Source: Erysipelatoclostridium sp. An173 | GTDB taxonomy: Bacteria > Bacillota_I > Bacilli_A > Erysipelotrichales > Coprobacillaceae | Direction of reading: 5' to 3' | Assembly (NCBI RefSeq): GCF_002160495.1 | Contig: NZ_NFKR01000021.1 | Location: forward strand, 1-47,656 | DNA: 47,656 nucleotides | In this document: piece after piece, positions 1 through 47,656 of the stretch | Layout: each line of letters begins with the position of its first letter | Position numbering within the stretch: position 1 is the first letter of the stretch | Notes under the pieces: model-generated | The model's input: only the letters and a program-made list of their open reading frames with translations | The model's database searches: none | Told to the model about the DNA's origin: nothing | Program-made: the position numbers and the translations under genes

Positions 1-180
1 TTTTAGTTTATCAATACTGATGTGCTGTACCATATCTTTGCAAATCTGGGATTTCTAACGTATCAAGGCTCATTCAATGGTAGTAAAATCGTAGTAATTT
101 GAAGTATTTAAACCCCTTGAAAATGCTGATAGATACAGTGTTTTAGAGGACAATCAGATTTTTAGTTGGTTTTTATAATA
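1..180. other. Window edge with no recognisable gene
   Basis: All six frames are interrupted by stops within short distances, and I see no ribosome binding site, RNA gene or repeat. It lies downstream of punA on the minus strand, so it may be an intergenic spacer or the untranslated end of a gene outside the window. Confidence 0.4.
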
Positions 181-228
181 AAAAGTGGTATGAGCTGACC
201 CATAGGGTCGAGTTCACTACCACTCTTT
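181..228 (-). terminator. Intrinsic terminator of punA
   Basis: A long imperfect hairpin: AGTGGTA (184-190) pairs with TACCACT (218-224), TGAGCT with AGTTCA (one G-U pair), and GACCC with GGGTC around an ATA loop. On the minus strand it is followed by a T-rich run (complement of 173-184). The punA stop codon (219-217) lies inside the stem. Confidence 0.8.
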
Positions 229-1029
229 AATAATTCCTTTAATTAATGTTGCAAAGTTTTTTTCTGATTTTTCGGCAATTTCAATTACTTCATCATGACT
301 TAGTTCTTGGCTTGATAATCCTGCAGCTTTATTAGTGATTAATGAGATGCCTAAAGTTTTCATATTACAATGACGGGCTACAATAGCTTCAGGAATTGTT
401 GACATTCCTACAGCATCAGCACCTAAAACTTTTAAAGCTCTAATTTCAGCTGGTGTTTCATACATTGGCCCTTGGCAATAAGCATAAACACCATCTTTTA
501 AAATAATATCATTTTCATCAGCTACTTTATGAGCAAGTTCACCAATTTCTTCATTATAAGCTTCACACATATCAGGGAAGCGAGGACCAAATTCGTCTAA
601 ATTAGGACCTCTTAATGGACTATTCATAAATAGACTAATATGATCTTTAATCAACATTAATTGACCAGGATTTAAGTCTTCACGAATACCGCCACATGCA
701 TTTGTTAAGATTAAATTTTCAATACCTAATCTTTTAAAGACTCTAATTGGTAAAGTGACAATTTGCATATCATTTCCTTCATAATAATGGAAGCGGCCTT
801 TCATGGCTATGACAGTTTTACCTTCTAATGAACCAATAACTAATTTACCAATATGGCCTTTTAAATTAGTTAAAGGAAAGTGGGGGATATCGCGGTAATC
901 CAATTCAATTGGGTTTTTGATTTCATCAACTAGATGCCCTAAACCAGAGCCTAAAATAATCGCAAGATCAATTTTACCATGATATTGCGACTTGATGTAA
1001 TCAGTAGCTTCATTGATTTTAATGTGCAT
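217..1029 (-). CDS. punA: Purine nucleoside phosphorylase
   Basis: Phosphorolyses purine nucleosides, probably inosine and guanosine, to the free base and ribose-1-phosphate in the cytosolic salvage pathway. At 270 residues it has the usual length of the trimeric PNP family. Visible signatures are the phosphate-binding GSGLG near residues 27-31, the GRFHYYEG segment at 78-85, GPMYETPAE at 187-195, GMSTIPE at 208-214 and the base-contacting TNKAAG near 232-237. The ATG is preceded by AGGAGGT seven bases upstream. It is divergent from the HD-domain gene and probably monocistronic, because its stop codon is inside a terminator hairpin. Phosphopentomutase and deoxyribose genes often found beside it are not in the window. 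Confidence 0.93.
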   Translation of the reverse strand: MHIKINEATDYIKSQYHGKIDLAIILGSGLGHLVDEIKNPIELDYRDIPHFPLTNLKGHIGKLVIGSLEGKTVIAMKGRFHYYEGNDMQIVTLPIRVFKRLGIENLILTNACGGIREDLNPGQLMLIKDHISLFMNSPLRGPNLDEFGPRFPDMCEAYNEEIGELAHKVADENDIILKDGVYAYCQGPMYETPAEIRALKVLGADAVGMSTIPEAIVARHCNMKTLGISLITNKAAGLSSQELSHDEVIEIAEKSEKNFATLIKGIIKEW

Positions 1030-1050
1030 ACATTATACCTCCTGCTTTCA

Positions 1051-1059
1051 ATTATAGCA
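1051..1059 (-). promoter_or_regulatory. Extended -10 promoter of punA
   Basis: The minus strand reads TGCTATAAT, a TG-extended -10 element, about 20 bases upstream of the punA start codon. I see no good -35 hexamer at the usual distance. Confidence 0.55.
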
Positions 1060-1205
1060 TAAACTTATTAAATGTATTATAATGAAAGTACAAAAAACTA
1101 AAGATTATTGGTTTTTAAAATAATAATGGCTTTAAAATACTAAAATATGGTTTACATTAAGTAGTTATAATCATTTTTAGTTTTTTTAACATAAGGAGTG
1201 ATAAT

Positions 1206-2438
1206 ATGGATCGATCAACTTATCAATTAAATCAAACAAAGCTACGTGATAGCAAAGTATTTCGTGATGCGATTCATAATTATATCCATGTTGACCAGCC
1301 AGTTATTTTAGATTTAATAAATTCTAAAGAAATGCAACGTCTTAGAAGAATAAAACAATTAGGTGGTGTTCATCAGGTTTATCAAAGTGCTGAGCATTCA
1401 CGCTTTTGTCATTCATTAGGTGTTTATTATGTCGTAAGAAAAATGATATTCAATAGTGCTATTGGTCAGGCACTATGCGATTATGATAAATTAATAGTCA
1501 TGTGTGCAGCTTTATTACATGATATTGGTCATGGACCTTTTTCACATTGTTTTGAAGAAGTATATCAAATAAAACATGAAGACTATACAGTTAAAATAAT
1601 CAATGGTCAAAGCGAGGTCCATCAAATCCTGGAAAATTTTAATAAAGGTTTTGCTAAAGAGGTAAGTAGTGTTATTGAAAAAAAACACCCTAATAAGATT
1701 TTGGTTCAAATGGTATCCAGTCAGTTAGATGGAGATCGAATGGATTATTTACTTAGGGATTCTTATTTTACCGGAACTACTTATGGCCATTTTGATATGG
1801 CTAGGATCTTAAGGGTGATGCAAGTATATGATGGAAAAATTGTATTTAAAGAAGCTGGAGTTCAAGCTATCGAAAATTATATCTTAGCGCGCTATCATAT
1901 GTATTGGCAAGTATATTATCATCCAACAAGTCGCAGTTATGAACAGCTATTGATGAGTATTTTTAGAAGAATCAAAGATCTCTATGATTCTGGTTATCAA
2001 TTTGGTGATATTAACTATTTATTGCCTTTTTTAAAAGGAAATGTTAGTGAACAAGATTATGTTAAATTAGATGAAAGTATCATATTATATTATTTTATGG
2101 TATTTAGTGAGGGTAAAGATACTATTTTAGCGAATCTGTGTAATCGTTTTTTAAATCGGAAATTATTTAGTTATCGTGATTATAATAATGAAGATGATTT
2201 ATGTGATGTAAAAGATTATGTTTTAAAGTGTGGTTATGATCTGCGGTATTATCTTGTTTTTGATGATCAAAAACAAATACCATATCTTTATTATGGTAAT
2301 AGTGATGATATAAGTGAAATTGAAATTCTAGTTGATGGTAAACTAAAATTTTTACCCGAGGTTTCAGAAATTGTAGGGGCAATAATTAAATCAAAAAATA
2401 ATAAAGATGATCGTAAAATATTTTATCCCGAAGTATAA
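1206..2438 (+). CDS. HD-superfamily phosphohydrolase, YwfO/SAMHD1-like
   Basis: A 410-residue metal-dependent HD hydrolase of the group containing Bacillus YwfO and the dNTP triphosphohydrolases. HSRFCHSLG (64-72), the HD signature HDIGHGPFSH (105-114) and the aspartate in QLDGDRMDYLLRDS (D175) form the expected metal site. The C-terminal half is poorly conserved and acidic. The family cleaves deoxynucleoside triphosphates, but the substrate of this member is inferred. The ATG follows AAGGAG at a normal distance. It is separated from the divergent punA by about 175 bases and converges on the penicillin-binding protein gene, with a hairpin whose loop contains this gene's stop codon. Confidence 0.88.
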   Translation: MDRSTYQLNQTKLRDSKVFRDAIHNYIHVDQPVILDLINSKEMQRLRRIKQLGGVHQVYQSAEHSRFCHSLGVYYVVRKMIFNSAIGQALCDYDKLIVMCAALLHDIGHGPFSHCFEEVYQIKHEDYTVKIINGQSEVHQILENFNKGFAKEVSSVIEKKHPNKILVQMVSSQLDGDRMDYLLRDSYFTGTTYGHFDMARILRVMQVYDGKIVFKEAGVQAIENYILARYHMYWQVYYHPTSRSYEQLLMSIFRRIKDLYDSGYQFGDINYLLPFLKGNVSEQDYVKLDESIILYYFMVFSEGKDTILANLCNRFLNRKLFSYRDYNNEDDLCDVKDYVLKCGYDLRYYLVFDDQKQIPYLYYGNSDDISEIEILVDGKLKFLPEVSEIVGAIIKSKNNKDDRKIFYPEV

Positions 2439-2449
2439 ACTTCGGGATA
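2424..2449. terminator. Bidirectional hairpin between HD gene and pbp
   Basis: TATCCCGAAGT (2424-2434) pairs perfectly with ACTTCGGGATA (2439-2449) around an ATAA loop containing the stop codon of the HD gene. The flanks are T-rich on the plus side and A-rich on the other, so it can serve both convergent genes. Confidence 0.75.
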
Positions 2450-2453
2450 TTTA

Positions 2454-4331
2454 TTATTCCTTTTTAAACCAGTAGACTAAACCATTTTCATCATTTTCAC
2501 CAGTTAGTGGATTTATGGCGATTTGTTGTAAAGAAGAAGTTGGCTGATACCAGTTAACTTCCTTGATTTTATTAGTGTATTGTAAAACATCAACGACGGT
2601 TTTTTTAGCGACTGTTTTATCATTAGTCGTAGTCATTTTACGATTATCATCATAACCTACCCAGCTAGCAACTAATACTTCAGGATTATAAGCGACCGCT
2701 AAATTATCAACATCGGTACTCCCAGTTTTACAAGCATTAATATTATCTAATTGATAACCAGCCATCGTAGCTTGTAAGTAGGTACTAAAAGTATCGTTAA
2801 AAGTAGAAGTTAATAGTTGTGATAAAACAAGACAAGTATCCTGATTGAGCATTTTTTGATCTTCACGTTCGTGTTCATATAATACTTCACCGGCAGCGTT
2901 AGTAATTTTTTCAATCATATATAAATGATTATAGGTTCCTTCGCTAGCAAGACAGTTATACATATTAGCTAGATTGTAAATATTAGTATTTAAGGTTCCC
3001 AGGGCTAGAGAAGCATTAGCTTCAACATTGTCGATACCAAATTTTTTAATTAAGGCGGCTAAATTCTCTTCTCCTAAAAATAAATGGGTTTTAACAGCAT
3101 AGATATTATCAGATACTGCAATAGCCTGAGCAAGAGTAATATCATCATAAGCATATTTGTCATTAAAATTACCAGGACTATAGGTAGTATTATCATCAAG
3201 TTTAAAAGTTGTTGGCTCACATAAAAAAGTGGTTGTTGGGGTAAAGCCGTTTTCTAATGCTAGATAATAAAGCAATGGTTTAATTGTACTGCCGATTTGT
3301 CGATTGGTCTGGGTAGCTCGGTTATATTGGGATTGAGCATAATCTTTACCACCGATTAATGCTAGTACTTTACTAGTATAAGGCTCAACAACAATACTAG
3401 CGGTTTCTACTTCACTATCTTGAGTGTATTCTTTAGCACTTTTAGTGATGATATCTTGATAGCCTTGATCAAAGGTAGTATAAACATTTAATCCTTGATT
3501 TAAATAAGTATTATTATAGAAACCAAGTGCTTCCAATTCTTCGATAACGGCATCTTTATAATAATTATTATCAATATTTTCATCAACTTGGTGCTCTTTA
3601 GCTAAGTTTAAATCACTATTTAAAACTCGCTGTTTTTCATTTTCCGTAATATTACCACAATCAATTAACGCATCTAAGACTAAACTTTGTCTTTTTCTAG
3701 CGGCAGTTTCATCATTTAAAGGCGAATAATAAGTTGGTCCATTAATTACTCCTGCCAACATGCTGCTTTCATTTAAATCAAGATTTTTAGCACTTTTACC
3801 ATAGAAATACTGTGCAGCATTTTCAATGCCATAGATACCATGGCCAAAATAAACATTATTTACATATCCTTCAAGAATTTCATCTTTAGTTAAATGAGTT
3901 TCCAATTGCATTGTTAAAAAGGCTTCTTTTATTTTTCTAGACCAGGACTTTTCGTTTGTTAAATAGAGCAAACGTGCATATTGTTGAGTAATTGTACTTG
4001 CTCCTTGGGATTTATCCTGATTGATTAAATTAACTTTTATTGCTCTTGCAATACCAATTGGATCAAAACCACGATGTTGATAGAAATGCTGATCTTCAAT
4101 AGCAACAATACTTTCTAAAAAATAATCACTAACGTTATCTAAAGTAACATAATGACCAGCATAATCATTAATAGATTGATAGAAAATATCTTGATTGTCG
4201 TCATAGAGTTTTAAGTATCGATTTTTATTTAAATCTGGTTCACCCATACAGTATGCAACTAAATAAAGTGAGAGAACAAAGGTAACTAAACTAGCAGCTA
4301 TGATTACAAAGATTTTTATGACTTTTTTCAT
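2454..4331 (-). CDS. Class A penicillin-binding protein (transglycosylase/transpeptidase)
   Basis: A bifunctional peptidoglycan synthase of 625 residues, anchored by an N-terminal membrane segment (about 7-28). The GT51 transglycosylase domain follows (about 55-220), with the catalytic-glutamate motif EDQHFYQHRGF at 79-89 and QGASTITQQ at 109-117. The transpeptidase domain (about 290-580) has the active-site serine S348 in STIK, S407 in the SDN motif and K535 in KTG. All three penicillin-binding motifs are intact. It ends soon after the transpeptidase domain with no PASTA or fibronectin extension, making it one of the shorter class A PBPs. It is transcribed alone, divergently from the DUF1934-cls genes. 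Confidence 0.93.
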   Translation of the reverse strand: MKKVIKIFVIIAASLVTFVLSLYLVAYCMGEPDLNKNRYLKLYDDNQDIFYQSINDYAGHYVTLDNVSDYFLESIVAIEDQHFYQHRGFDPIGIARAIKVNLINQDKSQGASTITQQYARLLYLTNEKSWSRKIKEAFLTMQLETHLTKDEILEGYVNNVYFGHGIYGIENAAQYFYGKSAKNLDLNESSMLAGVINGPTYYSPLNDETAARKRQSLVLDALIDCGNITENEKQRVLNSDLNLAKEHQVDENIDNNYYKDAVIEELEALGFYNNTYLNQGLNVYTTFDQGYQDIITKSAKEYTQDSEVETASIVVEPYTSKVLALIGGKDYAQSQYNRATQTNRQIGSTIKPLLYYLALENGFTPTTTFLCEPTTFKLDDNTTYSPGNFNDKYAYDDITLAQAIAVSDNIYAVKTHLFLGEENLAALIKKFGIDNVEANASLALGTLNTNIYNLANMYNCLASEGTYNHLYMIEKITNAAGEVLYEHEREDQKMLNQDTCLVLSQLLTSTFNDTFSTYLQATMAGYQLDNINACKTGSTDVDNLAVAYNPEVLVASWVGYDDNRKMTTTNDKTVAKKTVVDVLQYTNKIKEVNWYQPTSSLQQIAINPLTGENDENGLVYWFKKE

Positions 4332-4366
4332 TTATTTGATCACCAAAAGTATTCTTGACGCTTTTG

Positions 4367-4375
4367 TGCTATAAT
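4367..4375 (+). promoter_or_regulatory. Extended -10 promoter for DUF1934-cls
   Basis: TGCTATAAT, an extended -10, lies 37 bases upstream of the DUF1934 gene. TTGACG at 4355-4360 is too close (9-base spacer) to be its -35. Confidence 0.5.
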
Positions 4376-4411
4376 ATGCACTGATTAAATAGAAAAGAAA
4401 GATGGGATACG

Positions 4412-4792
4412 ATGAAAAAATTAATTAAATTAAATTATCATAGTGTTTTTAAATATGAAAATGATAAAGAATCATTTAAGTATAATGGTGCTGCTTTTTT
4501 AGAAGAGTTAGATGATAAGACGATTATTAGTTATGGAGATAAAACTAAAATTAAATTTATTTTAAAAAAGGATGAAGTTTTTTTACATAATGATGCAAGT
4601 GTTTTGCACTTACATAAAAATCGAGTTATACTAAACCATTATCAAACAGAATATGGTATTTTAAAACTACAAACAAGATTAATTAATTATGAATATGATA
4701 ATACTATCAAAATAAAGTATGCTTTATATGATGGTATGAATTTAATAAGTGAGGTTTATATTGTATTGAATTATCAGATTTTGGAGAATTAG
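4412..4792 (+). CDS. DUF1934 (YwiB-like) beta-barrel protein
   Basis: A 126-residue cytoplasmic protein of unknown function. Alternating hydrophobic and polar strands with no signal peptide or membrane segment fit the small calycin-like barrel of the YwiB/DUF1934 family. In Bacillus subtilis ywiB sits directly upstream of argS; here only cls intervenes before argS and rpoE, which supports the assignment. The stop is two bases before the start of cls, so the two genes are probably translationally coupled. The ribosome binding site is weak (AAAGATGGGA). Function is not predictable from the sequence. Confidence 0.7.
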   Translation: MKKLIKLNYHSVFKYENDKESFKYNGAAFLEELDDKTIISYGDKTKIKFILKKDEVFLHNDASVLHLHKNRVILNHYQTEYGILKLQTRLINYEYDNTIKIKYALYDGMNLISEVYIVLNYQILEN

Positions 4793-4794
4793 AA

Positions 4795-6315
4795 ATGAAA
4801 ATTTTAAAGCTTTTACAAAATCGAATCTTTGTATCGGTTACCTTAATATTATTACAGATTATTTTAATTTTCTTATTCATGCAGTTTATCTTTTTAGATG
4901 CTAAGGCATTAAGATTTTGTTCGATGATTATTAGTGCTTTAGTAACGTTATATATTATTAATAAAGATGACGATGATCCTAATTATAAAATAATCTGGTT
5001 AATTCCTATTTTGGTTTTTCCCGTTTTTGGTGGTTTATTGTATTTAGTTTTTGGTAATAAAAAACCGGCTAAAAAATTACAGGAAGCATATCGAAAACAA
5101 GATCAGGCGATTAAACCATATCGTTATTTTAATGAAGTTCATAAAACAATTGGTGATGAGGTAGTTAGGGGCCAAGTAAATTATATTGTTGATGAGCAGT
5201 TTCCGGTTTATAAAAATAGTGAGGTAAAGTATTATTCTTTAGGTGACAACGCCTTTCCTGATTTATTAGATGAATTAAAAAAAGCCAAGTATTTTATTTT
5301 TATGGAGTATTTTATTGTCGAAGAAGGGGAAATGTTTAATCAGGTATTAGAAATCTTAAAGCAAAAAGTTAAAGAGGGTGTCGAAGTTCGTTTTATGTAT
5401 GATGATATGGGTTCTTTAACGATGCTGCCATATCACTATTATAAAAAACTAGAAGAATATGGTATTAAATGTATTGCGTTTAACCATGTTGTACCGTTAC
5501 TTTCTATTGTAATGAACAATCGTGACCACCGTAAAATTACGGTTATTGATGGAAATGTAGGATTTAATGGTGGTTTTAATTTAGCGGATGAGTATATTAA
5601 TGCTAAAGTTAAATATGGTCATTGGAAAGATACTGGTGTTATGATTAAAGGTGAAGCAGTCTGGAATTTAACACTAATGTTTTTAACGACCTGGAATGCT
5701 TCATTAAATCAAACCGAAGAGTATGATCGTTATCATCCACGTCATTATCCTTTGCCTGATATTAAACCAAGCGGATATATTTTACCATATGGTGATTCAC
5801 CGCTTGATGATAAGCCGGTTGGTAAAAATGTGTATTTAAATATTATCAATCAAGCTCAGCGCTACTTATATATTTATACCCCTTATTTAATTATTAATGA
5901 TGAGTTAAAAAATGCATTATGCTTAGCGGTATTACGTGGTGTTGATGTTCGAATTGTTACCCCAGGGATCCCGGATAAAAAAACGGTATTTAAAGTAACT
6001 CGTTCTTATTATGAACCTTTAGTATTAGGCGGTGTTAAAATATATGAGTATACTCCTGGTTTTATGCATGGTAAAAATTTTGTTTGTGATGATAAGATTG
6101 CTACCGTAGGTACTATTAATTTAGACTATCGTAGCTTGTATTTACATTTTGAATGTGGTGTATATATGTATGATGTTGCGGCCATTAAGGATATTAAAGA
6201 AGATTTTTTAAATACAATTGAACTTAGTAAAGAAATTACTTATGATGATGTTTTAAGAGGCCGATTTAGAGGCTGGTTTGAAGCAATATTAAGATTATTT
6301 GCACCATTATTATAA
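4795..6315 (+). CDS. cls: Cardiolipin synthase
   Basis: Condenses two phosphatidylglycerol molecules to cardiolipin and glycerol at the membrane. The 506-residue protein has N-terminal hydrophobic segments (about 12-35, 39-56 and 66-86) followed by two phospholipase D domains. Both HKD motifs are intact: H245-K247-D252 followed by GFNGGFN, and H425-K427-D432 followed by GTINLDYRS. This is the usual length and layout for Gram-positive Cls. It starts two bases after the upstream stop and is followed by an intrinsic terminator, so it ends the transcription unit. Confidence 0.94.
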   Translation: MKILKLLQNRIFVSVTLILLQIILIFLFMQFIFLDAKALRFCSMIISALVTLYIINKDDDDPNYKIIWLIPILVFPVFGGLLYLVFGNKKPAKKLQEAYRKQDQAIKPYRYFNEVHKTIGDEVVRGQVNYIVDEQFPVYKNSEVKYYSLGDNAFPDLLDELKKAKYFIFMEYFIVEEGEMFNQVLEILKQKVKEGVEVRFMYDDMGSLTMLPYHYYKKLEEYGIKCIAFNHVVPLLSIVMNNRDHRKITVIDGNVGFNGGFNLADEYINAKVKYGHWKDTGVMIKGEAVWNLTLMFLTTWNASLNQTEEYDRYHPRHYPLPDIKPSGYILPYGDSPLDDKPVGKNVYLNIINQAQRYLYIYTPYLIINDELKNALCLAVLRGVDVRIVTPGIPDKKTVFKVTRSYYEPLVLGGVKIYEYTPGFMHGKNFVCDDKIATVGTINLDYRSLYLHFECGVYMYDVAAIKDIKEDFLNTIELSKEITYDDVLRGRFRGWFEAILRLFAPLL

Positions 6316-6335
6316 ATGGATTAGTTAATAATAGG

Positions 6336-6364
6336 AAGAATTGAAAAAGTATTCAATTCTTTTT
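6336..6364 (+). terminator. Terminator after cls
   Basis: AAGAATTGAA (6336-6345) pairs with TTCAATTCTT (6352-6361) around AAAGTA, followed by a T-run. Confidence 0.85.
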
Positions 6365-6451
6365 ATTTGGGTGTTTAAAAATTACTCTTGATTAATTTTA
6401 TTTCAATGATATTATTTTACAGTAGATTTGTGATAAAATTTTTTAAAAACA

Positions 6452-6480
6452 TTGACTTAATGAGGGTTTAATGGTAATTT
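6452..6480 (+). promoter_or_regulatory. Putative argS promoter
   Basis: TTGACT-N17-TAATTT, placing transcription start near 6487, only about 30 bases before argS. The leader would be too short for a T-box riboswitch. Confidence 0.45.
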
Positions 6481-6516
6481 AATGAAGATATGTAAAAAGA
6501 TTAAAGGAGGACAATA

Positions 6517-8178
6517 ATGGCAGTTAATAAAATAGAAGCAACTTTAAAAGAAACGTTGAAACAAGCGATAATTTCGTGTGGTTTTGTTGAAGAATATGAT
6601 CAAAATAGTATTGTAATTGAAATTCCTAAAGATAAAGCTCATGGGGACTATTCAACAAATTTAGCGATGCAATTAACAAAATTATTAAAACGCAATCCAC
6701 GACAAATTGCTCAAGAAATAGTAGATGCAATTGATAAAGATAAAGCTCAAATTGAAAAAATTGAAATTGCTGGACCGGGGTTTATTAATCTGTTTTTAGC
6801 TAAAGATGCGATGACATCAATAATAAAAGAAGTTTTAACAGAAAAAGAAGCTTATGGTAGAAGCAATTATGGAAACGGAACTAAATATAATGTTGAATTT
6901 GTATCTGCCAACCCAACAGGAGATTTACATTTAGGACATGCTAAAGGAGCAGCGGTTGGAGATAGTATTTGTAGAATCATGTCGGCTGCTGGCTATGATG
7001 TAACTAGAGAATATTATATCAATGATGCTGGTAATCAGATTTATAATTTAGCGTTATCTTTATATGCTCGTTATCGTCAAGCTTTTAATCTAGAAGCACA
7101 AATGCCTGAAGATGGTTATTATGGTCAAGATGTTAAAGATATTGCCGTAAAGATAAAAGAAAGCGAAGGCGATAAGTATTTAAATATGCCAGAAGATGAA
7201 GCGATTGCTTTCTTTAGAAAAAAAGGAACTGAATATGAATTACAAAAAATCAAAGATATTTTAAAACAATTTAGAGTATCATTTGATGTTTGGTTTTCAG
7301 AAACTTCATTATATGAAGATAATTGCGTTGTTCCAACTGTCGAAAAATTAAAAGCAGCTGGATATACTTATGAAAGTGATGGTGCTTTATGGTTTAAATC
7401 AACTGAATTTGGGGATGATAAAGACCGTGTTTTAATAAAAAGTGATGGCAGCTATACATATTTAACACCAGATATTGCTTATCATTTAAATAAACTTGAT
7501 CGTGGATATGAATATTTAGTAGACTTATTTGGTGCTGATCATCATGGTTATATTAATCGAATGAAAGCCGCTATTCAAGCATTAGGATATAATGCTGATC
7601 AATTAAATATTGATATTATTCAAATGGTTAGAATGATGAATAATGGTGAACCAGTTAAAATGTCTAAAAGGACTGGTAATGCGGTAACGATTCAAGACTT
7701 AATTGATGAAATTGGTGTTGATGCTACACGTTATTTCTTTGTATCTAAAGCAGCAAATACAACTTTTGATTTTGACCTTGCCCTTGCAAAATCTAAGTCA
7801 AATGAAAATCCAGTATATTATGCTCAATATGCTCATGCTAGAATGTGTTCAATTAAAGCTCAAGCAGCTAAATTGAATTTAGAATATAGTGATCATTATG
7901 AATTGCTTGTAAATCCAAAGGAAATTGAACTTGTTAAGCATATTAATGAATTTAGAAACATAGTTATAGATAGTGCGGTAAATAGAACACCACATAAAAT
8001 TGCAAATTATATTCAACGTTTAGCACAATTATTCCATAGTTTCTATAATGAATGTTATGTAATCGATAAAGATAATCTTGAATTAAGTAAACAGAGATTA
8101 GCATTGGTAGAAGCTAGTAGAATTACACTTGCAAATGCATTAAACTTAATTGGTGTTAGCGCTCCAGAAAAGATGTAG
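6517..8178 (+). CDS. argS: Arginyl-tRNA synthetase
   Basis: Charges tRNA-Arg with arginine. The 553-residue class I synthetase has the N-terminal Arg-tRNA additional domain (about 1-100), the HIGH-type motif HLGH at 138-141 within SANPTGDLHLGHAKG, KMSKR at 381-385 and a C-terminal DALR anticodon-binding domain (about 435-553). The start has a strong AAAGGAGG site. It is followed 13 bases later by rpoE, the argS-rpoE arrangement known from Bacillus. No T-box leader is visible, so expression is probably not controlled by uncharged tRNA. Confidence 0.97.
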   Translation: MAVNKIEATLKETLKQAIISCGFVEEYDQNSIVIEIPKDKAHGDYSTNLAMQLTKLLKRNPRQIAQEIVDAIDKDKAQIEKIEIAGPGFINLFLAKDAMTSIIKEVLTEKEAYGRSNYGNGTKYNVEFVSANPTGDLHLGHAKGAAVGDSICRIMSAAGYDVTREYYINDAGNQIYNLALSLYARYRQAFNLEAQMPEDGYYGQDVKDIAVKIKESEGDKYLNMPEDEAIAFFRKKGTEYELQKIKDILKQFRVSFDVWFSETSLYEDNCVVPTVEKLKAAGYTYESDGALWFKSTEFGDDKDRVLIKSDGSYTYLTPDIAYHLNKLDRGYEYLVDLFGADHHGYINRMKAAIQALGYNADQLNIDIIQMVRMMNNGEPVKMSKRTGNAVTIQDLIDEIGVDATRYFFVSKAANTTFDFDLALAKSKSNENPVYYAQYAHARMCSIKAQAAKLNLEYSDHYELLVNPKEIELVKHINEFRNIVIDSAVNRTPHKIANYIQRLAQLFHSFYNECYVIDKDNLELSKQRLALVEASRITLANALNLIGVSAPEKM

Positions 8179-8191
8179 GAGGATAGGTTAA

Positions 8192-8539
8192 ATGGATAGT
8201 ATGGATAAATATCGTGATATGTCAATGGTAGATGTTGCTTTTGAATTAATGTCAAAGAAAAAATCTGCAGTTAACTTCTTTAAGTTATGGGAAGAAGTTT
8301 GTCAGATGAAAAAATTTGATGAACAGCAACAAGCAGATAAAGAATCATTATTTTATACAAATATTACTTTAGATGGTCGTTTTATTACTGTAGGAGAAAA
8401 TGCCTGGGATTTAAGAAGCCGTCATAAATTTAGTGATGTTCATATCGATATGAATGATATTTATAGCGATGATGAAGAAGATGATTCTGAAGAACCAGAA
8501 GATGATGTTGATTCTACAATTGAAGATGATTATAACTAG
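8192..8539 (+). CDS. rpoE: RNA polymerase delta subunit
   Basis: Accessory subunit specific to Gram-positive RNA polymerase that increases transcription specificity and recycling. Residues 1-82 match the folded HARE-HTH domain (SMVDVAFELM, then a conserved FTTNITLDGRF-like strand read here as FYTNITLDGRF and WDLR near 72-75). Residues from about 88 form the characteristic disordered acidic tail of Asp and Glu. At 115 residues it is shorter than the Bacillus protein (about 173), mainly because the acidic tail is shorter. AGGAGG lies nine bases before the ATG. It is co-transcribed with argS and ends at a perfect terminator. Confidence 0.93.
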   Translation: MDSMDKYRDMSMVDVAFELMSKKKSAVNFFKLWEEVCQMKKFDEQQQADKESLFYTNITLDGRFITVGENAWDLRSRHKFSDVHIDMNDIYSDDEEDDSEEPEDDVDSTIEDDYN

Positions 8540-8548
8540 GGATTGAAG

Positions 8549-8582
8549 ACAGATAAGAAAATAATTTCTTATCTGTTTTTTT
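8549..8582 (+). terminator. Terminator after rpoE
   Basis: ACAGATAAGAAA (8549-8560) pairs with TTTCTTATCTGT (8565-8576), loop ATAA, followed by seven T residues. Confidence 0.92.
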
Positions 8583-8585
8583 AAA

Positions 8586-8594
8586 TGCTATAAT
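8586..8594 (+). promoter_or_regulatory. Extended -10 promoter of udp
   Basis: TGCTATAAT directly after the rpoE terminator and 25 bases before udp. No convincing -35 is present. Confidence 0.55.
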
Positions 8595-8618
8595 ATAATT
8601 AAAAAGGAGGAACGAAAA

Positions 8619-9401
8619 ATGAAGTATTCACAAAACGGGAAAGAATATCATCTTGATATTAAAAAAGGTGATGTTGGAAAATATGTTATCTTACCAGGAG
8701 ATCCTAAACGCTGTCAAAAAATTGCCCAGTATTTTGATGATCCTCAATTAATAGCAGATAATCGTGAATATGTAACTTATACAGGATATCTCGATGGCAT
8801 TAAAGTAAGTGTTACTTCAACTGGTATCGGTGGACCATCAACTGCGATTGCTATTGAAGAGTTAGTTAAATCAGGAGCAGATACCTTTATTAGAGTCGGG
8901 ACATGTGGCGGTATGGAAATAGATGTAAAAAGCGGTGATATTGTTATTGCTTCTGGGGCTATTAGACAAGAAGGGACTAGTAAAGAATATGCACCAATTG
9001 AATTTCCAGCTGTTGGTAACTACACTATAATTAATGCTCTAGTAGATAGTGCTAAAAAAATGAAGAATATTAATTATCATGTTGGTGTTGTTCAATCTAA
9101 AGATTCTTTTTATGGACAGCATGATCCTTCAAGCAAGCCAGTAAGTTATGAATTAGAAAATAAATGGGAAGCCTGGTTAAGATTAGGGACATTGGCTTCA
9201 GAAATGGAAACAGCGGCTTTATACACAGTTTCTAGTTATTTAAAAGTTCGTAGTGCTACTGTACTTTTAGTTGTGGCTAATCAAGAACGAGAAAAAAAAG
9301 GATTAGATAATCCGGTTGTTCGTGATACTGATAAAGCTATTAAAGTAGCTATCGAAGCAATTAAATTATTAATTAAGCAAGATAAATTGGAGAGTGAATA
9401 A
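8619..9401 (+). CDS. udp: Uridine phosphorylase
   Basis: Phosphorolyses uridine (and possibly deoxyuridine) to uracil and ribose-1-phosphate for pyrimidine salvage. The 260-residue protein belongs to the NP-I family: phosphate-binding GDPKR at 27-31, VGTCGG at 93-98, and the nucleoside-binding SEMETAALY at 194-202. The QxxxG insert and overall length fit uridine rather than purine phosphorylase, though other pyrimidine nucleosides cannot be excluded. AAAGGAGG precedes the ATG. The stop overlaps the next start (TAATG), coupling it to the acetyltransferase gene. Confidence 0.9.
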
Positions 9402-9832
9402 TGATTCGAGAAGTAAAAGCTAGTGATTATCCAGCGATTGCGAAAGTTATGATGCGTGCTTTTGCTAATCCACCATGGAATGAAGATTGGGACTATTCAA
9501 GAGCGTATCAACGAATAGAACAACTAGATGATGGTAAGTATACTAGATGTTATGTTTATGAAGAAAATGAAAAAATCATCGGTGTTTTATGTGGAAAGTT
9601 AATTACTTATGTTAATAATTTAGAATTGATGATAGAGGATTGTTATATTGATCCTGATTATCAACGATTAGGAATTGGCGGTAAGTTGATGCAAGGGGTT
9701 GTTGATAGATTAAAAGAAGTAGATGCTTTTACTCTGCTTACTGGTCAAGGATTTTATAGTGTTGATTTTTATTTGAAAAATGGTTTTAAAATTGATAATA
9801 ACTTAGTTTTAATGCGTAAAGAGTTAAAATAA
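9401..9832 (+). CDS. GNAT-family N-acetyltransferase
   Basis: A 143-residue protein with the GCN5-related acetyltransferase fold. The acetyl-CoA pyrophosphate-binding loop is QRLGIGGKL (about 88-96), preceded by the acidic DCYIDPDY strand, and the C-terminal FYLKNGFK segment is typical. The acceptor is unknown; coupling to udp does not by itself indicate a nucleoside substrate. Translation overlaps udp by one base. It ends at a hairpin shared with the convergent clpP. Confidence 0.85.
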   Translation: MIREVKASDYPAIAKVMMRAFANPPWNEDWDYSRAYQRIEQLDDGKYTRCYVYEENEKIIGVLCGKLITYVNNLELMIEDCYIDPDYQRLGIGGKLMQGVVDRLKEVDAFTLLTGQGFYSVDFYLKNGFKIDNNLVLMRKELK

Positions 9833-9855
9833 ATGCCATGGGGTTACCATGGCAT
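9833..9855. terminator. Hairpin between acetyltransferase gene and clpP
   Basis: ATGCCATGG (9833-9841) pairs with CCATGGCAT (9847-9855), loop GGTTA. A T-run follows three bases later on the plus strand. Confidence 0.7.
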
Positions 9856-9881
9856 AAATGTTTTTAAAGATGCTAGTAAAG

Positions 9882-10457
9882 TTAACCGATTATTTCATCT
9901 ATCAAACCGTATTCTAAAGCTTCTATAGGTTCTAAGAAAAAATCACGGTCAGTATCAGATTTAATTTTAGCTAAAGGCTGGTTAGTGTTTTGACTAAGAA
10001 TTTTGTTTAATTTTTCTTTTTGTTTTAAAATTCGCTTAGCGCTAATTTCGATATCGCTTGCTTGACCTTCATAAGCGCCTAGTGGCTGGTGAATCATGAT
10101 TTCACTATTTGGCAGACTACATCTTTTTCCTTTAGCACCGGCACTAAGTAAAAAAGCGGCCATACTAGCTGCCATTCCAATAACGATTGTAGATACATCA
10201 CATTTAATAAAATTCATTGTATCATAAATAGCAAACCCAGCATTGATACTACCGCCTGGTGAGTTAATATACATATATATATCAGCAGTGTTATCAAGCG
10301 ATTCTAAATATAATAGCTGTCCTACGATACTGCTTGCCATTTTATCATCAATGGTGCCAGTTAAAAGTATTATTCGATCTTCTAAAAGACGAGAATATAT
10401 ATCATAAGCATATTCACGCTGATTTGTTTTTTCAATTACTGTTGGGACTAAGTGCAT
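9882..10457 (-). CDS. clpP: ATP-dependent Clp protease proteolytic subunit
   Basis: Serine peptidase that forms the tetradecameric barrel of the ClpXP and ClpCP proteases. The 191-residue length is standard. The catalytic triad is intact: S98 in GMAASMA, H123 in MIHQPLG and D172 in TDRDFF. The oxyanion-region SPGGS (66-70) is also present. The start has CAGGAGG at a good distance. No CtsR direct repeat or CIRCE inverted repeat was recognised in the upstream region, so stress control is not evident. It is monocistronic and divergent from gap. Confidence 0.96.
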
Positions 10458-10583
10458 TATTTAACCTCCTGTAATAAAGTATAGTTATTTAATTAGTAAT
10501 TATTCATTTTTAATAAAGATTTTGATTAAGATTATTATTAATATTAAGTTTTTTATAAAATTTTGTAAGTTTTGAAAAAAAGA

Positions 10584-10605
10584 TAGCAAAGATTAATTTT
10601 TGCTA
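10584..10605. other. Inverted repeat between clpP and gap
   Basis: TAGCAAA (10584-10590) and TTTGCTA (10599-10605) are perfect complements around an 8-base loop. On the minus strand it is followed by a run of seven T. It could be an operator for the divergent clpP/gap promoters or a terminator-like element. Confidence 0.35.
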
Positions 10606-10637
10606 AGAAAAAATTTTAACGAAACCCCTTTCACTGG

Positions 10638-10666
10638 TTGCTTTTCTTTAATTTCTGGAATATAAT
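10638..10666 (+). promoter_or_regulatory. gap promoter
   Basis: TTGCTT-N17-TATAAT, ending 37 bases upstream of the gap start. Confidence 0.65.
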
Positions 10667-10703
10667 AATACCATAAAAGAACATTCAAGGAGGAATAAAA
10701 AGA

Positions 10704-11720
10704 ATGGCAGTAAAAGTAGCAATTAATGGATTTGGACGTATTGGACGTCTTGCATTCAGACAAATGTTTGGTGCTGAAGGATATGAAGTTGTAGCAATCA
10801 ACGACTTAACTGATCCTAAAATGTTAGCACACTTATTAAAATATGATTCAGCACAAGGTAAATATGCTTTAGCAGACACAGTAGAAGCTAAAGAATCTTC
10901 AATCGTAGTAGATGGAAAAGAAATCGAAATCTACAAAGAAGCAGATGCTTCTAAATTACCTTGGGGAGAATTAGGAGTAGACGTAGTATTAGAATGTACT
11001 GGTTTCTATACTTCTAAAGCTAAATCTCAAGCTCATATCGATGCAGGAGCTAAAAAAGTTGTTATTTCTGCACCAGCAGGAAATGATTTACCAACAGTAG
11101 TATTCGGTGTAAACGAAGGTACATTAACTGCTGATGATACTATTATCTCTGCAGCATCTTGTACAACTAACTGTTTAGCACCTATGGCTAACGCTTTAAA
11201 TAAATTAGCTCCAATTAAATCTGGTATCATGTTAACAGTACATGCTTACACTGGTGACCAAATGGTATTAGATGGACCTCATAGAAAAGGTGACTTAAGA
11301 AGAGCTCGTGCAGCAGCTGTAAATATCGTGCCTAACTCAACTGGTGCAGCTAAAGCTATCGGATTAGTTATCCCTGAATTAAATGGAAAATTAATCGGTT
11401 CAGCTCAACGTGTACCTGTTCCTACAGGATCAACTACAATCTTAACTTCAGTTGTTGAAGGTGAAGTAACAGTTGAACAAGTTAACGAAGCTATGAAAGC
11501 AGCAGTAACTCCATCATTTGGATATACTGAAGAACAATTAGTATCTTCTGATATTATCGGAATGACTTATGGTTCATTATTTGATGCAACTCAAACTATG
11601 GTTAAAGCATTAGATAACGGAACTACTGAAGTTCAAACAGTTGCTTGGTATGACAACGAAAATTCATATACTTCTAACATGGTTAGAACTATCAAATATT
11701 TCGCTGAATTAACAAAATAA
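10704..11720 (+). CDS. gap: Glyceraldehyde-3-phosphate dehydrogenase
   Basis: Glycolytic oxidation and phosphorylation of glyceraldehyde-3-phosphate, NAD-dependent. The 338-residue protein shows the Rossmann motif NGFGRIGR (8-15), catalytic C153 in SAASCTTNC and H180 in TVHAYTGDQ. Codon use is visibly more C-ending and more restricted than in neighbouring genes, as expected for a very highly expressed gene. CAAGGAGG precedes the ATG. It has its own promoter and a terminator immediately after the stop, so it is monocistronic; the other triose-phosphate genes that often follow it are absent here. Confidence 0.98.
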
Positions 11721-11738
11721 TTAATTGAAACTTAATGC

Positions 11739-11766
11739 AAAGGCTGGTCGTTAGATCAGCCTTTTT
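11739..11766 (+). terminator. Terminator after gap
   Basis: AAAGGCTGGT (11739-11748) pairs with ATCAGCCTTT (11755-11764, one G-U pair) around a 6-base loop, followed by T residues. Confidence 0.88.
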
Positions 11767-11782
11767 CGTGGAGGTTAATAGG

Positions 11783-12691
11783 ATGATTAAAAAAGTTGGA
11801 ATTGTGGGCATGGGTGCTTTAGGATTGATGTATGGTAACTGGATCAAAGAAAATAATACTGATGTTGTAGTTGACTATATCATGGATAGTAAACGGCTAA
11901 AGCGTAACCAGGAAAAGACTTTTAGTATTAATGGAAATGTCGTTAACTGTAATATGATTGATGCTAATTTAGCCACTTGCTATGATTTATTAATTGTAGC
12001 GGTCAAAGCACCAGCTTTACAAAGTGCTTTGAAAGTAATGGAAAATGCAGTAGATAAAAATACAACAATCATCTCAGTGCTAAATGGAATAACAAGTGAA
12101 AAGATTATTGGTCAAAGATATAATGAACAGCAGGTTTTATATGCAATCGCTCAAGGAATGGATGCAGTAAAATTACAAACTGATTTAACTTATTCAACTA
12201 GAGGACATTTATTAATTGGAATAAAGGATGATAGCCAAAATGATAGATTAGAAGAATTAGCTTCATTTTTTGATCAATGTAAAATAGACTATTTTATCAA
12301 AGAAGATATATTGCATCATCTTTGGGCTAAATTTATGTTGAATGTTGGCATTAATCAAACATGTATGGTTTATAATACTAATTATGGTGGGGCTTTATTG
12401 CCAGGAAAAGCACATGAAACATTAATTAAAGCAATGCAAGAAGTAATCGAGTTATCTAGTTATGAAGGGATAGATTTAAGTGAAAAAGATTTAAATTTTT
12501 ATTTGGATTTATTAGCTACCTTAGATCCTAATGGTTTACCTTCAATGGCCCAGGATGCTAAAAACAAGCGTTATAGTGAAGTAGAATTATTTTCAGGGAC
12601 AGTAATTAAACTTGCAAGTAAGCATCATTTAGATGTACCAGTTAATCGTTTTTTGTATCAGCGGATAAAGGAAATTGAAAGTGAATATTAA
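11783..12691 (+). CDS. panE: 2-dehydropantoate 2-reductase (ketopantoate reductase family)
   Basis: NADPH-dependent reduction of ketopantoate to pantoate in pantothenate and coenzyme A synthesis is the likely role. The N-terminal nucleotide-binding motif GIVGMGALG is at about 6-14. The conserved lysine of VAVKAP (about 70-75) and the C-terminal domain beginning around ILHHLWAKFMLN fit the ApbA/PanE family. I place the start at the ATG at 11783, preceded by GTGGAGG. An in-frame extension 48 bases upstream would begin inside the gap terminator and has no ribosome binding site. That gives 302 residues, the usual length. Paralogues act on other 2-keto acids and no other pan gene is nearby, so substrate is moderately certain. 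Confidence 0.82.
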   Translation: MIKKVGIVGMGALGLMYGNWIKENNTDVVVDYIMDSKRLKRNQEKTFSINGNVVNCNMIDANLATCYDLLIVAVKAPALQSALKVMENAVDKNTTIISVLNGITSEKIIGQRYNEQQVLYAIAQGMDAVKLQTDLTYSTRGHLLIGIKDDSQNDRLEELASFFDQCKIDYFIKEDILHHLWAKFMLNVGINQTCMVYNTNYGGALLPGKAHETLIKAMQEVIELSSYEGIDLSEKDLNFYLDLLATLDPNGLPSMAQDAKNKRYSEVELFSGTVIKLASKHHLDVPVNRFLYQRIKEIESEY

Positions 12692-12700
12692 TTTTAACTA

Positions 12701-12729
12701 AGCATCGGTAATATTAACTGATGCTTTTA
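12701..12729 (+). terminator. Terminator after panE
   Basis: AGCATCGGT (12701-12709) pairs with ACTGATGCT (12717-12725, one G-U pair), loop AATATTA, followed by TTTA. Confidence 0.75.
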
Positions 12730-12763
12730 TCATATTATAATGTTAGTTATTGAGATGATTATG

Positions 12764-12772
12764 TGTTATAAT
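12764..12772 (+). promoter_or_regulatory. Extended -10 promoter of the antiterminator gene
   Basis: TGTTATAAT, an extended -10, implies transcription start near 12779 and a leader of about 110 bases before the licT-like gene. Confidence 0.5.
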
Positions 12773-12777
12773 AGCTT

Positions 12778-12843
12778 ATATGTCTAAAAATGTATTATTG
12801 TTCACTTTGATAGTTTTAATAAAACAATAGGCAGGGAACATAT
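12778..12843 (+). other. Potentially structured leader of the licT-like gene
   Basis: ATATGT (12778-12783) can pair with ACATAT (12838-12843), enclosing a second stem TATTGTT (12796-12802) with AACAATA (12823-12829). The sequence also carries an ATTGTT and an AGGCAGGGA element reminiscent of, but not matching, an RNA antiterminator. No terminator is visible. It may simply be an AT-rich leader. Confidence 0.3.
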
Positions 12844-12888
12844 CAGGGAGAAACTTTAAACAGTTTGTGAAAGTGACGGAGAATTAAA

Positions 12889-13719
12889 ATGAGAATTATA
12901 AAGGTATTTAATAATAATAGTGTAGCAGCACTGTCTAATGAGTTAGGCGATATTATTGTAACTGGCTCAGGAGTTGGTTTTCAAAAGAAAATTGGGGATT
13001 TAGTTGATGAAAATAAAATTGAAAAAACTTATTTGTTTAAAGGTAAGGATCAAGAAAAATTAACAAAAGATATTGAAAATATGGCCCCTATTTATTATGA
13101 GATAACTAATAAAATTGTAAGTAAGGCTAATAAAGAGTTAGAAACAAAATTTTATGGTGAGATTTTTTTGGCGATAAGTGATCATATTGCTTTTGCGATA
13201 AAAAGAATTAGAGAAAATATCAATCTTCCTAATATTATTTTAAATGATATTAAAGCGTTGTATAAAAAAGAGTATCAAATAGGATTGTGGGCTCTTGATT
13301 ATATTGAAAAGAAAACTAAAGTACGTTTGGAAGAGTCAGAAGCTGGATATATTGCTTTATATCTGGTTAATTTTTCAATGAGTGATAAAACTAATAATGT
13401 AGCTCAAGTTGTTACGTTAACTAAAGAGGTTTTAAGTATTATCAAAGAAACTATGGGAGTTGACTTTGAAGAAGATTCTATGAGTTATGCTCGAATAAGT
13501 ATTCGTTTAAAGTATCTAGCGGAACGTATTTTTCATGATGTAAAAGGTAATAGCAAAGATACAACCGCTAATATTCGCAAAATGTTAAAAGAAAATGAAC
13601 GTTTAGCATTATGCATTGAAAAAATTGTAGCAATGATCAAGCAATGTTACAATTATGAATTATCGCCTGATGAACAGACTTTTTTAGCAATTCATATCAA
13701 AAATAATGCTGGAATATAA
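12889..13719 (+). CDS. licT: BglG/LicT-family transcription antiterminator with degenerate PRDs
   Basis: An RNA-binding antiterminator of 276 residues. The N-terminal CAT RNA-binding domain (about 1-55) has the hallmark NNN at 8-10, and two PTS-regulation domains follow (PRD1 about 66-170, PRD2 about 175-276). In Bacillus LicT four histidines (100, 159, 207, 269) are phosphorylated by PTS proteins. Here H99 in SDHIAF and H269 in AIHIKN are kept, but the second PRD1 position is Y158 (IALYLVN) and the first PRD2 position is R206 (ISIRLKY). No PTS permease gene is in the window. The target is almost certainly the RNA antiterminator at 13773-13799, just downstream and before the surface hexosaminidase gene. 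Confidence 0.88.
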   Translation: MRIIKVFNNNSVAALSNELGDIIVTGSGVGFQKKIGDLVDENKIEKTYLFKGKDQEKLTKDIENMAPIYYEITNKIVSKANKELETKFYGEIFLAISDHIAFAIKRIRENINLPNIILNDIKALYKKEYQIGLWALDYIEKKTKVRLEESEAGYIALYLVNFSMSDKTNNVAQVVTLTKEVLSIIKETMGVDFEEDSMSYARISIRLKYLAERIFHDVKGNSKDTTANIRKMLKENERLALCIEKIVAMIKQCYNYELSPDEQTFLAIHIKNNAGI

Positions 13720-13731
13720 AAAATATGTTTG

Positions 13732-13760
13732 TTGACTAATGAAATTTGATTTGCTATAAT
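13732..13760 (+). promoter_or_regulatory. Promoter of the GH20 surface protein gene
   Basis: TTGACT-N17-TATAAT, with TG two bases before the -10: a near-consensus promoter 12 bases after the licT-like stop codon. Its strength makes downstream attenuation the likely control point. Confidence 0.82.
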
Positions 13761-13772
13761 TTTCAAAGAAAA

Positions 13773-13799
13773 GGATTGTTACTTTAAGTAGGCAAGACC
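13773..13799 (+). promoter_or_regulatory. Ribonucleic antiterminator (RAT) site
   Basis: The 27-base element begins GGATTGTTACT and ends AGGCAAGACC, matching the consensus halves of LicT/SacY-type RAT sites (GGATTGTTACT and AGGCAAAACC) almost exactly. It overlaps the 5' arm of the following terminator by six bases, so protein binding would exclude terminator formation. Confidence 0.92.
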
Positions 13800-13851
13800 A
13801 AATACAAAGTAAGTATGTTGAGACATGCTCTTTTGTGTTTGGTCTTTTCTT
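13794..13851 (+). terminator. Conditional terminator in the GH20 leader
   Basis: The 5' arm starting AAGACCAAATACAAA (13794-13808) pairs with the 3' arm TTTGTGTTTGGTCTT (13832-13846, one G-U pair), followed by TTTTCTT. Together with the overlapping RAT it forms a classical antitermination switch. Confidence 0.9.
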
Positions 13852-13895
13852 ATGTTTTGTAATGATTCAAAAATTGAGAAAGGGACAATGGGAAA

Positions 13896-16800
13896 ATGAA
13901 ACTAAAAAAGAAAAGTTTGGCAGCGGTGTTAACATTTACCATGCTATTCAGTTCACTTTTTAGCATTATTCCAGTAAAAGCAGAAGTAACAGATGGGACT
14001 AATTTAGCATTAAATAAAACAGTTACTGTTTCTGCTGAATATGGAGGTAATTTAGCTAAAGAGTATTTGACTGATGGTGATGAAGAAACACGCTGGTCAA
14101 CCGAAGCAGACGTAACTCAATGGGCTTATGTCGATTTAGGTCAAGAGTTCGAAATGAACAAATTCCAAATGATTTGGGAAAGTGATAGCGTTTATGCTAA
14201 AGATTATAACATTTACGTATCTAATAATGTTGATGACTGGGGTGAACCAGTTATAACAAAAACAGATAATAACACAAAGACAAGTGAAGATATCTTAACT
14301 ACAAAAGTAAGTGGAAGATACGTTAAGTTAGAAATTACTAGAATGCAAGGCTATCCAAATGTATCTTGTCGTGAATTTAAGATTTTCAATACTGATGAAA
14401 AATATCAAGATCCGACAACTAATGTTGCTTTAAATAAAACAGCGGTGGCTAGCTCTCAAGAAGCTGATAGTGTAAAAGCAGCTAATGCAGTTGATGGTGA
14501 TACCACTTCAAGATCATCACGCTGGGGAAGTGCTATTGGTAATGGACCAGATTGGATCTATGTTGATTTAGGAGAATCTTTAAATGTTAATGTTGTTAAA
14601 GTTTTCTGGGAAAACCGTAAAGCAACAGCTTATAAGATTCAAATTGCTAATACCGAAAGTAGACCAAGTGAAGGTGATTGGCAAACAGTAAAAGAATTTT
14701 CTGATCATCCAGCATCAATTGATGAAAAAATTGTTTTAGATCAAGTATATAAAGCCCGCTATGTTCGTTTATATATTGATTCTCATACTTCACAAGATCC
14801 AGATGGTGGTGTTGCATGGAATACTGTTTCTATTTATGAATTAGAAGTATATGGTGGTAATCCAGATACTAAACCGCCTATTAGTGAAGTATTAAATGGT
14901 ATTGAAGTTAAAACACCTGAAAAAGGTGATCAAAAATTAGAGGTAACTTTACCTGAAATTGAAGGTTATACAGTATCATATAACGGAACTGATTTTGAAC
15001 AAGTTGTTGATGATGATTTGACTATCTATCAGCCAGTTGTTGATAAAGATGTCAAAGTTTCTTTCAAAGTTACAGATACTGATACAAATGATTATCGTTT
15101 TAAAGAAGTAAACGTAACGATACCAGGTAAGTATAGCAGTGATGAAAGTGATAATAGTGCTCCTAATGTTTTACCAGAGCTTGCTGAATGGAAAGGCGGT
15201 AATGGTGACTTTGTAATTGATGGAAGTACTAAGATTGTTTATCAAGATGATGCTTTAAAAGCTACTGCTGAAGCTTTAGCAAATGATTATGAAGAATTAA
15301 CTGATAAGTCTTTAGAAGTTACTAAAGGTACAGCGGATAATGGAGATATTTCATTAGCATTAACATCTGATAAATCTCAAGGTTTACAAGATGAAGGATA
15401 TTTAATGGAAATCTCAAATAATTCAGTTGCTATAACGGCACAAACAACAACAGGAGCTTATTGGGCAACTCGAACTATATTACAAAGCGTAAAACAAACA
15501 GGTGATATTCCTTGTGGAATTACTCGTGATTATCCTTTATATGAAATTAGAGGATTTATTTTAGATGTTGGTCGTAAAACATTTACGATGGACTTTTTAA
15601 AACAAGTAGTAAAACAAATGTCTTGGTATAAGATGAATGATTTCCAAGTACATTTAAATGATAACTTAATTCCAATTGAAAATTTAGAAGATCCAATGAC
15701 TGCTTATTCAGCATTTAGATTAGAGTCTGATGTTAAAAAAGGTGGTAATGGTGGTTTAAATCAACAAGATTTAACAAGTACTGATTTATTCTATACTAAA
15801 GAAGAGTTTAAATCATTTATTAAAGAATCAAGAACATATGGTGTCAATATTGTACCAGAAATTGATACTCCAGCGCATTCTTTAGCTTTAACAAAAGTAA
15901 GACCTGACTTACGTCATGGTACTAATGGTCGTGAAAATGATCATTTAGCTTTACGAGATAAATATGATGAATCATTAAGTTTTGTTCAAAGTATTTTTGA
16001 CGAATATATGAAAACAGATGATCCAGTATTCGATCAACAAACAACAGTACATGTTGGTGCTGATGAGTATAACGCTGATAAAGAAGCTTATCGTAAATTC
16101 TCTGATGATATGTTGAAATATGTTCAAGATACTGGTAGAACAGCGCGTATTTGGGGAAGTTTAACACAATGTTTTGGAACTACTCCAGTTAGAAGCGAAA
16201 ATGTTCAAATGAATTTATGGAACTTTGGTTATGCAAATATGGATCAAATGTATGAACAAGGTTATGATTTAATTAACTGTAATGATGGTAACTATTATAT
16301 CGTACCAAATGCTGGTTACTACTATGATCGTTTATATGATAGTACGCTTTATAATTTACCAATCAATAGTATTGGTGGTGTAACTATCCCAGCTGGTGAT
16401 GAACAAATGATCGGTGGGGCTTTTGCAGTATGGAATGATATGACTGATTATTTAGAAAATGGTATTAGTCAATATGATGTTTATGATCGTATTGAAAATG
16501 CGATTCCATTATTTGGGGCTAAATTATGGGGTATCAATGATAACTCATTAGAAGAAGCTAATCAAATAAGAAATCAATTAGGTGGGGCACCAGGAACTAA
16601 TTTTGATTATCAAGTTCCAACTGATGAAAATGGTGTTATTGCTCATTATAAATTAGATGATTTAAGTGGTTTAACAGCAGGTACTAACGCTGATATTACA
16701 AGTGTAGATGGTCGTAATGCTTTACAATTAAATGGTAAAGAAAGTTATGTAACATCTCCAATTGTAACTGCTGGTTTAGGTAATGATCTAAGAGTTAAAG

Positions 16801-18758
16801 TTAAAAGAACTTCTTCAGGTAGTGATGAGCAAATTTTATTTGAAAGTGATTATGGTTCAATTAAAGCAATTCAAAAAGATACTGGAAAAGTTGGATTTAG
16901 CCGTGAAGGTCGTGACTATTCATTTAGCTATGAACTACCAGTTAATGAATGGGTAGAGTTAGAATTTAAAAATGAAATAAATGTCACAAAACTATATGTT
17001 AATGGTCAGCTTATCGATACTTTAGGTGATGATGAACAAGTTGAAGGACGTCCATTAGTGGCAACAACTATGTTCCCACTTGAAAGAATTGGAAGTCAAA
17101 GTAATGCTTTTGTTGGATATGTTGATGATATTCGTTTATCAACAGAAAAAGAATTTAATTCAACAATGTCATTAGATTATGCAATGATTACAGCTCAATC
17201 AATTTTAGAAAATACTGAAAATGATGAGTTGCAAGCATTAGTTGCTGAAGGTAAAAAAGTAATCGATCAATTTGCACCAGAAGCAGCAGTTATTACAGAT
17301 TTAACTACTAAGATAAATGATGTATTAAATACAATTGAATACAAAAAAGCTGATTATAGTCGTGTGGATAAATATTTAGCTTTAGTAGCAGAAGATTTAT
17401 CTATCTATACAGATGCTTCAATTAATAATTTAAATCAAGTAATTAATAGTATTCGTAGAGATTTACCACTTGCAATGCAAGATATCGTAGATGGTTATGA
17501 AGCTAATCTAGCTAAAGCTTTAGCACAATTAGAATTAAAATCACAATTAAATATTAATTATGTAGATAATAAGCTATTAACAGCTTCAGCATCATCTTAT
17601 CAAAAAGATGGTTCTAACCCAAGCAATGTTTTAGATGATAATCCTGCAACAATGTGGCATACTGATTGGAATATAACAACATTACCACACTGGATTGCTC
17701 TTGAAAGTCAAACACCAATTTCTATTAATGGATTAACTTATGTACCACGTCAAACTGGTACTAATGGAAATGTAACTTCATATGCTATTGAAGTTAGTGA
17801 TGATGGAAATGACTGGCGAGTTATTAAAGAAGGCAAATTACCATCTGATTCAAGTACAAAAATCATAGGATTTGATGAAGTTACTACTACTCATGTTCGT
17901 CTTGTTTATAGAGAAGCTGAAAACGATAATGGTAGTGCTGCGGAAATTAAATTACATCGAGGTGATGTTCCGGCTGATTTAACTGGATTACAAGCAGCTA
18001 TCGAAGCAGCTGAAGCGATTGAAAATATTGGTTATACAGGTGCTTCATGGCAAAATCTTCAAGATACTATAGCTGATGCTAAGGCATTATTGAATAGTGT
18101 AAATCCAGATCCTAATGATGTTGAAATTGCAAAACGTAATTTAAGTGCGGCTACAATGAAATTAGTATTAAAAGTTGATTCACGTCAATTAGAATCATTA
18201 GTTGACAGTTTTAAAGATTATAATGAAGATGACTATACTCCAGAGTCATGGGCTAATTTTAAAGCAGCTTTAGATGCAGCAAAAGCAGTTATTAATAACA
18301 GCGATGCTACTAAAGATGATGTTAATAAGGCATACCAAGACTTATTAGATGCTTCAAGTTTATTAGTAGAAGTCAATCATAAAGAAGGATTAGAATCATT
18401 GATTAATAAAGCTGAGTCTTTCGATTCTTCTAAATATACTGTGGAATCATGGGCTAAATTAGCAGAAGCTTTAAAATATGCAAAAGAAGTATTTAATAAT
18501 GAACAAGCTACTAAAGAAGAAATTGCTACTGCAGTATTAAATCTAGAAACAGCAATTAATGGATTAAAAGAAATTGAAGGCAGTGAAGGTCAAAATCCAT
18601 CAGACCCATCAACACCTTCAGTAACTCCAAAACCAGGAACAGATGATGATAAAGGTCAATCTGCAAAAACAGGTGATAATAGTCCAGTTTTAGCACTTGT
18701 AAGTATTAGTACTTTGGCTCTTGCAGGAATGTGGTTAGCTAGAAGAAAAGAAGATTAA
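13896..18758 (+). CDS. Wall-anchored multidomain GH20 beta-N-acetylhexosaminidase
   Basis: A 1620-residue secreted glycosidase for terminal N-acetylhexosamine residues, probably on host glycans. Domain order: signal peptide (1-29); two F5/8-type carbohydrate modules (about 36-165 and 175-322); short strand-rich linker domain (about 330-412); GH20 N-terminal domain (about 425-540); GH20 barrel (about 549-895) with catalytic pair D723-E724 in HVGADEY; LamG-like module (about 913-1085); helical region; third F5/8 module (about 1225-1355); three FIVAR-like helical repeats (about 1365-1563); Pro/Ser/Thr linker; and a sortase signal AKTG (1590-1593) followed by a hydrophobic segment and RRKED tail. 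The signal departs from LPXTG. Expression is predicted to need antitermination by the adjacent LicT-like protein. The preferred sugar is not deducible. Confidence 0.92.
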   Translation: MKLKKKSLAAVLTFTMLFSSLFSIIPVKAEVTDGTNLALNKTVTVSAEYGGNLAKEYLTDGDEETRWSTEADVTQWAYVDLGQEFEMNKFQMIWESDSVYAKDYNIYVSNNVDDWGEPVITKTDNNTKTSEDILTTKVSGRYVKLEITRMQGYPNVSCREFKIFNTDEKYQDPTTNVALNKTAVASSQEADSVKAANAVDGDTTSRSSRWGSAIGNGPDWIYVDLGESLNVNVVKVFWENRKATAYKIQIANTESRPSEGDWQTVKEFSDHPASIDEKIVLDQVYKARYVRLYIDSHTSQDPDGGVAWNTVSIYELEVYGGNPDTKPPISEVLNGIEVKTPEKGDQKLEVTLPEIEGYTVSYNGTDFEQVVDDDLTIYQPVVDKDVKVSFKVTDTDTNDYRFKEVNVTIPGKYSSDESDNSAPNVLPELAEWKGGNGDFVIDGSTKIVYQDDALKATAEALANDYEELTDKSLEVTKGTADNGDISLALTSDKSQGLQDEGYLMEISNNSVAITAQTTTGAYWATRTILQSVKQTGDIPCGITRDYPLYEIRGFILDVGRKTFTMDFLKQVVKQMSWYKMNDFQVHLNDNLIPIENLEDPMTAYSAFRLESDVKKGGNGGLNQQDLTSTDLFYTKEEFKSFIKESRTYGVNIVPEIDTPAHSLALTKVRPDLRHGTNGRENDHLALRDKYDESLSFVQSIFDEYMKTDDPVFDQQTTVHVGADEYNADKEAYRKFSDDMLKYVQDTGRTARIWGSLTQCFGTTPVRSENVQMNLWNFGYANMDQMYEQGYDLINCNDGNYYIVPNAGYYYDRLYDSTLYNLPINSIGGVTIPAGDEQMIGGAFAVWNDMTDYLENGISQYDVYDRIENAIPLFGAKLWGINDNSLEEANQIRNQLGGAPGTNFDYQVPTDENGVIAHYKLDDLSGLTAGTNADITSVDGRNALQLNGKESYVTSPIVTAGLGNDLRVKVKRTSSGSDEQILFESDYGSIKAIQKDTGKVGFSREGRDYSFSYELPVNEWVELEFKNEINVTKLYVNGQLIDTLGDDEQVEGRPLVATTMFPLERIGSQSNAFVGYVDDIRLSTEKEFNSTMSLDYAMITAQSILENTENDELQALVAEGKKVIDQFAPEAAVITDLTTKINDVLNTIEYKKADYSRVDKYLALVAEDLSIYTDASINNLNQVINSIRRDLPLAMQDIVDGYEANLAKALAQLELKSQLNINYVDNKLLTASASSYQKDGSNPSNVLDDNPATMWHTDWNITTLPHWIALESQTPISINGLTYVPRQTGTNGNVTSYAIEVSDDGNDWRVIKEGKLPSDSSTKIIGFDEVTTTHVRLVYREAENDNGSAAEIKLHRGDVPADLTGLQAAIEAAEAIENIGYTGASWQNLQDTIADAKALLNSVNPDPNDVEIAKRNLSAATMKLVLKVDSRQLESLVDSFKDYNEDDYTPESWANFKAALDAAKAVINNSDATKDDVNKAYQDLLDASSLLVEVNHKEGLESLINKAESFDSSKYTVESWAKLAEALKYAKEVFNNEQATKEEIATAVLNLETAINGLKEIEGSEGQNPSDPSTPSVTPKPGTDDDKGQSAKTGDNSPVLALVSISTLALAGMWLARRKED

Positions 18759-18761
18759 AAA

Positions 18762-18790
18762 AAAAGAAATCGGTTTATCCGATTTCTTTT
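18762..18790. terminator. Bidirectional terminator, GH20 gene and lrgB
   Basis: AAAAGAAATCGG (18762-18773) pairs perfectly with CCGATTTCTTTT (18779-18790), loop TTTAT, with A/T runs on both sides. Confidence 0.92.
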
Positions 18791-18792
18791 GT

Positions 18793-19488
18793 CTATATAA
18801 TTAAATTAACCACTAGTGGGGCAACGACTACAGTTAATAATCCTGCAATAACAATAGATAAACTACTCATAGCTCCCTCAATTTCACCAAATTCCAAAGC
18901 TTTAGAAGTACCAATAGCATGGGCACTATTACCTAAAGCTAAACCAATAGCAACCGGATGATGTATTTTAAAGATTTTAAAGATTCCTTTAGCAATAAGA
19001 GCACCGAGAATACCTGTGATAATAACTATTCCAACCGTGATAGTAGAATTCCCACCTAATTTATCAGAGATCCCGATTGCAATGGCTGTTGTGATTGATT
19101 TTGGTAATAGTGAATAAAAGATAACAGGTTTTGCTTTCATGATTAAACAAAGCACTGTAATTGAAATAATACCAGCTAAACAGCCACTAAATAAACTAAT
19201 TAAAATAGCATCTAAATGCTTTATTAATATTTGGGTTTGTTTATATAGCGGTATTGCAAGACAGACAGTTGCTGGTGTTAATAGAAAAGTAATAAATTGC
19301 GCTCCTTGATTATAGGTTTCAAAATCAATATCAAAGATAATTAGAAAGACAATTAAAAAAATAGCACTAAGTAATAATGGGTTAATAAATGAATAAGGCA
19401 ATTTTTTACGAATTTGCACAGCTAGCCAATAAGCTAACAAACTCATTACTAATCCAAAATAAACTGTTTCAACAAAAAACTCATTCAT
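18793..19488 (-). CDS. lrgB: LrgB/CidB-family membrane protein
   Basis: Polytopic membrane protein that works with LrgA. In staphylococci and streptococci the pair modulates murein hydrolase activity and cell lysis; plant and some bacterial homologues transport small acids such as glycolate or pyruvate. I place the start at the ATG at 19488, which overlaps the lrgA stop by eight bases and has AAAGGAAAAG upstream. A TTG seven codons earlier would extend it without a separate ribosome binding site. The 231 residues are almost entirely hydrophobic segments, and the GNSAHAIGTSKALEFGEIEGAMSSL region (written here only by its ends, GNSAHA to AMSSL) is the family signature. Confidence 0.9.
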   Translation of the reverse strand: MNEFFVETVYFGLVMSLLAYWLAVQIRKKLPYSFINPLLLSAIFLIVFLIIFDIDFETYNQGAQFITFLLTPATVCLAIPLYKQTQILIKHLDAILISLFSGCLAGIISITVLCLIMKAKPVIFYSLLPKSITTAIAIGISDKLGGNSTITVGIVIITGILGALIAKGIFKIFKIHHPVAIGLALGNSAHAIGTSKALEFGEIEGAMSSLSIVIAGLLTVVVAPLVVNLII

Positions 19489-19840
19489 GATTCTTTTCCT
19501 TTCTTTCAATGATTATTTGCGCTACTTTTCCAGTAACAGTCATTACTACAATAGTACTAATAAGCGTTACAATACTAATTAATAATAAATCCTGTAATAT
19601 TGCTTCACCAACGTTAATCAAACTAACAGCTGAAGGAACAAATAATACTGGCATAATTAAAATTAACCAGTCAGCAACATCTTCAACCTGCTTCAATTTT
19701 ATAATTCCTGAAAATAAGCAAATTAGCATAATTGAAAGGCCGTATACACTAGCTGGAATTGGAATAGGTAAGGTCAAAGCTAATAACTCACCAATAAAAC
19801 TAATAGTCATAATAATTAAAAATTGATTTATATATTTCAT
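19481..19840 (-). CDS. lrgA: LrgA/CidA-family holin-like protein
   Basis: A 119-residue membrane protein with four predicted transmembrane segments and a charged C-terminus (ERKEKNHE), as in the LrgA/CidA family. The segment PIPIPASVYGL (about 25-35) is the conserved family motif. It is the first gene of a two-gene operon with lrgB, with translational overlap. No LytSR two-component genes are nearby, so its regulator is elsewhere. A TATAAT on the minus strand at 19867-19862 is a likely -10. A holin-like role is family knowledge, not shown here. Confidence 0.9.
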   Translation of the reverse strand: MKYINQFLIIMTISFIGELLALTLPIPIPASVYGLSIMLICLFSGIIKLKQVEDVADWLILIMPVLFVPSAVSLINVGEAILQDLLLISIVTLISTIVVMTVTGKVAQIIIERKEKNHE

Positions 19841-19893
19841 AATTCCCTTCTTTCGAGGGGTATTATATCATTTATAATACTAAATAAAAATAA

Positions 19894-19918
19894 AAATCGT
19901 ATCAAATTGATACGATTT
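19894..19918. terminator. Hairpin between NlpC/P60 gene and lrgA
   Basis: AAATCGTATCA (19894-19904) pairs perfectly with TGATACGATTT (19908-19918), loop AAT. The minus-strand T-run serves the NlpC/P60 gene, whose stop codon touches the stem. Confidence 0.88.
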
Positions 19919-21215
19919 ATCCAATATGTCTAATTGTAGAAATTCTACTATAATAATATGAACCAGGTTCAATACTAGAAATTTTTACACAAGCATTTGG
20001 ATCATCACCAAAAGTTGATGAATTTCCACCACCGGCATGAATCATTGAACGAGTTCCATTACTATTAACAATAACAATGCCAATGTGATATGCTGGACTT
20101 CCAAAGCATACTAAATCTCCAGTTTGAGAATTAGCAAAGCTTACGCTAGACCACATTCTTGAATATCCAGCAGCAGTTGTTCTACCAACGCTAACCCCAG
20201 CTTGATTTAATGACCAGTATACAAATCCGGAACAGTCAAAATAATTAGGACCAGAGGCACCCCAATAATATCTAGAGCCAAGTTTAGAATAAGCGCCACT
20301 ATAAATTCTTTGTCCTAAATCGGTAGTTATATTAGAATTATCACCATTAGAACCAGAATCAGTATTACCATTATTTGAACCACTGTCGTTATTATTAGAA
20401 GGTGGTGTTGTAGGCACTTCTGATGGTTTAGGTGGTTCTGGAGTTGCTATTTCATAAGCGTTTTTATTAAACTCATCGATAGCAGCACTTAATTCTTCAG
20501 TCATTTCACCATAATCATAAATTGAGTTTTGAGTAGCGGCGATAGCATTATTTTGTTCTTGTAATAATGCAGTGTATTTTGTTTGTAATGCTTGTTGTTC
20601 TTCTTGTTGAGCTAATAAAACAGCTTTTGTTTCTTCTAATAAAACCTGTTGTTGTTCTACTTGTGCTTTTTGCGCGTTTAATTCTTCAATCAAGTCTTGA
20701 TCGCTTTGAGTTAAAGTATTGAAACTATCGATTCTAGAAAACATATCAGTAAAATTAGAAGCTCCGAAAATAAAATTAATAAATGTATTTTCATTAGTAT
20801 AAGATTGCATAGCATACATACGATCTTTTAGTAATTGGGTATTTTTTTCAATGTTTGCCTGCAAGTTAGAAATTGTCGTATTTAAATATGTAATTTCTGC
20901 TTCCTTTTCACTAATTTGATTATTGATATCATCAAGTTGAGCTTTAATACTTTCAAGCGTATCTTCAGTGTTGCTGGCTTCTTCTTTTTGAGAAGCTAAC
21001 TGACTTGATAATTCACTATTTTTATTTTTTAAATATTGATTAAATTCTTCACAAGTTGATTTATTGCTATTTGATAAGTTAGCTGATGAACAAATATTCA
21101 TATATTCGCTTTCTTTGCCTTCAAATTCAACAGCTGTTACTGGTCTAGCTAAATACATTGTTGAAGTAAGCATTGACAAAGATAATACAGCAATAAAAAT
21201 TTTATTTTTCTTCAT
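19917..21215 (-). CDS. Secreted PcsB-like NlpC/P60 peptidoglycan hydrolase (paralogue 1)
   Basis: A 432-residue exported cell-wall endopeptidase. Order: signal peptide (about 1-28); short segment with two cysteines in ICSSANLSNSNKSTC; long coiled coil (about 57-250) rich in Gln and Glu; Pro then Asn/Gly/Ser linker (about 262-300); NlpC/P60 domain (about 305-432) with C328 in FDCSGF, H377 in YHIGI and H393 as likely third catalytic residue. The architecture is that of PcsB/CwlO-type proteins that cleave septal peptidoglycan and are gated by FtsEX; no ftsEX is in the window. It is about 400 residues like its paralogue at 22886-24100, and the two coiled coils share the AMQSY, FIFGAS and DMF(S/A)RI segments. 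Confidence 0.9.
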   Translation of the reverse strand: MKKNKIFIAVLSLSMLTSTMYLARPVTAVEFEGKESEYMNICSSANLSNSNKSTCEEFNQYLKNKNSELSSQLASQKEEASNTEDTLESIKAQLDDINNQISEKEAEITYLNTTISNLQANIEKNTQLLKDRMYAMQSYTNENTFINFIFGASNFTDMFSRIDSFNTLTQSDQDLIEELNAQKAQVEQQQVLLEETKAVLLAQQEEQQALQTKYTALLQEQNNAIAATQNSIYDYGEMTEELSAAIDEFNKNAYEIATPEPPKPSEVPTTPPSNNNDSGSNNGNTDSGSNGDNSNITTDLGQRIYSGAYSKLGSRYYWGASGPNYFDCSGFVYWSLNQAGVSVGRTTAAGYSRMWSSVSFANSQTGDLVCFGSPAYHIGIVIVNSNGTRSMIHAGGGNSSTFGDDPNACVKISSIEPGSYYYSRISTIRHIG

Positions 21216-21237
21216 TTAATCACCTCGATACAACGTC

Positions 21238-21266
21238 ATTATCCTATATTTAATCAAGGATGTAAA
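21238..21266 (-). promoter_or_regulatory. Promoter of NlpC/P60 paralogue 1
   Basis: On the minus strand TTTACA-N17-GATAAT ends 22 bases before the start codon, leaving a very short leader. The rest of 21216-21395 is AT-rich spacer. Confidence 0.6.
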
Positions 21267-21395
21267 TAACAAATTTAGTTGATTACTAAAGAAATAATTG
21301 TGTTTTCTAAAATGTGTAATATTTTAAATAAAGATGTGATTTATGATTATCAATATTTAATTAAATTATAAAATATCAATAATATTTTTAATCAA

Positions 21396-22736
21396 TTATA
21401 ATATTTCACCATTACTTTCAATAACTTGTTTAAACCAATCGAAAGATTTCTTTTTTATACGTTTCATATCTTTTAAATCATGATTATCACGGTTTACATA
21501 AATCATACCATAACGTTTTTTCATTTGTGCCCGGCTGCTTAAAATATCAACAGGACCCCATGCTAGATAACCGCGACAATCAACACCTTCTTTAACCGCT
21601 AATTTCATTTGTTCGATATGTTTTTTCATATAATCAATGCGATAATCATCTTCGATTTTACCATCAATGATTTGATCATCATAACCAAAACCATTTTCAA
21701 CAATATAAATTGGCATTTCATAGCGATCATATAATTGTCTTAGAGTAATTCTTAAACCAATTGGATCAATTGTCCATCCAAACTCAGACATTTCTAGATA
21801 TGGATTCTTTTTAATAACAACATCATTAATATTAGTCAAGCTTTCTTCACCATAGTGTGAAATTGTAGACATATAGTAACTAATAGATAAAGAATCAGTG
21901 ATTCCTTTTTTCAAAATTTCTAAATCTCCATCAAGAATTTCTGGCATTGTTCCTTCATTTTGCATATTAGCATAATAATATGAATTATAATGTCCTCTAG
22001 CAAAAACATCTAAGAAAACATATGCTTCACTTTGAGCTTTCATACTTTCAAGAGTATCTAATGGATGACAGGTTTCAGGATAACTTTGAACAACAGTTGC
22101 CATTCCCATAACTTTACCACCTTTTTGATGGATATATTCGTTTATTAAACTGTGAGCGATTAAGGTATTATGCATTAATTGATTATCAAATGTTTGTGGG
22201 TTCATGTTTTCAGGACAAACTGCTCCAAAAAACATTTTTGGTCCTTTTTGAAGAATACCGTTTTGTTCATTAAAGATAATCCATTGGAATACTTTTTCAT
22301 GATAACGATCAACGATTTTTTTACATAGCTCAACAAAAATATCAACTACTTTACGACTATAAAAACCATTATATTTTTGATGTAAGAAAACTGGCATTTC
22401 AAAATGATATAATGTAGCAATAGGTTTGATTCCTCTTTTGATTAATGCATCAATAAAATGATCATAAAAAACAAATCCAGCTTCATTATAAGTAGTTTCG
22501 CTATCCATTAAACGTGACCAGTCAAAAGAAAAACGATAAGCATTAAATCCCATTTCCTGGAACATATTAAAATCTTCTTCATAACGATGATAAGCATCGA
22601 TACCATCTTTAAAATCTGAAAATTCACCAGTGACAGTTAAATCACAAACTGCTGGTACTTTACCGCCTTCACTGTAAGCACCTTCACTTTGATGAGCGGT
22701 TACTGCACCACCCCATAAAAAATCTTTTTTAAGCAT
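21396..22736 (-). CDS. GH1 family 6-phospho-beta-glucosidase
   Basis: Intracellular hydrolase of phosphorylated beta-glucosides, or a related beta-glycoside. The N-terminal FLWGGAVTAHQSEGAY signature of GH1 is at about 6-21. The acid/base glutamate is E157 in FNEQN, where Q replaces the usual proline of NEP, and the nucleophile is E347 in VENGFG. At 446 residues it is slightly short for the family (about 470). The phospho-enzyme assignment rests on the HQSEGA and C-terminal KKRYGMIYVN types of segments seen in BglA-like enzymes; an unphosphorylated substrate is possible. No PTS permease is adjacent and I see no RNA antiterminator upstream. AGGAGG precedes the start. Confidence 0.88.
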   Translation of the reverse strand: MLKKDFLWGGAVTAHQSEGAYSEGGKVPAVCDLTVTGEFSDFKDGIDAYHRYEEDFNMFQEMGFNAYRFSFDWSRLMDSETTYNEAGFVFYDHFIDALIKRGIKPIATLYHFEMPVFLHQKYNGFYSRKVVDIFVELCKKIVDRYHEKVFQWIIFNEQNGILQKGPKMFFGAVCPENMNPQTFDNQLMHNTLIAHSLINEYIHQKGGKVMGMATVVQSYPETCHPLDTLESMKAQSEAYVFLDVFARGHYNSYYYANMQNEGTMPEILDGDLEILKKGITDSLSISYYMSTISHYGEESLTNINDVVIKKNPYLEMSEFGWTIDPIGLRITLRQLYDRYEMPIYIVENGFGYDDQIIDGKIEDDYRIDYMKKHIEQMKLAVKEGVDCRGYLAWGPVDILSSRAQMKKRYGMIYVNRDNHDLKDMKRIKKKSFDWFKQVIESNGEIL

Positions 22737-22846
22737 TTATACTTCCTCCTGATTAAATAACTATATTTATAGGTTACAACAATATTATCTATAACGCTAA
22801 CTGTAAAAACAACAGTAAATCACTTGAATTTTAAAGTAAATATAAA

Positions 22847-22874
22847 AAAACTTACTGAAAAATCAGTAAGTTTT
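22847..22874 (-). terminator. Terminator of NlpC/P60 paralogue 2
   Basis: AAAACTTACTGA (22847-22858) pairs with TCAGTAAGTTTT (22863-22874), loop AAAA. The minus strand then reads a seven-base T-run. Confidence 0.9.
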
Positions 22875-22885
22875 AATAAATTACA

Positions 22886-24100
22886 TTAGTATAATCTTCT
22901 TACCTGGTACCATGATGCTTGCCAGTAACTTGAACTTAAAGATGAAGTTTGAACTGGTTTACCACTACTAGGAGCGTGAACCATCATGTTATTTCCGATA
23001 TAGATTCCAACGTGGTGAACACCACTTGCACTACCGTTGCTACTAAATAAAATAATATCACCAGGTTGCATATTGCTTCTTGATACTGCTGAACCAACAT
23101 TTAATAATGTTTTAGTAGAATGACTACCAATATTAACACCAGCTTGATAATGAGCCCAGTTTACTAATCCAGAACAGTCAAAACGATTTGTATTTGGGTT
23201 AGCGATAGATGCCATATCATGACATGCTCCCCATAAATACATACATCCTTGTCTTGATAAAGCTTTGCTGGCAATTGCGTTTCCAACTGCTGAATCACCA
23301 TTAGGTGTATATCCAGCACCTGGTGAAGTTTGAGATTGTTCAGTAGCGGCTGCAATTGCTGCCAAGTTATCACTAATTTCCTGACTGTTATCAGCAGCTT
23401 GAGCTGCTGCCTTTTCTTGAGCAATCAATTCAGCATTTTGTTGAGCATATAATGTTTGATATTCAGTTTGTAAAGCTTGTTTTGAAGCTCTTTGGCTTTC
23501 AATATTAGCTTTAGCAACTTCAACAGTTTCTTTTTGTTGTTTAACTTGTTCTTTTTCACTAGCTAATTCAGTAACTAGTTCATCGTCATATGCTGTGATT
23601 TCATTAACGCTTTCAATACGAGCAAACATATCAGAAAAATCACTAGCACCAAAAATAAAATCAACATATGAATTACTATTGTTATAAGATTGCATAGCAT
23701 ACATACGTTCCTTAACTTCTTCTTCTTTAGCTTGGATGCTTGCTTCTAAATTGCTGATAGAAGTTTCTAGATATGTGATTTCTTTTTGTTTTTCTTCGAT
23801 TTGAGTATTTAAAGAATTAATTTCACTTGAAATACTATCAAGACTTGCTTGAGTTTGAGAAAGCTGATCTTTAGAATTGCTTACTTGTTCTTTTAAGTCC
23901 TGATTTTTTTCTTTCAAGTATGTATTAAACTCTTTACATGTTTGTAAATTACTTGATGATAAATTAGAAGAAGAACATAATTTCATATATTTATCTTCTT
24001 GACCGGAAAAATCAGTAGCCTCAACAGGAGCTGGAGTTGTAGTTATTCCTACAAGCATGCTTGTTGCTAAGGCGGTTAGAAAAATCCTTTTTAATTTCAT
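22886..24100 (-). CDS. Secreted PcsB-like NlpC/P60 peptidoglycan hydrolase (paralogue 2)
   Basis: A 404-residue paralogue of the protein at 19917-21215. Signal peptide (about 1-28), cysteine pair in LCSSSNLSSSNLQTC, coiled coil (about 50-240), short linker and NlpC/P60 domain (about 275-404) with C309 in FDCSGL, H363 in HHVGIY and H375 in MVHAP. The start is the ATG at 24100: GGAGGT lies seven bases upstream and is itself part of a longer reading frame beginning at 24115, so the upstream ATG is not used. The coiled coil is Ala-rich near its end where paralogue 1 has a Pro/Gly linker. It should cleave stem-peptide bonds during division or remodelling. Confidence 0.9.
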   Translation of the reverse strand: MKLKRIFLTALATSMLVGITTTPAPVEATDFSGQEDKYMKLCSSSNLSSSNLQTCKEFNTYLKEKNQDLKEQVSNSKDQLSQTQASLDSISSEINSLNTQIEEKQKEITYLETSISNLEASIQAKEEEVKERMYAMQSYNNSNSYVDFIFGASDFSDMFARIESVNEITAYDDELVTELASEKEQVKQQKETVEVAKANIESQRASKQALQTEYQTLYAQQNAELIAQEKAAAQAADNSQEISDNLAAIAAATEQSQTSPGAGYTPNGDSAVGNAIASKALSRQGCMYLWGACHDMASIANPNTNRFDCSGLVNWAHYQAGVNIGSHSTKTLLNVGSAVSRSNMQPGDIILFSSNGSASGVHHVGIYIGNNMMVHAPSSGKPVQTSSLSSSYWQASWYQVRRLY

Positions 24101-24145
24101 TCCATCGACCTCCATTAGTTTACATTATATATTATTAAGTTTTAT

Positions 24146-24174
24146 ATTAAATTTTGCAAGCTGATTTTTGTCAA
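24146..24174 (-). promoter_or_regulatory. Promoter of NlpC/P60 paralogue 2
   Basis: Minus strand TTGACA-N17-TTTAAT, placing transcription start about 40 bases before the ATG at 24100. Confidence 0.5.
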
Positions 24175-24284
24175 CCAAAGCAATTATAACACATAATTAT
24201 CTTTTTCGCATTAAAATGATAAAAAAGTCGAGAAAGTCACACAATTTCTTTAAATGCACATATATTACTAGTGGGGGTGGAAAG

Positions 24285-25295
24285 ATGACAACACATGGAA
24301 TTGATGTATCGCAATATCAAGGCTTGATCGACTGGGAAGTGGTTAAGGATCGAATTGATTTTGCGATTATTCGTTGTGGTTTTGGTCAAGATCGTCCAGA
24401 TCAAGACGATAAATTATTTAGACGAAATGCTGATGAATGTACGCGACTAAATATTCCTTTTGGTGTCTATTTATATTCATATGCTAAAAATACTAATGAT
24501 GCAAAAAAAGAAGCTGATCATGTTTTAAGATTAGTAAAAGATTATCAAATGGCTTATCCAGTCTATTATGATTTAGAAGATAATAATACTACTGGAAAAC
24601 AATCAAATGAAGTCATTGGTGATATCGCTAAAACATTTGCTGATATATTAGAAGGTCAAGGGTATTATGTGGGGATTTATGCTTCTTTATACTGGTGGAA
24701 AACTAAGTTAACTAGTCCAGTTTTTGATCGTTATACTCATTGGATTGCTAATTATACTGCTGAGTTGAATTATGATGGTACTTATGATATGTGGCAATAC
24801 AGTTCAACCGGCTGGGTAGAAGGGGTGCCAACAATTGTTGATTTGAATTATTGCTATGCTGATTTTCCAGCGATTATTAAACGAGCTGGAAAAAATAACT
24901 TTGATAAAGATATAAAAGCTAATATGTATAATATTGGGGATACAGTAAGATTTAACTATGTCTTTTTAACTAGTGAATCAGCTAATCCATTACGACCATA
25001 TCGAAATATTGGAACAATAACGAAGATTGAAGAAGGGGCTCGTAATCCATATTTAATCGGTAATGATCAAGGCTGGGTCAATAATGAAGTAATTGAAGCT
25101 AAGATTAATTATTTATCTAATCCAGATTATATGGGTGATAGTTTGGTTGGAGCCTTACAACAAATAGATGTAGATACTAGTTTTCAAAATCGTCAGCGTC
25201 TAGCTAGATTAAATGGAATTAATAATTATGTTGGTAGTGCGATGCAGAATTTACAAATGTTACAATTATTAAAAGAAGGGAAACTAATTAGTTAG
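24285..25295 (+). CDS. GH25 lysozyme-like muramidase
   Basis: Hydrolyses the beta-1,4 bond after N-acetylmuramic acid. From the ATG at 24285 (after GTGGGGGTGG) the protein has 336 residues; an upstream ATG at 24168 has no ribosome binding site and encodes basic residues unlike the family. Catalytic-site residues D7 in HGIDVSQYQG and D96/E98 in YYDLED are present. The GH25 domain covers about 1-200, then an SH3-like segment (about 216-275) and a C-terminal module (about 282-336) resembling the wall-binding repeats of phage endolysins. It has no signal peptide, so it may be exported with a holin or by lysis. It could be of phage origin, but no other phage gene is near. Confidence 0.87.
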   Translation: MTTHGIDVSQYQGLIDWEVVKDRIDFAIIRCGFGQDRPDQDDKLFRRNADECTRLNIPFGVYLYSYAKNTNDAKKEADHVLRLVKDYQMAYPVYYDLEDNNTTGKQSNEVIGDIAKTFADILEGQGYYVGIYASLYWWKTKLTSPVFDRYTHWIANYTAELNYDGTYDMWQYSSTGWVEGVPTIVDLNYCYADFPAIIKRAGKNNFDKDIKANMYNIGDTVRFNYVFLTSESANPLRPYRNIGTITKIEEGARNPYLIGNDQGWVNNEVIEAKINYLSNPDYMGDSLVGALQQIDVDTSFQNRQRLARLNGINNYVGSAMQNLQMLQLLKEGKLIS

Positions 25296-25327
25296 ATTTT
25301 CTAACTAATTTAGTTTCCCAGTTTTTT
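25278..25327. terminator. Bidirectional terminator spanning both stop codons
   Basis: GGGAAACTAATTAGTTAG (25278-25295) pairs with CTAACTAATTTAGTTTCCC (25301-25319) with a single bulged T, followed by six T on the plus strand. The last codons of the lysozyme and of the convergent ferritin-like gene both lie in the stem. Confidence 0.9.
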
Positions 25328-25728
25328 AAAATAATCAAGTGCTGTTTTTCATCACTGATGAGTTGATTTAAAACAGTTTTTATGCGGTTGTTTTTTGTTG
25401 AGATTATCTGGTTAGTGTATGTTTTGGTCGCTAAATAATTTTGTTTGATCAATGTATCAATAATAATAGCGATGCTAACAGGATAATTAAGATAGGCGGG
25501 AGACCAATAATCACATTGATCATTGTGATAAGTCCATAACCGTGGGTCGCCACCTAATGTTAATACCAGTTCCATTAGTATTTTTAACTGTTTTAATTCA
25601 TCATTTAAAATATTTTCTAATGATGATGAAAGATCTGGTTCTTTGTGCTTTAAAATAGTTACGCTATAGAGAAACTGATTTACCATTGTCATTTTACCGT
25701 TGATACTGCTAATATCATCTAAAATCAT
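25288..25728 (-). CDS. Ferritin-like four-helix protein, degenerate metal site
   Basis: A 146-residue all-helical protein. The helix 2 segment NDELKQLKILMELVLTLGG and helix 4 segment SDEKQHLIILKNWE have the spacing of ferritin/rubrerythrin-like metal helices. Only the DExxH of helix 4 is kept; helix 2 has ExxK where ExxH is expected, so metal binding is doubtful. The ATG at 25728 has a poor ribosome binding site. A strong GAGGTGAT (25772-25765) lies upstream, and the only in-frame codons at a suitable distance are ATT at 25761 and 25758, so a longer form starting at ATT is possible. The gene overlaps the lysozyme gene by eight bases, tail to tail. Role unknown. Confidence 0.6.
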   Translation of the reverse strand: MILDDISSINGKMTMVNQFLYSVTILKHKEPDLSSSLENILNDELKQLKILMELVLTLGGDPRLWTYHNDQCDYWSPAYLNYPVSIAIIIDTLIKQNYLATKTYTNQIISTKNNRIKTVLNQLISDEKQHLIILKNWETKLVRKSN

Positions 25729-25819
25729 CAAGAGATCGTCATTTATTGTTGTTTCAATAATATTATCACCTCATTGTTAATATAAATTAAAATGGGTGAT
25801 TTATGTGTAGAAAAAAAGT

Positions 25820-26314
25820 CTAGCTGATTATTTTTTCAAATGCTAGACGTGTTTCTTTATTTTCTAAATAAATAATACCACAATAACTAAATCCATATTT
25901 TTGTAAAAAACGTTGCATTGATTTATTATCTTCATGGGTATCAATTCTTAAACTTGGTAAATCAAATAATTCAATTGCTTGATCAAAAATTATTTTAGCA
26001 AGCCCATTACCTTTTTGATCATCACGAATAGCAATTCGATGAATTACTAGATATTTACCATCAGTTAACCAATTACCTTCAATATAATTATAATTGTTTT
26101 CACCGTTAGCTGAAATCATCACCGTAGCAACAATATCACCATCATTATCTAATACGTATGATTCATTGCGCTGGATATCATTTACAATTGAAATTTCATT
26201 AGGATATCCATCTTGCCATTGGTTAATACCATGGCTTTTAAAATAAGCTTTTGCTTGATTAATAATAGCCATGATAGCAGCTAAATCACTATGTTTTGCT
26301 TTCCTTAATTTCAT
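25820..26314 (-). CDS. GNAT-family N-acetyltransferase
   Basis: A 164-residue acetyltransferase from the ATG at 26314, eight bases after GGAAG; alternative in-frame ATGs at 26344 and 26320 have weaker sites. The acetyl-CoA loop DQKGNGLAKIIFDQ and the preceding IHRIAIRDD strand are clear GNAT features. The C-terminal LQKYGFSYCGIIYLEN fits the small-molecule or protein N-acetyltransferase branch. The acceptor is unknown and the neighbours do not point to one. It is probably transcribed alone. Confidence 0.85.
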   Translation of the reverse strand: MKLRKAKHSDLAAIMAIINQAKAYFKSHGINQWQDGYPNEISIVNDIQRNESYVLDNDGDIVATVMISANGENNYNYIEGNWLTDGKYLVIHRIAIRDDQKGNGLAKIIFDQAIELFDLPSLRIDTHEDNKSMQRFLQKYGFSYCGIIYLENKETRLAFEKIIS

Positions 26315-26450
26315 TTTCATCACTTCCTTGGCTAATAATATCATATCTTAATCTTTAAAGAAAAGCATTTTATCAAATATTTAATAAATCTTTTTTGATC
26401 AACATAGCCAAAATAAGATAAATAATTTATAATTGATTTTGGTGATAAAG

Positions 26451-27227
26451 ATGATTGATTTAAAAAAAGCAAAATTAGTATTTAATGAATATGTTAATAA
26501 TTATGATCAAAATGACGATAAAGTGATTTTAAAAATTAGTCATACATATCGGGTAATGGAACGTTGCCAGGAAATAGCTGCTAGTTTAAATTTAGATGAT
26601 GAAAATATACAACTAGCTGGGTTGATTGGTTTGTTGCATGATATTGGTCGCTTTGAACAATTGAAGCGATATCAAAGTTTTATTGACAGTCAAACCATCG
26701 ATCATGCTAATCTTGGAGTAACTATTTTATTTGATGATAATTTAATTGAAAAGTTTGAAATAGATAAAAAGTATTATCCAATTATCAAGACTGCGATATA
26801 TAATCATAATAAATATGAAATTGAAACAGGATTAGAATCAAAAACGGATCTTCATTGTCGAATTATTCGTGATGGTGATAAAATTGATATTTTTAAAACT
26901 GGATTATTAGAAACGTTTGAAGCTTTTTTAGGGACTAGTCAATTTAAGTTAGAACATGATGTTGTTACTGTTAAGGTGTTTAGGACTTTTATGTCTTGTA
27001 AAACGGTTTTAAGTACTGATCGGAAAACAGATTTAGATCGTTGGGTTTCTTTTTTAGCTTTAGTATTTGGTTTGGAATTTGAATATAGTCTGGAATATGT
27101 TAATAGTCATCGTTATATCATTCGTTTAATGGATCGTTTAGATATTAAAGATGCTGATACTCGATTACAGATGCAACAAATGAAAAATTGTTGTATTGAT
27201 TTTTTGTTTAGAAATACTAATGATTAA
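26451..27227 (+). CDS. HD-domain phosphohydrolase
   Basis: A 258-residue metal-dependent HD hydrolase. H31 (SHTYRV), H63-D64 in LLHDIGRFEQ, the histidine of DHANLG and the aspartate of RDGDKIDIFK form the expected metal ligands. It belongs with YfbR/YqeK-like nucleotidases or hydrolases in broad terms; the substrate cannot be named. I choose the ATG at 26451, after GGTGATAAAG, over one six codons earlier that lacks a site. It is monocistronic and followed by a terminator. Confidence 0.8.
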   Translation: MIDLKKAKLVFNEYVNNYDQNDDKVILKISHTYRVMERCQEIAASLNLDDENIQLAGLIGLLHDIGRFEQLKRYQSFIDSQTIDHANLGVTILFDDNLIEKFEIDKKYYPIIKTAIYNHNKYEIETGLESKTDLHCRIIRDGDKIDIFKTGLLETFEAFLGTSQFKLEHDVVTVKVFRTFMSCKTVLSTDRKTDLDRWVSFLALVFGLEFEYSLEYVNSHRYIIRLMDRLDIKDADTRLQMQQMKNCCIDFLFRNTND

Positions 27228-27256
27228 AAGAATTGTTTTAAGCAATTCTTTTTTTG
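27227..27256 (+). terminator. Terminator after HD gene
   Basis: AAAGAATTG (27227-27235) pairs with CAATTCTTT (27243-27251), followed by a long T-run. Confidence 0.85.
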
Positions 27257-27394
27257 CTTTATTATAGCTATAAAAGGGAATAAATTTTGTAAAACTTTAA
27301 GCCTGGCAAGACTGTTGAATTTTGTCATTTTTATCAAAATGGGGATTATATAAAAAAATAAAACATAATTTATTATACGGAGGTGTTTTTTTAG

Positions 27395-27551
27395 ATGAAG
27401 CTGGTAATTGATTGTTTATGGATGTGGGTACAAGATTATTTATACTCGAAAAAAACAAGAAATGGTCAAGGATACTAAATTAGAAGAATTGATTGAAGAG
27501 GGAATTGATGATTTAAAAGAATTACTAGAAAATAGTTATTTAATTAGTTAA
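27395..27551 (+). pseudogene. Small frame-broken ORF of unknown function
   Basis: A GGAGGTG site (27379-27385) sits nine bases before ATG 27395, and a possible promoter (TTGTCA-N17-ATTATA, 27322-27350) lies upstream. The frame encodes 27 residues (starting MKLVIDCLWMW) and stops at 27478. A second frame, ATG 27462 to stop 27551, encodes an acidic helix (DTKLEELIEEGIDDLKELL). A run of seven A (27449-27455) lies where the two frames would join: removing one A gives a single 51-residue protein. It may be a recent pseudogene, a sequencing error or a very small real gene. I do not recognise the protein. Confidence 0.35.
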
Positions 27552-27569
27552 AAATGTTTTAAGAATGGT

Positions 27570-27599
27570 AATATTTGTTTGATTATATAAATATTTTTT
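27570..27599 (+). terminator. Weak AT-only hairpin with T-run
   Basis: AATATTT (27570-27576) pairs with AAATATT (27589-27595) followed by six T. An A/T-only stem, so a weak candidate. Confidence 0.3.
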
Positions 27600-27666
27600 A
27601 AGAAAATCTAATGAAAAATTATTGATTTTACTAGTGTTTCAGAGCTTTTTTCATATTTTGATAAAA

Positions 27667-27683
27667 ATTTTGAACATCAAACT
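27667..27683 (+). promoter_or_regulatory. FabT-type operator at the acpP promoter
   Basis: ATTTTGAACATCAAACT is a 17-bp near-palindrome (half-sites AxTTTGA and TCAAAxT). It fits the ANTTTGA-N3-TCAAANT form I recall for streptococcal FabT sites, and ends one base before the -35 of the acpP promoter. The MarR-type protein at 31685-32146 is the obvious ligand. Confidence 0.72.
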
Positions 27684-27684
27684 A

Positions 27685-27712
27685 TTTACAAATATTTATA
27701 TTTTGATATAAT
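27685..27712 (+). promoter_or_regulatory. Promoter of acpP and the fatty acid cluster
   Basis: TTTACA-N16-TATAAT, starting immediately after the FabT-type palindrome and 33 bases before the acpP start. Confidence 0.72.
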
Positions 27713-27745
27713 GGGTGCGTAATAAACACGAGGAGGAAATATAAC

Positions 27746-27973
27746 GTGGTATTTGAAAAAGTAAAAGAAATAATTGTAGATTCTTTAAGTTGTGATGAAG
27801 ATAAAGTTACTTTAGAAGCTAACTTAAAAGAAGATTTAGAAGCTGATTCTTTAGATGCTGTTGAATTAATTATGGCAGTAGAAGAAGAATTTGATGTTGA
27901 AATTCCTGATGAAAAAGCAGCTGAAATGAAAACTGTTCAGGATATCGTTGATTATATCGAAGCAAATTCTTAA
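27746..27973 (+). CDS. acpP: Acyl carrier protein
   Basis: Carries growing acyl chains on a phosphopantetheine arm. The 75-residue acidic helical protein has the modification site S35 in [10 protein letters not shown]. The start codon is GTG, with AGGAGGAAAT seven bases upstream. It heads the acc/fab cluster and is followed by its own terminator, so ACP transcripts probably exceed those of the downstream genes; read-through or a second promoter would supply accB onwards. Confidence 0.97.
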
Positions 27974-27977
27974 TAAT

Positions 27978-28012
27978 TTATTACCCAGAGTGACTGGGTA
28001 ATAATTTTTTTA
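27978..28012 (+). terminator. Terminator between acpP and accB
   Basis: TTATTACCCAG (27978-27988) pairs with CTGGGTAATAA (27994-28004), loop AGTGA, followed by eight T. Confidence 0.88.
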
Positions 28013-28019
28013 AAAAATT

Positions 28020-28036
28020 ACTTTGATATTCAAAAT
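28020..28036 (+). promoter_or_regulatory. Second FabT-type operator, before accB
   Basis: ACTTTGATATTCAAAAT fits ANTTTGA-N3-TCAAANT exactly. It lies between the acpP terminator and the accB ribosome binding site, where bound repressor could block elongation through the cluster or a promoter I cannot place. Confidence 0.7.
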
Positions 28037-28049
28037 AAAGGAGGACATT

Positions 28050-28511
28050 ATGAATATTGATTTAGTTAAACAATTGATTACTGAGTTTGAAAACTCTGAT
28101 GTTTTTAAAATGAAAGTGGAAATTGAAGATATAAAGTTAGAATTAGAAAAAGCACCTGTTGCCCCTGTAAACGTTGTTAGTGCTCCAGTTGCTTCTATGC
28201 CAGTAGCACCGGTTGCTCCTGCAGTTAGTCAAGTGCCAGAAGCACCAGTAAACAAGGAACCAGAAGTTAGTGGAACACCGGTTAAATCACCAATCGTTGG
28301 GGTTTTCTATGCTGCTAGTTCACCAACTGCTAAACCATATGTAGAAGTTGGAAGCAAAGTAAAAGCTGGTCAAGTATTATGTATTGTTGAAGCAATGAAA
28401 GTAATGAATGAAATTAAAGCTCCAATCGATGGAACAGTCACTGCGATTATGGCAAATAGTGAAGATTTAGTAGAATATGATCAAGTATTAATGATCATTG
28501 AAGGGAATTAA
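28050..28511 (+). CDS. accB: Biotin carboxyl carrier protein of acetyl-CoA carboxylase
   Basis: Carries carboxybiotin between biotin carboxylase and carboxyltransferase. From ATG 28050 (AAAGGAGG upstream) it has 153 residues; nine codons further upstream are in frame but cover the operator. Order: N-terminal helical region, Pro/Ala/Val-rich flexible linker (about 33-78), and the biotinyl domain with K117 in EAMKVMNE. It is the substrate of the BirA ligase encoded at 39826-40521. The next gene begins two bases after the stop. Confidence 0.95.
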   Translation: MNIDLVKQLITEFENSDVFKMKVEIEDIKLELEKAPVAPVNVVSAPVASMPVAPVAPAVSQVPEAPVNKEPEVSGTPVKSPIVGVFYAASSPTAKPYVEVGSKVKAGQVLCIVEAMKVMNEIKAPIDGTVTAIMANSEDLVEYDQVLMIIEGN

Positions 28512-28513
28512 CA

Positions 28514-29866
28514 ATGTTTAAACGAATTTTAATTGCTAATCGTGGCGAAATCGCAGTTCGTATTATTCGAACTTGTCAAGAATTAGGAATTGAGGCAGTA
28601 GCTGTATATTCAGATGTTGACAGTACTTCATTGCATGTTCAATTAGCTGATTATGCCGTTTGTATTGGTCCGGCAAAAGCAGCTGATAGTTATTTAAATA
28701 TGAAAAATATTTTAAGTGCTGCTACCGCTTTAGGGTGTGATGCCATTCATCCAGGTTTTGGATTTTTATCAGAAAATTCAACATTTGCTCGTTTGGTAGA
28801 AGAATGTGGAATGACATTTATTGGTCCTAGTGGTGATGTCATTGATATGATGGGAAATAAAAGTATGGCTCGTCAAAAAATGATTGAAGCTGGGGTACCA
28901 GTTGTACCAGGAAGTGATGGTAGTGTTAATACATTAGAAGAAGCTAAAGCTTGCGCTGATAAAATCGGTTATCCGGTATTGATCAAAGCTTCTGCTGGTG
29001 GTGGTGGACGCGGAATGCGCAAAGCTTTTAGTGAAGAAGAATTTGAAGATGCGTATTTAACTGCTAAGGCTGAAGCTAAAGCTTGTTTTGGTGATGATGA
29101 TATGTATTTAGAAAAATTAATTTTAAATCCTAAACATATTGAATTCCAAATTTTAGCGGATAATTATGGTAATGTAATCCATTTAGGTGAACGTGATTGT
29201 TCAATCCAAAGAAGAAATCAAAAGATGATTGAAGAAGCACCTAGCAAAGCTTTAACACCATTATTAAGACAAAAAATGGGTGAAGATGCCATTAAGGCTG
29301 CTAAAGGAGCAGGATATCGTAATGCTGGTACCGTTGAATATGTATTAGATCAAAATGGAAATTATTATTTCATTGAAATGAATACTCGTATTCAAGTAGA
29401 ACATCCAATTACAGAAATGGTTACTGGTGTTGATTTGGTAAGAGAACAAATCAGAATAGCAGCTAATCAAAAACTAACTTATAAACAAAGTGATATTCAT
29501 TTAAATGGTCATGCTATTGAATGTCGTATCAATGCTGAAAATCCTAAAGAAGGATTTAGACCATGTCCAGGAGTTGTCAATAGTGTTCATCTACCTGGTG
29601 GACCAGGAGTTAGAATTGATACAACATTATATCAAGGATATCGAGTTTCTTCACATTATGATTCAATGATTGCTAAAGTAATTGTACATGGATCAAATCG
29701 ATTAGAAGCGATTCGCAGAATGCGTCGTGTTTTAGCGGAACTGGTAATTGATGGAATTGATACTAATCAAGAATTACAATATTTAATTTTACATTCAAGT
29801 GAATATGTAAAGGGTAATTTCGATACTAGTTTCATTGAAAATAATTTAGATAAGCTGGTGAGATAG
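28514..29866 (+). CDS. accC: Biotin carboxylase subunit of acetyl-CoA carboxylase
   Basis: ATP-dependent carboxylation of biotin on AccB with bicarbonate. The 450-residue ATP-grasp enzyme has the N-terminal ANRGEIAVRIIR motif, glycine-rich ATP loop ASAGGGGRGMR (about 158-168), and the metal and bicarbonate segment FIEMNTRIQVEHPITE (about 285-300), all intact. Length is standard. Gaps of two to three bases on both sides show tight operon packing. Confidence 0.97.
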   Translation: MFKRILIANRGEIAVRIIRTCQELGIEAVAVYSDVDSTSLHVQLADYAVCIGPAKAADSYLNMKNILSAATALGCDAIHPGFGFLSENSTFARLVEECGMTFIGPSGDVIDMMGNKSMARQKMIEAGVPVVPGSDGSVNTLEEAKACADKIGYPVLIKASAGGGGRGMRKAFSEEEFEDAYLTAKAEAKACFGDDDMYLEKLILNPKHIEFQILADNYGNVIHLGERDCSIQRRNQKMIEEAPSKALTPLLRQKMGEDAIKAAKGAGYRNAGTVEYVLDQNGNYYFIEMNTRIQVEHPITEMVTGVDLVREQIRIAANQKLTYKQSDIHLNGHAIECRINAENPKEGFRPCPGVVNSVHLPGGPGVRIDTTLYQGYRVSSHYDSMIAKVIVHGSNRLEAIRRMRRVLAELVIDGIDTNQELQYLILHSSEYVKGNFDTSFIENNLDKLVR

Positions 29867-29869
29867 TAG

Positions 29870-30742
29870 ATGGAAGAATTATTTAAGGAACGGAAAGCAA
29901 AATTAAATTTATTTAAATCATTCCGTCATAAAATACAAAATAATAAAAGAATCGAAGTACCTGATGGTCTATATACAAAATGTGATGATTGTGGGGAAAC
30001 GGTTTTAACTGCTGATTTAAAAGAAAATTATTATGTATGTCCAAAATGTGGGGCACATTTAAAGATGCAGGCATATACGCGATTAAAACTTCTTTATGAT
30101 GGGGGTAAATATAGAGAGTTATATCGTAATATTCAATCAAATGACCCATTAATGTTTCCAGGGTATAAAGATAAATTAAATAAATTAAAAGAAACTACAA
30201 AATTAAATGAGGCTGTAGTTTGTGCAACTGGAAAAATTGATGGTAAAAAAGTCGTTGTTTGTGTAATGGATTCGCGTTTTTTAATGGGAAGTATGTCCGG
30301 AGCAGTTGGTGAAAAAATCACTAGAGCAATCGAACATGCTACAAAAAGAAAAGCACCATTGATTATTTTTACTACTTCTGGTGGTGCAAGAATGCAAGAG
30401 GGAATTATTTCATTGATGCAAATGGCTAAAACAAGTGCTGCTTTAGCTAAACATCATGAAGCTGGTTTGTTATATATATCATATATTACTCATCCAACAA
30501 CAGGTGGAGTTACGGCTTCATTTGCCATGTTAGGAGATATTATCATTGGTGAGCCTAAAGCATTAATTGGGTTTGCTGGACCACGTGTAATTGAATCAAC
30601 AATCAAACAAAAATTACCTGAGGGGTTCCAAAGAACAGAGTTTATGTTGGAACAGGGATTTATTGATTTAATTGTTGAACGTCCTAAAATGCGGGAAACA
30701 ATTATAAGGATATTAAAAATGCATAGTCGGGGGGTTCAATAA
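29870..30742 (+). CDS. accD: Acetyl-CoA carboxylase carboxyltransferase beta subunit
   Basis: Pairs with AccA to transfer the carboxyl group to acetyl-CoA, giving malonyl-CoA. The 290-residue protein has the expected N-terminal zinc ribbon (C38, C41, C57, C60) followed by the crotonase-like domain with SGGARMQEG near 168-176 and TTGGVTASFA. The stop overlaps the accA start (TAATG), consistent with balanced production of the two subunits. Confidence 0.97.
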   Translation: MEELFKERKAKLNLFKSFRHKIQNNKRIEVPDGLYTKCDDCGETVLTADLKENYYVCPKCGAHLKMQAYTRLKLLYDGGKYRELYRNIQSNDPLMFPGYKDKLNKLKETTKLNEAVVCATGKIDGKKVVVCVMDSRFLMGSMSGAVGEKITRAIEHATKRKAPLIIFTTSGGARMQEGIISLMQMAKTSAALAKHHEAGLLYISYITHPTTGGVTASFAMLGDIIIGEPKALIGFAGPRVIESTIKQKLPEGFQRTEFMLEQGFIDLIVERPKMRETIIRILKMHSRGVQ

Positions 30743-31692
30743 TGTCATTACAAGAAAAAGAAGTTAAAATTAAAGAAATTGAACTTGAAATATTAAAGCT
30801 AAGAGAGGATCAGGAAGTTGATCATACATTACAAATTCAAGATCTTGAAAATACTAAGAAAAAGTTAGAATCTGAAGCATATAAAAATATTACAGCTTAT
30901 GATCGTGTTTATTTAGCACGTAAACCTGATCGCCCTAATGTTTATGAATACATTGATAATTTATTTGATGATTTTATTGAACTACACGGTGATCGTTTAT
31001 ATAAAGATGATGGTTCTATTGTTGGAGGCTTAGCACTTTTTAATGACATTCCTTGTACTGTTATTGGTCATTTGAAGGGAAGATCTGTTGAAGAAAACAT
31101 TAAATGTAATTTTGGGATGTCATCACCTGAAGGATATCGTAAAGCATTAAGATTGATGAAACAGGCTGAGAAATTTAATCGTCCAATTATTACTTTTGTT
31201 GATACTCCAGGTGCTTATCCAGGCTTAGAAGCTGAAAAAAATGGTATTGGTGAAGCAATTGCTAGAAATTTGATGGAAATGTCACAAATTAAAGTACCGA
31301 TTATTGTTATTGTAATTGGTGAAGGTAATAGTGGTGGTGCTTTAGGTATTAGTATTGGTGATCGTATCGTAATGTTAGAAAACAGTGTTTATTCAGTACT
31401 TTCACCAGAAGGATTTTCTTCTATTTTATGGAAGGATAAAGAAGGAAAACGAGTACAGGAAGCTACTGAACTAATGAAATTGACAGCTTTAGATCTATAT
31501 CAAATGAAAATTATAGATAAAATTATTCAGGAACCACAAGGTGGTATTACTAAAAAGCCTGAGTATGTTTATAAACGATTAAGAGTTTATATTCGAGATA
31601 CTTTATCAGAATTAATGAAGTTATCTAAAAATTCATTAATTAATAAGCGTTATCAAAAATATAGAGAAATGGGTAGAGCAACGAATGACTAA
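30742..31692 (+). CDS. accA: Acetyl-CoA carboxylase carboxyltransferase alpha subunit
   Basis: The 316-residue partner of AccD. A helical N-terminus (1-70) precedes the crotonase-like domain with DTPGAYPGLEAEKNG (about 155-169) and the oxyanion-hole segment GEGNSGGALG (about 194-203). Length is typical of bacterial AccA. It overlaps accD by one base and fabT by eight bases. Confidence 0.97.
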   Translation: MSLQEKEVKIKEIELEILKLREDQEVDHTLQIQDLENTKKKLESEAYKNITAYDRVYLARKPDRPNVYEYIDNLFDDFIELHGDRLYKDDGSIVGGLALFNDIPCTVIGHLKGRSVEENIKCNFGMSSPEGYRKALRLMKQAEKFNRPIITFVDTPGAYPGLEAEKNGIGEAIARNLMEMSQIKVPIIVIVIGEGNSGGALGISIGDRIVMLENSVYSVLSPEGFSSILWKDKEGKRVQEATELMKLTALDLYQMKIIDKIIQEPQGGITKKPEYVYKRLRVYIRDTLSELMKLSKNSLINKRYQKYREMGRATND

Positions 31693-32146
31693 TCGAGATA
31701 TTTTAAATCGCGAATTAATTAATCATCTTTTTGTACGCTTGTTCAATCAAATTCTTGACATTGAAAGTAAGTATATGGTTGCTCATGGTGTTGAGGATTT
31801 AAGTGTTTCAGAATTGCATATTATTGACGCGATTAGTTCTTTATCAAGTCCTACAATGTCAACTATAGCTTCAAAGGCAACACTTACTAATGGTACTATT
31901 ACTACAGCGATAAAAAAATTAGAGGCTAAAGGCTATGTTAAACGTCATAAAGATCAAAATGATCGTCGTATAATTAGAGTTGAGCTGACAGCAAAAGGTA
32001 CTCGTGTTTGTAAGGTACATAGTGAATTTCATGAAGAAATGGTTAGTCGTGTTTGCGAAGATAGTGACGCTTTAGATAATGAATTATTAATAAAATCGTT
32101 ACAACAGTTGGTTTATTTCTTTGAGGATATCAAAGAAAAGTATTAG
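31685..32146 (+). CDS. fabT: MarR-family fatty acid synthesis repressor, FabT-like
   Basis: A 153-residue MarR-type regulator with a winged helix (about 55-100; recognition region LTNGTITTAIKKLEAKGYV, wing KDQNDRRIIRVELT). Length and pattern closely match streptococcal FabT, including the SELHIIDAI helix and the C-terminal dimerisation helix ending FFEDIKEKY. FabT represses fatty acid genes when bound to acyl-ACP. Here the gene sits between accA and fabH, not at the operon front as in streptococci. Palindromes at 27667-27683 and 28020-28036 are likely operators, so it should be autoregulated. Assignment as FabT rests on similarity, context and sites. Confidence 0.85.
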   Translation: MTNRDILNRELINHLFVRLFNQILDIESKYMVAHGVEDLSVSELHIIDAISSLSSPTMSTIASKATLTNGTITTAIKKLEAKGYVKRHKDQNDRRIIRVELTAKGTRVCKVHSEFHEEMVSRVCEDSDALDNELLIKSLQQLVYFFEDIKEKY

Positions 32147-32154
32147 GAGATTAT

Positions 32155-33096
32155 ATGGATGGAATAAAGGTATTATCTACCGGTTATTATGCACCAGAAA
32201 ATATTCTTGATAACTTCGACTTAGAAAAGATGGTTGAAACATCGGATGATTGGATCGTATCAAGAACCGGGATTAAAAAAAGACATATTAGTAAAGGTGA
32301 AGATTGCACAGAGATGGCTTATCAAGCAGCTTTGCAGGCAATTGAAAAAATAGATAAAAATAAAATTGGGATAATCATCTGTGCGACAATGACACCTGAT
32401 TATTTTACACCAAGTACAGCTTGTTTATTGCAGGAAAGATTAGGGCTAAATGATCATGAAGTAATGTGTTTTGATTTAAGCGCAGCATGTAGTGGTTTTG
32501 TTTATGCTTTAACTGTTGCTCAGGCTTTACTAAAAAATACTAAGGATAAATATGCGTTAGTAGTTGGAAGTGAGGAATTATCAAAAATTATTGATTTTAC
32601 CGATCGTAATACTTGTGTGTTATTTGGTGATGGAGCTGGAGCTGTTGTTGTCAGTCAAGGTGATGGTTTATTTGCAAGTTATTGTAATTCGGCAGGAAAT
32701 ATAGGAGCATTAAAAGCGCCAGCGATAAATAATAAAGAGGATAATCATTATTTAACGATGGCCGGACAGGAAGTCTTTAAGTTTGCAGTTAAAGTAATTC
32801 CTGAAAGTATTAATGCGATTTTAGAAAAAACAGGATTAGAATTTGATGATATCGCTTATGTTGTTTGTCATCAGGCTAATTATCGGATCATAAAAAATGT
32901 TTATAAAAAAATGAAAGCTGAACCTGAAAAGTTCTATATGAATTTGCAGGAATATGGAAATACTTCAGCGGCTAGTATTCCTTTAGCTTTAGGAGAAATG
33001 AATGCCAAAGGAATGTTAAAATCTGGTGATAAAATTATTTGTGTAGGTTTTGGTGGCGGTCTAACATGGGGCGCAACATTAATAGAATGGAGTTAG
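32155..33096 (+). CDS. fabH: Beta-ketoacyl-ACP synthase III
   Basis: Condenses a primer acyl-CoA with malonyl-ACP to start each chain. The 313-residue thiolase-fold enzyme has the triad C112 (SAACSGF), H239 (CHQAN) and N269 (YGNTSAAS). The C-terminal GFGGGLTWGA is standard. Whether it prefers acetyl-CoA or branched primers cannot be read from the sequence. An 8-base gap follows fabT, with AGGAG before the ATG. Confidence 0.96.
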   Translation: MDGIKVLSTGYYAPENILDNFDLEKMVETSDDWIVSRTGIKKRHISKGEDCTEMAYQAALQAIEKIDKNKIGIIICATMTPDYFTPSTACLLQERLGLNDHEVMCFDLSAACSGFVYALTVAQALLKNTKDKYALVVGSEELSKIIDFTDRNTCVLFGDGAGAVVVSQGDGLFASYCNSAGNIGALKAPAINNKEDNHYLTMAGQEVFKFAVKVIPESINAILEKTGLEFDDIAYVVCHQANYRIIKNVYKKMKAEPEKFYMNLQEYGNTSAASIPLALGEMNAKGMLKSGDKIICVGFGGGLTWGATLIEWS

Positions 33097-33099
33097 AAT

Positions 33100-34032
33100 A
33101 TGAAGCTAAATGAATTATTAGGAATTAAATACCCGTTAATTCAAGGGGGAATGGCAAATATTGCTACAGGTGAATTTGCTGCAAGTGTATCTAATGCAGG
33201 AGCATTAGGGTTAATTGGTGCTGGTGGCATGGACACAGCAACATTGAAAAAGAATATTGAAATTTGCCGTAGTTTAACTGATAAACCTTTTGGGGTTAAT
33301 ATTATGTTAATGAATCCTTATGCAGATGAAATGGCACAATTGGTAATTGATGAAAAAGTACCGGTAGTAACTACAGGAGCTGGTAATCCAGGTAAATATG
33401 TAGCAGCTTGGAAAGAAGCTGGTATCAAAGTTTTACCAGTAGTACCTAGTGTAGCTTTAGCTAAACGTTTAGAAAAATATAACGTTGATGCAGTTATTGT
33501 TGAAGGAACTGAAGCTGGTGGGCATATTGGAGATTTAACAACAATGGCTTTAGTACCACAAGTAGTTGAAGCTGTTAATATTCCTGTTATTGCAGCTGGA
33601 GGAATTGCTTCTGGTAAACAAGTATTAGCTGCTTATGCTTTAGGAGCATGTGGTGTTCAAGTAGGAACTTGTCTGTTAGCTAGTGAAGAATGTCCAATTC
33701 ATGAAAATTATAAACAAGCTATTGTTAAAGCTAAAGATACTAGTACAACAGTTACAGGTCGAATTGGTGGAACACCAGTTAGAATTATTAAAAATAAAAT
33801 GGCTAAAGAATACATTAAACGTGAAAAAGAAGGTGCTGGTATGGAAGAACTTGAAAAATATACTTTAGGTTCTTTAAGAAAAGCAGTACTTGAAGGTGAT
33901 GTTGATAATGGTTCTTTAATGGCCGGACAAGTGGCTGGAATGGTAAATGAAATCCAACCAGTAGCTACAATTATTAAAAACTTATTTGATGATTGTAAAA
34001 ATGAATTAAATAGATTAGAAAGTGAGATATAA
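33100..34032 (+). CDS. fabK: Enoyl-ACP reductase, FMN-dependent
   Basis: Final reduction of each elongation cycle. The 310-residue TIM-barrel flavoprotein of the nitronate monooxygenase superfamily has PLIQGGMANIATGEFAA at the N-terminus, H142 in EAGGHIGDL, and the FMN phosphate loop AAGGIASGKQ (about 166-175). Position in the cluster and absence of fabI support the FabK role. It is the first of two tandem flavoproteins and lacks the cysteine cluster found in its neighbour. Confidence 0.92.
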   Translation: MKLNELLGIKYPLIQGGMANIATGEFAASVSNAGALGLIGAGGMDTATLKKNIEICRSLTDKPFGVNIMLMNPYADEMAQLVIDEKVPVVTTGAGNPGKYVAAWKEAGIKVLPVVPSVALAKRLEKYNVDAVIVEGTEAGGHIGDLTTMALVPQVVEAVNIPVIAAGGIASGKQVLAAYALGACGVQVGTCLLASEECPIHENYKQAIVKAKDTSTTVTGRIGGTPVRIIKNKMAKEYIKREKEGAGMEELEKYTLGSLRKAVLEGDVDNGSLMAGQVAGMVNEIQPVATIIKNLFDDCKNELNRLESEI

Positions 34033-34034
34033 AA

Positions 34035-35099
34035 ATGAAAAGTGTTTGCATAGGTGATATGAAGTTAGAAGTACCAATAATCCAAGGGGGCATGGGAGTC
34101 GGTATTTCACTAGGAAACTTAGCAGGACACGTAGCAAAGAACGGTGGAATGGGGGTCATTTCCACAGCACATCCAGGTTATCGAGCAGAAGATTTTGAAA
34201 AAAATCCAACTGAAGTTAATAAAAGAGAGCTGGCAAAAGAAATCCAAAAAGCTAAGGAAATCGCTAAAGGTAAGGGAATGGTAGCTATTAATGCCATGGT
34301 GGCGATTACTGATTATGCTCAAATGGTTGAAGTAGCAATTAAAAATAAAATAGATGCTATTATTTCTGGTGCTGGATTGCCAATGAATTTACCTGGATTT
34401 GTTAAAGGGACTAAAGTTAAGATTGCACCAATCGTATCAAGTGGTAAAGCAGCGCGATTAATTTGTAAAACATGGGATCGTCGCTATCATGTTGCTCCAG
34501 ATTTTGTTGTTATTGAAGGAAGCGAAGCTGGGGGACATTTAGGTTTTCATAAAGAAGATGTTTTAAATAAAACAACAGCTAAATTAGCCGATATTTTTAA
34601 AGAAGTAAAAGAAACATTACAACCTTTTGTTGAAAAATATCAAAAAGAAATACCTATTTTCGTAGCTGGTGGTGTTTATGACGCTGATGATATTAAACAA
34701 TTTATGGATTTAGGAGCTGATGGAGTGCAAATGGCAACACGTTTTATTTGTACTGAAGAATGTGATGCTGATATTAAATATAAAGAAGCATTTATCAACG
34801 CTAAAAAAGAAGATATTGAGATCGTTAAATCACCAGTAGGTATGCCAGGAAGAGCAATTATGACAAAACTTACCGAACGTTTAAAAAATGATGAGCGCAT
34901 TCCGGTTAAAAGATGTTATAATTGTTTAGTACCATGTGATGTTAAAACAACACCGTATTGTATTAGTTCGGCACTGATTAACGCAGCTAAAGGAAATCTT
35001 GATGAAGGTTTGGTTTTTAGTGGCAGCAATGGATATCGTAATGATAAAATTGTTACAGTGAAAGAATTAATGGATGAATTAAAGGAAGGGTTTAAATAA
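34035..35099 (+). CDS. FabK-related flavoprotein with four-cysteine motif (FabX-like)
   Basis: A 354-residue nitronate monooxygenase-superfamily flavoprotein, paralogous to the preceding FabK: PIIQGGMGVGISLGNLA at the start, H168 in EAGGHLGF, and VAGGVYDADD for the FMN site. It differs in a C-terminal extension with C294, C297, C301 and C309 (C-X2-C-X3-C-X7-C), a plausible [4Fe-4S] site. Helicobacter FabX, of similar length, is an FMN and iron-sulfur member of this superfamily that makes the cis double bond in fatty acids. FabA and FabM are absent and there is one FabZ, so this gene is a good candidate for the unsaturated-chain branch. Alternatives: a second enoyl reductase, or a nitronate monooxygenase. 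It overlaps fabD by one base. Confidence 0.72.
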   Translation: MKSVCIGDMKLEVPIIQGGMGVGISLGNLAGHVAKNGGMGVISTAHPGYRAEDFEKNPTEVNKRELAKEIQKAKEIAKGKGMVAINAMVAITDYAQMVEVAIKNKIDAIISGAGLPMNLPGFVKGTKVKIAPIVSSGKAARLICKTWDRRYHVAPDFVVIEGSEAGGHLGFHKEDVLNKTTAKLADIFKEVKETLQPFVEKYQKEIPIFVAGGVYDADDIKQFMDLGADGVQMATRFICTEECDADIKYKEAFINAKKEDIEIVKSPVGMPGRAIMTKLTERLKNDERIPVKRCYNCLVPCDVKTTPYCISSALINAAKGNLDEGLVFSGSNGYRNDKIVTVKELMDELKEGFK

Positions 35100-36031
35100 T
35101 GGGTAAGATTGGATTTGTATATGCTGGTCAAGGAAGTCAAGTTGTTGGTATGGGAAAATCTTTCTATGACAACTATCAAGTAGCTAAAGATGTTTTTGAT
35201 CAGATTGATTTAGATATTGATGTAAAAAAATTATGTTTTGAAGGACCAATTGAAGAACTTTCTAAAACAAGTAATACACAACCATGTATGGTTGCTGTTG
35301 CTGTAGTAGCAACTAAATTATTAAAGGAAAATGGTATTAACCCTGATTATGTTGCTGGTCTTAGTTTAGGTGAATACTCAGCTTTAAATGCAGCTGGAGT
35401 ATTAGATGATCAAACAGCAATTAATTTAGTTCGTTTCCGTGGTCAAGCTATGGAAGAAGCAGCAGCTGGTATTGAAAGTAAAATGATTGCTATTATTGGT
35501 TTAGACCGTGATTTATTAAATGAAGCTGTTAATGAAGCTAGTGAATTAGGAGTTGTATCTATTGCTAATTATAATTGTCCTGGACAATTAGTAATTGGTG
35601 GTGAAGCTAAAGCAGTAACTAAAGCTAGTGAATTAGCATTAGAAAAAGGTGCTCGAAGAGCAATTCCTTTAAATACAAGTGGTCCTTTCCATACTAAATT
35701 ACTTGAAGCAGCAAGTGTTAAGTTAAAAGAAAGATTTGAAACAGTAACTTTCAATGAAATGAAAGTACCAGTAATTTTTAATAGTACAGCTAAAGAATTA
35801 GCTGAAGATACAACAGTTGCTAAGATGTTAGAAAAACAAGTAATGTCATCAGTATATTTTGAAGATAGTATTCGTTATATGATAGCTAACGGTGTTGATA
35901 CAATTATCGAAATTGGACCAGGTAAAGTATTAAGTGGTTTTGTTCGTAAAATTGATCGTAAAATTAAAACTTATCAGGTTGAAGACCAGGCGTCTTTAGA
36001 AAAAACATTAGCAGGATTAAAAGGAGAGTAA
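35099..36031 (+). CDS. fabD: Malonyl-CoA:ACP transacylase
   Basis: Transfers malonyl from CoA to ACP. The 310-residue enzyme has GQGSQ at 11-15, nucleophile S89 in GLSLGEYSA and catalytic H198 in GPFHTKLL. Length is standard. The start overlaps the upstream stop by one base, and fabG starts one base after its stop. Confidence 0.97.
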   Translation: MGKIGFVYAGQGSQVVGMGKSFYDNYQVAKDVFDQIDLDIDVKKLCFEGPIEELSKTSNTQPCMVAVAVVATKLLKENGINPDYVAGLSLGEYSALNAAGVLDDQTAINLVRFRGQAMEEAAAGIESKMIAIIGLDRDLLNEAVNEASELGVVSIANYNCPGQLVIGGEAKAVTKASELALEKGARRAIPLNTSGPFHTKLLEAASVKLKERFETVTFNEMKVPVIFNSTAKELAEDTTVAKMLEKQVMSSVYFEDSIRYMIANGVDTIIEIGPGKVLSGFVRKIDRKIKTYQVEDQASLEKTLAGLKGE

Positions 36032-36032
36032 C

Positions 36033-36785
36033 ATGAAATTAAAAGATAAGGTAGTTTTAGTAACTGGTGGAGCTCAAGGAATTGGTAAAGAAATCTGTTT
36101 TGCATGTGCTCGTGAAGGTGCTAAAATTGTAGTAAACTATATTGATATTGGTGATAATAAAGAAATTGCCCAAAAAACTAAAGATGAACTTGAAGCTACT
36201 GGGGCAACAGTAATGTTAGCTCAAGCAAATGTTGCTTCTTTTGAAGAAACTGGGGCAATGGTTAAAGAAGTAGTTAAAGAATTTGGTAGAATTGATGTTT
36301 TAGTAAATAATGCCGGAATCACTAAAGATAATTTATTAATGAGAATGAAAGAAAGTGATTTTGATGCAGTTGTTGATGTAAACTTAAAAGGAACATGGAA
36401 CTGCATGAAACATGTTACTAAAATTATGATGAAACAACGTTATGGTAGAATCATTTCAATGTCATCTGTAGTTGGTGTAATGGGAAATGCTGGACAAGTT
36501 AACTATGCAGCAACAAAATCAGGTATTATTGGAATGACAATGTCATTAGCTCGTGAAGTAGGTAGTCGTGGAATTACAGTAAATGCTGTTGCTCCGGGAT
36601 TTATCAAAACTGCAATGACAGATGTATTACCAGATGATATTAAAGAAAATATGATTAAACAAATTCCATTAGGAACTTTAGGTGAAGTTAGCGATATTGC
36701 CAATACAGTTGTTTTTTTAGCTAGTGATGATGCTAAATATATTACAGGGCAAACTATTCACGTTGATGGCGGAATGGCGATGTAA
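36033..36785 (+). CDS. fabG: 3-oxoacyl-ACP reductase
   Basis: NADPH-dependent reduction of beta-ketoacyl-ACP. The 250-residue short-chain dehydrogenase has the cofactor motif TGGAQGIG (11-18), NNAGIT (about 91-96), the active-site serine in SMSSVVG, and Y158/K162 in NYAATKSG. The C-terminal GQTIHVDGGMAM is typical of FabG. Confidence 0.97.
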   Translation: MKLKDKVVLVTGGAQGIGKEICFACAREGAKIVVNYIDIGDNKEIAQKTKDELEATGATVMLAQANVASFEETGAMVKEVVKEFGRIDVLVNNAGITKDNLLMRMKESDFDAVVDVNLKGTWNCMKHVTKIMMKQRYGRIISMSSVVGVMGNAGQVNYAATKSGIIGMTMSLAREVGSRGITVNAVAPGFIKTAMTDVLPDDIKENMIKQIPLGTLGEVSDIANTVVFLASDDAKYITGQTIHVDGGMAM

Positions 36786-36793
36786 GGAGAAAG

Positions 36794-38035
36794 ATGATGA
36801 AAAGAAGAGTTGTTGTTACAGGTATTGGAGCAATTAATGCAATTGGTCATAATGTAGAAGAAACTTGGAAAAGTATTAAAGACGGTGTTTGTGGAATTGG
36901 AGAAATTACAAATTATGATAATTCCCTAACAAAAGTAAAAATTGCTGGAGAAGTAAAAGATTTTAATGTAGCTGATTATCTTGATAAAAAAGCTGCTCGT
37001 AAAATGGATCGTTTTACCCAATTTGGGGTTATCGCTGCTAGAGAAGCTTTTAAAGATTCTGGTTTAGAAATTGATAAAATTAATGCTGATCGTTTTGGAG
37101 TAGCTGTTTCTAGTGGAATCGGTGGAATTGGAACAATTGAAAAAGATCATAGTAAAGCTTTACAAAAAGGATATGATCGTGTTTCCCCTTTCTTTGTACC
37201 AATGGCTATTACTAATTTAGCTGCTGGTAATATTGCCATTGATTTAGGTGCTAAAGGAATGTGTACTTGTCCAGTAACAGCATGTGCTGGTGGTACTAAT
37301 GCAATTGGTGATGCATTTAGAAATATTCGCGATGGATACCAGGATATTATGGTTGCTGGTGGTGCTGAAGCAAGTATTACACCACTTGGAGTTGGTGGAT
37401 TTACATCAATGAAAGCACTTTGTGATAATAATGATCCAGCAAGAGCATCTATCCCATTTGATGCTGATCGTAGCGGTTTTGTAATGGGTGAAGGTGCTGG
37501 AATATTAGTTCTTGAAGAATTAGAACATGCTAAAGCTCGTGGTGCTCATATCTATTGTGAAATGGTTGGTTATGGTGCTAGTTGTGATGCTTATCATATT
37601 ACTGCTCCATTATCTGATGGTTCTGGTGGTGCTAAAGCAATGGTTAACGCTTTAGAAGATGCTGGATTAAAACCAGAAGATGTAACTTATATTAATGCTC
37701 ATGGAACAAGTACACCATTAAATGATAAAGGTGAAACTTTAGCTATTAAAGCTGCTTTAGGTGAAGCTGCTAAAAACGTAGCTATTTCATCAACAAAAGG
37801 AAATACAGGACATTGTTTAGGTGCTGCTGGTGGAATCGAAGGTGTAATCTGTGTTAAAGCAGTTGAAGAAGGTTATATTCCAGCAACAATCAATTATCAA
37901 AATCCTGATCCTGAATGTGATTTAGACATCGTTCCAAATGTTGGTAGAGAACAAGAAGTTAATGTTGCTATGTCAAATTCTTTAGGTTTTGGTGGACATA
38001 ATGCAACAATTGTATTTAAGAAATATGGAGAATAG
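36794..38035 (+). CDS. fabF: Beta-ketoacyl-ACP synthase II
   Basis: Elongating condensing enzyme. The protein has 413 residues from ATG 36794 (AGGAG just upstream); the adjacent second ATG at 36797 is an equally good start. Counted from the first ATG the Cys-His-His triad is C164 (VTACAGGTNA), H303 (NAHGTSTP) and H340 (NTGHCLGAAG). It is the only elongating condensing enzyme in the cluster, so it probably extends both saturated and unsaturated intermediates. Confidence 0.97.
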   Translation: MMKRRVVVTGIGAINAIGHNVEETWKSIKDGVCGIGEITNYDNSLTKVKIAGEVKDFNVADYLDKKAARKMDRFTQFGVIAAREAFKDSGLEIDKINADRFGVAVSSGIGGIGTIEKDHSKALQKGYDRVSPFFVPMAITNLAAGNIAIDLGAKGMCTCPVTACAGGTNAIGDAFRNIRDGYQDIMVAGGAEASITPLGVGGFTSMKALCDNNDPARASIPFDADRSGFVMGEGAGILVLEELEHAKARGAHIYCEMVGYGASCDAYHITAPLSDGSGGAKAMVNALEDAGLKPEDVTYINAHGTSTPLNDKGETLAIKAALGEAAKNVAISSTKGNTGHCLGAAGGIEGVICVKAVEEGYIPATINYQNPDPECDLDIVPNVGREQEVNVAMSNSLGFGGHNATIVFKKYGE

Positions 38036-38039
38036 AGAG

Positions 38040-38465
38040 ATGGAATTAAATAGTAATCAAATTCAAGAAATAAATCCTCATCGTTATCCTTTTGCTTTAG
38101 TTGATCGAATCACTGATTATAAACCAGGTGAATATGCAAAAGGTATTAAATGTGTAAGTGTTAATGAAATGCATTTTTGTGGTCATTTCCCACAACATCA
38201 TGTAATGCCAGGAGTTTTAATTGTAGAAGCATTAGCACAAGTAGGGTGTATTGCTATTCTTTCTAAAGAAGAAAACAAAGGAAAAATTGCTTTCTTTGGT
38301 GGAATTAATAAATGTAAATTTAAAGGACAAGTTACACCTGGTGATGTTTTAGAAATGGAATGTCATTTAACAAAGCAAAAGGGACCAATTGGTATTGGTG
38401 AAGCTGTTGCTAAGGTTGATGGAAAAGTTGTTTGTAAGGCAGAATTAACATTTGCAGTACAATAA
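38040..38465 (+). CDS. fabZ: 3-hydroxyacyl-ACP dehydratase
   Basis: Dehydrates beta-hydroxyacyl-ACP. From ATG 38040 it has 141 residues, with the hot-dog fold catalytic H49 in CGHFPQH and E63 in VEALAQVG, and the INPHRYPF N-terminus. Longer in-frame starts (37989, 38025) lie inside fabF and are less likely; GGAG at 38027-38030 is correctly spaced for 38040. There is only one FabZ, so a FabN-type isomerase pair as in enterococci is not encoded here. It is the last gene of the cluster. Confidence 0.96.
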   Translation: MELNSNQIQEINPHRYPFALVDRITDYKPGEYAKGIKCVSVNEMHFCGHFPQHHVMPGVLIVEALAQVGCIAILSKEENKGKIAFFGGINKCKFKGQVTPGDVLEMECHLTKQKGPIGIGEAVAKVDGKVVCKAELTFAVQ

Positions 38466-38473
38466 TAAATACT

Positions 38474-38503
38474 GTGGTATGGCTATGGCGATACCACTTT
38501 TTT
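38474..38503 (+). terminator. Terminator of the fatty acid cluster
   Basis: GTGGTAT (38474-38480) pairs with ATACCAC (38491-38497), followed by a T-run. Confidence 0.82.
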
Positions 38504-38518
38504 ATTAAAGCAAAATGT

Positions 38519-38546
38519 TTGACAGGAAGACTTAATTCGTTATAAT
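38519..38546 (+). promoter_or_regulatory. Promoter of the EamA transporter gene
   Basis: TTGACA-N16-TATAAT, a consensus promoter 25 bases upstream of the start codon. Confidence 0.82.
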
Positions 38547-38571
38547 TCATATGGATATAATGGAGGCTTTT

Positions 38572-39438
38572 ATGAATAACACTAAAAAAGGAATGATATA
38601 TATAATTTTAGCGGCTTTCTTCTTTGCTGCTATGAATGTTTTTGTAAAGTTAGCAGGTGATATTCCTTCAATCCAAAAAAGTTTCTTTAGAAATTTAATT
38701 GCAGCTTTTTTTGCTTTTGGAATATTAGTAAAAAATAAAGAAGGATTTAAATATCATCGCAAAGATTTAAAAATGTTATTATTACGTTCAATATTTGGAA
38801 CCCTAGGAATTTTATGTAATTTTTATGCTGTTGATCATCTTTTAGTTAGTGATGCATCAATGCTTAATAAATTATCACCATTTTTTGTAATTATCTGTTC
38901 ATCGTTGTTTTTAAAAGAGAAGGCTACTACAGTTCAGAAAATATCAATAATAATTGCATTTATTGGTAGTTTATTTGTAATTAAACCATCTCTAAATATT
39001 TTAAATAATGTTAATTCATTAATAGGGGTATTAGGGGCTTTAGGTGCTGGGATTGCTTATACTTGTGTTCGTCAATTAGGGAAACAAGGTGTTTCTGGTC
39101 CTAAAATTGTCTTTTTCTTTTCATGTTTTTCTTGTTTAAGTGTAGTACCATATTTAATTTTCAATTATCAGCCAATGACATTATCACAAACTGCAATTTT
39201 AATTTGGGCTGGTTTAATGGCTGCTGGTGGACAATTTGCAATTACTGCTGCTTACAACAATGCCGCTGGAAAAGATATCTCAATTTTCGATTATAGCCAG
39301 ATTGTTTTTGCAGCGATTTTAGGATTTGTTTTTCTAAATCAAATTCCAGATTTAATGAGTATTATTGGATATGTAATTATTATTTTAGCGGCTTTATTTA
39401 GCTATTTATATCAACGTAGAAGAACTGTGGAATTATAA
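38572..39438 (+). CDS. EamA-family (DMT superfamily) transporter
   Basis: Inner-membrane transporter with ten predicted transmembrane segments in two EamA repeats (about 5-138 and 150-285). The start at 38572 follows GGAGG by six bases; a reading frame open from 38551 includes that site and is rejected. AMNVFVKLAGDIPSIQKSFFRN-type N-terminal (given by its start, AMNVFVKLAGD) and the SIFDYSQIVFAAILGF segment in repeat 2 are typical. Family members export amino acids or metabolites; the cargo is unknown. It has its own promoter and terminator. At 288 residues it is normal length. Confidence 0.9.
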   Translation: MNNTKKGMIYIILAAFFFAAMNVFVKLAGDIPSIQKSFFRNLIAAFFAFGILVKNKEGFKYHRKDLKMLLLRSIFGTLGILCNFYAVDHLLVSDASMLNKLSPFFVIICSSLFLKEKATTVQKISIIIAFIGSLFVIKPSLNILNNVNSLIGVLGALGAGIAYTCVRQLGKQGVSGPKIVFFFSCFSCLSVVPYLIFNYQPMTLSQTAILIWAGLMAAGGQFAITAAYNNAAGKDISIFDYSQIVFAAILGFVFLNQIPDLMSIIGYVIIILAALFSYLYQRRRTVEL

Positions 39439-39447
39439 TAGTAAAGA

Positions 39448-39478
39448 GACTTGATTGTGCAAAAAATCAAGTCTTTTT
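39448..39478 (+). terminator. Terminator after EamA gene
   Basis: GACTTGATT (39448-39456) pairs with AATCAAGTC (39465-39473), followed by TTTTT. Confidence 0.88.
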
Positions 39479-39480
39479 AA

Positions 39481-39770
39481 TAGATAATATTGATTTTATA
39501 AAAATAGTCTTGTATCGTGGAGAGGATTGATTTTTGATGTTAAAAAGTTTATTAAATTATGTTATATACTTGTTTGTAAAAAATGTTATTTATTTTTAAA
39601 TTGGGTTAGAAGTTGATGATGAGATATATTTATTTATGTTGGTGCTAATAAGGATTTAAATGAGAATTTAGAGAAAATATGAGAAAGTTGATCTGCTGGT
39701 ATAAAATTAATGACCTGGATTTAAATTATTAATCTTTATAATATTTTTATACGGATATGTAGCGAATTAT
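39481..39770. other. AT-rich spacer without a recognisable gene
   Basis: About 290 bases upstream of the birA promoter. Only tiny ORFs are open, for example a 20-codon hydrophobic one at 39538-39600 after GGAGAGG, and a 17-codon one beginning near 39679. Neither resembles anything I know. It may be a decayed gene or a plain spacer. Confidence 0.35.
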
Positions 39771-39799
39771 TTGTTTAATCGGTAAGGTTGTATTATAAT
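39771..39799 (+). promoter_or_regulatory. birA promoter
   Basis: TTGTTT-N17-TATAAT, 26 bases before the birA start. Confidence 0.6.
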
Positions 39800-39825
39800 T
39801 AAAAGTATCTAGTGGGGTGGTAATG

Positions 39826-40521
39826 ATGAGTTATATCGAATTAGATACAGTGGATTCAACTAATGAGTACGTAAAAAAAAATATTGACCGGTTAAATAAT
39901 TTAAGTGTTGTACGTTGTAATTATCAAACCAGTGGTAAAGGGAGAAATGGTCATGTTTGGCAAAGCAAGCCGGGCGAAGATCTATTAATGAGTATTTTGG
40001 TTAAGGATTTTAAAAACCCTCAGGATTTACATAAAATGACACAAATAGCTGCTTGTAGCGTAGTAGGTTTATTAGAACGTTATGGAATCAAAGCAAAAAT
40101 AAAATGGCCAAATGATGTTTATGTTGATGATTTGAAAATTTGCGGGATTTTAGTTGAGGCTGTTTTTGAATCAAATTTAAAGGGAATTATAGTAGGAATT
40201 GGCTTGAATGTTAATTCTATTAGTGGTAGTTTTGCATCGATGAAAATGAAAACAGGTCAAGAGTATCATGTGAAGTCTTTAATGATTGCAATGTTAACGT
40301 ATTTTAATATTTATTATAATCTTTATCAACAAGGATGTTATAATAAAATTCTTGATTATGTCAATGATATTGCTTATTTAAAGGATAAAAAAGTTAACTT
40401 TGAAGATTATGGTTTAGTGACATTTACATCATTAAATGAAGATGGTACTGTTGATTTTATCGATAGTAATAATATAAAACATAATAAGCTGATTAATGAG
40501 ATTTCATTACACAGTAAATAA
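39826..40521 (+). CDS. birA: Biotin-[acetyl-CoA-carboxylase] ligase
   Basis: Activates biotin with ATP and attaches it to the AccB lysine. It has 231 residues from ATG 39826 (GTGGGGTGG upstream; ATG 39823 is adjacent and GTG 39817 in frame). Signatures: DSTNEYVK near the start, the biotin loop GKGRNGHVW (equivalent of GRGRxGRxW), KIKWPNDVYVDDLKICGIL and the short C-terminal SH3-like domain. There is no N-terminal helix-turn-helix, so it is a monofunctional ligase that does not itself repress biotin genes. The location 1.3 kb beyond the acc/fab cluster fits its role. Confidence 0.93.
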   Translation: MSYIELDTVDSTNEYVKKNIDRLNNLSVVRCNYQTSGKGRNGHVWQSKPGEDLLMSILVKDFKNPQDLHKMTQIAACSVVGLLERYGIKAKIKWPNDVYVDDLKICGILVEAVFESNLKGIIVGIGLNVNSISGSFASMKMKTGQEYHVKSLMIAMLTYFNIYYNLYQQGCYNKILDYVNDIAYLKDKKVNFEDYGLVTFTSLNEDGTVDFIDSNNIKHNKLINEISLHSK

Positions 40522-40567
40522 AAGAAGCTAAACGAATAAAAAGGTTTATTCGTTATAGCTTCTTTTT
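40520..40567. terminator. Bidirectional terminator, birA and metal-GTPase operon
   Basis: The arm 40520-40540 (AAAAGAAGCTAAACGAATAAA, split by one bulge at pairing) pairs with 40545-40566 around an AAGG loop. Both flanks carry A/T runs. Confidence 0.9.
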
Positions 40568-41508
40568 TAATCAAATGTAACATAAGGATTATCTAGTGGT
40601 GGAACGACTTCAAGATGATCTACTGGTAATACTGGCACATCCATTTGATATTCAGTATCATATTCAACTTGTATTTTTCCTTCAACGCTAACCCATTCTT
40701 CAGGAATCAGTTTTTTAGCTAAAGGACTAATACAAATTAAACCTATTAAAGATGTATCTTGCTCACAACATACCATTGCTTGTCGTCCTAAGACAAATCC
40801 ATTATCTAATACTCGGTCTAAACCAATAAATTTACCTTTGATTTTAATTGTCTTACCTTCATATTTTCGAGGATGATCCATAACATCCATACAAAAAATA
40901 CCAAAATCATGATCAAGAATTTCAATTCGATCTCGATTAATATCAAAAGGCATTTCTTCTTCAGTGTTTAAAGTATCGATAGTACCATCAGGTAACTCAT
41001 AGATGATTTGAGCATTAGAATTAATAGCTTTAATATTATTCCGTAATGATGATTTTTTGACATTACGATTATAACGATTAAAGATTACTAAATCGCTAAA
41101 TACAACTTGCCCATATACTAAAGAACGCATATTACTTACATACATTGAAAAAGTAGTTGTATCAATAGTTGTTAAGACTTGAACAACATTCCAGTTTTCA
41201 GGAACAATTTCCTTTACAAATGCGTTCAAATCCATCATCCCGTTAGCTTCAATTAAAATTTGCGTAGGATGATATTTATTTTCTAATGCCATTAAATCAT
41301 TAGATGTGTAGTTTTCATGATCAAGAATTTCTAAATTAGTATTTGCTCTTTTTAAGATACTTTCTTGATAAGGAACTTCGCCTTCTTCAAAACTAATTAA
41401 CAAAGTATCCTCACCATTATAAAAATCAGGATTACTTAAAGTATCATTAATAAATGTAGTTTTACCACTATCTAAAAATCCTGCAAAAATATATACTCGA
41501 GTACTCAT
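40567..41508 (-). CDS. COG0523-like GTPase fused to a YcgQ/TIGR03943-like C-terminal domain
   Basis: A 313-residue protein. Residues about 1-185 form a G3E-type GTPase domain with P-loop GFLDSGKT (10-17) instead of GFLGAGKT. The CxCC metal motif of COG0523 proteins is missing: FEEGEVP stands near that place. Residues about 198-313 look like the C-terminal domain of YcgQ/TIGR03943 proteins (GIFCMDV, YEGKTIKIKG, FVLGRQAMVCCEQD, and the closing PPLDNPY). In Bacillus, YcgQ and its permease partner YcgR are linked to metal homeostasis. A GTPase fused to this domain suggests a metal chaperone or sensor working with the upstream COG0523 protein. It overlaps that gene by one base (TAATG). Metal unproven, zinc most likely. 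Confidence 0.72.
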   Translation of the reverse strand: MSTRVYIFAGFLDSGKTTFINDTLSNPDFYNGEDTLLISFEEGEVPYQESILKRANTNLEILDHENYTSNDLMALENKYHPTQILIEANGMMDLNAFVKEIVPENWNVVQVLTTIDTTTFSMYVSNMRSLVYGQVVFSDLVIFNRYNRNVKKSSLRNNIKAINSNAQIIYELPDGTIDTLNTEEEMPFDINRDRIEILDHDFGIFCMDVMDHPRKYEGKTIKIKGKFIGLDRVLDNGFVLGRQAMVCCEQDTSLIGLICISPLAKKLIPEEWVSVEGKIQVEYDTEYQMDVPVLPVDHLEVVPPLDNPYVTFD

Positions 41509-42617
41509 TAAGCCACTCCCTCAAATAAAGCATCTAATTTAGCTTCATCTAATTTTTCACCAATGACACAAATACGTCCAGTAAAATCAGCATTACCAGT
41601 TCTAATTTCGTATTCACCAGGTACTAAATCAAAATACCACCATTTATCTTCATTGCTATCAACATATCCTTTTGCTCTTAAGATATTGCCAAAGCTATTA
41701 TCGCTACTTAACTCTTTTAAAATAGCTTCTAACTGTTCTTTAGTATATTTTTTAGGTGTTTGTTTACCCCAGCTTGTAAATACTTCATCAGCATGATGGT
41801 GATGGTGGTGATGTCCACAGCCACAATCATGATCGTGATGATGTTCATGGTGTTCGCAATCACAGTCATGATCGTGATGATGTTCATGATGTTCGCAGTC
41901 ACAGTCATGATCGTGATGATGTTCATGGTGTCCGCAGCCACAGTCATGGTCGTGGTGATGTTCATGATGATGACCACATTCTGGACAAACATCTAATTCA
42001 GCTAGTAATTCATCTCGTAAATTATCACTATCACTAAATGCATTAACAAGAGTTTCTTTTGTTAGCTGATCCCATGGTGTAGTAATAATATTTGCTTTAT
42101 CATTATGATCTTTAATGATTTTAATGCATTCATCTAATTGATATTCAGTAACATCTTGAGTTCTGCTTAAGATAATTAGTGAAGCATATTCAATTTGATT
42201 GTTGAAAAATTCACCAAAGTTTTTAGTATATAAACGACATTTTTTAGCGTCAATAACAGCAATATAATTATCAAGTTCTAATTCATCGCTGTTAACATCG
42301 TCAACTGCTTTGATCACATCAGATAGTTTACCAACTCCTGATGGTTCAATAATGATGCGGTCAGGATGATAAGTTTCTAATACTTCTTTTAATGAAGCTT
42401 CAAAATCTCCAACTAAGCTGCAACAAATGCAACCGGAATTGATTTCAGTTACTTCAATACCAGCATTGTTCATAAAAGTTCCATCAATACCAATTTCACC
42501 AAATTCATTTTCAATTAAAACTATTTGTTGACCTTGATATACATCATTAATTAATTTTTTTATAAAGGTTGTTTTACCAGCCCCTAAAAAACCAGAAATA
42601 ATATCTACTTTTGTCAT
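41508..42617 (-). CDS. COG0523 metal-chaperone GTPase with histidine-rich insert
   Basis: A 369-residue G3E GTPase of the CobW/YciC/ZigA group, which deliver metal (often zinc) to client proteins. P-loop GFLGAGKT (9-16), ENEFGEIGID (36-45) and the nucleotide-gated metal site C63-x-C65-C66 in SGCICCS are intact. Between the GTPase and C-terminal CobW_C domain (about 285-369) is an insert of about 65 residues made of repeated His-, Asp- and Cys-rich units, preceded by a CPECG pair. It probably stores or captures metal. It is the first gene of a two-gene operon with its own promoter. No Zur box was recognised. Confidence 0.9.
   Translation of the reverse strand: MTKVDIISGFLGAGKTTFIKKLINDVYQGQQIVLIENEFGEIGIDGTFMNNAGIEVTEINSGCICCSLVGDFEASLKEVLETYHPDRIIIEPSGVGKLSDVIKAVDDVNSDELELDNYIAVIDAKKCRLYTKNFGEFFNNQIEYASLIILSRTQDVTEYQLDECIKIIKDHNDKANIITTPWDQLTKETLVNAFSDSDNLRDELLAELDVCPECGHHHEHHHDHDCGCGHHEHHHDHDCDCEHHEHHHDHDCDCEHHEHHHDHDCGCGHHHHHHHADEVFTSWGKQTPKKYTKEQLEAILKELSSDNSFGNILRAKGYVDSNEDKWWYFDLVPGEYEIRTGNADFTGRICVIGEKLDEAKLDALFEGVA
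41821..41976 (-). repeat. Four tandem 39-bp repeats encoding the His-rich insert
   Basis: Four consecutive 39-base units (41821-41859, 41860-41898, 41899-41937, 41938-41976) each encode 13 residues of type HHEHHHDHDCDCE. The two middle units differ from the first and from each other at only a few positions; the last is the most diverged. Such in-frame repeats can change copy number between strains. Confidence 0.92.
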
Positions 42618-42640
42618 TAAATCATCTCCTATTCGTGACT

Positions 42641-42669
42641 ATTATAGCATTAAGAATTTAATCGTTCAA
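42641..42669 (-). promoter_or_regulatory. Promoter of the metal-GTPase operon
   Basis: Minus strand TTGAAC-N17-TATAAT with an extended TG (TGCTATAAT), 24 bases before the start codon. Confidence 0.8.
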
Positions 42670-42819
42670 ATGATGTATCTTATCATAAAAGACAAAAGTA
42701 ATATATAAATGGATGTTTTAAGTTTTGTAAGTAATTTGATGTTGAAAGTGATAAAAAGATAAGAAAAGTTGCTAATAAAATTTGATTATGTTATCCTTTT
42801 GTCAAAGAGAGTGATAGTT

Positions 42820-43566
42820 ATGAATGAAAGACATACAAAGATATTAGATTTACTTACGAAATATAAAAAAGTAGAAGTAAGTAAGTTATCGCAATTATTA
42901 GGAGTATCCCAGGTTACAATTCGTAAAGATCTAGATCATTTAGAAAATACCGGTATTTTAATTAGAGAACACGGTTATGCTAAGCTAAATGAAAGTGATG
43001 ATATTAATAATCGTTTAGCTTATCGCTATGATATTAAACAGAAAATAGCAAGCTACGGGGCAACAATGGTTAATGACGGGGAAACAATTATGATTGAATC
43101 TGGTTCATGTTGTGCTTTATTAGCCTTAGAGATTGCTAAGACTAAAAAAGATGTGACAATCATCACTAATTCAGCATTTATTGCTGATTATATTAGAAAA
43201 AACGGTCATGTTGATATTATTTTGCTTGGTGGTCAATATCAACAAGAATCTCAGGTTATGGTTGGACCAATTACTAAAAGATGTATGGAACCTTTTTTTG
43301 TGGATAAATTATTTATTGGAATCGATGGCTTTAATGAAAAAACTGGATTTACTGGTAATGATTTTATGCGAGGGGAAACGGTAAAAGATATGACCAAACA
43401 AGCAAATAAAGTTATCGTTGTTAGTGATTCAGGTAAATTTGGTCGGCTTGGTCTAGTTAATTTAGTACCAACTAGTCAAGTTAGTTGTGTGATTACTGAT
43501 GATAAAATAAATGAAAGTAGTAAATTGTATTTAGAAGAACAAGAAATTGAAGTAATCGCGATATAG
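42820..43566 (+). CDS. DeoR/GlpR-family transcription regulator
   Basis: A 248-residue regulator from ATG 42820; a longer in-frame start at 42769 lies in the promoter region and lacks a site. The N-terminal DeoR helix-turn-helix (about 18-55) reads SKLSQLLGVSQVTIRKDL, and the C-terminal sugar-phosphate-sensing domain begins near 75 with ATMVNDGETIMIESGS and contains FIGIDGF and VSDSGKFG. Members repress sugar operons until a phosphorylated sugar binds. The nearest sugar-type genes are the glycyl radical enzyme and FSA-type aldolase 1.4 kb downstream, so these are candidate targets. Confidence 0.9.
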   Translation: MNERHTKILDLLTKYKKVEVSKLSQLLGVSQVTIRKDLDHLENTGILIREHGYAKLNESDDINNRLAYRYDIKQKIASYGATMVNDGETIMIESGSCCALLALEIAKTKKDVTIITNSAFIADYIRKNGHVDIILLGGQYQQESQVMVGPITKRCMEPFFVDKLFIGIDGFNEKTGFTGNDFMRGETVKDMTKQANKVIVVSDSGKFGRLGLVNLVPTSQVSCVITDDKINESSKLYLEEQEIEVIAI

Positions 43567-43579
43567 TATTTAATATCGT

Positions 43580-43608
43580 TTGATGAAAATAGTAATTGTA
43601 GTTATAAT
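43580..43608 (+). promoter_or_regulatory. Promoter upstream of a leader hairpin
   Basis: TTGATG-N17-TATAAT just after the DeoR gene. Transcription would start near 43615, immediately before the terminator at 43624-43671. Confidence 0.62.
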
Positions 43609-43623
43609 TTAAGTAGTCAAGAT

Positions 43624-43671
43624 GAGTTGTGTTATCACGTAAATCCAATCGTGAGACACAACTCTTTTTTT
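43624..43671 (+). terminator. Strong intrinsic terminator / leader hairpin
   Basis: GAGTTGTGT (43624-43632) pairs with ACACAACTC (43656-43664), enclosing TCACG (43635-43639) with CGTGA (43650-43654), followed by eight T. It can end the DeoR transcript, but lies also just downstream of a promoter, so it may be an attenuator or the end of a small RNA of about 57 bases. Confidence 0.85.
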
Positions 43672-43691
43672 GTTAAGGAAGGGTGGATAAG

Positions 43692-43916
43692 ATGAAATCA
43701 GTAAGTAAAAATGAATTAGTAAAATTATTATCAATTTGTGGCCAAGTGGCTAAACACAAGAGTGAAAAACTGCAAGAACATGAAAAAGATGAAAGTTTAA
43801 TTTTATCGGCTTTATCAAAAGAAAAGCAGGATCAACTAAAATCTTTATTAGAAAAACTACAAAAACAATGGTTAGAAAATCATAAAAAACATCATCAAAA
43901 AATACAGACTAAATAA
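43692..43916 (+). CDS. Small helical Lys/His-rich protein of unknown function
   Basis: A 74-residue protein from ATG 43692 (AAGGAAGGG upstream; an in-frame GTG at 43683 lies within that site). It is predicted to be almost entirely helical, with heptad-like leucines and many Lys, Gln and His, ending HKKHHQKIQTK. There is no signal peptide or membrane segment. I do not recognise the family. The single cysteine (SICGQ) and basic tail suggest nucleic acid or protein binding at most. It is preceded by a promoter and leader terminator and converges on the glycyl radical activase gene. Confidence 0.65.
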   Translation: MKSVSKNELVKLLSICGQVAKHKSEKLQEHEKDESLILSALSKEKQDQLKSLLEKLQKQWLENHKKHHQKIQTK

Positions 43917-43934
43917 ATGAAGTCTGTATTTTTT
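43901..43934. terminator. Terminator between small gene and activase gene
   Basis: AATACAGACT (43901-43910) pairs with AGTCTGTATT (43921-43930); the loop contains the small gene's stop codon. A T-run follows on the plus strand and the stem is flanked by A residues on the other. Confidence 0.85.
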
Positions 43935-44829
43935 AAAAGAAACAATCAATTCCTTGATCGATAAATATTTGTTGATATTCTTTTAAATCTTCAGGATAAA
44001 GGGCTTTAATATTTTTTAAAGCATAATTACGATTTAAAAGTTCATATTTTTTTTCACCAAATTGATGAAAAGGTAATAATTGAGCTTTTTTAATTTTTAT
44101 ATTGGCTAAAAAACTAGCAATTTCTTTAGCGTCTTCATTACTGGCATTAAAATTAGGGATTACTGGGATTCTTGGTAATATAGAGATATTATTTTTTAAA
44201 GCCCAGATTAAATTGGTCTTGATCAAATCACAAGATACGCCAGTTCCAGCGATATGTTTTTGATTATTTACATGTTTGACATCGAATAATAATAAATCAA
44301 ATAGTTTAGCTAGTTCTTGAAATGTTGCCGATTCAACATAACCAGTAGTTTCGATTGCAAGATGAAGATTATGTTCTTTTAGTTTTAAAACTAATTGTTT
44401 TAAAAAAGTTGGCTGACACATTGCTTCACCACCAGAAATGGTAATACCACCATTAGATTCTTCATAAAAAGCAACATCTTTTAGACATTCATCAACAATT
44501 TCATCGATATTTTTATATTCGCCTTCATTTGTCAAAGCACTATTTAAACAGTTATTAACACATTTTAGACATCCGATACATTTTTTATGATCGATAATAA
44601 TTTTATCATTTACTAAACTAAGAGCCTTTACAGGACAGCTATTTAAGCAATTTAAACAATGAGTGCATTTAGTTCGATCATATAAAATTTGTATTTTATC
44701 TAATTGTGATTCCGGGTTAGAACACCATTTACATCTTAATGGACATCCTTTAAAAAAGACAGTCGTTCTAATTCCAGGACCATCGTGGATACTAAATTTT
44801 TGAATATTAAAAATGATTCCTTGGTTCAT
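43933..44829 (-). CDS. Glycyl radical enzyme activating enzyme (radical SAM)
   Basis: Generates the glycyl radical on its partner using S-adenosylmethionine. The 298-residue protein has the radical SAM motif C29-x3-C33-x2-C36 and an inserted ferredoxin-like domain with two four-cysteine clusters (C55, C58, C61, C65 and C84, C87, C90, C94). That insert is found in activases of PflD-type and dehydratase-type glycyl radical enzymes, not in the PFL activase PflA. GGITISGGE (about 123-131) binds SAM. It is divergent from the enzyme gene at 45011, with AAAGGAG before its start. Oxygen sensitivity implies anaerobic use. Confidence 0.92.
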   Translation of the reverse strand: MNQGIIFNIQKFSIHDGPGIRTTVFFKGCPLRCKWCSNPESQLDKIQILYDRTKCTHCLNCLNSCPVKALSLVNDKIIIDHKKCIGCLKCVNNCLNSALTNEGEYKNIDEIVDECLKDVAFYEESNGGITISGGEAMCQPTFLKQLVLKLKEHNLHLAIETTGYVESATFQELAKLFDLLLFDVKHVNNQKHIAGTGVSCDLIKTNLIWALKNNISILPRIPVIPNFNASNEDAKEIASFLANIKIKKAQLLPFHQFGEKKYELLNRNYALKNIKALYPEDLKEYQQIFIDQGIDCFF

Positions 44830-44865
44830 AATATTTGCTCCTTTAAAATTATCTTATCATAGGTT

Positions 44866-44893
44866 GTTATAAAAGTAAATAAATCAATTTCAA
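44866..44893 (-). promoter_or_regulatory. Putative promoter of the activase gene
   Basis: Minus strand TTGAAA-N16-TATAAC. The -35 lies inside the palindrome at 44888-44899. Confidence 0.45.
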
Positions 44894-44899
44894 ATGAAA
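44888..44899. promoter_or_regulatory. Palindromic operator candidate 1
   Basis: TTTCAAATGAAA, overlapping the putative -35 of the activase promoter. It differs at one base from the element at 44983-44994. Confidence 0.5.
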
Positions 44900-44928
44900 G
44901 TGATTTTAATTGTTTATGAAACATAATC

Positions 44929-44956
44929 TTGACTAAACGCTAATTAATGTTATGAT
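44929..44956 (+). promoter_or_regulatory. Promoter of the glycyl radical enzyme gene
   Basis: TTGACT-N16-TATGAT, giving a start near 44963 and a leader of about 48 bases. Confidence 0.65.
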
Positions 44957-44982
44957 GATATTGTAAATAAAACAATTATTAG

Positions 44983-44994
44983 TTTCAAACGAAA
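44983..44994. promoter_or_regulatory. Palindromic operator candidate 2
   Basis: TTTCAAACGAAA, within the longer inverted repeat GTTTC-AAAC-GAAAC, about 20 bases after the predicted transcription start. GAAAC/GTTTC elements of this kind are common in DeoR-family operators. Confidence 0.5.
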
Positions 44995-45010
44995 CAACGG
45001 AGGAGATAAT

Positions 45011-47422
45011 ATGAAAAATGTTGAACATTTTGGCGATTTAACACCACGAATGAATAGTTTTAGAGAAGCAGTTTTAGACAAAAAACCATATATTGATGCA
45101 ACTAGAGCATTGTTAGTAACTGAAGCTTATAAAAAGCATCAAAATCAACCAGCAGTAATGAAACGTGCATTAATGTTAAAAAATATTTTAGAAAAAATGC
45201 CTATTTATATTGAAGATGAAACTTTGATCGTTGGAAATCAAGCATCTTCTAATAAAGATGCGCCAATTTTTCCCGAATATACTATGAAATTCGTTATTGA
45301 TGAACTTGATTTATTTGAAAAACGTGATGGGGATGTTTTCTATATAACAGAAGATACTAAAGAAGCATTAAGATCAATTGCACCATTTTGGGAAAATAAT
45401 AATTTAAGAGCTAAAGGGGAAGCTTTATTACCAGATGAAGTTAGTGTATTTATGGAAACTGGTTTTTTTGGTATGGAAGGTAAATTAAATTCTGGTGATG
45501 CCCATTTAGCAGTAGACTATCAAAATGTTCTTGAAAATGGTTTGGTAAGCTATGAAAACAGGGTTTTAAAATTGAAAGCTGATTTAGATTTATGCAAACC
45601 AGAAAACATTGATAAATATCATTTTTATAAAGCGGTTTTAATAGTCATTGAATCAGTTAAAACTTTTGCTGCTCGTTTTAGTGAACTAGCAAAAAAACAA
45701 GCCGAAAATGCTAATGGTAAGCGAAAAGATGAATTATTAGAAATTAGCCGTATTTGCAAAAAAGTTCCTTATTTTAAAGCCGAAACTTTTAAAGAAGCCA
45801 TTCAATCAGTATGGTTTATTCAATTAATATTACAAATTGAATCTAATGGACATTCTTTATCTTATGGTCGTTTTGATCAATATATGTATCCTTATTTGAA
45901 ACATGATTTAGAAAATGGAATTTTAAGTGAAGACGATGTGGTTGAGTTATTGAATAATTTATGGATCAAAACTTTAACGATCAATAAAGTTCGTAGTCAG
46001 TCACATACTTTTTCAAGTGCTGGTAGTCCAATGTATCAAAATGTAACTATTGGTGGTCAAACTCGTGATAAAAAAGATGCAGTTAATAAATTATCATTTT
46101 TAGTTTTAAAATCAATTGCTCAAACTAGATTACCACAGCCTAATTTAACAGTAAGATATCATAAAAATATAAATCAGGAATTTTTAGATGAAGCAATCGA
46201 AGTTATGAAGTTAGGAACTGGAATGCCGGCATTTAATAATGATGAAGTAATTATTCCTTCATTTATCGAAAAAGGTGTTAAAGAAGAAGATGCCTATGAT
46301 TATTCAGCGATTGGTTGTGTTGAAACAGCAGTACCAGGTAAATGGGGTTATCGCTGTACTGGTATGAGTTATATGAATTTTCCGAGGATCTTATTAATTG
46401 CAATGAATAATGGCGTTGATATGACAAGTGGTAAACGATTTGTCGAAGAATGTGGTTATTTTACAGAAATGGATTCTTACGAAGATTTGATGAATGCCTG
46501 GGATAAAGTAGTACGGCAACTAACTAGAATGAGTGTTATTGTTGAAAATGCAATTGATTTAGCTTCAGAACGTGATGTCCCTGATGTTTTATGTTCAACA
46601 TTAACAAATGATTGTATTGGTCGCGGAAAAACGATTAAAGAAGGTGGGGCTATCTATGACTATATTTCAGGTTTACAAGTAGGAATCGCTAATATGGCTG
46701 ATAGTTTAGCGGCAATTAAAAAATTAGTCTTTGAAGAAAAGAAGATTACAAAACAGCAATTATGGGATGCTTTATTAGATAACTTTACAAGTGAAGAAAA
46801 TCAAAAGATTCAAAAAATGTTAATCAATGAAGCTCCTAAATATGGTAATGATGATGATTATGTTGATCAATTAGTTGTTGAAGCTTATGATAGCTATATT
46901 GATGAAATGAAAAAATATCCAAATACTCGTTATGGACGCGGACCTATTGGCGGGATTCGTTATGCGGGAACTTCATCAATTTCTGCAAATGTTGGACAAG
47001 GATTTTCAACAATGGCGACTCCTGATGGTCGAAAAGCTCAGACACCGCTTGCTGAAGGTTGTTCACCAGCTCATAGTTGTGATAAAAGTGGACCTACAGC
47101 AGTATTTAAATCAGTTTCTAAATTACCAACCCATGAAATTACTGGAGGTGTTTTATTAAATCAAAAAGTAACACCACAAATGTTATCGAGTGATGAAAAT
47201 AAACAAAAACTAGAAATGTTAATTAAAACGTTCTTTAATCGATTAGAAGGTTATCACGTTCAATACAATGTTGTTTCTAGAGAAACATTAATTGATGCAC
47301 AAAAACATCCTGAAAAGCATAAAGACTTAATTGTTCGAGTTGCTGGTTATTCTGCATTTTTCAATGTATTGTCAAAAGCTACACAAGATGATATTATAGA
47401 GAGAACAGAACAAACGTTATAA
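45011..47422 (+). CDS. Glycyl radical enzyme, PflD/YbiW-like
   Basis: An 803-residue glycyl radical enzyme of the pyruvate formate-lyase superfamily. The radical glycine is G779 in RVAGYSAFF and the active-site cysteine is C436 in SAIGCVETAV. A single cysteine followed by V and glutamate (E438) is the dehydratase/lyase pattern, unlike the Cys-Cys pair of true pyruvate formate-lyase, so formate production from pyruvate is unlikely. The next gene encodes an FSA-type aldolase, the arrangement seen at E. coli pflD and ybiW, suggesting a phosphosugar-like substrate. As I recall, recent work gives such enzymes a role in 1,5-anhydroglucitol-6-phosphate breakdown; that would need checking. A strong CGGAGGAG precedes the ATG. 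Confidence 0.88.
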   Translation: MKNVEHFGDLTPRMNSFREAVLDKKPYIDATRALLVTEAYKKHQNQPAVMKRALMLKNILEKMPIYIEDETLIVGNQASSNKDAPIFPEYTMKFVIDELDLFEKRDGDVFYITEDTKEALRSIAPFWENNNLRAKGEALLPDEVSVFMETGFFGMEGKLNSGDAHLAVDYQNVLENGLVSYENRVLKLKADLDLCKPENIDKYHFYKAVLIVIESVKTFAARFSELAKKQAENANGKRKDELLEISRICKKVPYFKAETFKEAIQSVWFIQLILQIESNGHSLSYGRFDQYMYPYLKHDLENGILSEDDVVELLNNLWIKTLTINKVRSQSHTFSSAGSPMYQNVTIGGQTRDKKDAVNKLSFLVLKSIAQTRLPQPNLTVRYHKNINQEFLDEAIEVMKLGTGMPAFNNDEVIIPSFIEKGVKEEDAYDYSAIGCVETAVPGKWGYRCTGMSYMNFPRILLIAMNNGVDMTSGKRFVEECGYFTEMDSYEDLMNAWDKVVRQLTRMSVIVENAIDLASERDVPDVLCSTLTNDCIGRGKTIKEGGAIYDYISGLQVGIANMADSLAAIKKLVFEEKKITKQQLWDALLDNFTSEENQKIQKMLINEAPKYGNDDDYVDQLVVEAYDSYIDEMKKYPNTRYGRGPIGGIRYAGTSSISANVGQGFSTMATPDGRKAQTPLAEGCSPAHSCDKSGPTAVFKSVSKLPTHEITGGVLLNQKVTPQMLSSDENKQKLEMLIKTFFNRLEGYHVQYNVVSRETLIDAQKHPEKHKDLIVRVAGYSAFFNVLSKATQDDIIERTEQTL

Positions 47423-47440
47423 ATGAAAGGAGTTTAAGAC

Positions 47441-47656
47441 GTGGAATTTATAATTGATACAGTAGATTTAAAAGAAATTGAAGAAGCAGTAGAGTATTTA
47501 CCAATTTCAGGAGTTACTAGTAATCCTTCAATAGTAAAAGCAACTAGTCCTGAAAATTTCTTTGATCATATGCGTAAAATCAGAGAAATGATTGGAATGG
47601 AAAACAGTTTGCATATCCAGGTAACTGGTTTGGATTGTGAAACTATGGTTAAAGAA
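47441..47656 (+). CDS. Fructose-6-phosphate aldolase/transaldolase-like protein (3' end outside window)
   Basis: The first 72 codons of a small class I aldolase, cut by the window end. The start is GTG with AAAGGAG eight bases upstream, 18 bases after the glycyl radical enzyme stop. Residues D6 (FIIDTVD), T26 and N28 (GVTSNPSIV) match conserved positions of FSA and TalC-type proteins; the Schiff-base lysine lies beyond the edge. FSA cleaves ketose phosphates to glyceraldehyde-3-phosphate and dihydroxyacetone or hydroxyacetone. Co-transcription implies it processes the product of the upstream enzyme. A transaldolase activity cannot be excluded from this fragment. Confidence 0.88.
   Translation, partial: MEFIIDTVDLKEIEEAVEYLPISGVTSNPSIVKATSPENFFDHMRKIREMIGMENSLHIQVTGLDCETMVKE

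Follow-up and report, generated by a model that had tools for sequence, protein, structure and literature searches.

The window analysed here, a 47,656-nt stretch of Erysipelatoclostridium sp. An173 (genome coded G000, assembled in 122 contigs), carries an RNA switch in front of a gene for a surface hexosaminidase, and raises the question of which signal such a switch could obey at this place. Antiterminators bind RATs through their CAT domains and so keep terminators from forming; LicT, a protein of this kind, governs beta-glucoside genes. The first-pass annotation had read the locus as a licT-like switch of a type normally set among beta-glucoside genes, here placing a surface enzyme under carbohydrate-sensing control.

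All the parts that make up a complete switch in that annotation, namely a promoter, a RAT, an overlapping terminator and an adjacent antiterminator gene, could be located by sequence (Table 1). The promoter was the top match within the 10 kb scanned, a stretch that held fewer promoter-like sites overall than its shuffles (37 vs 58). The RAT was identified with the strict pattern GGNTTGTNACTN{4,12}NGGCNARNCC, whose gap was kept variable since a fixed 8-base gap misses this very site. Its core sequence and its overlap with the terminator are as in LicT, and the spacing between its conserved halves is presumably two bases shorter than in the usual LicT form. The long hairpin 3' of the RAT ends in GTTTGGTCTTTTCTT and folds with -24 kcal/mol (z -5.96; 0 of 200 shuffles equally stable), whereas the RAT half by itself reaches -4.9 kcal/mol, no better than shuffles (z about -0.6). 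Given this difference, transcripts should terminate by default, and the RAT would be expected to depend on a protein. A simple terminator scan did not report the hairpin, whose U-tract is interrupted, and an Rfam scan returned no family at gathering score, the best sub-threshold matches being SpF19_sRNA (32.1 vs 60 bits) and bglG-cis-reg (19.3 vs 80 bits). The leader thus shows the RAT overlapping an intrinsic terminator that marks targets of the BglG/SacY family, and a complete antitermination switch in front of the GH20 gene is well supported and, as far as sequence features go, confirmed.

Table 1. Coordinates of the features discussed (window positions unless a locus is named).
Feature	Position	Strand	Basis
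Terminator-like hairpin between upstream ApbA-domain gene and antiterminator gene	12700..12726	+	-12.2 kcal/mol, z -4.06
BglG/SacY-family antiterminator, CAT RNA-binding domain + PRD1 + PRD2	12889..13719	+	Pfam
Promoter, sigma-70 type, TTGACT-17 nt-TATAAT, TG before -10	13732..13760	+	11/12 consensus positions
RAT, 27-nt antiterminator hairpin, GGATTGTTACT-TTAAGT-AGGCAAGACC	13773..13799	+	strict pattern match
Intrinsic terminator hairpin, 5' arm shares last 6 nt of RAT	about 13794..13846	+	fold
GH20 beta-hexosaminidase, secreted, probably wall-anchored, 1620 aa	13896..18758	+	Pfam, motif, tail
GGAATGTTACTTTAAATAGGCATGACC-like elements	L152:116-142, L160:267-293, L122:2724-2750		

The target was also read correctly as a GH20 surface enzyme, since the protein matches the catalytic-domain families GH20 (PF00728, 106.3 bits) and GH20b (PF02838, 92.4 bits), together with three F5/8 type C, one laminin-G-like and three FIVAR domains. 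It contains an HVGADE motif, the D-E of which we take to be the GH20 catalytic pair, a putative signal peptide judged by eye, and a C-terminus of the form SAKTGD-hydrophobic-RRKED, a variant rather than LPXTG. Over its length it is 67% identical to the gene in the same place in G021, a genome of another genus. Downstream of it, on the minus strand, the window carries an LrgA/LrgB pair and a gene for a GH1-family glycosidase (18793-19840 and 21396-22736), the latter with no preceding RAT by the strict pattern.

The regulator scored 67.9 bits for CAT_RBD (cut-off 25) and 109.5 bits for PRD (cut-off 23), which are the domains of a BglG/SacY-family antiterminator, and it aligns with solved LicT fragments (PDB 1tlv, 6twr, 1l1c). 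Against the NCBIfam LicT equivalog NF046042, however, it reached 242.5 bits where the curated cut-off is 300, so that the licT-like designation held for a CAT/PRD antiterminator but not for LicT proper. The strict pattern found no RAT directly before the regulator gene in G000; a promoter-like TTAACT-16-TATAAT overlaps the terminator-like hairpin upstream of it. That no PTS gene lies close by was borne out: a scan covering 35 of the 43 ORFs of 100 aa or longer in the window found no PTS domain.

Further RATs in the same genome, which the first-pass annotation had suggested looking for, did not appear: the strict pattern matched once in the whole An173 genome (reversed-pattern control 0), against up to ten times in relatives. 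Across the genus we counted 39 strict RATs in seven of nine genomes (1, 10, 9, 6, 4, 5 and 4; G005 and G007 without any), and chance RATs were rejected on reversed-pattern controls of 0. Downstream of these sites lie 19 GH20 and 14 GH84 genes (33 hexosaminidases) and six others, encoding a GH2, a GH16, a GH141-like, an arabinofuranosidase-like and a DUF4082/lectin-like protein as well as L115. These assignments come from Pfam for 21 targets and, for 17, from clusters formed at an identity of at least 45%, with L115 left out of both; in the three-protein L101 cluster the GH20 domain sits past the first 1000 residues. L115 (L115:2781-5800, in G008) is a gene for a secreted beta-helix-like protein behind a RAT; its coding sequence extends over all three frames, so it is probably a pseudogene. 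Where a RAT-target protein ends in a stop codon, a short xxxTGD/xxxTSD motif followed by a hydrophobic segment and a basic tail (the latter two judged by eye) is present in 24 of 26 cases. By hand count over the nine genomes, about 18 of 48 GH20 and 14 of 31 GH84 genes carry a RAT.

The pair of regulator and RAT proved to be conserved in relatives. Among 43 family genomes the regulator clade (at least 54% identity, next-best relatives 38%) occurs in 14 and a strict RAT in 13, all of which fall within those 14. The remaining one, G040, has a RAT with its last base changed and a terminator before a gene that was judged GH84-type from its N-terminus only. Outside the genus the strict pattern matched 11 times, and ten of these RATs precede secreted-looking proteins; eight of these are GH20/GH84 (seven by Pfam, one via 67% identity to the window GH20) and two show F5/8 type C domains alone, in partial sequence. 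The eleventh (G036 C3) is associated with another antiterminator and with a gene of a different kind. The gene order in G021 is EIICB, regulator, RAT, GH20, RAT, GH84. In G020 (L197:3400-5300) about 2 kb separate the antiterminator from RAT-GH84 where G021 carries the GH20 gene, and this stretch appears to be what is left of a former GH20 gene.

A terminator overlapped the 3' half of the RAT at 42 of the 50 sites (39 in the genus, 11 outside) compared with 13 of 1000 shuffles, by a rule that demanded 7 or more pairs, a U-rich tail and a 5' arm within the final 10 nt of the RAT, and that eight sites fail. A control with swapped downstream sequences (293/394) was uninformative, since GGTCTT is common to most terminator arms. 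The two elements also appear to have changed together: by eye, the GGCGAG RATs (L085, L099 and L164; 3/3) pair with a CTCG terminator arm and the GGCAAG RATs with CTTG, the exception among GGCAAG sites whose arm reaches so far being L096:17588, which reads CGTG. L099 is among the eight sites that fail the overlap rule.

Several other elements and genes were seen in these genomes. A glucose-PTS-type antiterminator (about 30% identity) stands beside an EIIB gene in 9/9 genus genomes, as judged by eye; that it owns the RATs was rejected because it also occurs in G005 and G007, where strict RATs are absent. In G008 the GH84 gene adjoining the antiterminator (L118:9560-9640) keeps just the first RAT letters (GGATTGTTTTTAATTTAC), so the RAT next to the regulator appears to have been lost while four persist elsewhere in that genome. 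The antiterminator of G004 (L107, G004:C195:20480-21294) is broken by stops in the assembly, and four RATs are retained. Another RAT-like element, GGAATGTTACTTTAAATAGGCATGACC or a near match to it, in which ATG/CAT replaces TTG/CAA as a compensatory pair, precedes genes of the surface GH84/GH20 type in G004, G006 (two sites) and G008; no overlapping terminator was evident at these elements, and the one in L122 has a transposase-like ORF 201 nt upstream.

The missing transporter is better understood from the relatives. An EIICB gene lies directly upstream of the regulator, ending within about 20 nt of it, in 12 of the 14 clade genomes (PF00367 for the genus), a count that includes G003, where a contig end cuts the locus, and G004 with its broken regulator. 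All three EIICBs tested pass the N-acetylglucosamine IIBC model TIGR01998 (608, 563 and 578 bits vs 553). The beta-glucoside setting of the first-pass annotation therefore did not stand, and relatives have the GlcNAc-specific EIICB beside the antiterminator that characterises NagY-NagE, which the window lacks. The two regulators without an adjoining EIICB are those of An173 and G017. For An173, tblastn with the G001 EIICB on fetched EIIB regions found no nagE orthologue (best 33% identity), an absence that is not absolute because the assembly consists of 122 contigs; the cognate EII permease of a PTS-controlled PRD regulator was thus not recovered from this genome. The lack of a PTS gene in the window looks like a lineage-specific loss and not the normal design. 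Given the EIICB linkage in 12 of 14 genomes and the GH20/GH84 targets, the ancestral device was probably a nagE-linked, dispersed regulon of surface glycan hydrolases, probably GlcNAc-sensing, of which the window would be a derived form with a PTS-less locus, one RAT and two PRD histidines replaced.

These histidines follow the same division. At the positions of LicT H100, H159, H207 and H269 the window regulator has H99, Y158, R206 and H269 (H158Y, codon TAT; H206R, codon CGT), and so departs from the four conserved histidines of PTS-controlled PRD regulators. All four are kept by 11/11 intact PTS-linked copies and by 0/2 intact unlinked ones, an association between histidine loss and PTS loss that involves two unlinked copies only; the second, G017, reads C, H, H, H and has lost one. 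Among the 66 PRD columns that are invariant across the 11 PTS-linked copies the An173 protein changes four, two of them histidines (hypergeometric p 0.016). G017 changes 11 of all 92 invariant columns, including one histidine (p 0.45, not significant), and G036, which is PTS-linked and has the longest branch, changes 12/104 columns and no histidine. Few as the cases are, the replacement in An173 looks like a directed change rather than general decay. The base of the regulator tree is poorly resolved and compatible with a single origin of the PTS-less state, although G017 groups with G037 and G036; the window regulator sits on a long branch.

Taken together, we consider it likely that the locus is a RAT/terminator switch of GlcNAc-PTS ancestry that has become uncoupled in An173. 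Points against this reading are the eight sites that fail the overlap rule, the interrupted U-tract of the window terminator, a RAT that folds no better than shuffles, the four RATs retained in G004 despite a broken antiterminator, and the RAT lost next to the G008 regulator. The parts of this device, their overlap, conservation and co-occurrence, and the linkage to the PTS and its loss, are drawn from sequence comparison. For the way it works, we infer RNA binding, a GlcNAc signal with its polarity, the feedback through GH20/GH84 enzymes and the present activity state. By default, transcription from the promoter would halt at the terminator. The antiterminator encoded just upstream would bind the RAT via its CAT domain and stabilise the weak RAT hairpin, which uses bases of the terminator 5' arm, and so permit read-through into the GH20 gene. 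In relatives, an N-acetylglucosamine PTS permease would signal through this regulator: without GlcNAc, idle EIIB would keep it phosphorylated and inactive, and upon GlcNAc entry the phosphate would be drained and the scattered surface GH20/GH84 enzymes switched on, which could release more GlcNAc in a positive feedback. In An173 the switch would now be uncoupled from its original sugar sensor, because no permease gene was found, the regulator has other residues in place of two PRD histidines and one target is left. The carbohydrate-sensing control proposed in the first-pass annotation is probable for the ancestry and is the least secure step for An173 itself, where the nagE orthologue was not found and two of the four PRD histidines are replaced. 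At present, antitermination there would most likely be constitutive or low-level, or subject to residual control of H99/H269 by general PTS proteins. We give somewhat less than an even chance to the idea that the antiterminator was freed from the PTS by losing its transporter as well as phospho-acceptor histidines and that it persists, independently of the PTS, as a dedicated controller of a single host-glycan enzyme, with something similar in G017.

The retained histidines also allow a reading in which the switch is still under sugar control, H99 and H269 being sufficient for HPr or another EIIB, for example that of the C101 glucose-type PTS, to phosphorylate the regulator, so that GH20 expression would follow general carbon status and not GlcNAc. 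The protein is otherwise well conserved, with 6/92 invariant columns changed, and An173 has six EIIB-domain matches; two of the four phosphorylation sites are gone, however, and the cognate permease was not found, and we regard this reading as possible, though tentative and well short of probable. With a single strict site left in An173, one might further suspect an ordinary leader with an attenuating terminator, in which the resemblance to a RAT is inherited and out of use. We consider this unlikely: terminator, promoter and regulator reading frame are all kept, and RATs of other genera (G018, G020 and G021) match its 27 nt letter for letter, which suggests maintained selection. Finally, the lost histidines and long branch of the adjacent regulator and the presence of further antiterminators in An173, such as the one beside the C101 glucose-type PTS, would fit a dying gene whose RAT is read by another protein, but among the 43 family genomes strict RATs are confined to those with the adjacent type of regulator, the C101 type also occurs in the RAT-less G005 and G007, the adjacent regulator keeps 86/92 invariant columns, and the PTS operons of G002 and G005 that have other antiterminators are preceded by a different RAT-like element, GGxxTGTxACTCTTTGAGGCATxACC (L162:1501-1526, L161:1501-1526), which ends in GGCATxACC and probably represents RATs of another specificity class, all of which makes this reading very improbable.

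If uncoupling is correct, An173 and G017 would be natural examples of a sugar switch becoming uncoupled or rewired. The candidate regulon, with up to ten strict RATs per genome, could let bacteria of this family switch on an arsenal of host-glycan hydrolases by one released sugar, and the matched natural variants, linked with four histidines or unlinked with fewer, are suited to testing which PRD histidines carry the PTS signal.

Compared with LicT of Bacillus subtilis (PDB 1tlv, 1h99, 6twr, 1l1c), the window protein has the same domain layout, but it falls under the NCBIfam LicT cut-off and its ancestral partner was a GlcNAc-type EIICB. PRD-containing virulence regulators (PMC8560693) resemble it in that their phospho-histidines vary in position and number and that they govern host-interaction genes, whereas they bind DNA and the window protein is an RNA antiterminator. 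Phosphorylation of one PRD by EI/HPr activates and phosphorylation of another by EIIB inactivates (PMC8560693).

The nearest published system is NagY-NagE-HylA of Enterococcus faecalis, in which RAT/terminator elements place both nagY-nagE and the wall-anchored HylA under NagY control (PMC9981650). A 2025 paper gives 26 direct NagY targets, 23 with a putative RAT and one GH20 enzyme included (PMC12502629). Antiterminator control of a wall-anchored host-glycan enzyme has thus been published for NagY-HylA (PMC9981650), and the kind of control is known from the NagY papers; what is added here is the scale of the strict-RAT regulon, its near-exclusive surface GH20/GH84 targets and its PTS-uncoupled variants, and we found no prior description of a large strict-RAT hexosaminidase regulon or of uncoupled forms in the open-access literature searched. 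The two systems agree in a BglG/SacY-family antiterminator tied to a GlcNAc PTS permease (here, in relatives) and in a RAT that overlaps a terminator before an enzyme bearing F5/8 type C and FIVAR domains, wall-anchored in E. faecalis and probably so here (PMC9981650), and in having several dispersed targets with a GH20 enzyme among them (PMC12502629). They differ in that the NagY operon has its own RAT where none was seen directly before the EIICB-antiterminator pair here, in that the NagY reference RAT quoted in PMC12502629 has CATG arms where ours reads GGATTG/CAAGACC, and in that the window lacks the permease and has PRD histidines replaced. A further contrast with NagY is that strict RATs here lead almost exclusively to surface GH20/GH84 targets.

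What the first reader, a model, noticed from the sequence alone, without database searches (positions are those of the whole stretch)
34035..35099. Second FabK-like flavoprotein with a four-cysteine motif may be the unsaturated fatty acid enzyme
Seen: two tandem nitronate monooxygenase-fold proteins in one fatty acid cluster; only the second has C294, C297, C301 and C309 near its C-terminus. Known: Helicobacter FabX is an FMN and iron-sulfur protein of this fold that introduces the cis double bond. The cluster has no FabA or FabM and a single FabZ. Inference: this gene supplies the anaerobic unsaturated branch in a Gram-positive lineage where that step is often unassigned.
Basis: partly seen in the sequence, partly recalled or inferred. 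Interest (0 to 1): 0.72.

Follow-up and report, generated by a model that had tools for sequence, protein, structure and literature searches.

The report
FabX-type unsaturated fatty acid enzyme
This gene, sitting inside the fatty-acid-making operon of an anaerobic-type Gram-positive bacterium, almost certainly encodes a relative of Helicobacter FabX, an iron-sulfur flavoprotein that puts the kink-forming double bond into membrane fatty acids, and the same gene is found in most Clostridiaceae genomes sampled, a family in which this step was reported to be unassigned in 2009.

Summary
ORF 34035-35099 (354 aa) lies between fabK and fabD in a fatty acid operon and has Cys294, 297, 301 and 309. Its best solved relative is H. 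pylori FabX: 254 bits over the full length versus 78 for FabK; AlphaFold model Z 50.0, 1.9 A, 344 residues aligned, versus Z 37 for FabK. The four cysteines align with FabX cluster ligands C300/C304/C308/C320; catalytic His and FMN residues are conserved. The genome (100% complete) has one FabZ/FabA-family gene, no crotonase (FabM) and no membrane desaturase. Relatives with four cysteines sit beside fab/acc genes in several arrangements across Clostridia. In the same family, 34 of 36 FabZ-carrying genomes and 0 of 7 FabZ-less genomes have at least part of it (broken in two); in Clostridiaceae, 174 of 190 and 0 of 5. Differences from H. pylori FabX are a tighter cysteine spacing (CX2CX3CX7C, not CX3CX3CX11C) and presumed life without oxygen, H. 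pylori FabX's electron acceptor. [quoted passage not shown] It is a new member of a known family; no activity was tested.

The parts
34035..35099 (+). FabX-family FMN/[4Fe-4S] enoyl-ACP isomerase/dehydrogenase candidate (354 aa)
   Evidence: phmmer against PDB: FabX 254 bits, FabK 78; AF2 pLDDT 94.8; VIA-align Z 50.0 to 7e1q
34914..34961 (+). Four-cysteine block C294-X2-C297-X3-C301-X7-C309, predicted [4Fe-4S] ligands
   Evidence: align to FabX C300/C304/C308/C320 (ligands from PMC8626469)
34536..34538 (+). Catalytic His168 codon (H182 of H. pylori FabX)
   Evidence: invariant in all 119 FabX-type sequences
34443..34487 (+). Helix 137-151, equivalent of FabX ACP-binding helix alpha7 (K138, K145, R150 = K152, K159, R164); its C-terminal half is absent from FabK
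33100..34032 (+). fabK, FMN enoyl-ACP reductase (saturated branch)
32155..33096 (+). fabH
35099..36031 (+). fabD
   Evidence: sequence/synteny
36033..36785 (+). fabG
   Evidence: sequence/synteny
36794..38035 (+). fabF (no separate FabB/FabO in the cluster)
   Evidence: TIGR03150 627 bits
38040..38465 (+). fabZ, the only FabA/FabZ-family gene in the genome (start set to ATG at 38040)
31685..32146 (+). MarR-type regulator, FabT-like (125.7 bits, cut-off 200)
27746..31692 (+). acpP, accB, accC, accD, accA at the head of the operon
27669..27681 (.). TTTGAACATCAAA palindrome just upstream of the promoter-like site 27685-27712; candidate FabT-like box
   Evidence: inference
28022..28034 (.). TTTGATATTCAAA palindrome between acpP and accB; candidate FabT-like box
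   Evidence: inference

Best explanation
The gene encodes a FabX-family flavoprotein (FMN plus one [4Fe-4S] cluster held by C294, C297, C301, C309) that supplies the unsaturated branch of type II fatty acid synthesis: it forms cis-3-decenoyl-ACP, which the single FabF of the operon elongates to C16:1/C18:1. Most likely (about 0.55 within this reading) it works mainly as a redox-neutral isomerase, taking trans-2-decenoyl-ACP made by FabZ, in competition with the neighbouring FabK. The acyl chain would enter an L-shaped tunnel between FMN and His168, His168 would shift the proton, and the cluster would close the tunnel end. Shown here: homology, fold, cofactor residues, operon, co-occurrence, absence of known alternatives. 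Inferred: cofactor content, substrate, reaction, oxygen independence.
For: Full-length match to FabX, 254 bits versus 78 for the best FabK. Model pLDDT 94.8; Foldseek top 5 all FabX, TM 0.85-0.89; VIA-align Z 50.0, 1.9 A, 344 aligned, versus FabK Z 37. All four cluster cysteines, catalytic His, FMN residues GGMG, N99, E175, G180, Q240 and T243, and ACP-helix basic residues K152/K159/R164 have counterparts. Tree: FabK and FabX-type rows are separated at 100 support. Operon position conserved (fabH-fabK-fabX-fabD in same-family and same-order loci), and different fab/acc-adjacent arrangements in Clostridia. Co-occurrence with FabZ: 34/36 versus 0/7 in the family, 174/190 versus 0/5 in Clostridiaceae (Fisher p 1.1e-6 and 9e-6, not corrected for relatedness). 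No alternative enzyme found in the genome. C. acetobutylicum FabZ lacks isomerase activity (PMC2700279). For F. nucleatum FabX, overexpression raises resistance to a FabK inhibitor (PMC11091888), compatible with acting at the same branch point.
Against: No activity, cofactor or lipid data for this protein or, as far as I could find, any short-spacing relative. H. pylori FabX needs O2 as acceptor for dehydrogenation (PMC8626469); the acceptor here, if any, is unknown. ACP-contact residues T130 and R160 are not conserved (M117, T146), and the PPant-pocket Y277 is M270. Sixteen of 190 FabZ-carrying Clostridiaceae genomes have no match at E <= 1e-60, and G021 and G022 carry a whole fab operon without fabX, so it is dispensable in some lineages. 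The organism and its fatty acid profile were not identified.
Confidence: 0.82

Rival explanations
1. Backtracking dehydrogenase/isomerase as in H. pylori: it oxidises decanoyl-ACP to trans-2- and then cis-3-decenoyl-ACP and passes electrons through FMN and the cluster to a non-oxygen acceptor (for example ferredoxin, flavodoxin or a quinone-like carrier).
For: Both redox cofactor sites are conserved, and a cluster 13.4 A from FMN has no obvious need in a pure isomerase (PMC8626469). The N. gonorrhoeae relative supports UFA synthesis anaerobically with an unknown acceptor (cited in PMC11300592).
Against: The operon's FabK would undo the oxidation, and trans-2-decenoyl-ACP is already available from FabZ. 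No redox partner gene lies in the operon.
Confidence: 0.3
2. A second enoyl-ACP reductase: a FabK-like enzyme that reduces trans-2-enoyl-ACP, with the cluster relaying electrons.
For: Same fold family; FabX overexpression partly offsets FabK inhibition in F. nucleatum (PMC11091888).
Against: A dedicated FabK lies next to it. In FabX the Fe-S subdomain replaces FabK's NAD(P)H-binding motif (PMC8626469), and this protein aligns with that subdomain. It scores 118 bits against the FabK cut-off of 453.
Confidence: 0.08
3. A nitronate monooxygenase-type detoxification enzyme that is in the operon by chance.
For: Pfam gives PF03060 NMO, 184 bits, the broad superfamily.
Against: Nitronate monooxygenases match far less well than FabX (Z about 30 against 50; 45 bits or less against 254). 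Association with fab/acc genes recurs in several arrangements, and the gene is absent from the FabZ-less genomes sampled.
Confidence: 0.02

Closest known systems
Helicobacter pylori FabX (PDB 7e1q; Zhou et al. 2021, PMC8626469)
   Same: Full-length homology (about 42% identity), FMN barrel, catalytic His, four cluster cysteines, C-terminal Fe-S subdomain, basic residues on the ACP-binding helix
   Different: Cys spacing CX2CX3CX7C instead of CX3CX3CX11C; A165, M117, T146 and M270 in place of S179, T130, R160 and Y277; encoded inside a fab operon with fabK (H. pylori has no fabK); presumed anaerobic use
Neisseria gonorrhoeae UfaA (NGO1024; Isabella and Clark 2011, known here only through citing papers)
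   Same: Reported as a FabX homologue needed for anaerobic UFA synthesis; its title already points to obligate anaerobes lacking FabA
   Different: Sequence and paper not available to me; cysteine spacing not compared
Fusobacterium nucleatum FabX homologue C4N14_08920 (PMC11091888)
   Same: Anaerobe with FabK plus a FabX carrying the cluster cysteines
   Different: 50.8% identical to H. pylori FabX, so closer to it than this protein is
FabK, enoyl-ACP reductase II (e.g. C. difficile 7l00)
   Same: FMN barrel with the catalytic His
   Different: No Fe-S subdomain; has an NAD(P)H-binding region; separate clade (100 support)
FabM (S. pneumoniae) and FabN (E. faecalis)
   Same: Proposed same metabolic step, trans-2 to cis-3-decenoyl-ACP
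   Different: Unrelated folds; neither family has a candidate in this genome beyond the single fabZ

Membership tests
FabX | Full-length homology and same fold as H. pylori FabX, above FabK and NMO | tested here: met
FabX | Four cysteines in the C-terminal subdomain at the cluster-ligand positions | tested here: met
   C294/297/301/309 align with C300/304/308/320, with different spacing
FabX | Catalytic His (H182) and FMN-binding residues | tested here: met
   H168, G18-G21, N86, E161, G166, Q232, T235
FabX | ACP-binding residues (T130, K152, K159, R160, R164) | tested here: inconclusive
   K152, K159, R164 conserved as K/K/R; T130 is M and R160 is T
FabX | Bound FMN and [4Fe-4S] cluster | not testable with these tools
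   needs purified protein
FabX | Decanoyl-ACP dehydrogenase / trans-2 to cis-3 isomerase activity; O2 as acceptor | not testable with these tools
   no biochemistry here; O2 use unlikely in a presumed anaerobe
FabK | Curated equivalog score (TIGR03151, 453 bits) | tested here: not met
   118 bits
FabK | NAD(P)H-binding C-terminal region rather than an Fe-S subdomain | tested here: not met
   the protein aligns with the FabX Fe-S subdomain, model residues 1-354 on 7e1q 5-363
FabA/FabN/FabZ dehydratase-isomerases | PF07977 hot-dog domain | tested here: not met
   only the operon fabZ matches PF07977 in the genome
FabM | Crotonase fold, PF00378 | tested here: not met
   no hit in the genome

The most novel reading that the evidence does not exclude
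The short-spacing FabX-like proteins (CX2CX3CX7C) found across Clostridia and this lineage are oxygen-independent flavin/iron-sulfur enoyl-ACP isomerases, and they are the long-sought enzyme of the anaerobic unsaturated fatty acid pathway first proposed from Clostridium labelling work, catalysing the isomerisation without net redox change.
Probability: 0.45. Interest if true: 0.8.

Novelty: new member of a known kind. Interest (0 to 1): 0.62.

Why it matters
In 2009 no dedicated enzyme for unsaturated fatty acid synthesis was known in Clostridia, and FabZ had been ruled out in C. acetobutylicum (PMC2700279). A FabX relative in 174 of 195 sampled Clostridiaceae genomes, often beside fab genes, makes that old question directly testable. 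It would also show how a fold known from an oxygen-using enzyme works without oxygen, and point to a membrane-fluidity enzyme in many gut anaerobes (Blautia, Roseburia and Faecalicatena records among the hits), in contrast to the FabX paper's remark that homologues rarely associate with healthy gut flora.

Tried and rejected
Another UFA enzyme in the genome: PF07977 (one gene, the operon fabZ), PF00378 and PF00487 (none) were searched; PF03405 acyl-ACP desaturase and FabQ were not searched separately. FabK paralogue: rejected by score, tree and subdomain. Direct measurement of Cys-FMN distances: the model's coordinates are not exposed, so only the superposition on FabX is available. Isabella and Clark 2011 is not held. 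Whether C. acetobutylicum itself has the gene could not be checked by name. Literature search found no paper assigning FabX to Clostridia, but the library is open-access only. Genomes lacking FabX: G021 and G022 have a fabK-fabD junction with no fabX; G024, same genus, has an internal 21-residue loss that removes the IISGAGLP segment, and G031 has a frame break.

Full report
OBSERVATION. ORF 34035-35099 (+) encodes 354 aa with Cys294, 297, 301 and 309. It starts 2 nt after fabK and overlaps fabD by one base, in a run acpP-accB-accC-accD-accA-marR-fabH-fabK-X-fabD-fabG-fabF-fabZ (27746-38465). The first of the two tandem proteins, 33100-34032, is a normal FabK. Base composition of the gene (35% G+C) is close to that of its neighbours (32-36%).

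WHAT IT IS. Against the PDB the best hits are the H. pylori FabX chains, 254 bits over residues 2-352; the best FabK scores 78 bits. With a 43-sequence alignment AlphaFold2 gives pLDDT 94.8. Foldseek ranks five FabX entries first (TM normalised by query 0.85-0.89), and VIA-align gives Z 50.0, rmsd 1.9 A, 344 aligned residues, 42% identity to 7e1q, with FabK at Z 37 and nitronate monooxygenases near 30. The alignment spans model residues 1-354, thus also the C-terminal Fe-S subdomain.

RESIDUES. The FabX paper names C300, C304, C308 and C320 as cluster ligands, H182 as catalytic, and N99, E175, Q240 and T243 among FMN contacts (PMC8626469). In an alignment of 119 FabX-type sequences and 15 FabKs the query has C294, C297, C301, C309, H168, N86, E161, Q232 and T235 at these places. 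A four-cysteine motif is present in all 119 FabX-type sequences and the cysteine block is missing in FabK. K152, K159 and R164 of the ACP-binding helix are K138, K145 and R150; T130 and R160 are not conserved. The spacing differs: CX2CX3CX7C in 106 of 119, CX3CX3CX7C in 7, CX3CX3CX11C in H. pylori FabX and two close relatives (L043, L044). In a tree, FabK and FabX-type rows separate with support 100, and the three Hp-type sequences form one clade (99); the split of Hp-type from short-spacing type has only moderate support (84).

CONTEXT. The fabH-fabK-fabX-fabD order is kept in the same-family loci and same-order loci read. In 80 loci from other genomes, nearly all Clostridia, fabX is found in several arrangements beside fab or acc genes: fabK-fabX-fabD; accA-fabX; fabX-fabT-fabH; divergent from fabH; fabZ-fabX. 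Many other loci show no fab gene within the flank held. Repeated association in different orders is stronger evidence for a fatty acid role than a single conserved operon.

ALTERNATIVES AND CO-OCCURRENCE. The genome is rated 100% complete. It has one FabA/FabZ-family gene (the operon fabZ), no crotonase match and no membrane desaturase. In 43 genomes of the family, 36 have fabZ, always one copy; 34 of those 36 and none of the 7 without fabZ have a FabX-type match. Two of the 34 carry damaged genes (G031 frame break, G024 internal loss), and the two exceptions, G021 and G022, have fab operons without fabX. In Clostridiaceae 174 of 195 genomes match; 174 of 190 with fabZ and 0 of 5 without. All 18 named clostridial genomes checked have one FabA/FabZ-family gene. 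Fisher tests give p of 1.1e-6 and 9e-6, but relatedness is not corrected for.

HOW IT LIKELY WORKS. H. pylori FabX dehydrogenates decanoyl-ACP, isomerises trans-2 to cis-3, and passes electrons to O2; the isomerisation itself does not need oxygen (PMC8626469). In an organism with FabK and FabZ, trans-2-decenoyl-ACP is already present, so the cheapest role is isomerisation at the branch point, in competition with FabK. The F. nucleatum finding that FabX overexpression partly offsets FabK inhibition (PMC11091888) is compatible with both proteins acting at the same node. Electron transfer to another acceptor remains possible, because both redox centres are conserved. I put about 0.55 on the isomerase mode, given that the protein is the UFA enzyme.

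PRIOR KNOWLEDGE. The FabX paper already reported homologues above 50% identity in 7 phyla. The N. gonorrhoeae relative was proposed in 2011 to matter for anaerobes lacking FabA (title cited in PMC11300592; paper not held). In 2009 the clostridial enzyme was explicitly called unknown (PMC2700279). I found no paper that assigns it. So this is a new member of a known kind, with broad reach, not a new kind.

LIMITS. No biochemical or lipid data; cluster geometry not measured; organism unnamed; anaerobic life inferred from the company of relatives; open-access literature only.

Noticed in passing
27669-27681 and 28022-28034: Two of only three exact TTTGANNNTCAAA palindromes in the window (0.49 expected) lie upstream of acpP and of accB; possible sites of the FabT-like regulator encoded in the operon.
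   Followed up: partly
27978-28004: Strong terminator-like hairpin (11 pairs, then T-run) between acpP and accB, which could make acpP more abundant than the rest of the operon.
   Followed up: no
41508-42617 (-): CobW-family GTPase with a long His/Cys-rich repeat (HHEHHHDHDCxC units), next to a second CobW protein (40567-41508) fused to a DUF1980 C-terminal domain; likely metal handling.
   Followed up: partly
L045 and L133 (G021, G022), L136 (G024): Within one genus of the family, fabX is absent from an otherwise complete fab operon in two genomes and internally deleted in a third, while G023 keeps it: apparent ongoing loss, a natural knockout series.
   Followed up: yes
L135 (G031): fabX between fabK and fabD has a frame break near residue 257; pseudogene or assembly error not resolved.
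   Followed up: partly
L043, L044: Genomes of the same class carry an Hp-type FabX (56-58% identical to H. pylori FabX, CX3CX3CX11C), with no fabH, fabK or fabD in the 1.5 kb flanks held, so both types occur in one bacterial class.
   Followed up: partly
39817-40521: Biotin protein ligase family gene shortly downstream of the operon, fitting with the biotin-dependent AccB.
   Followed up: no
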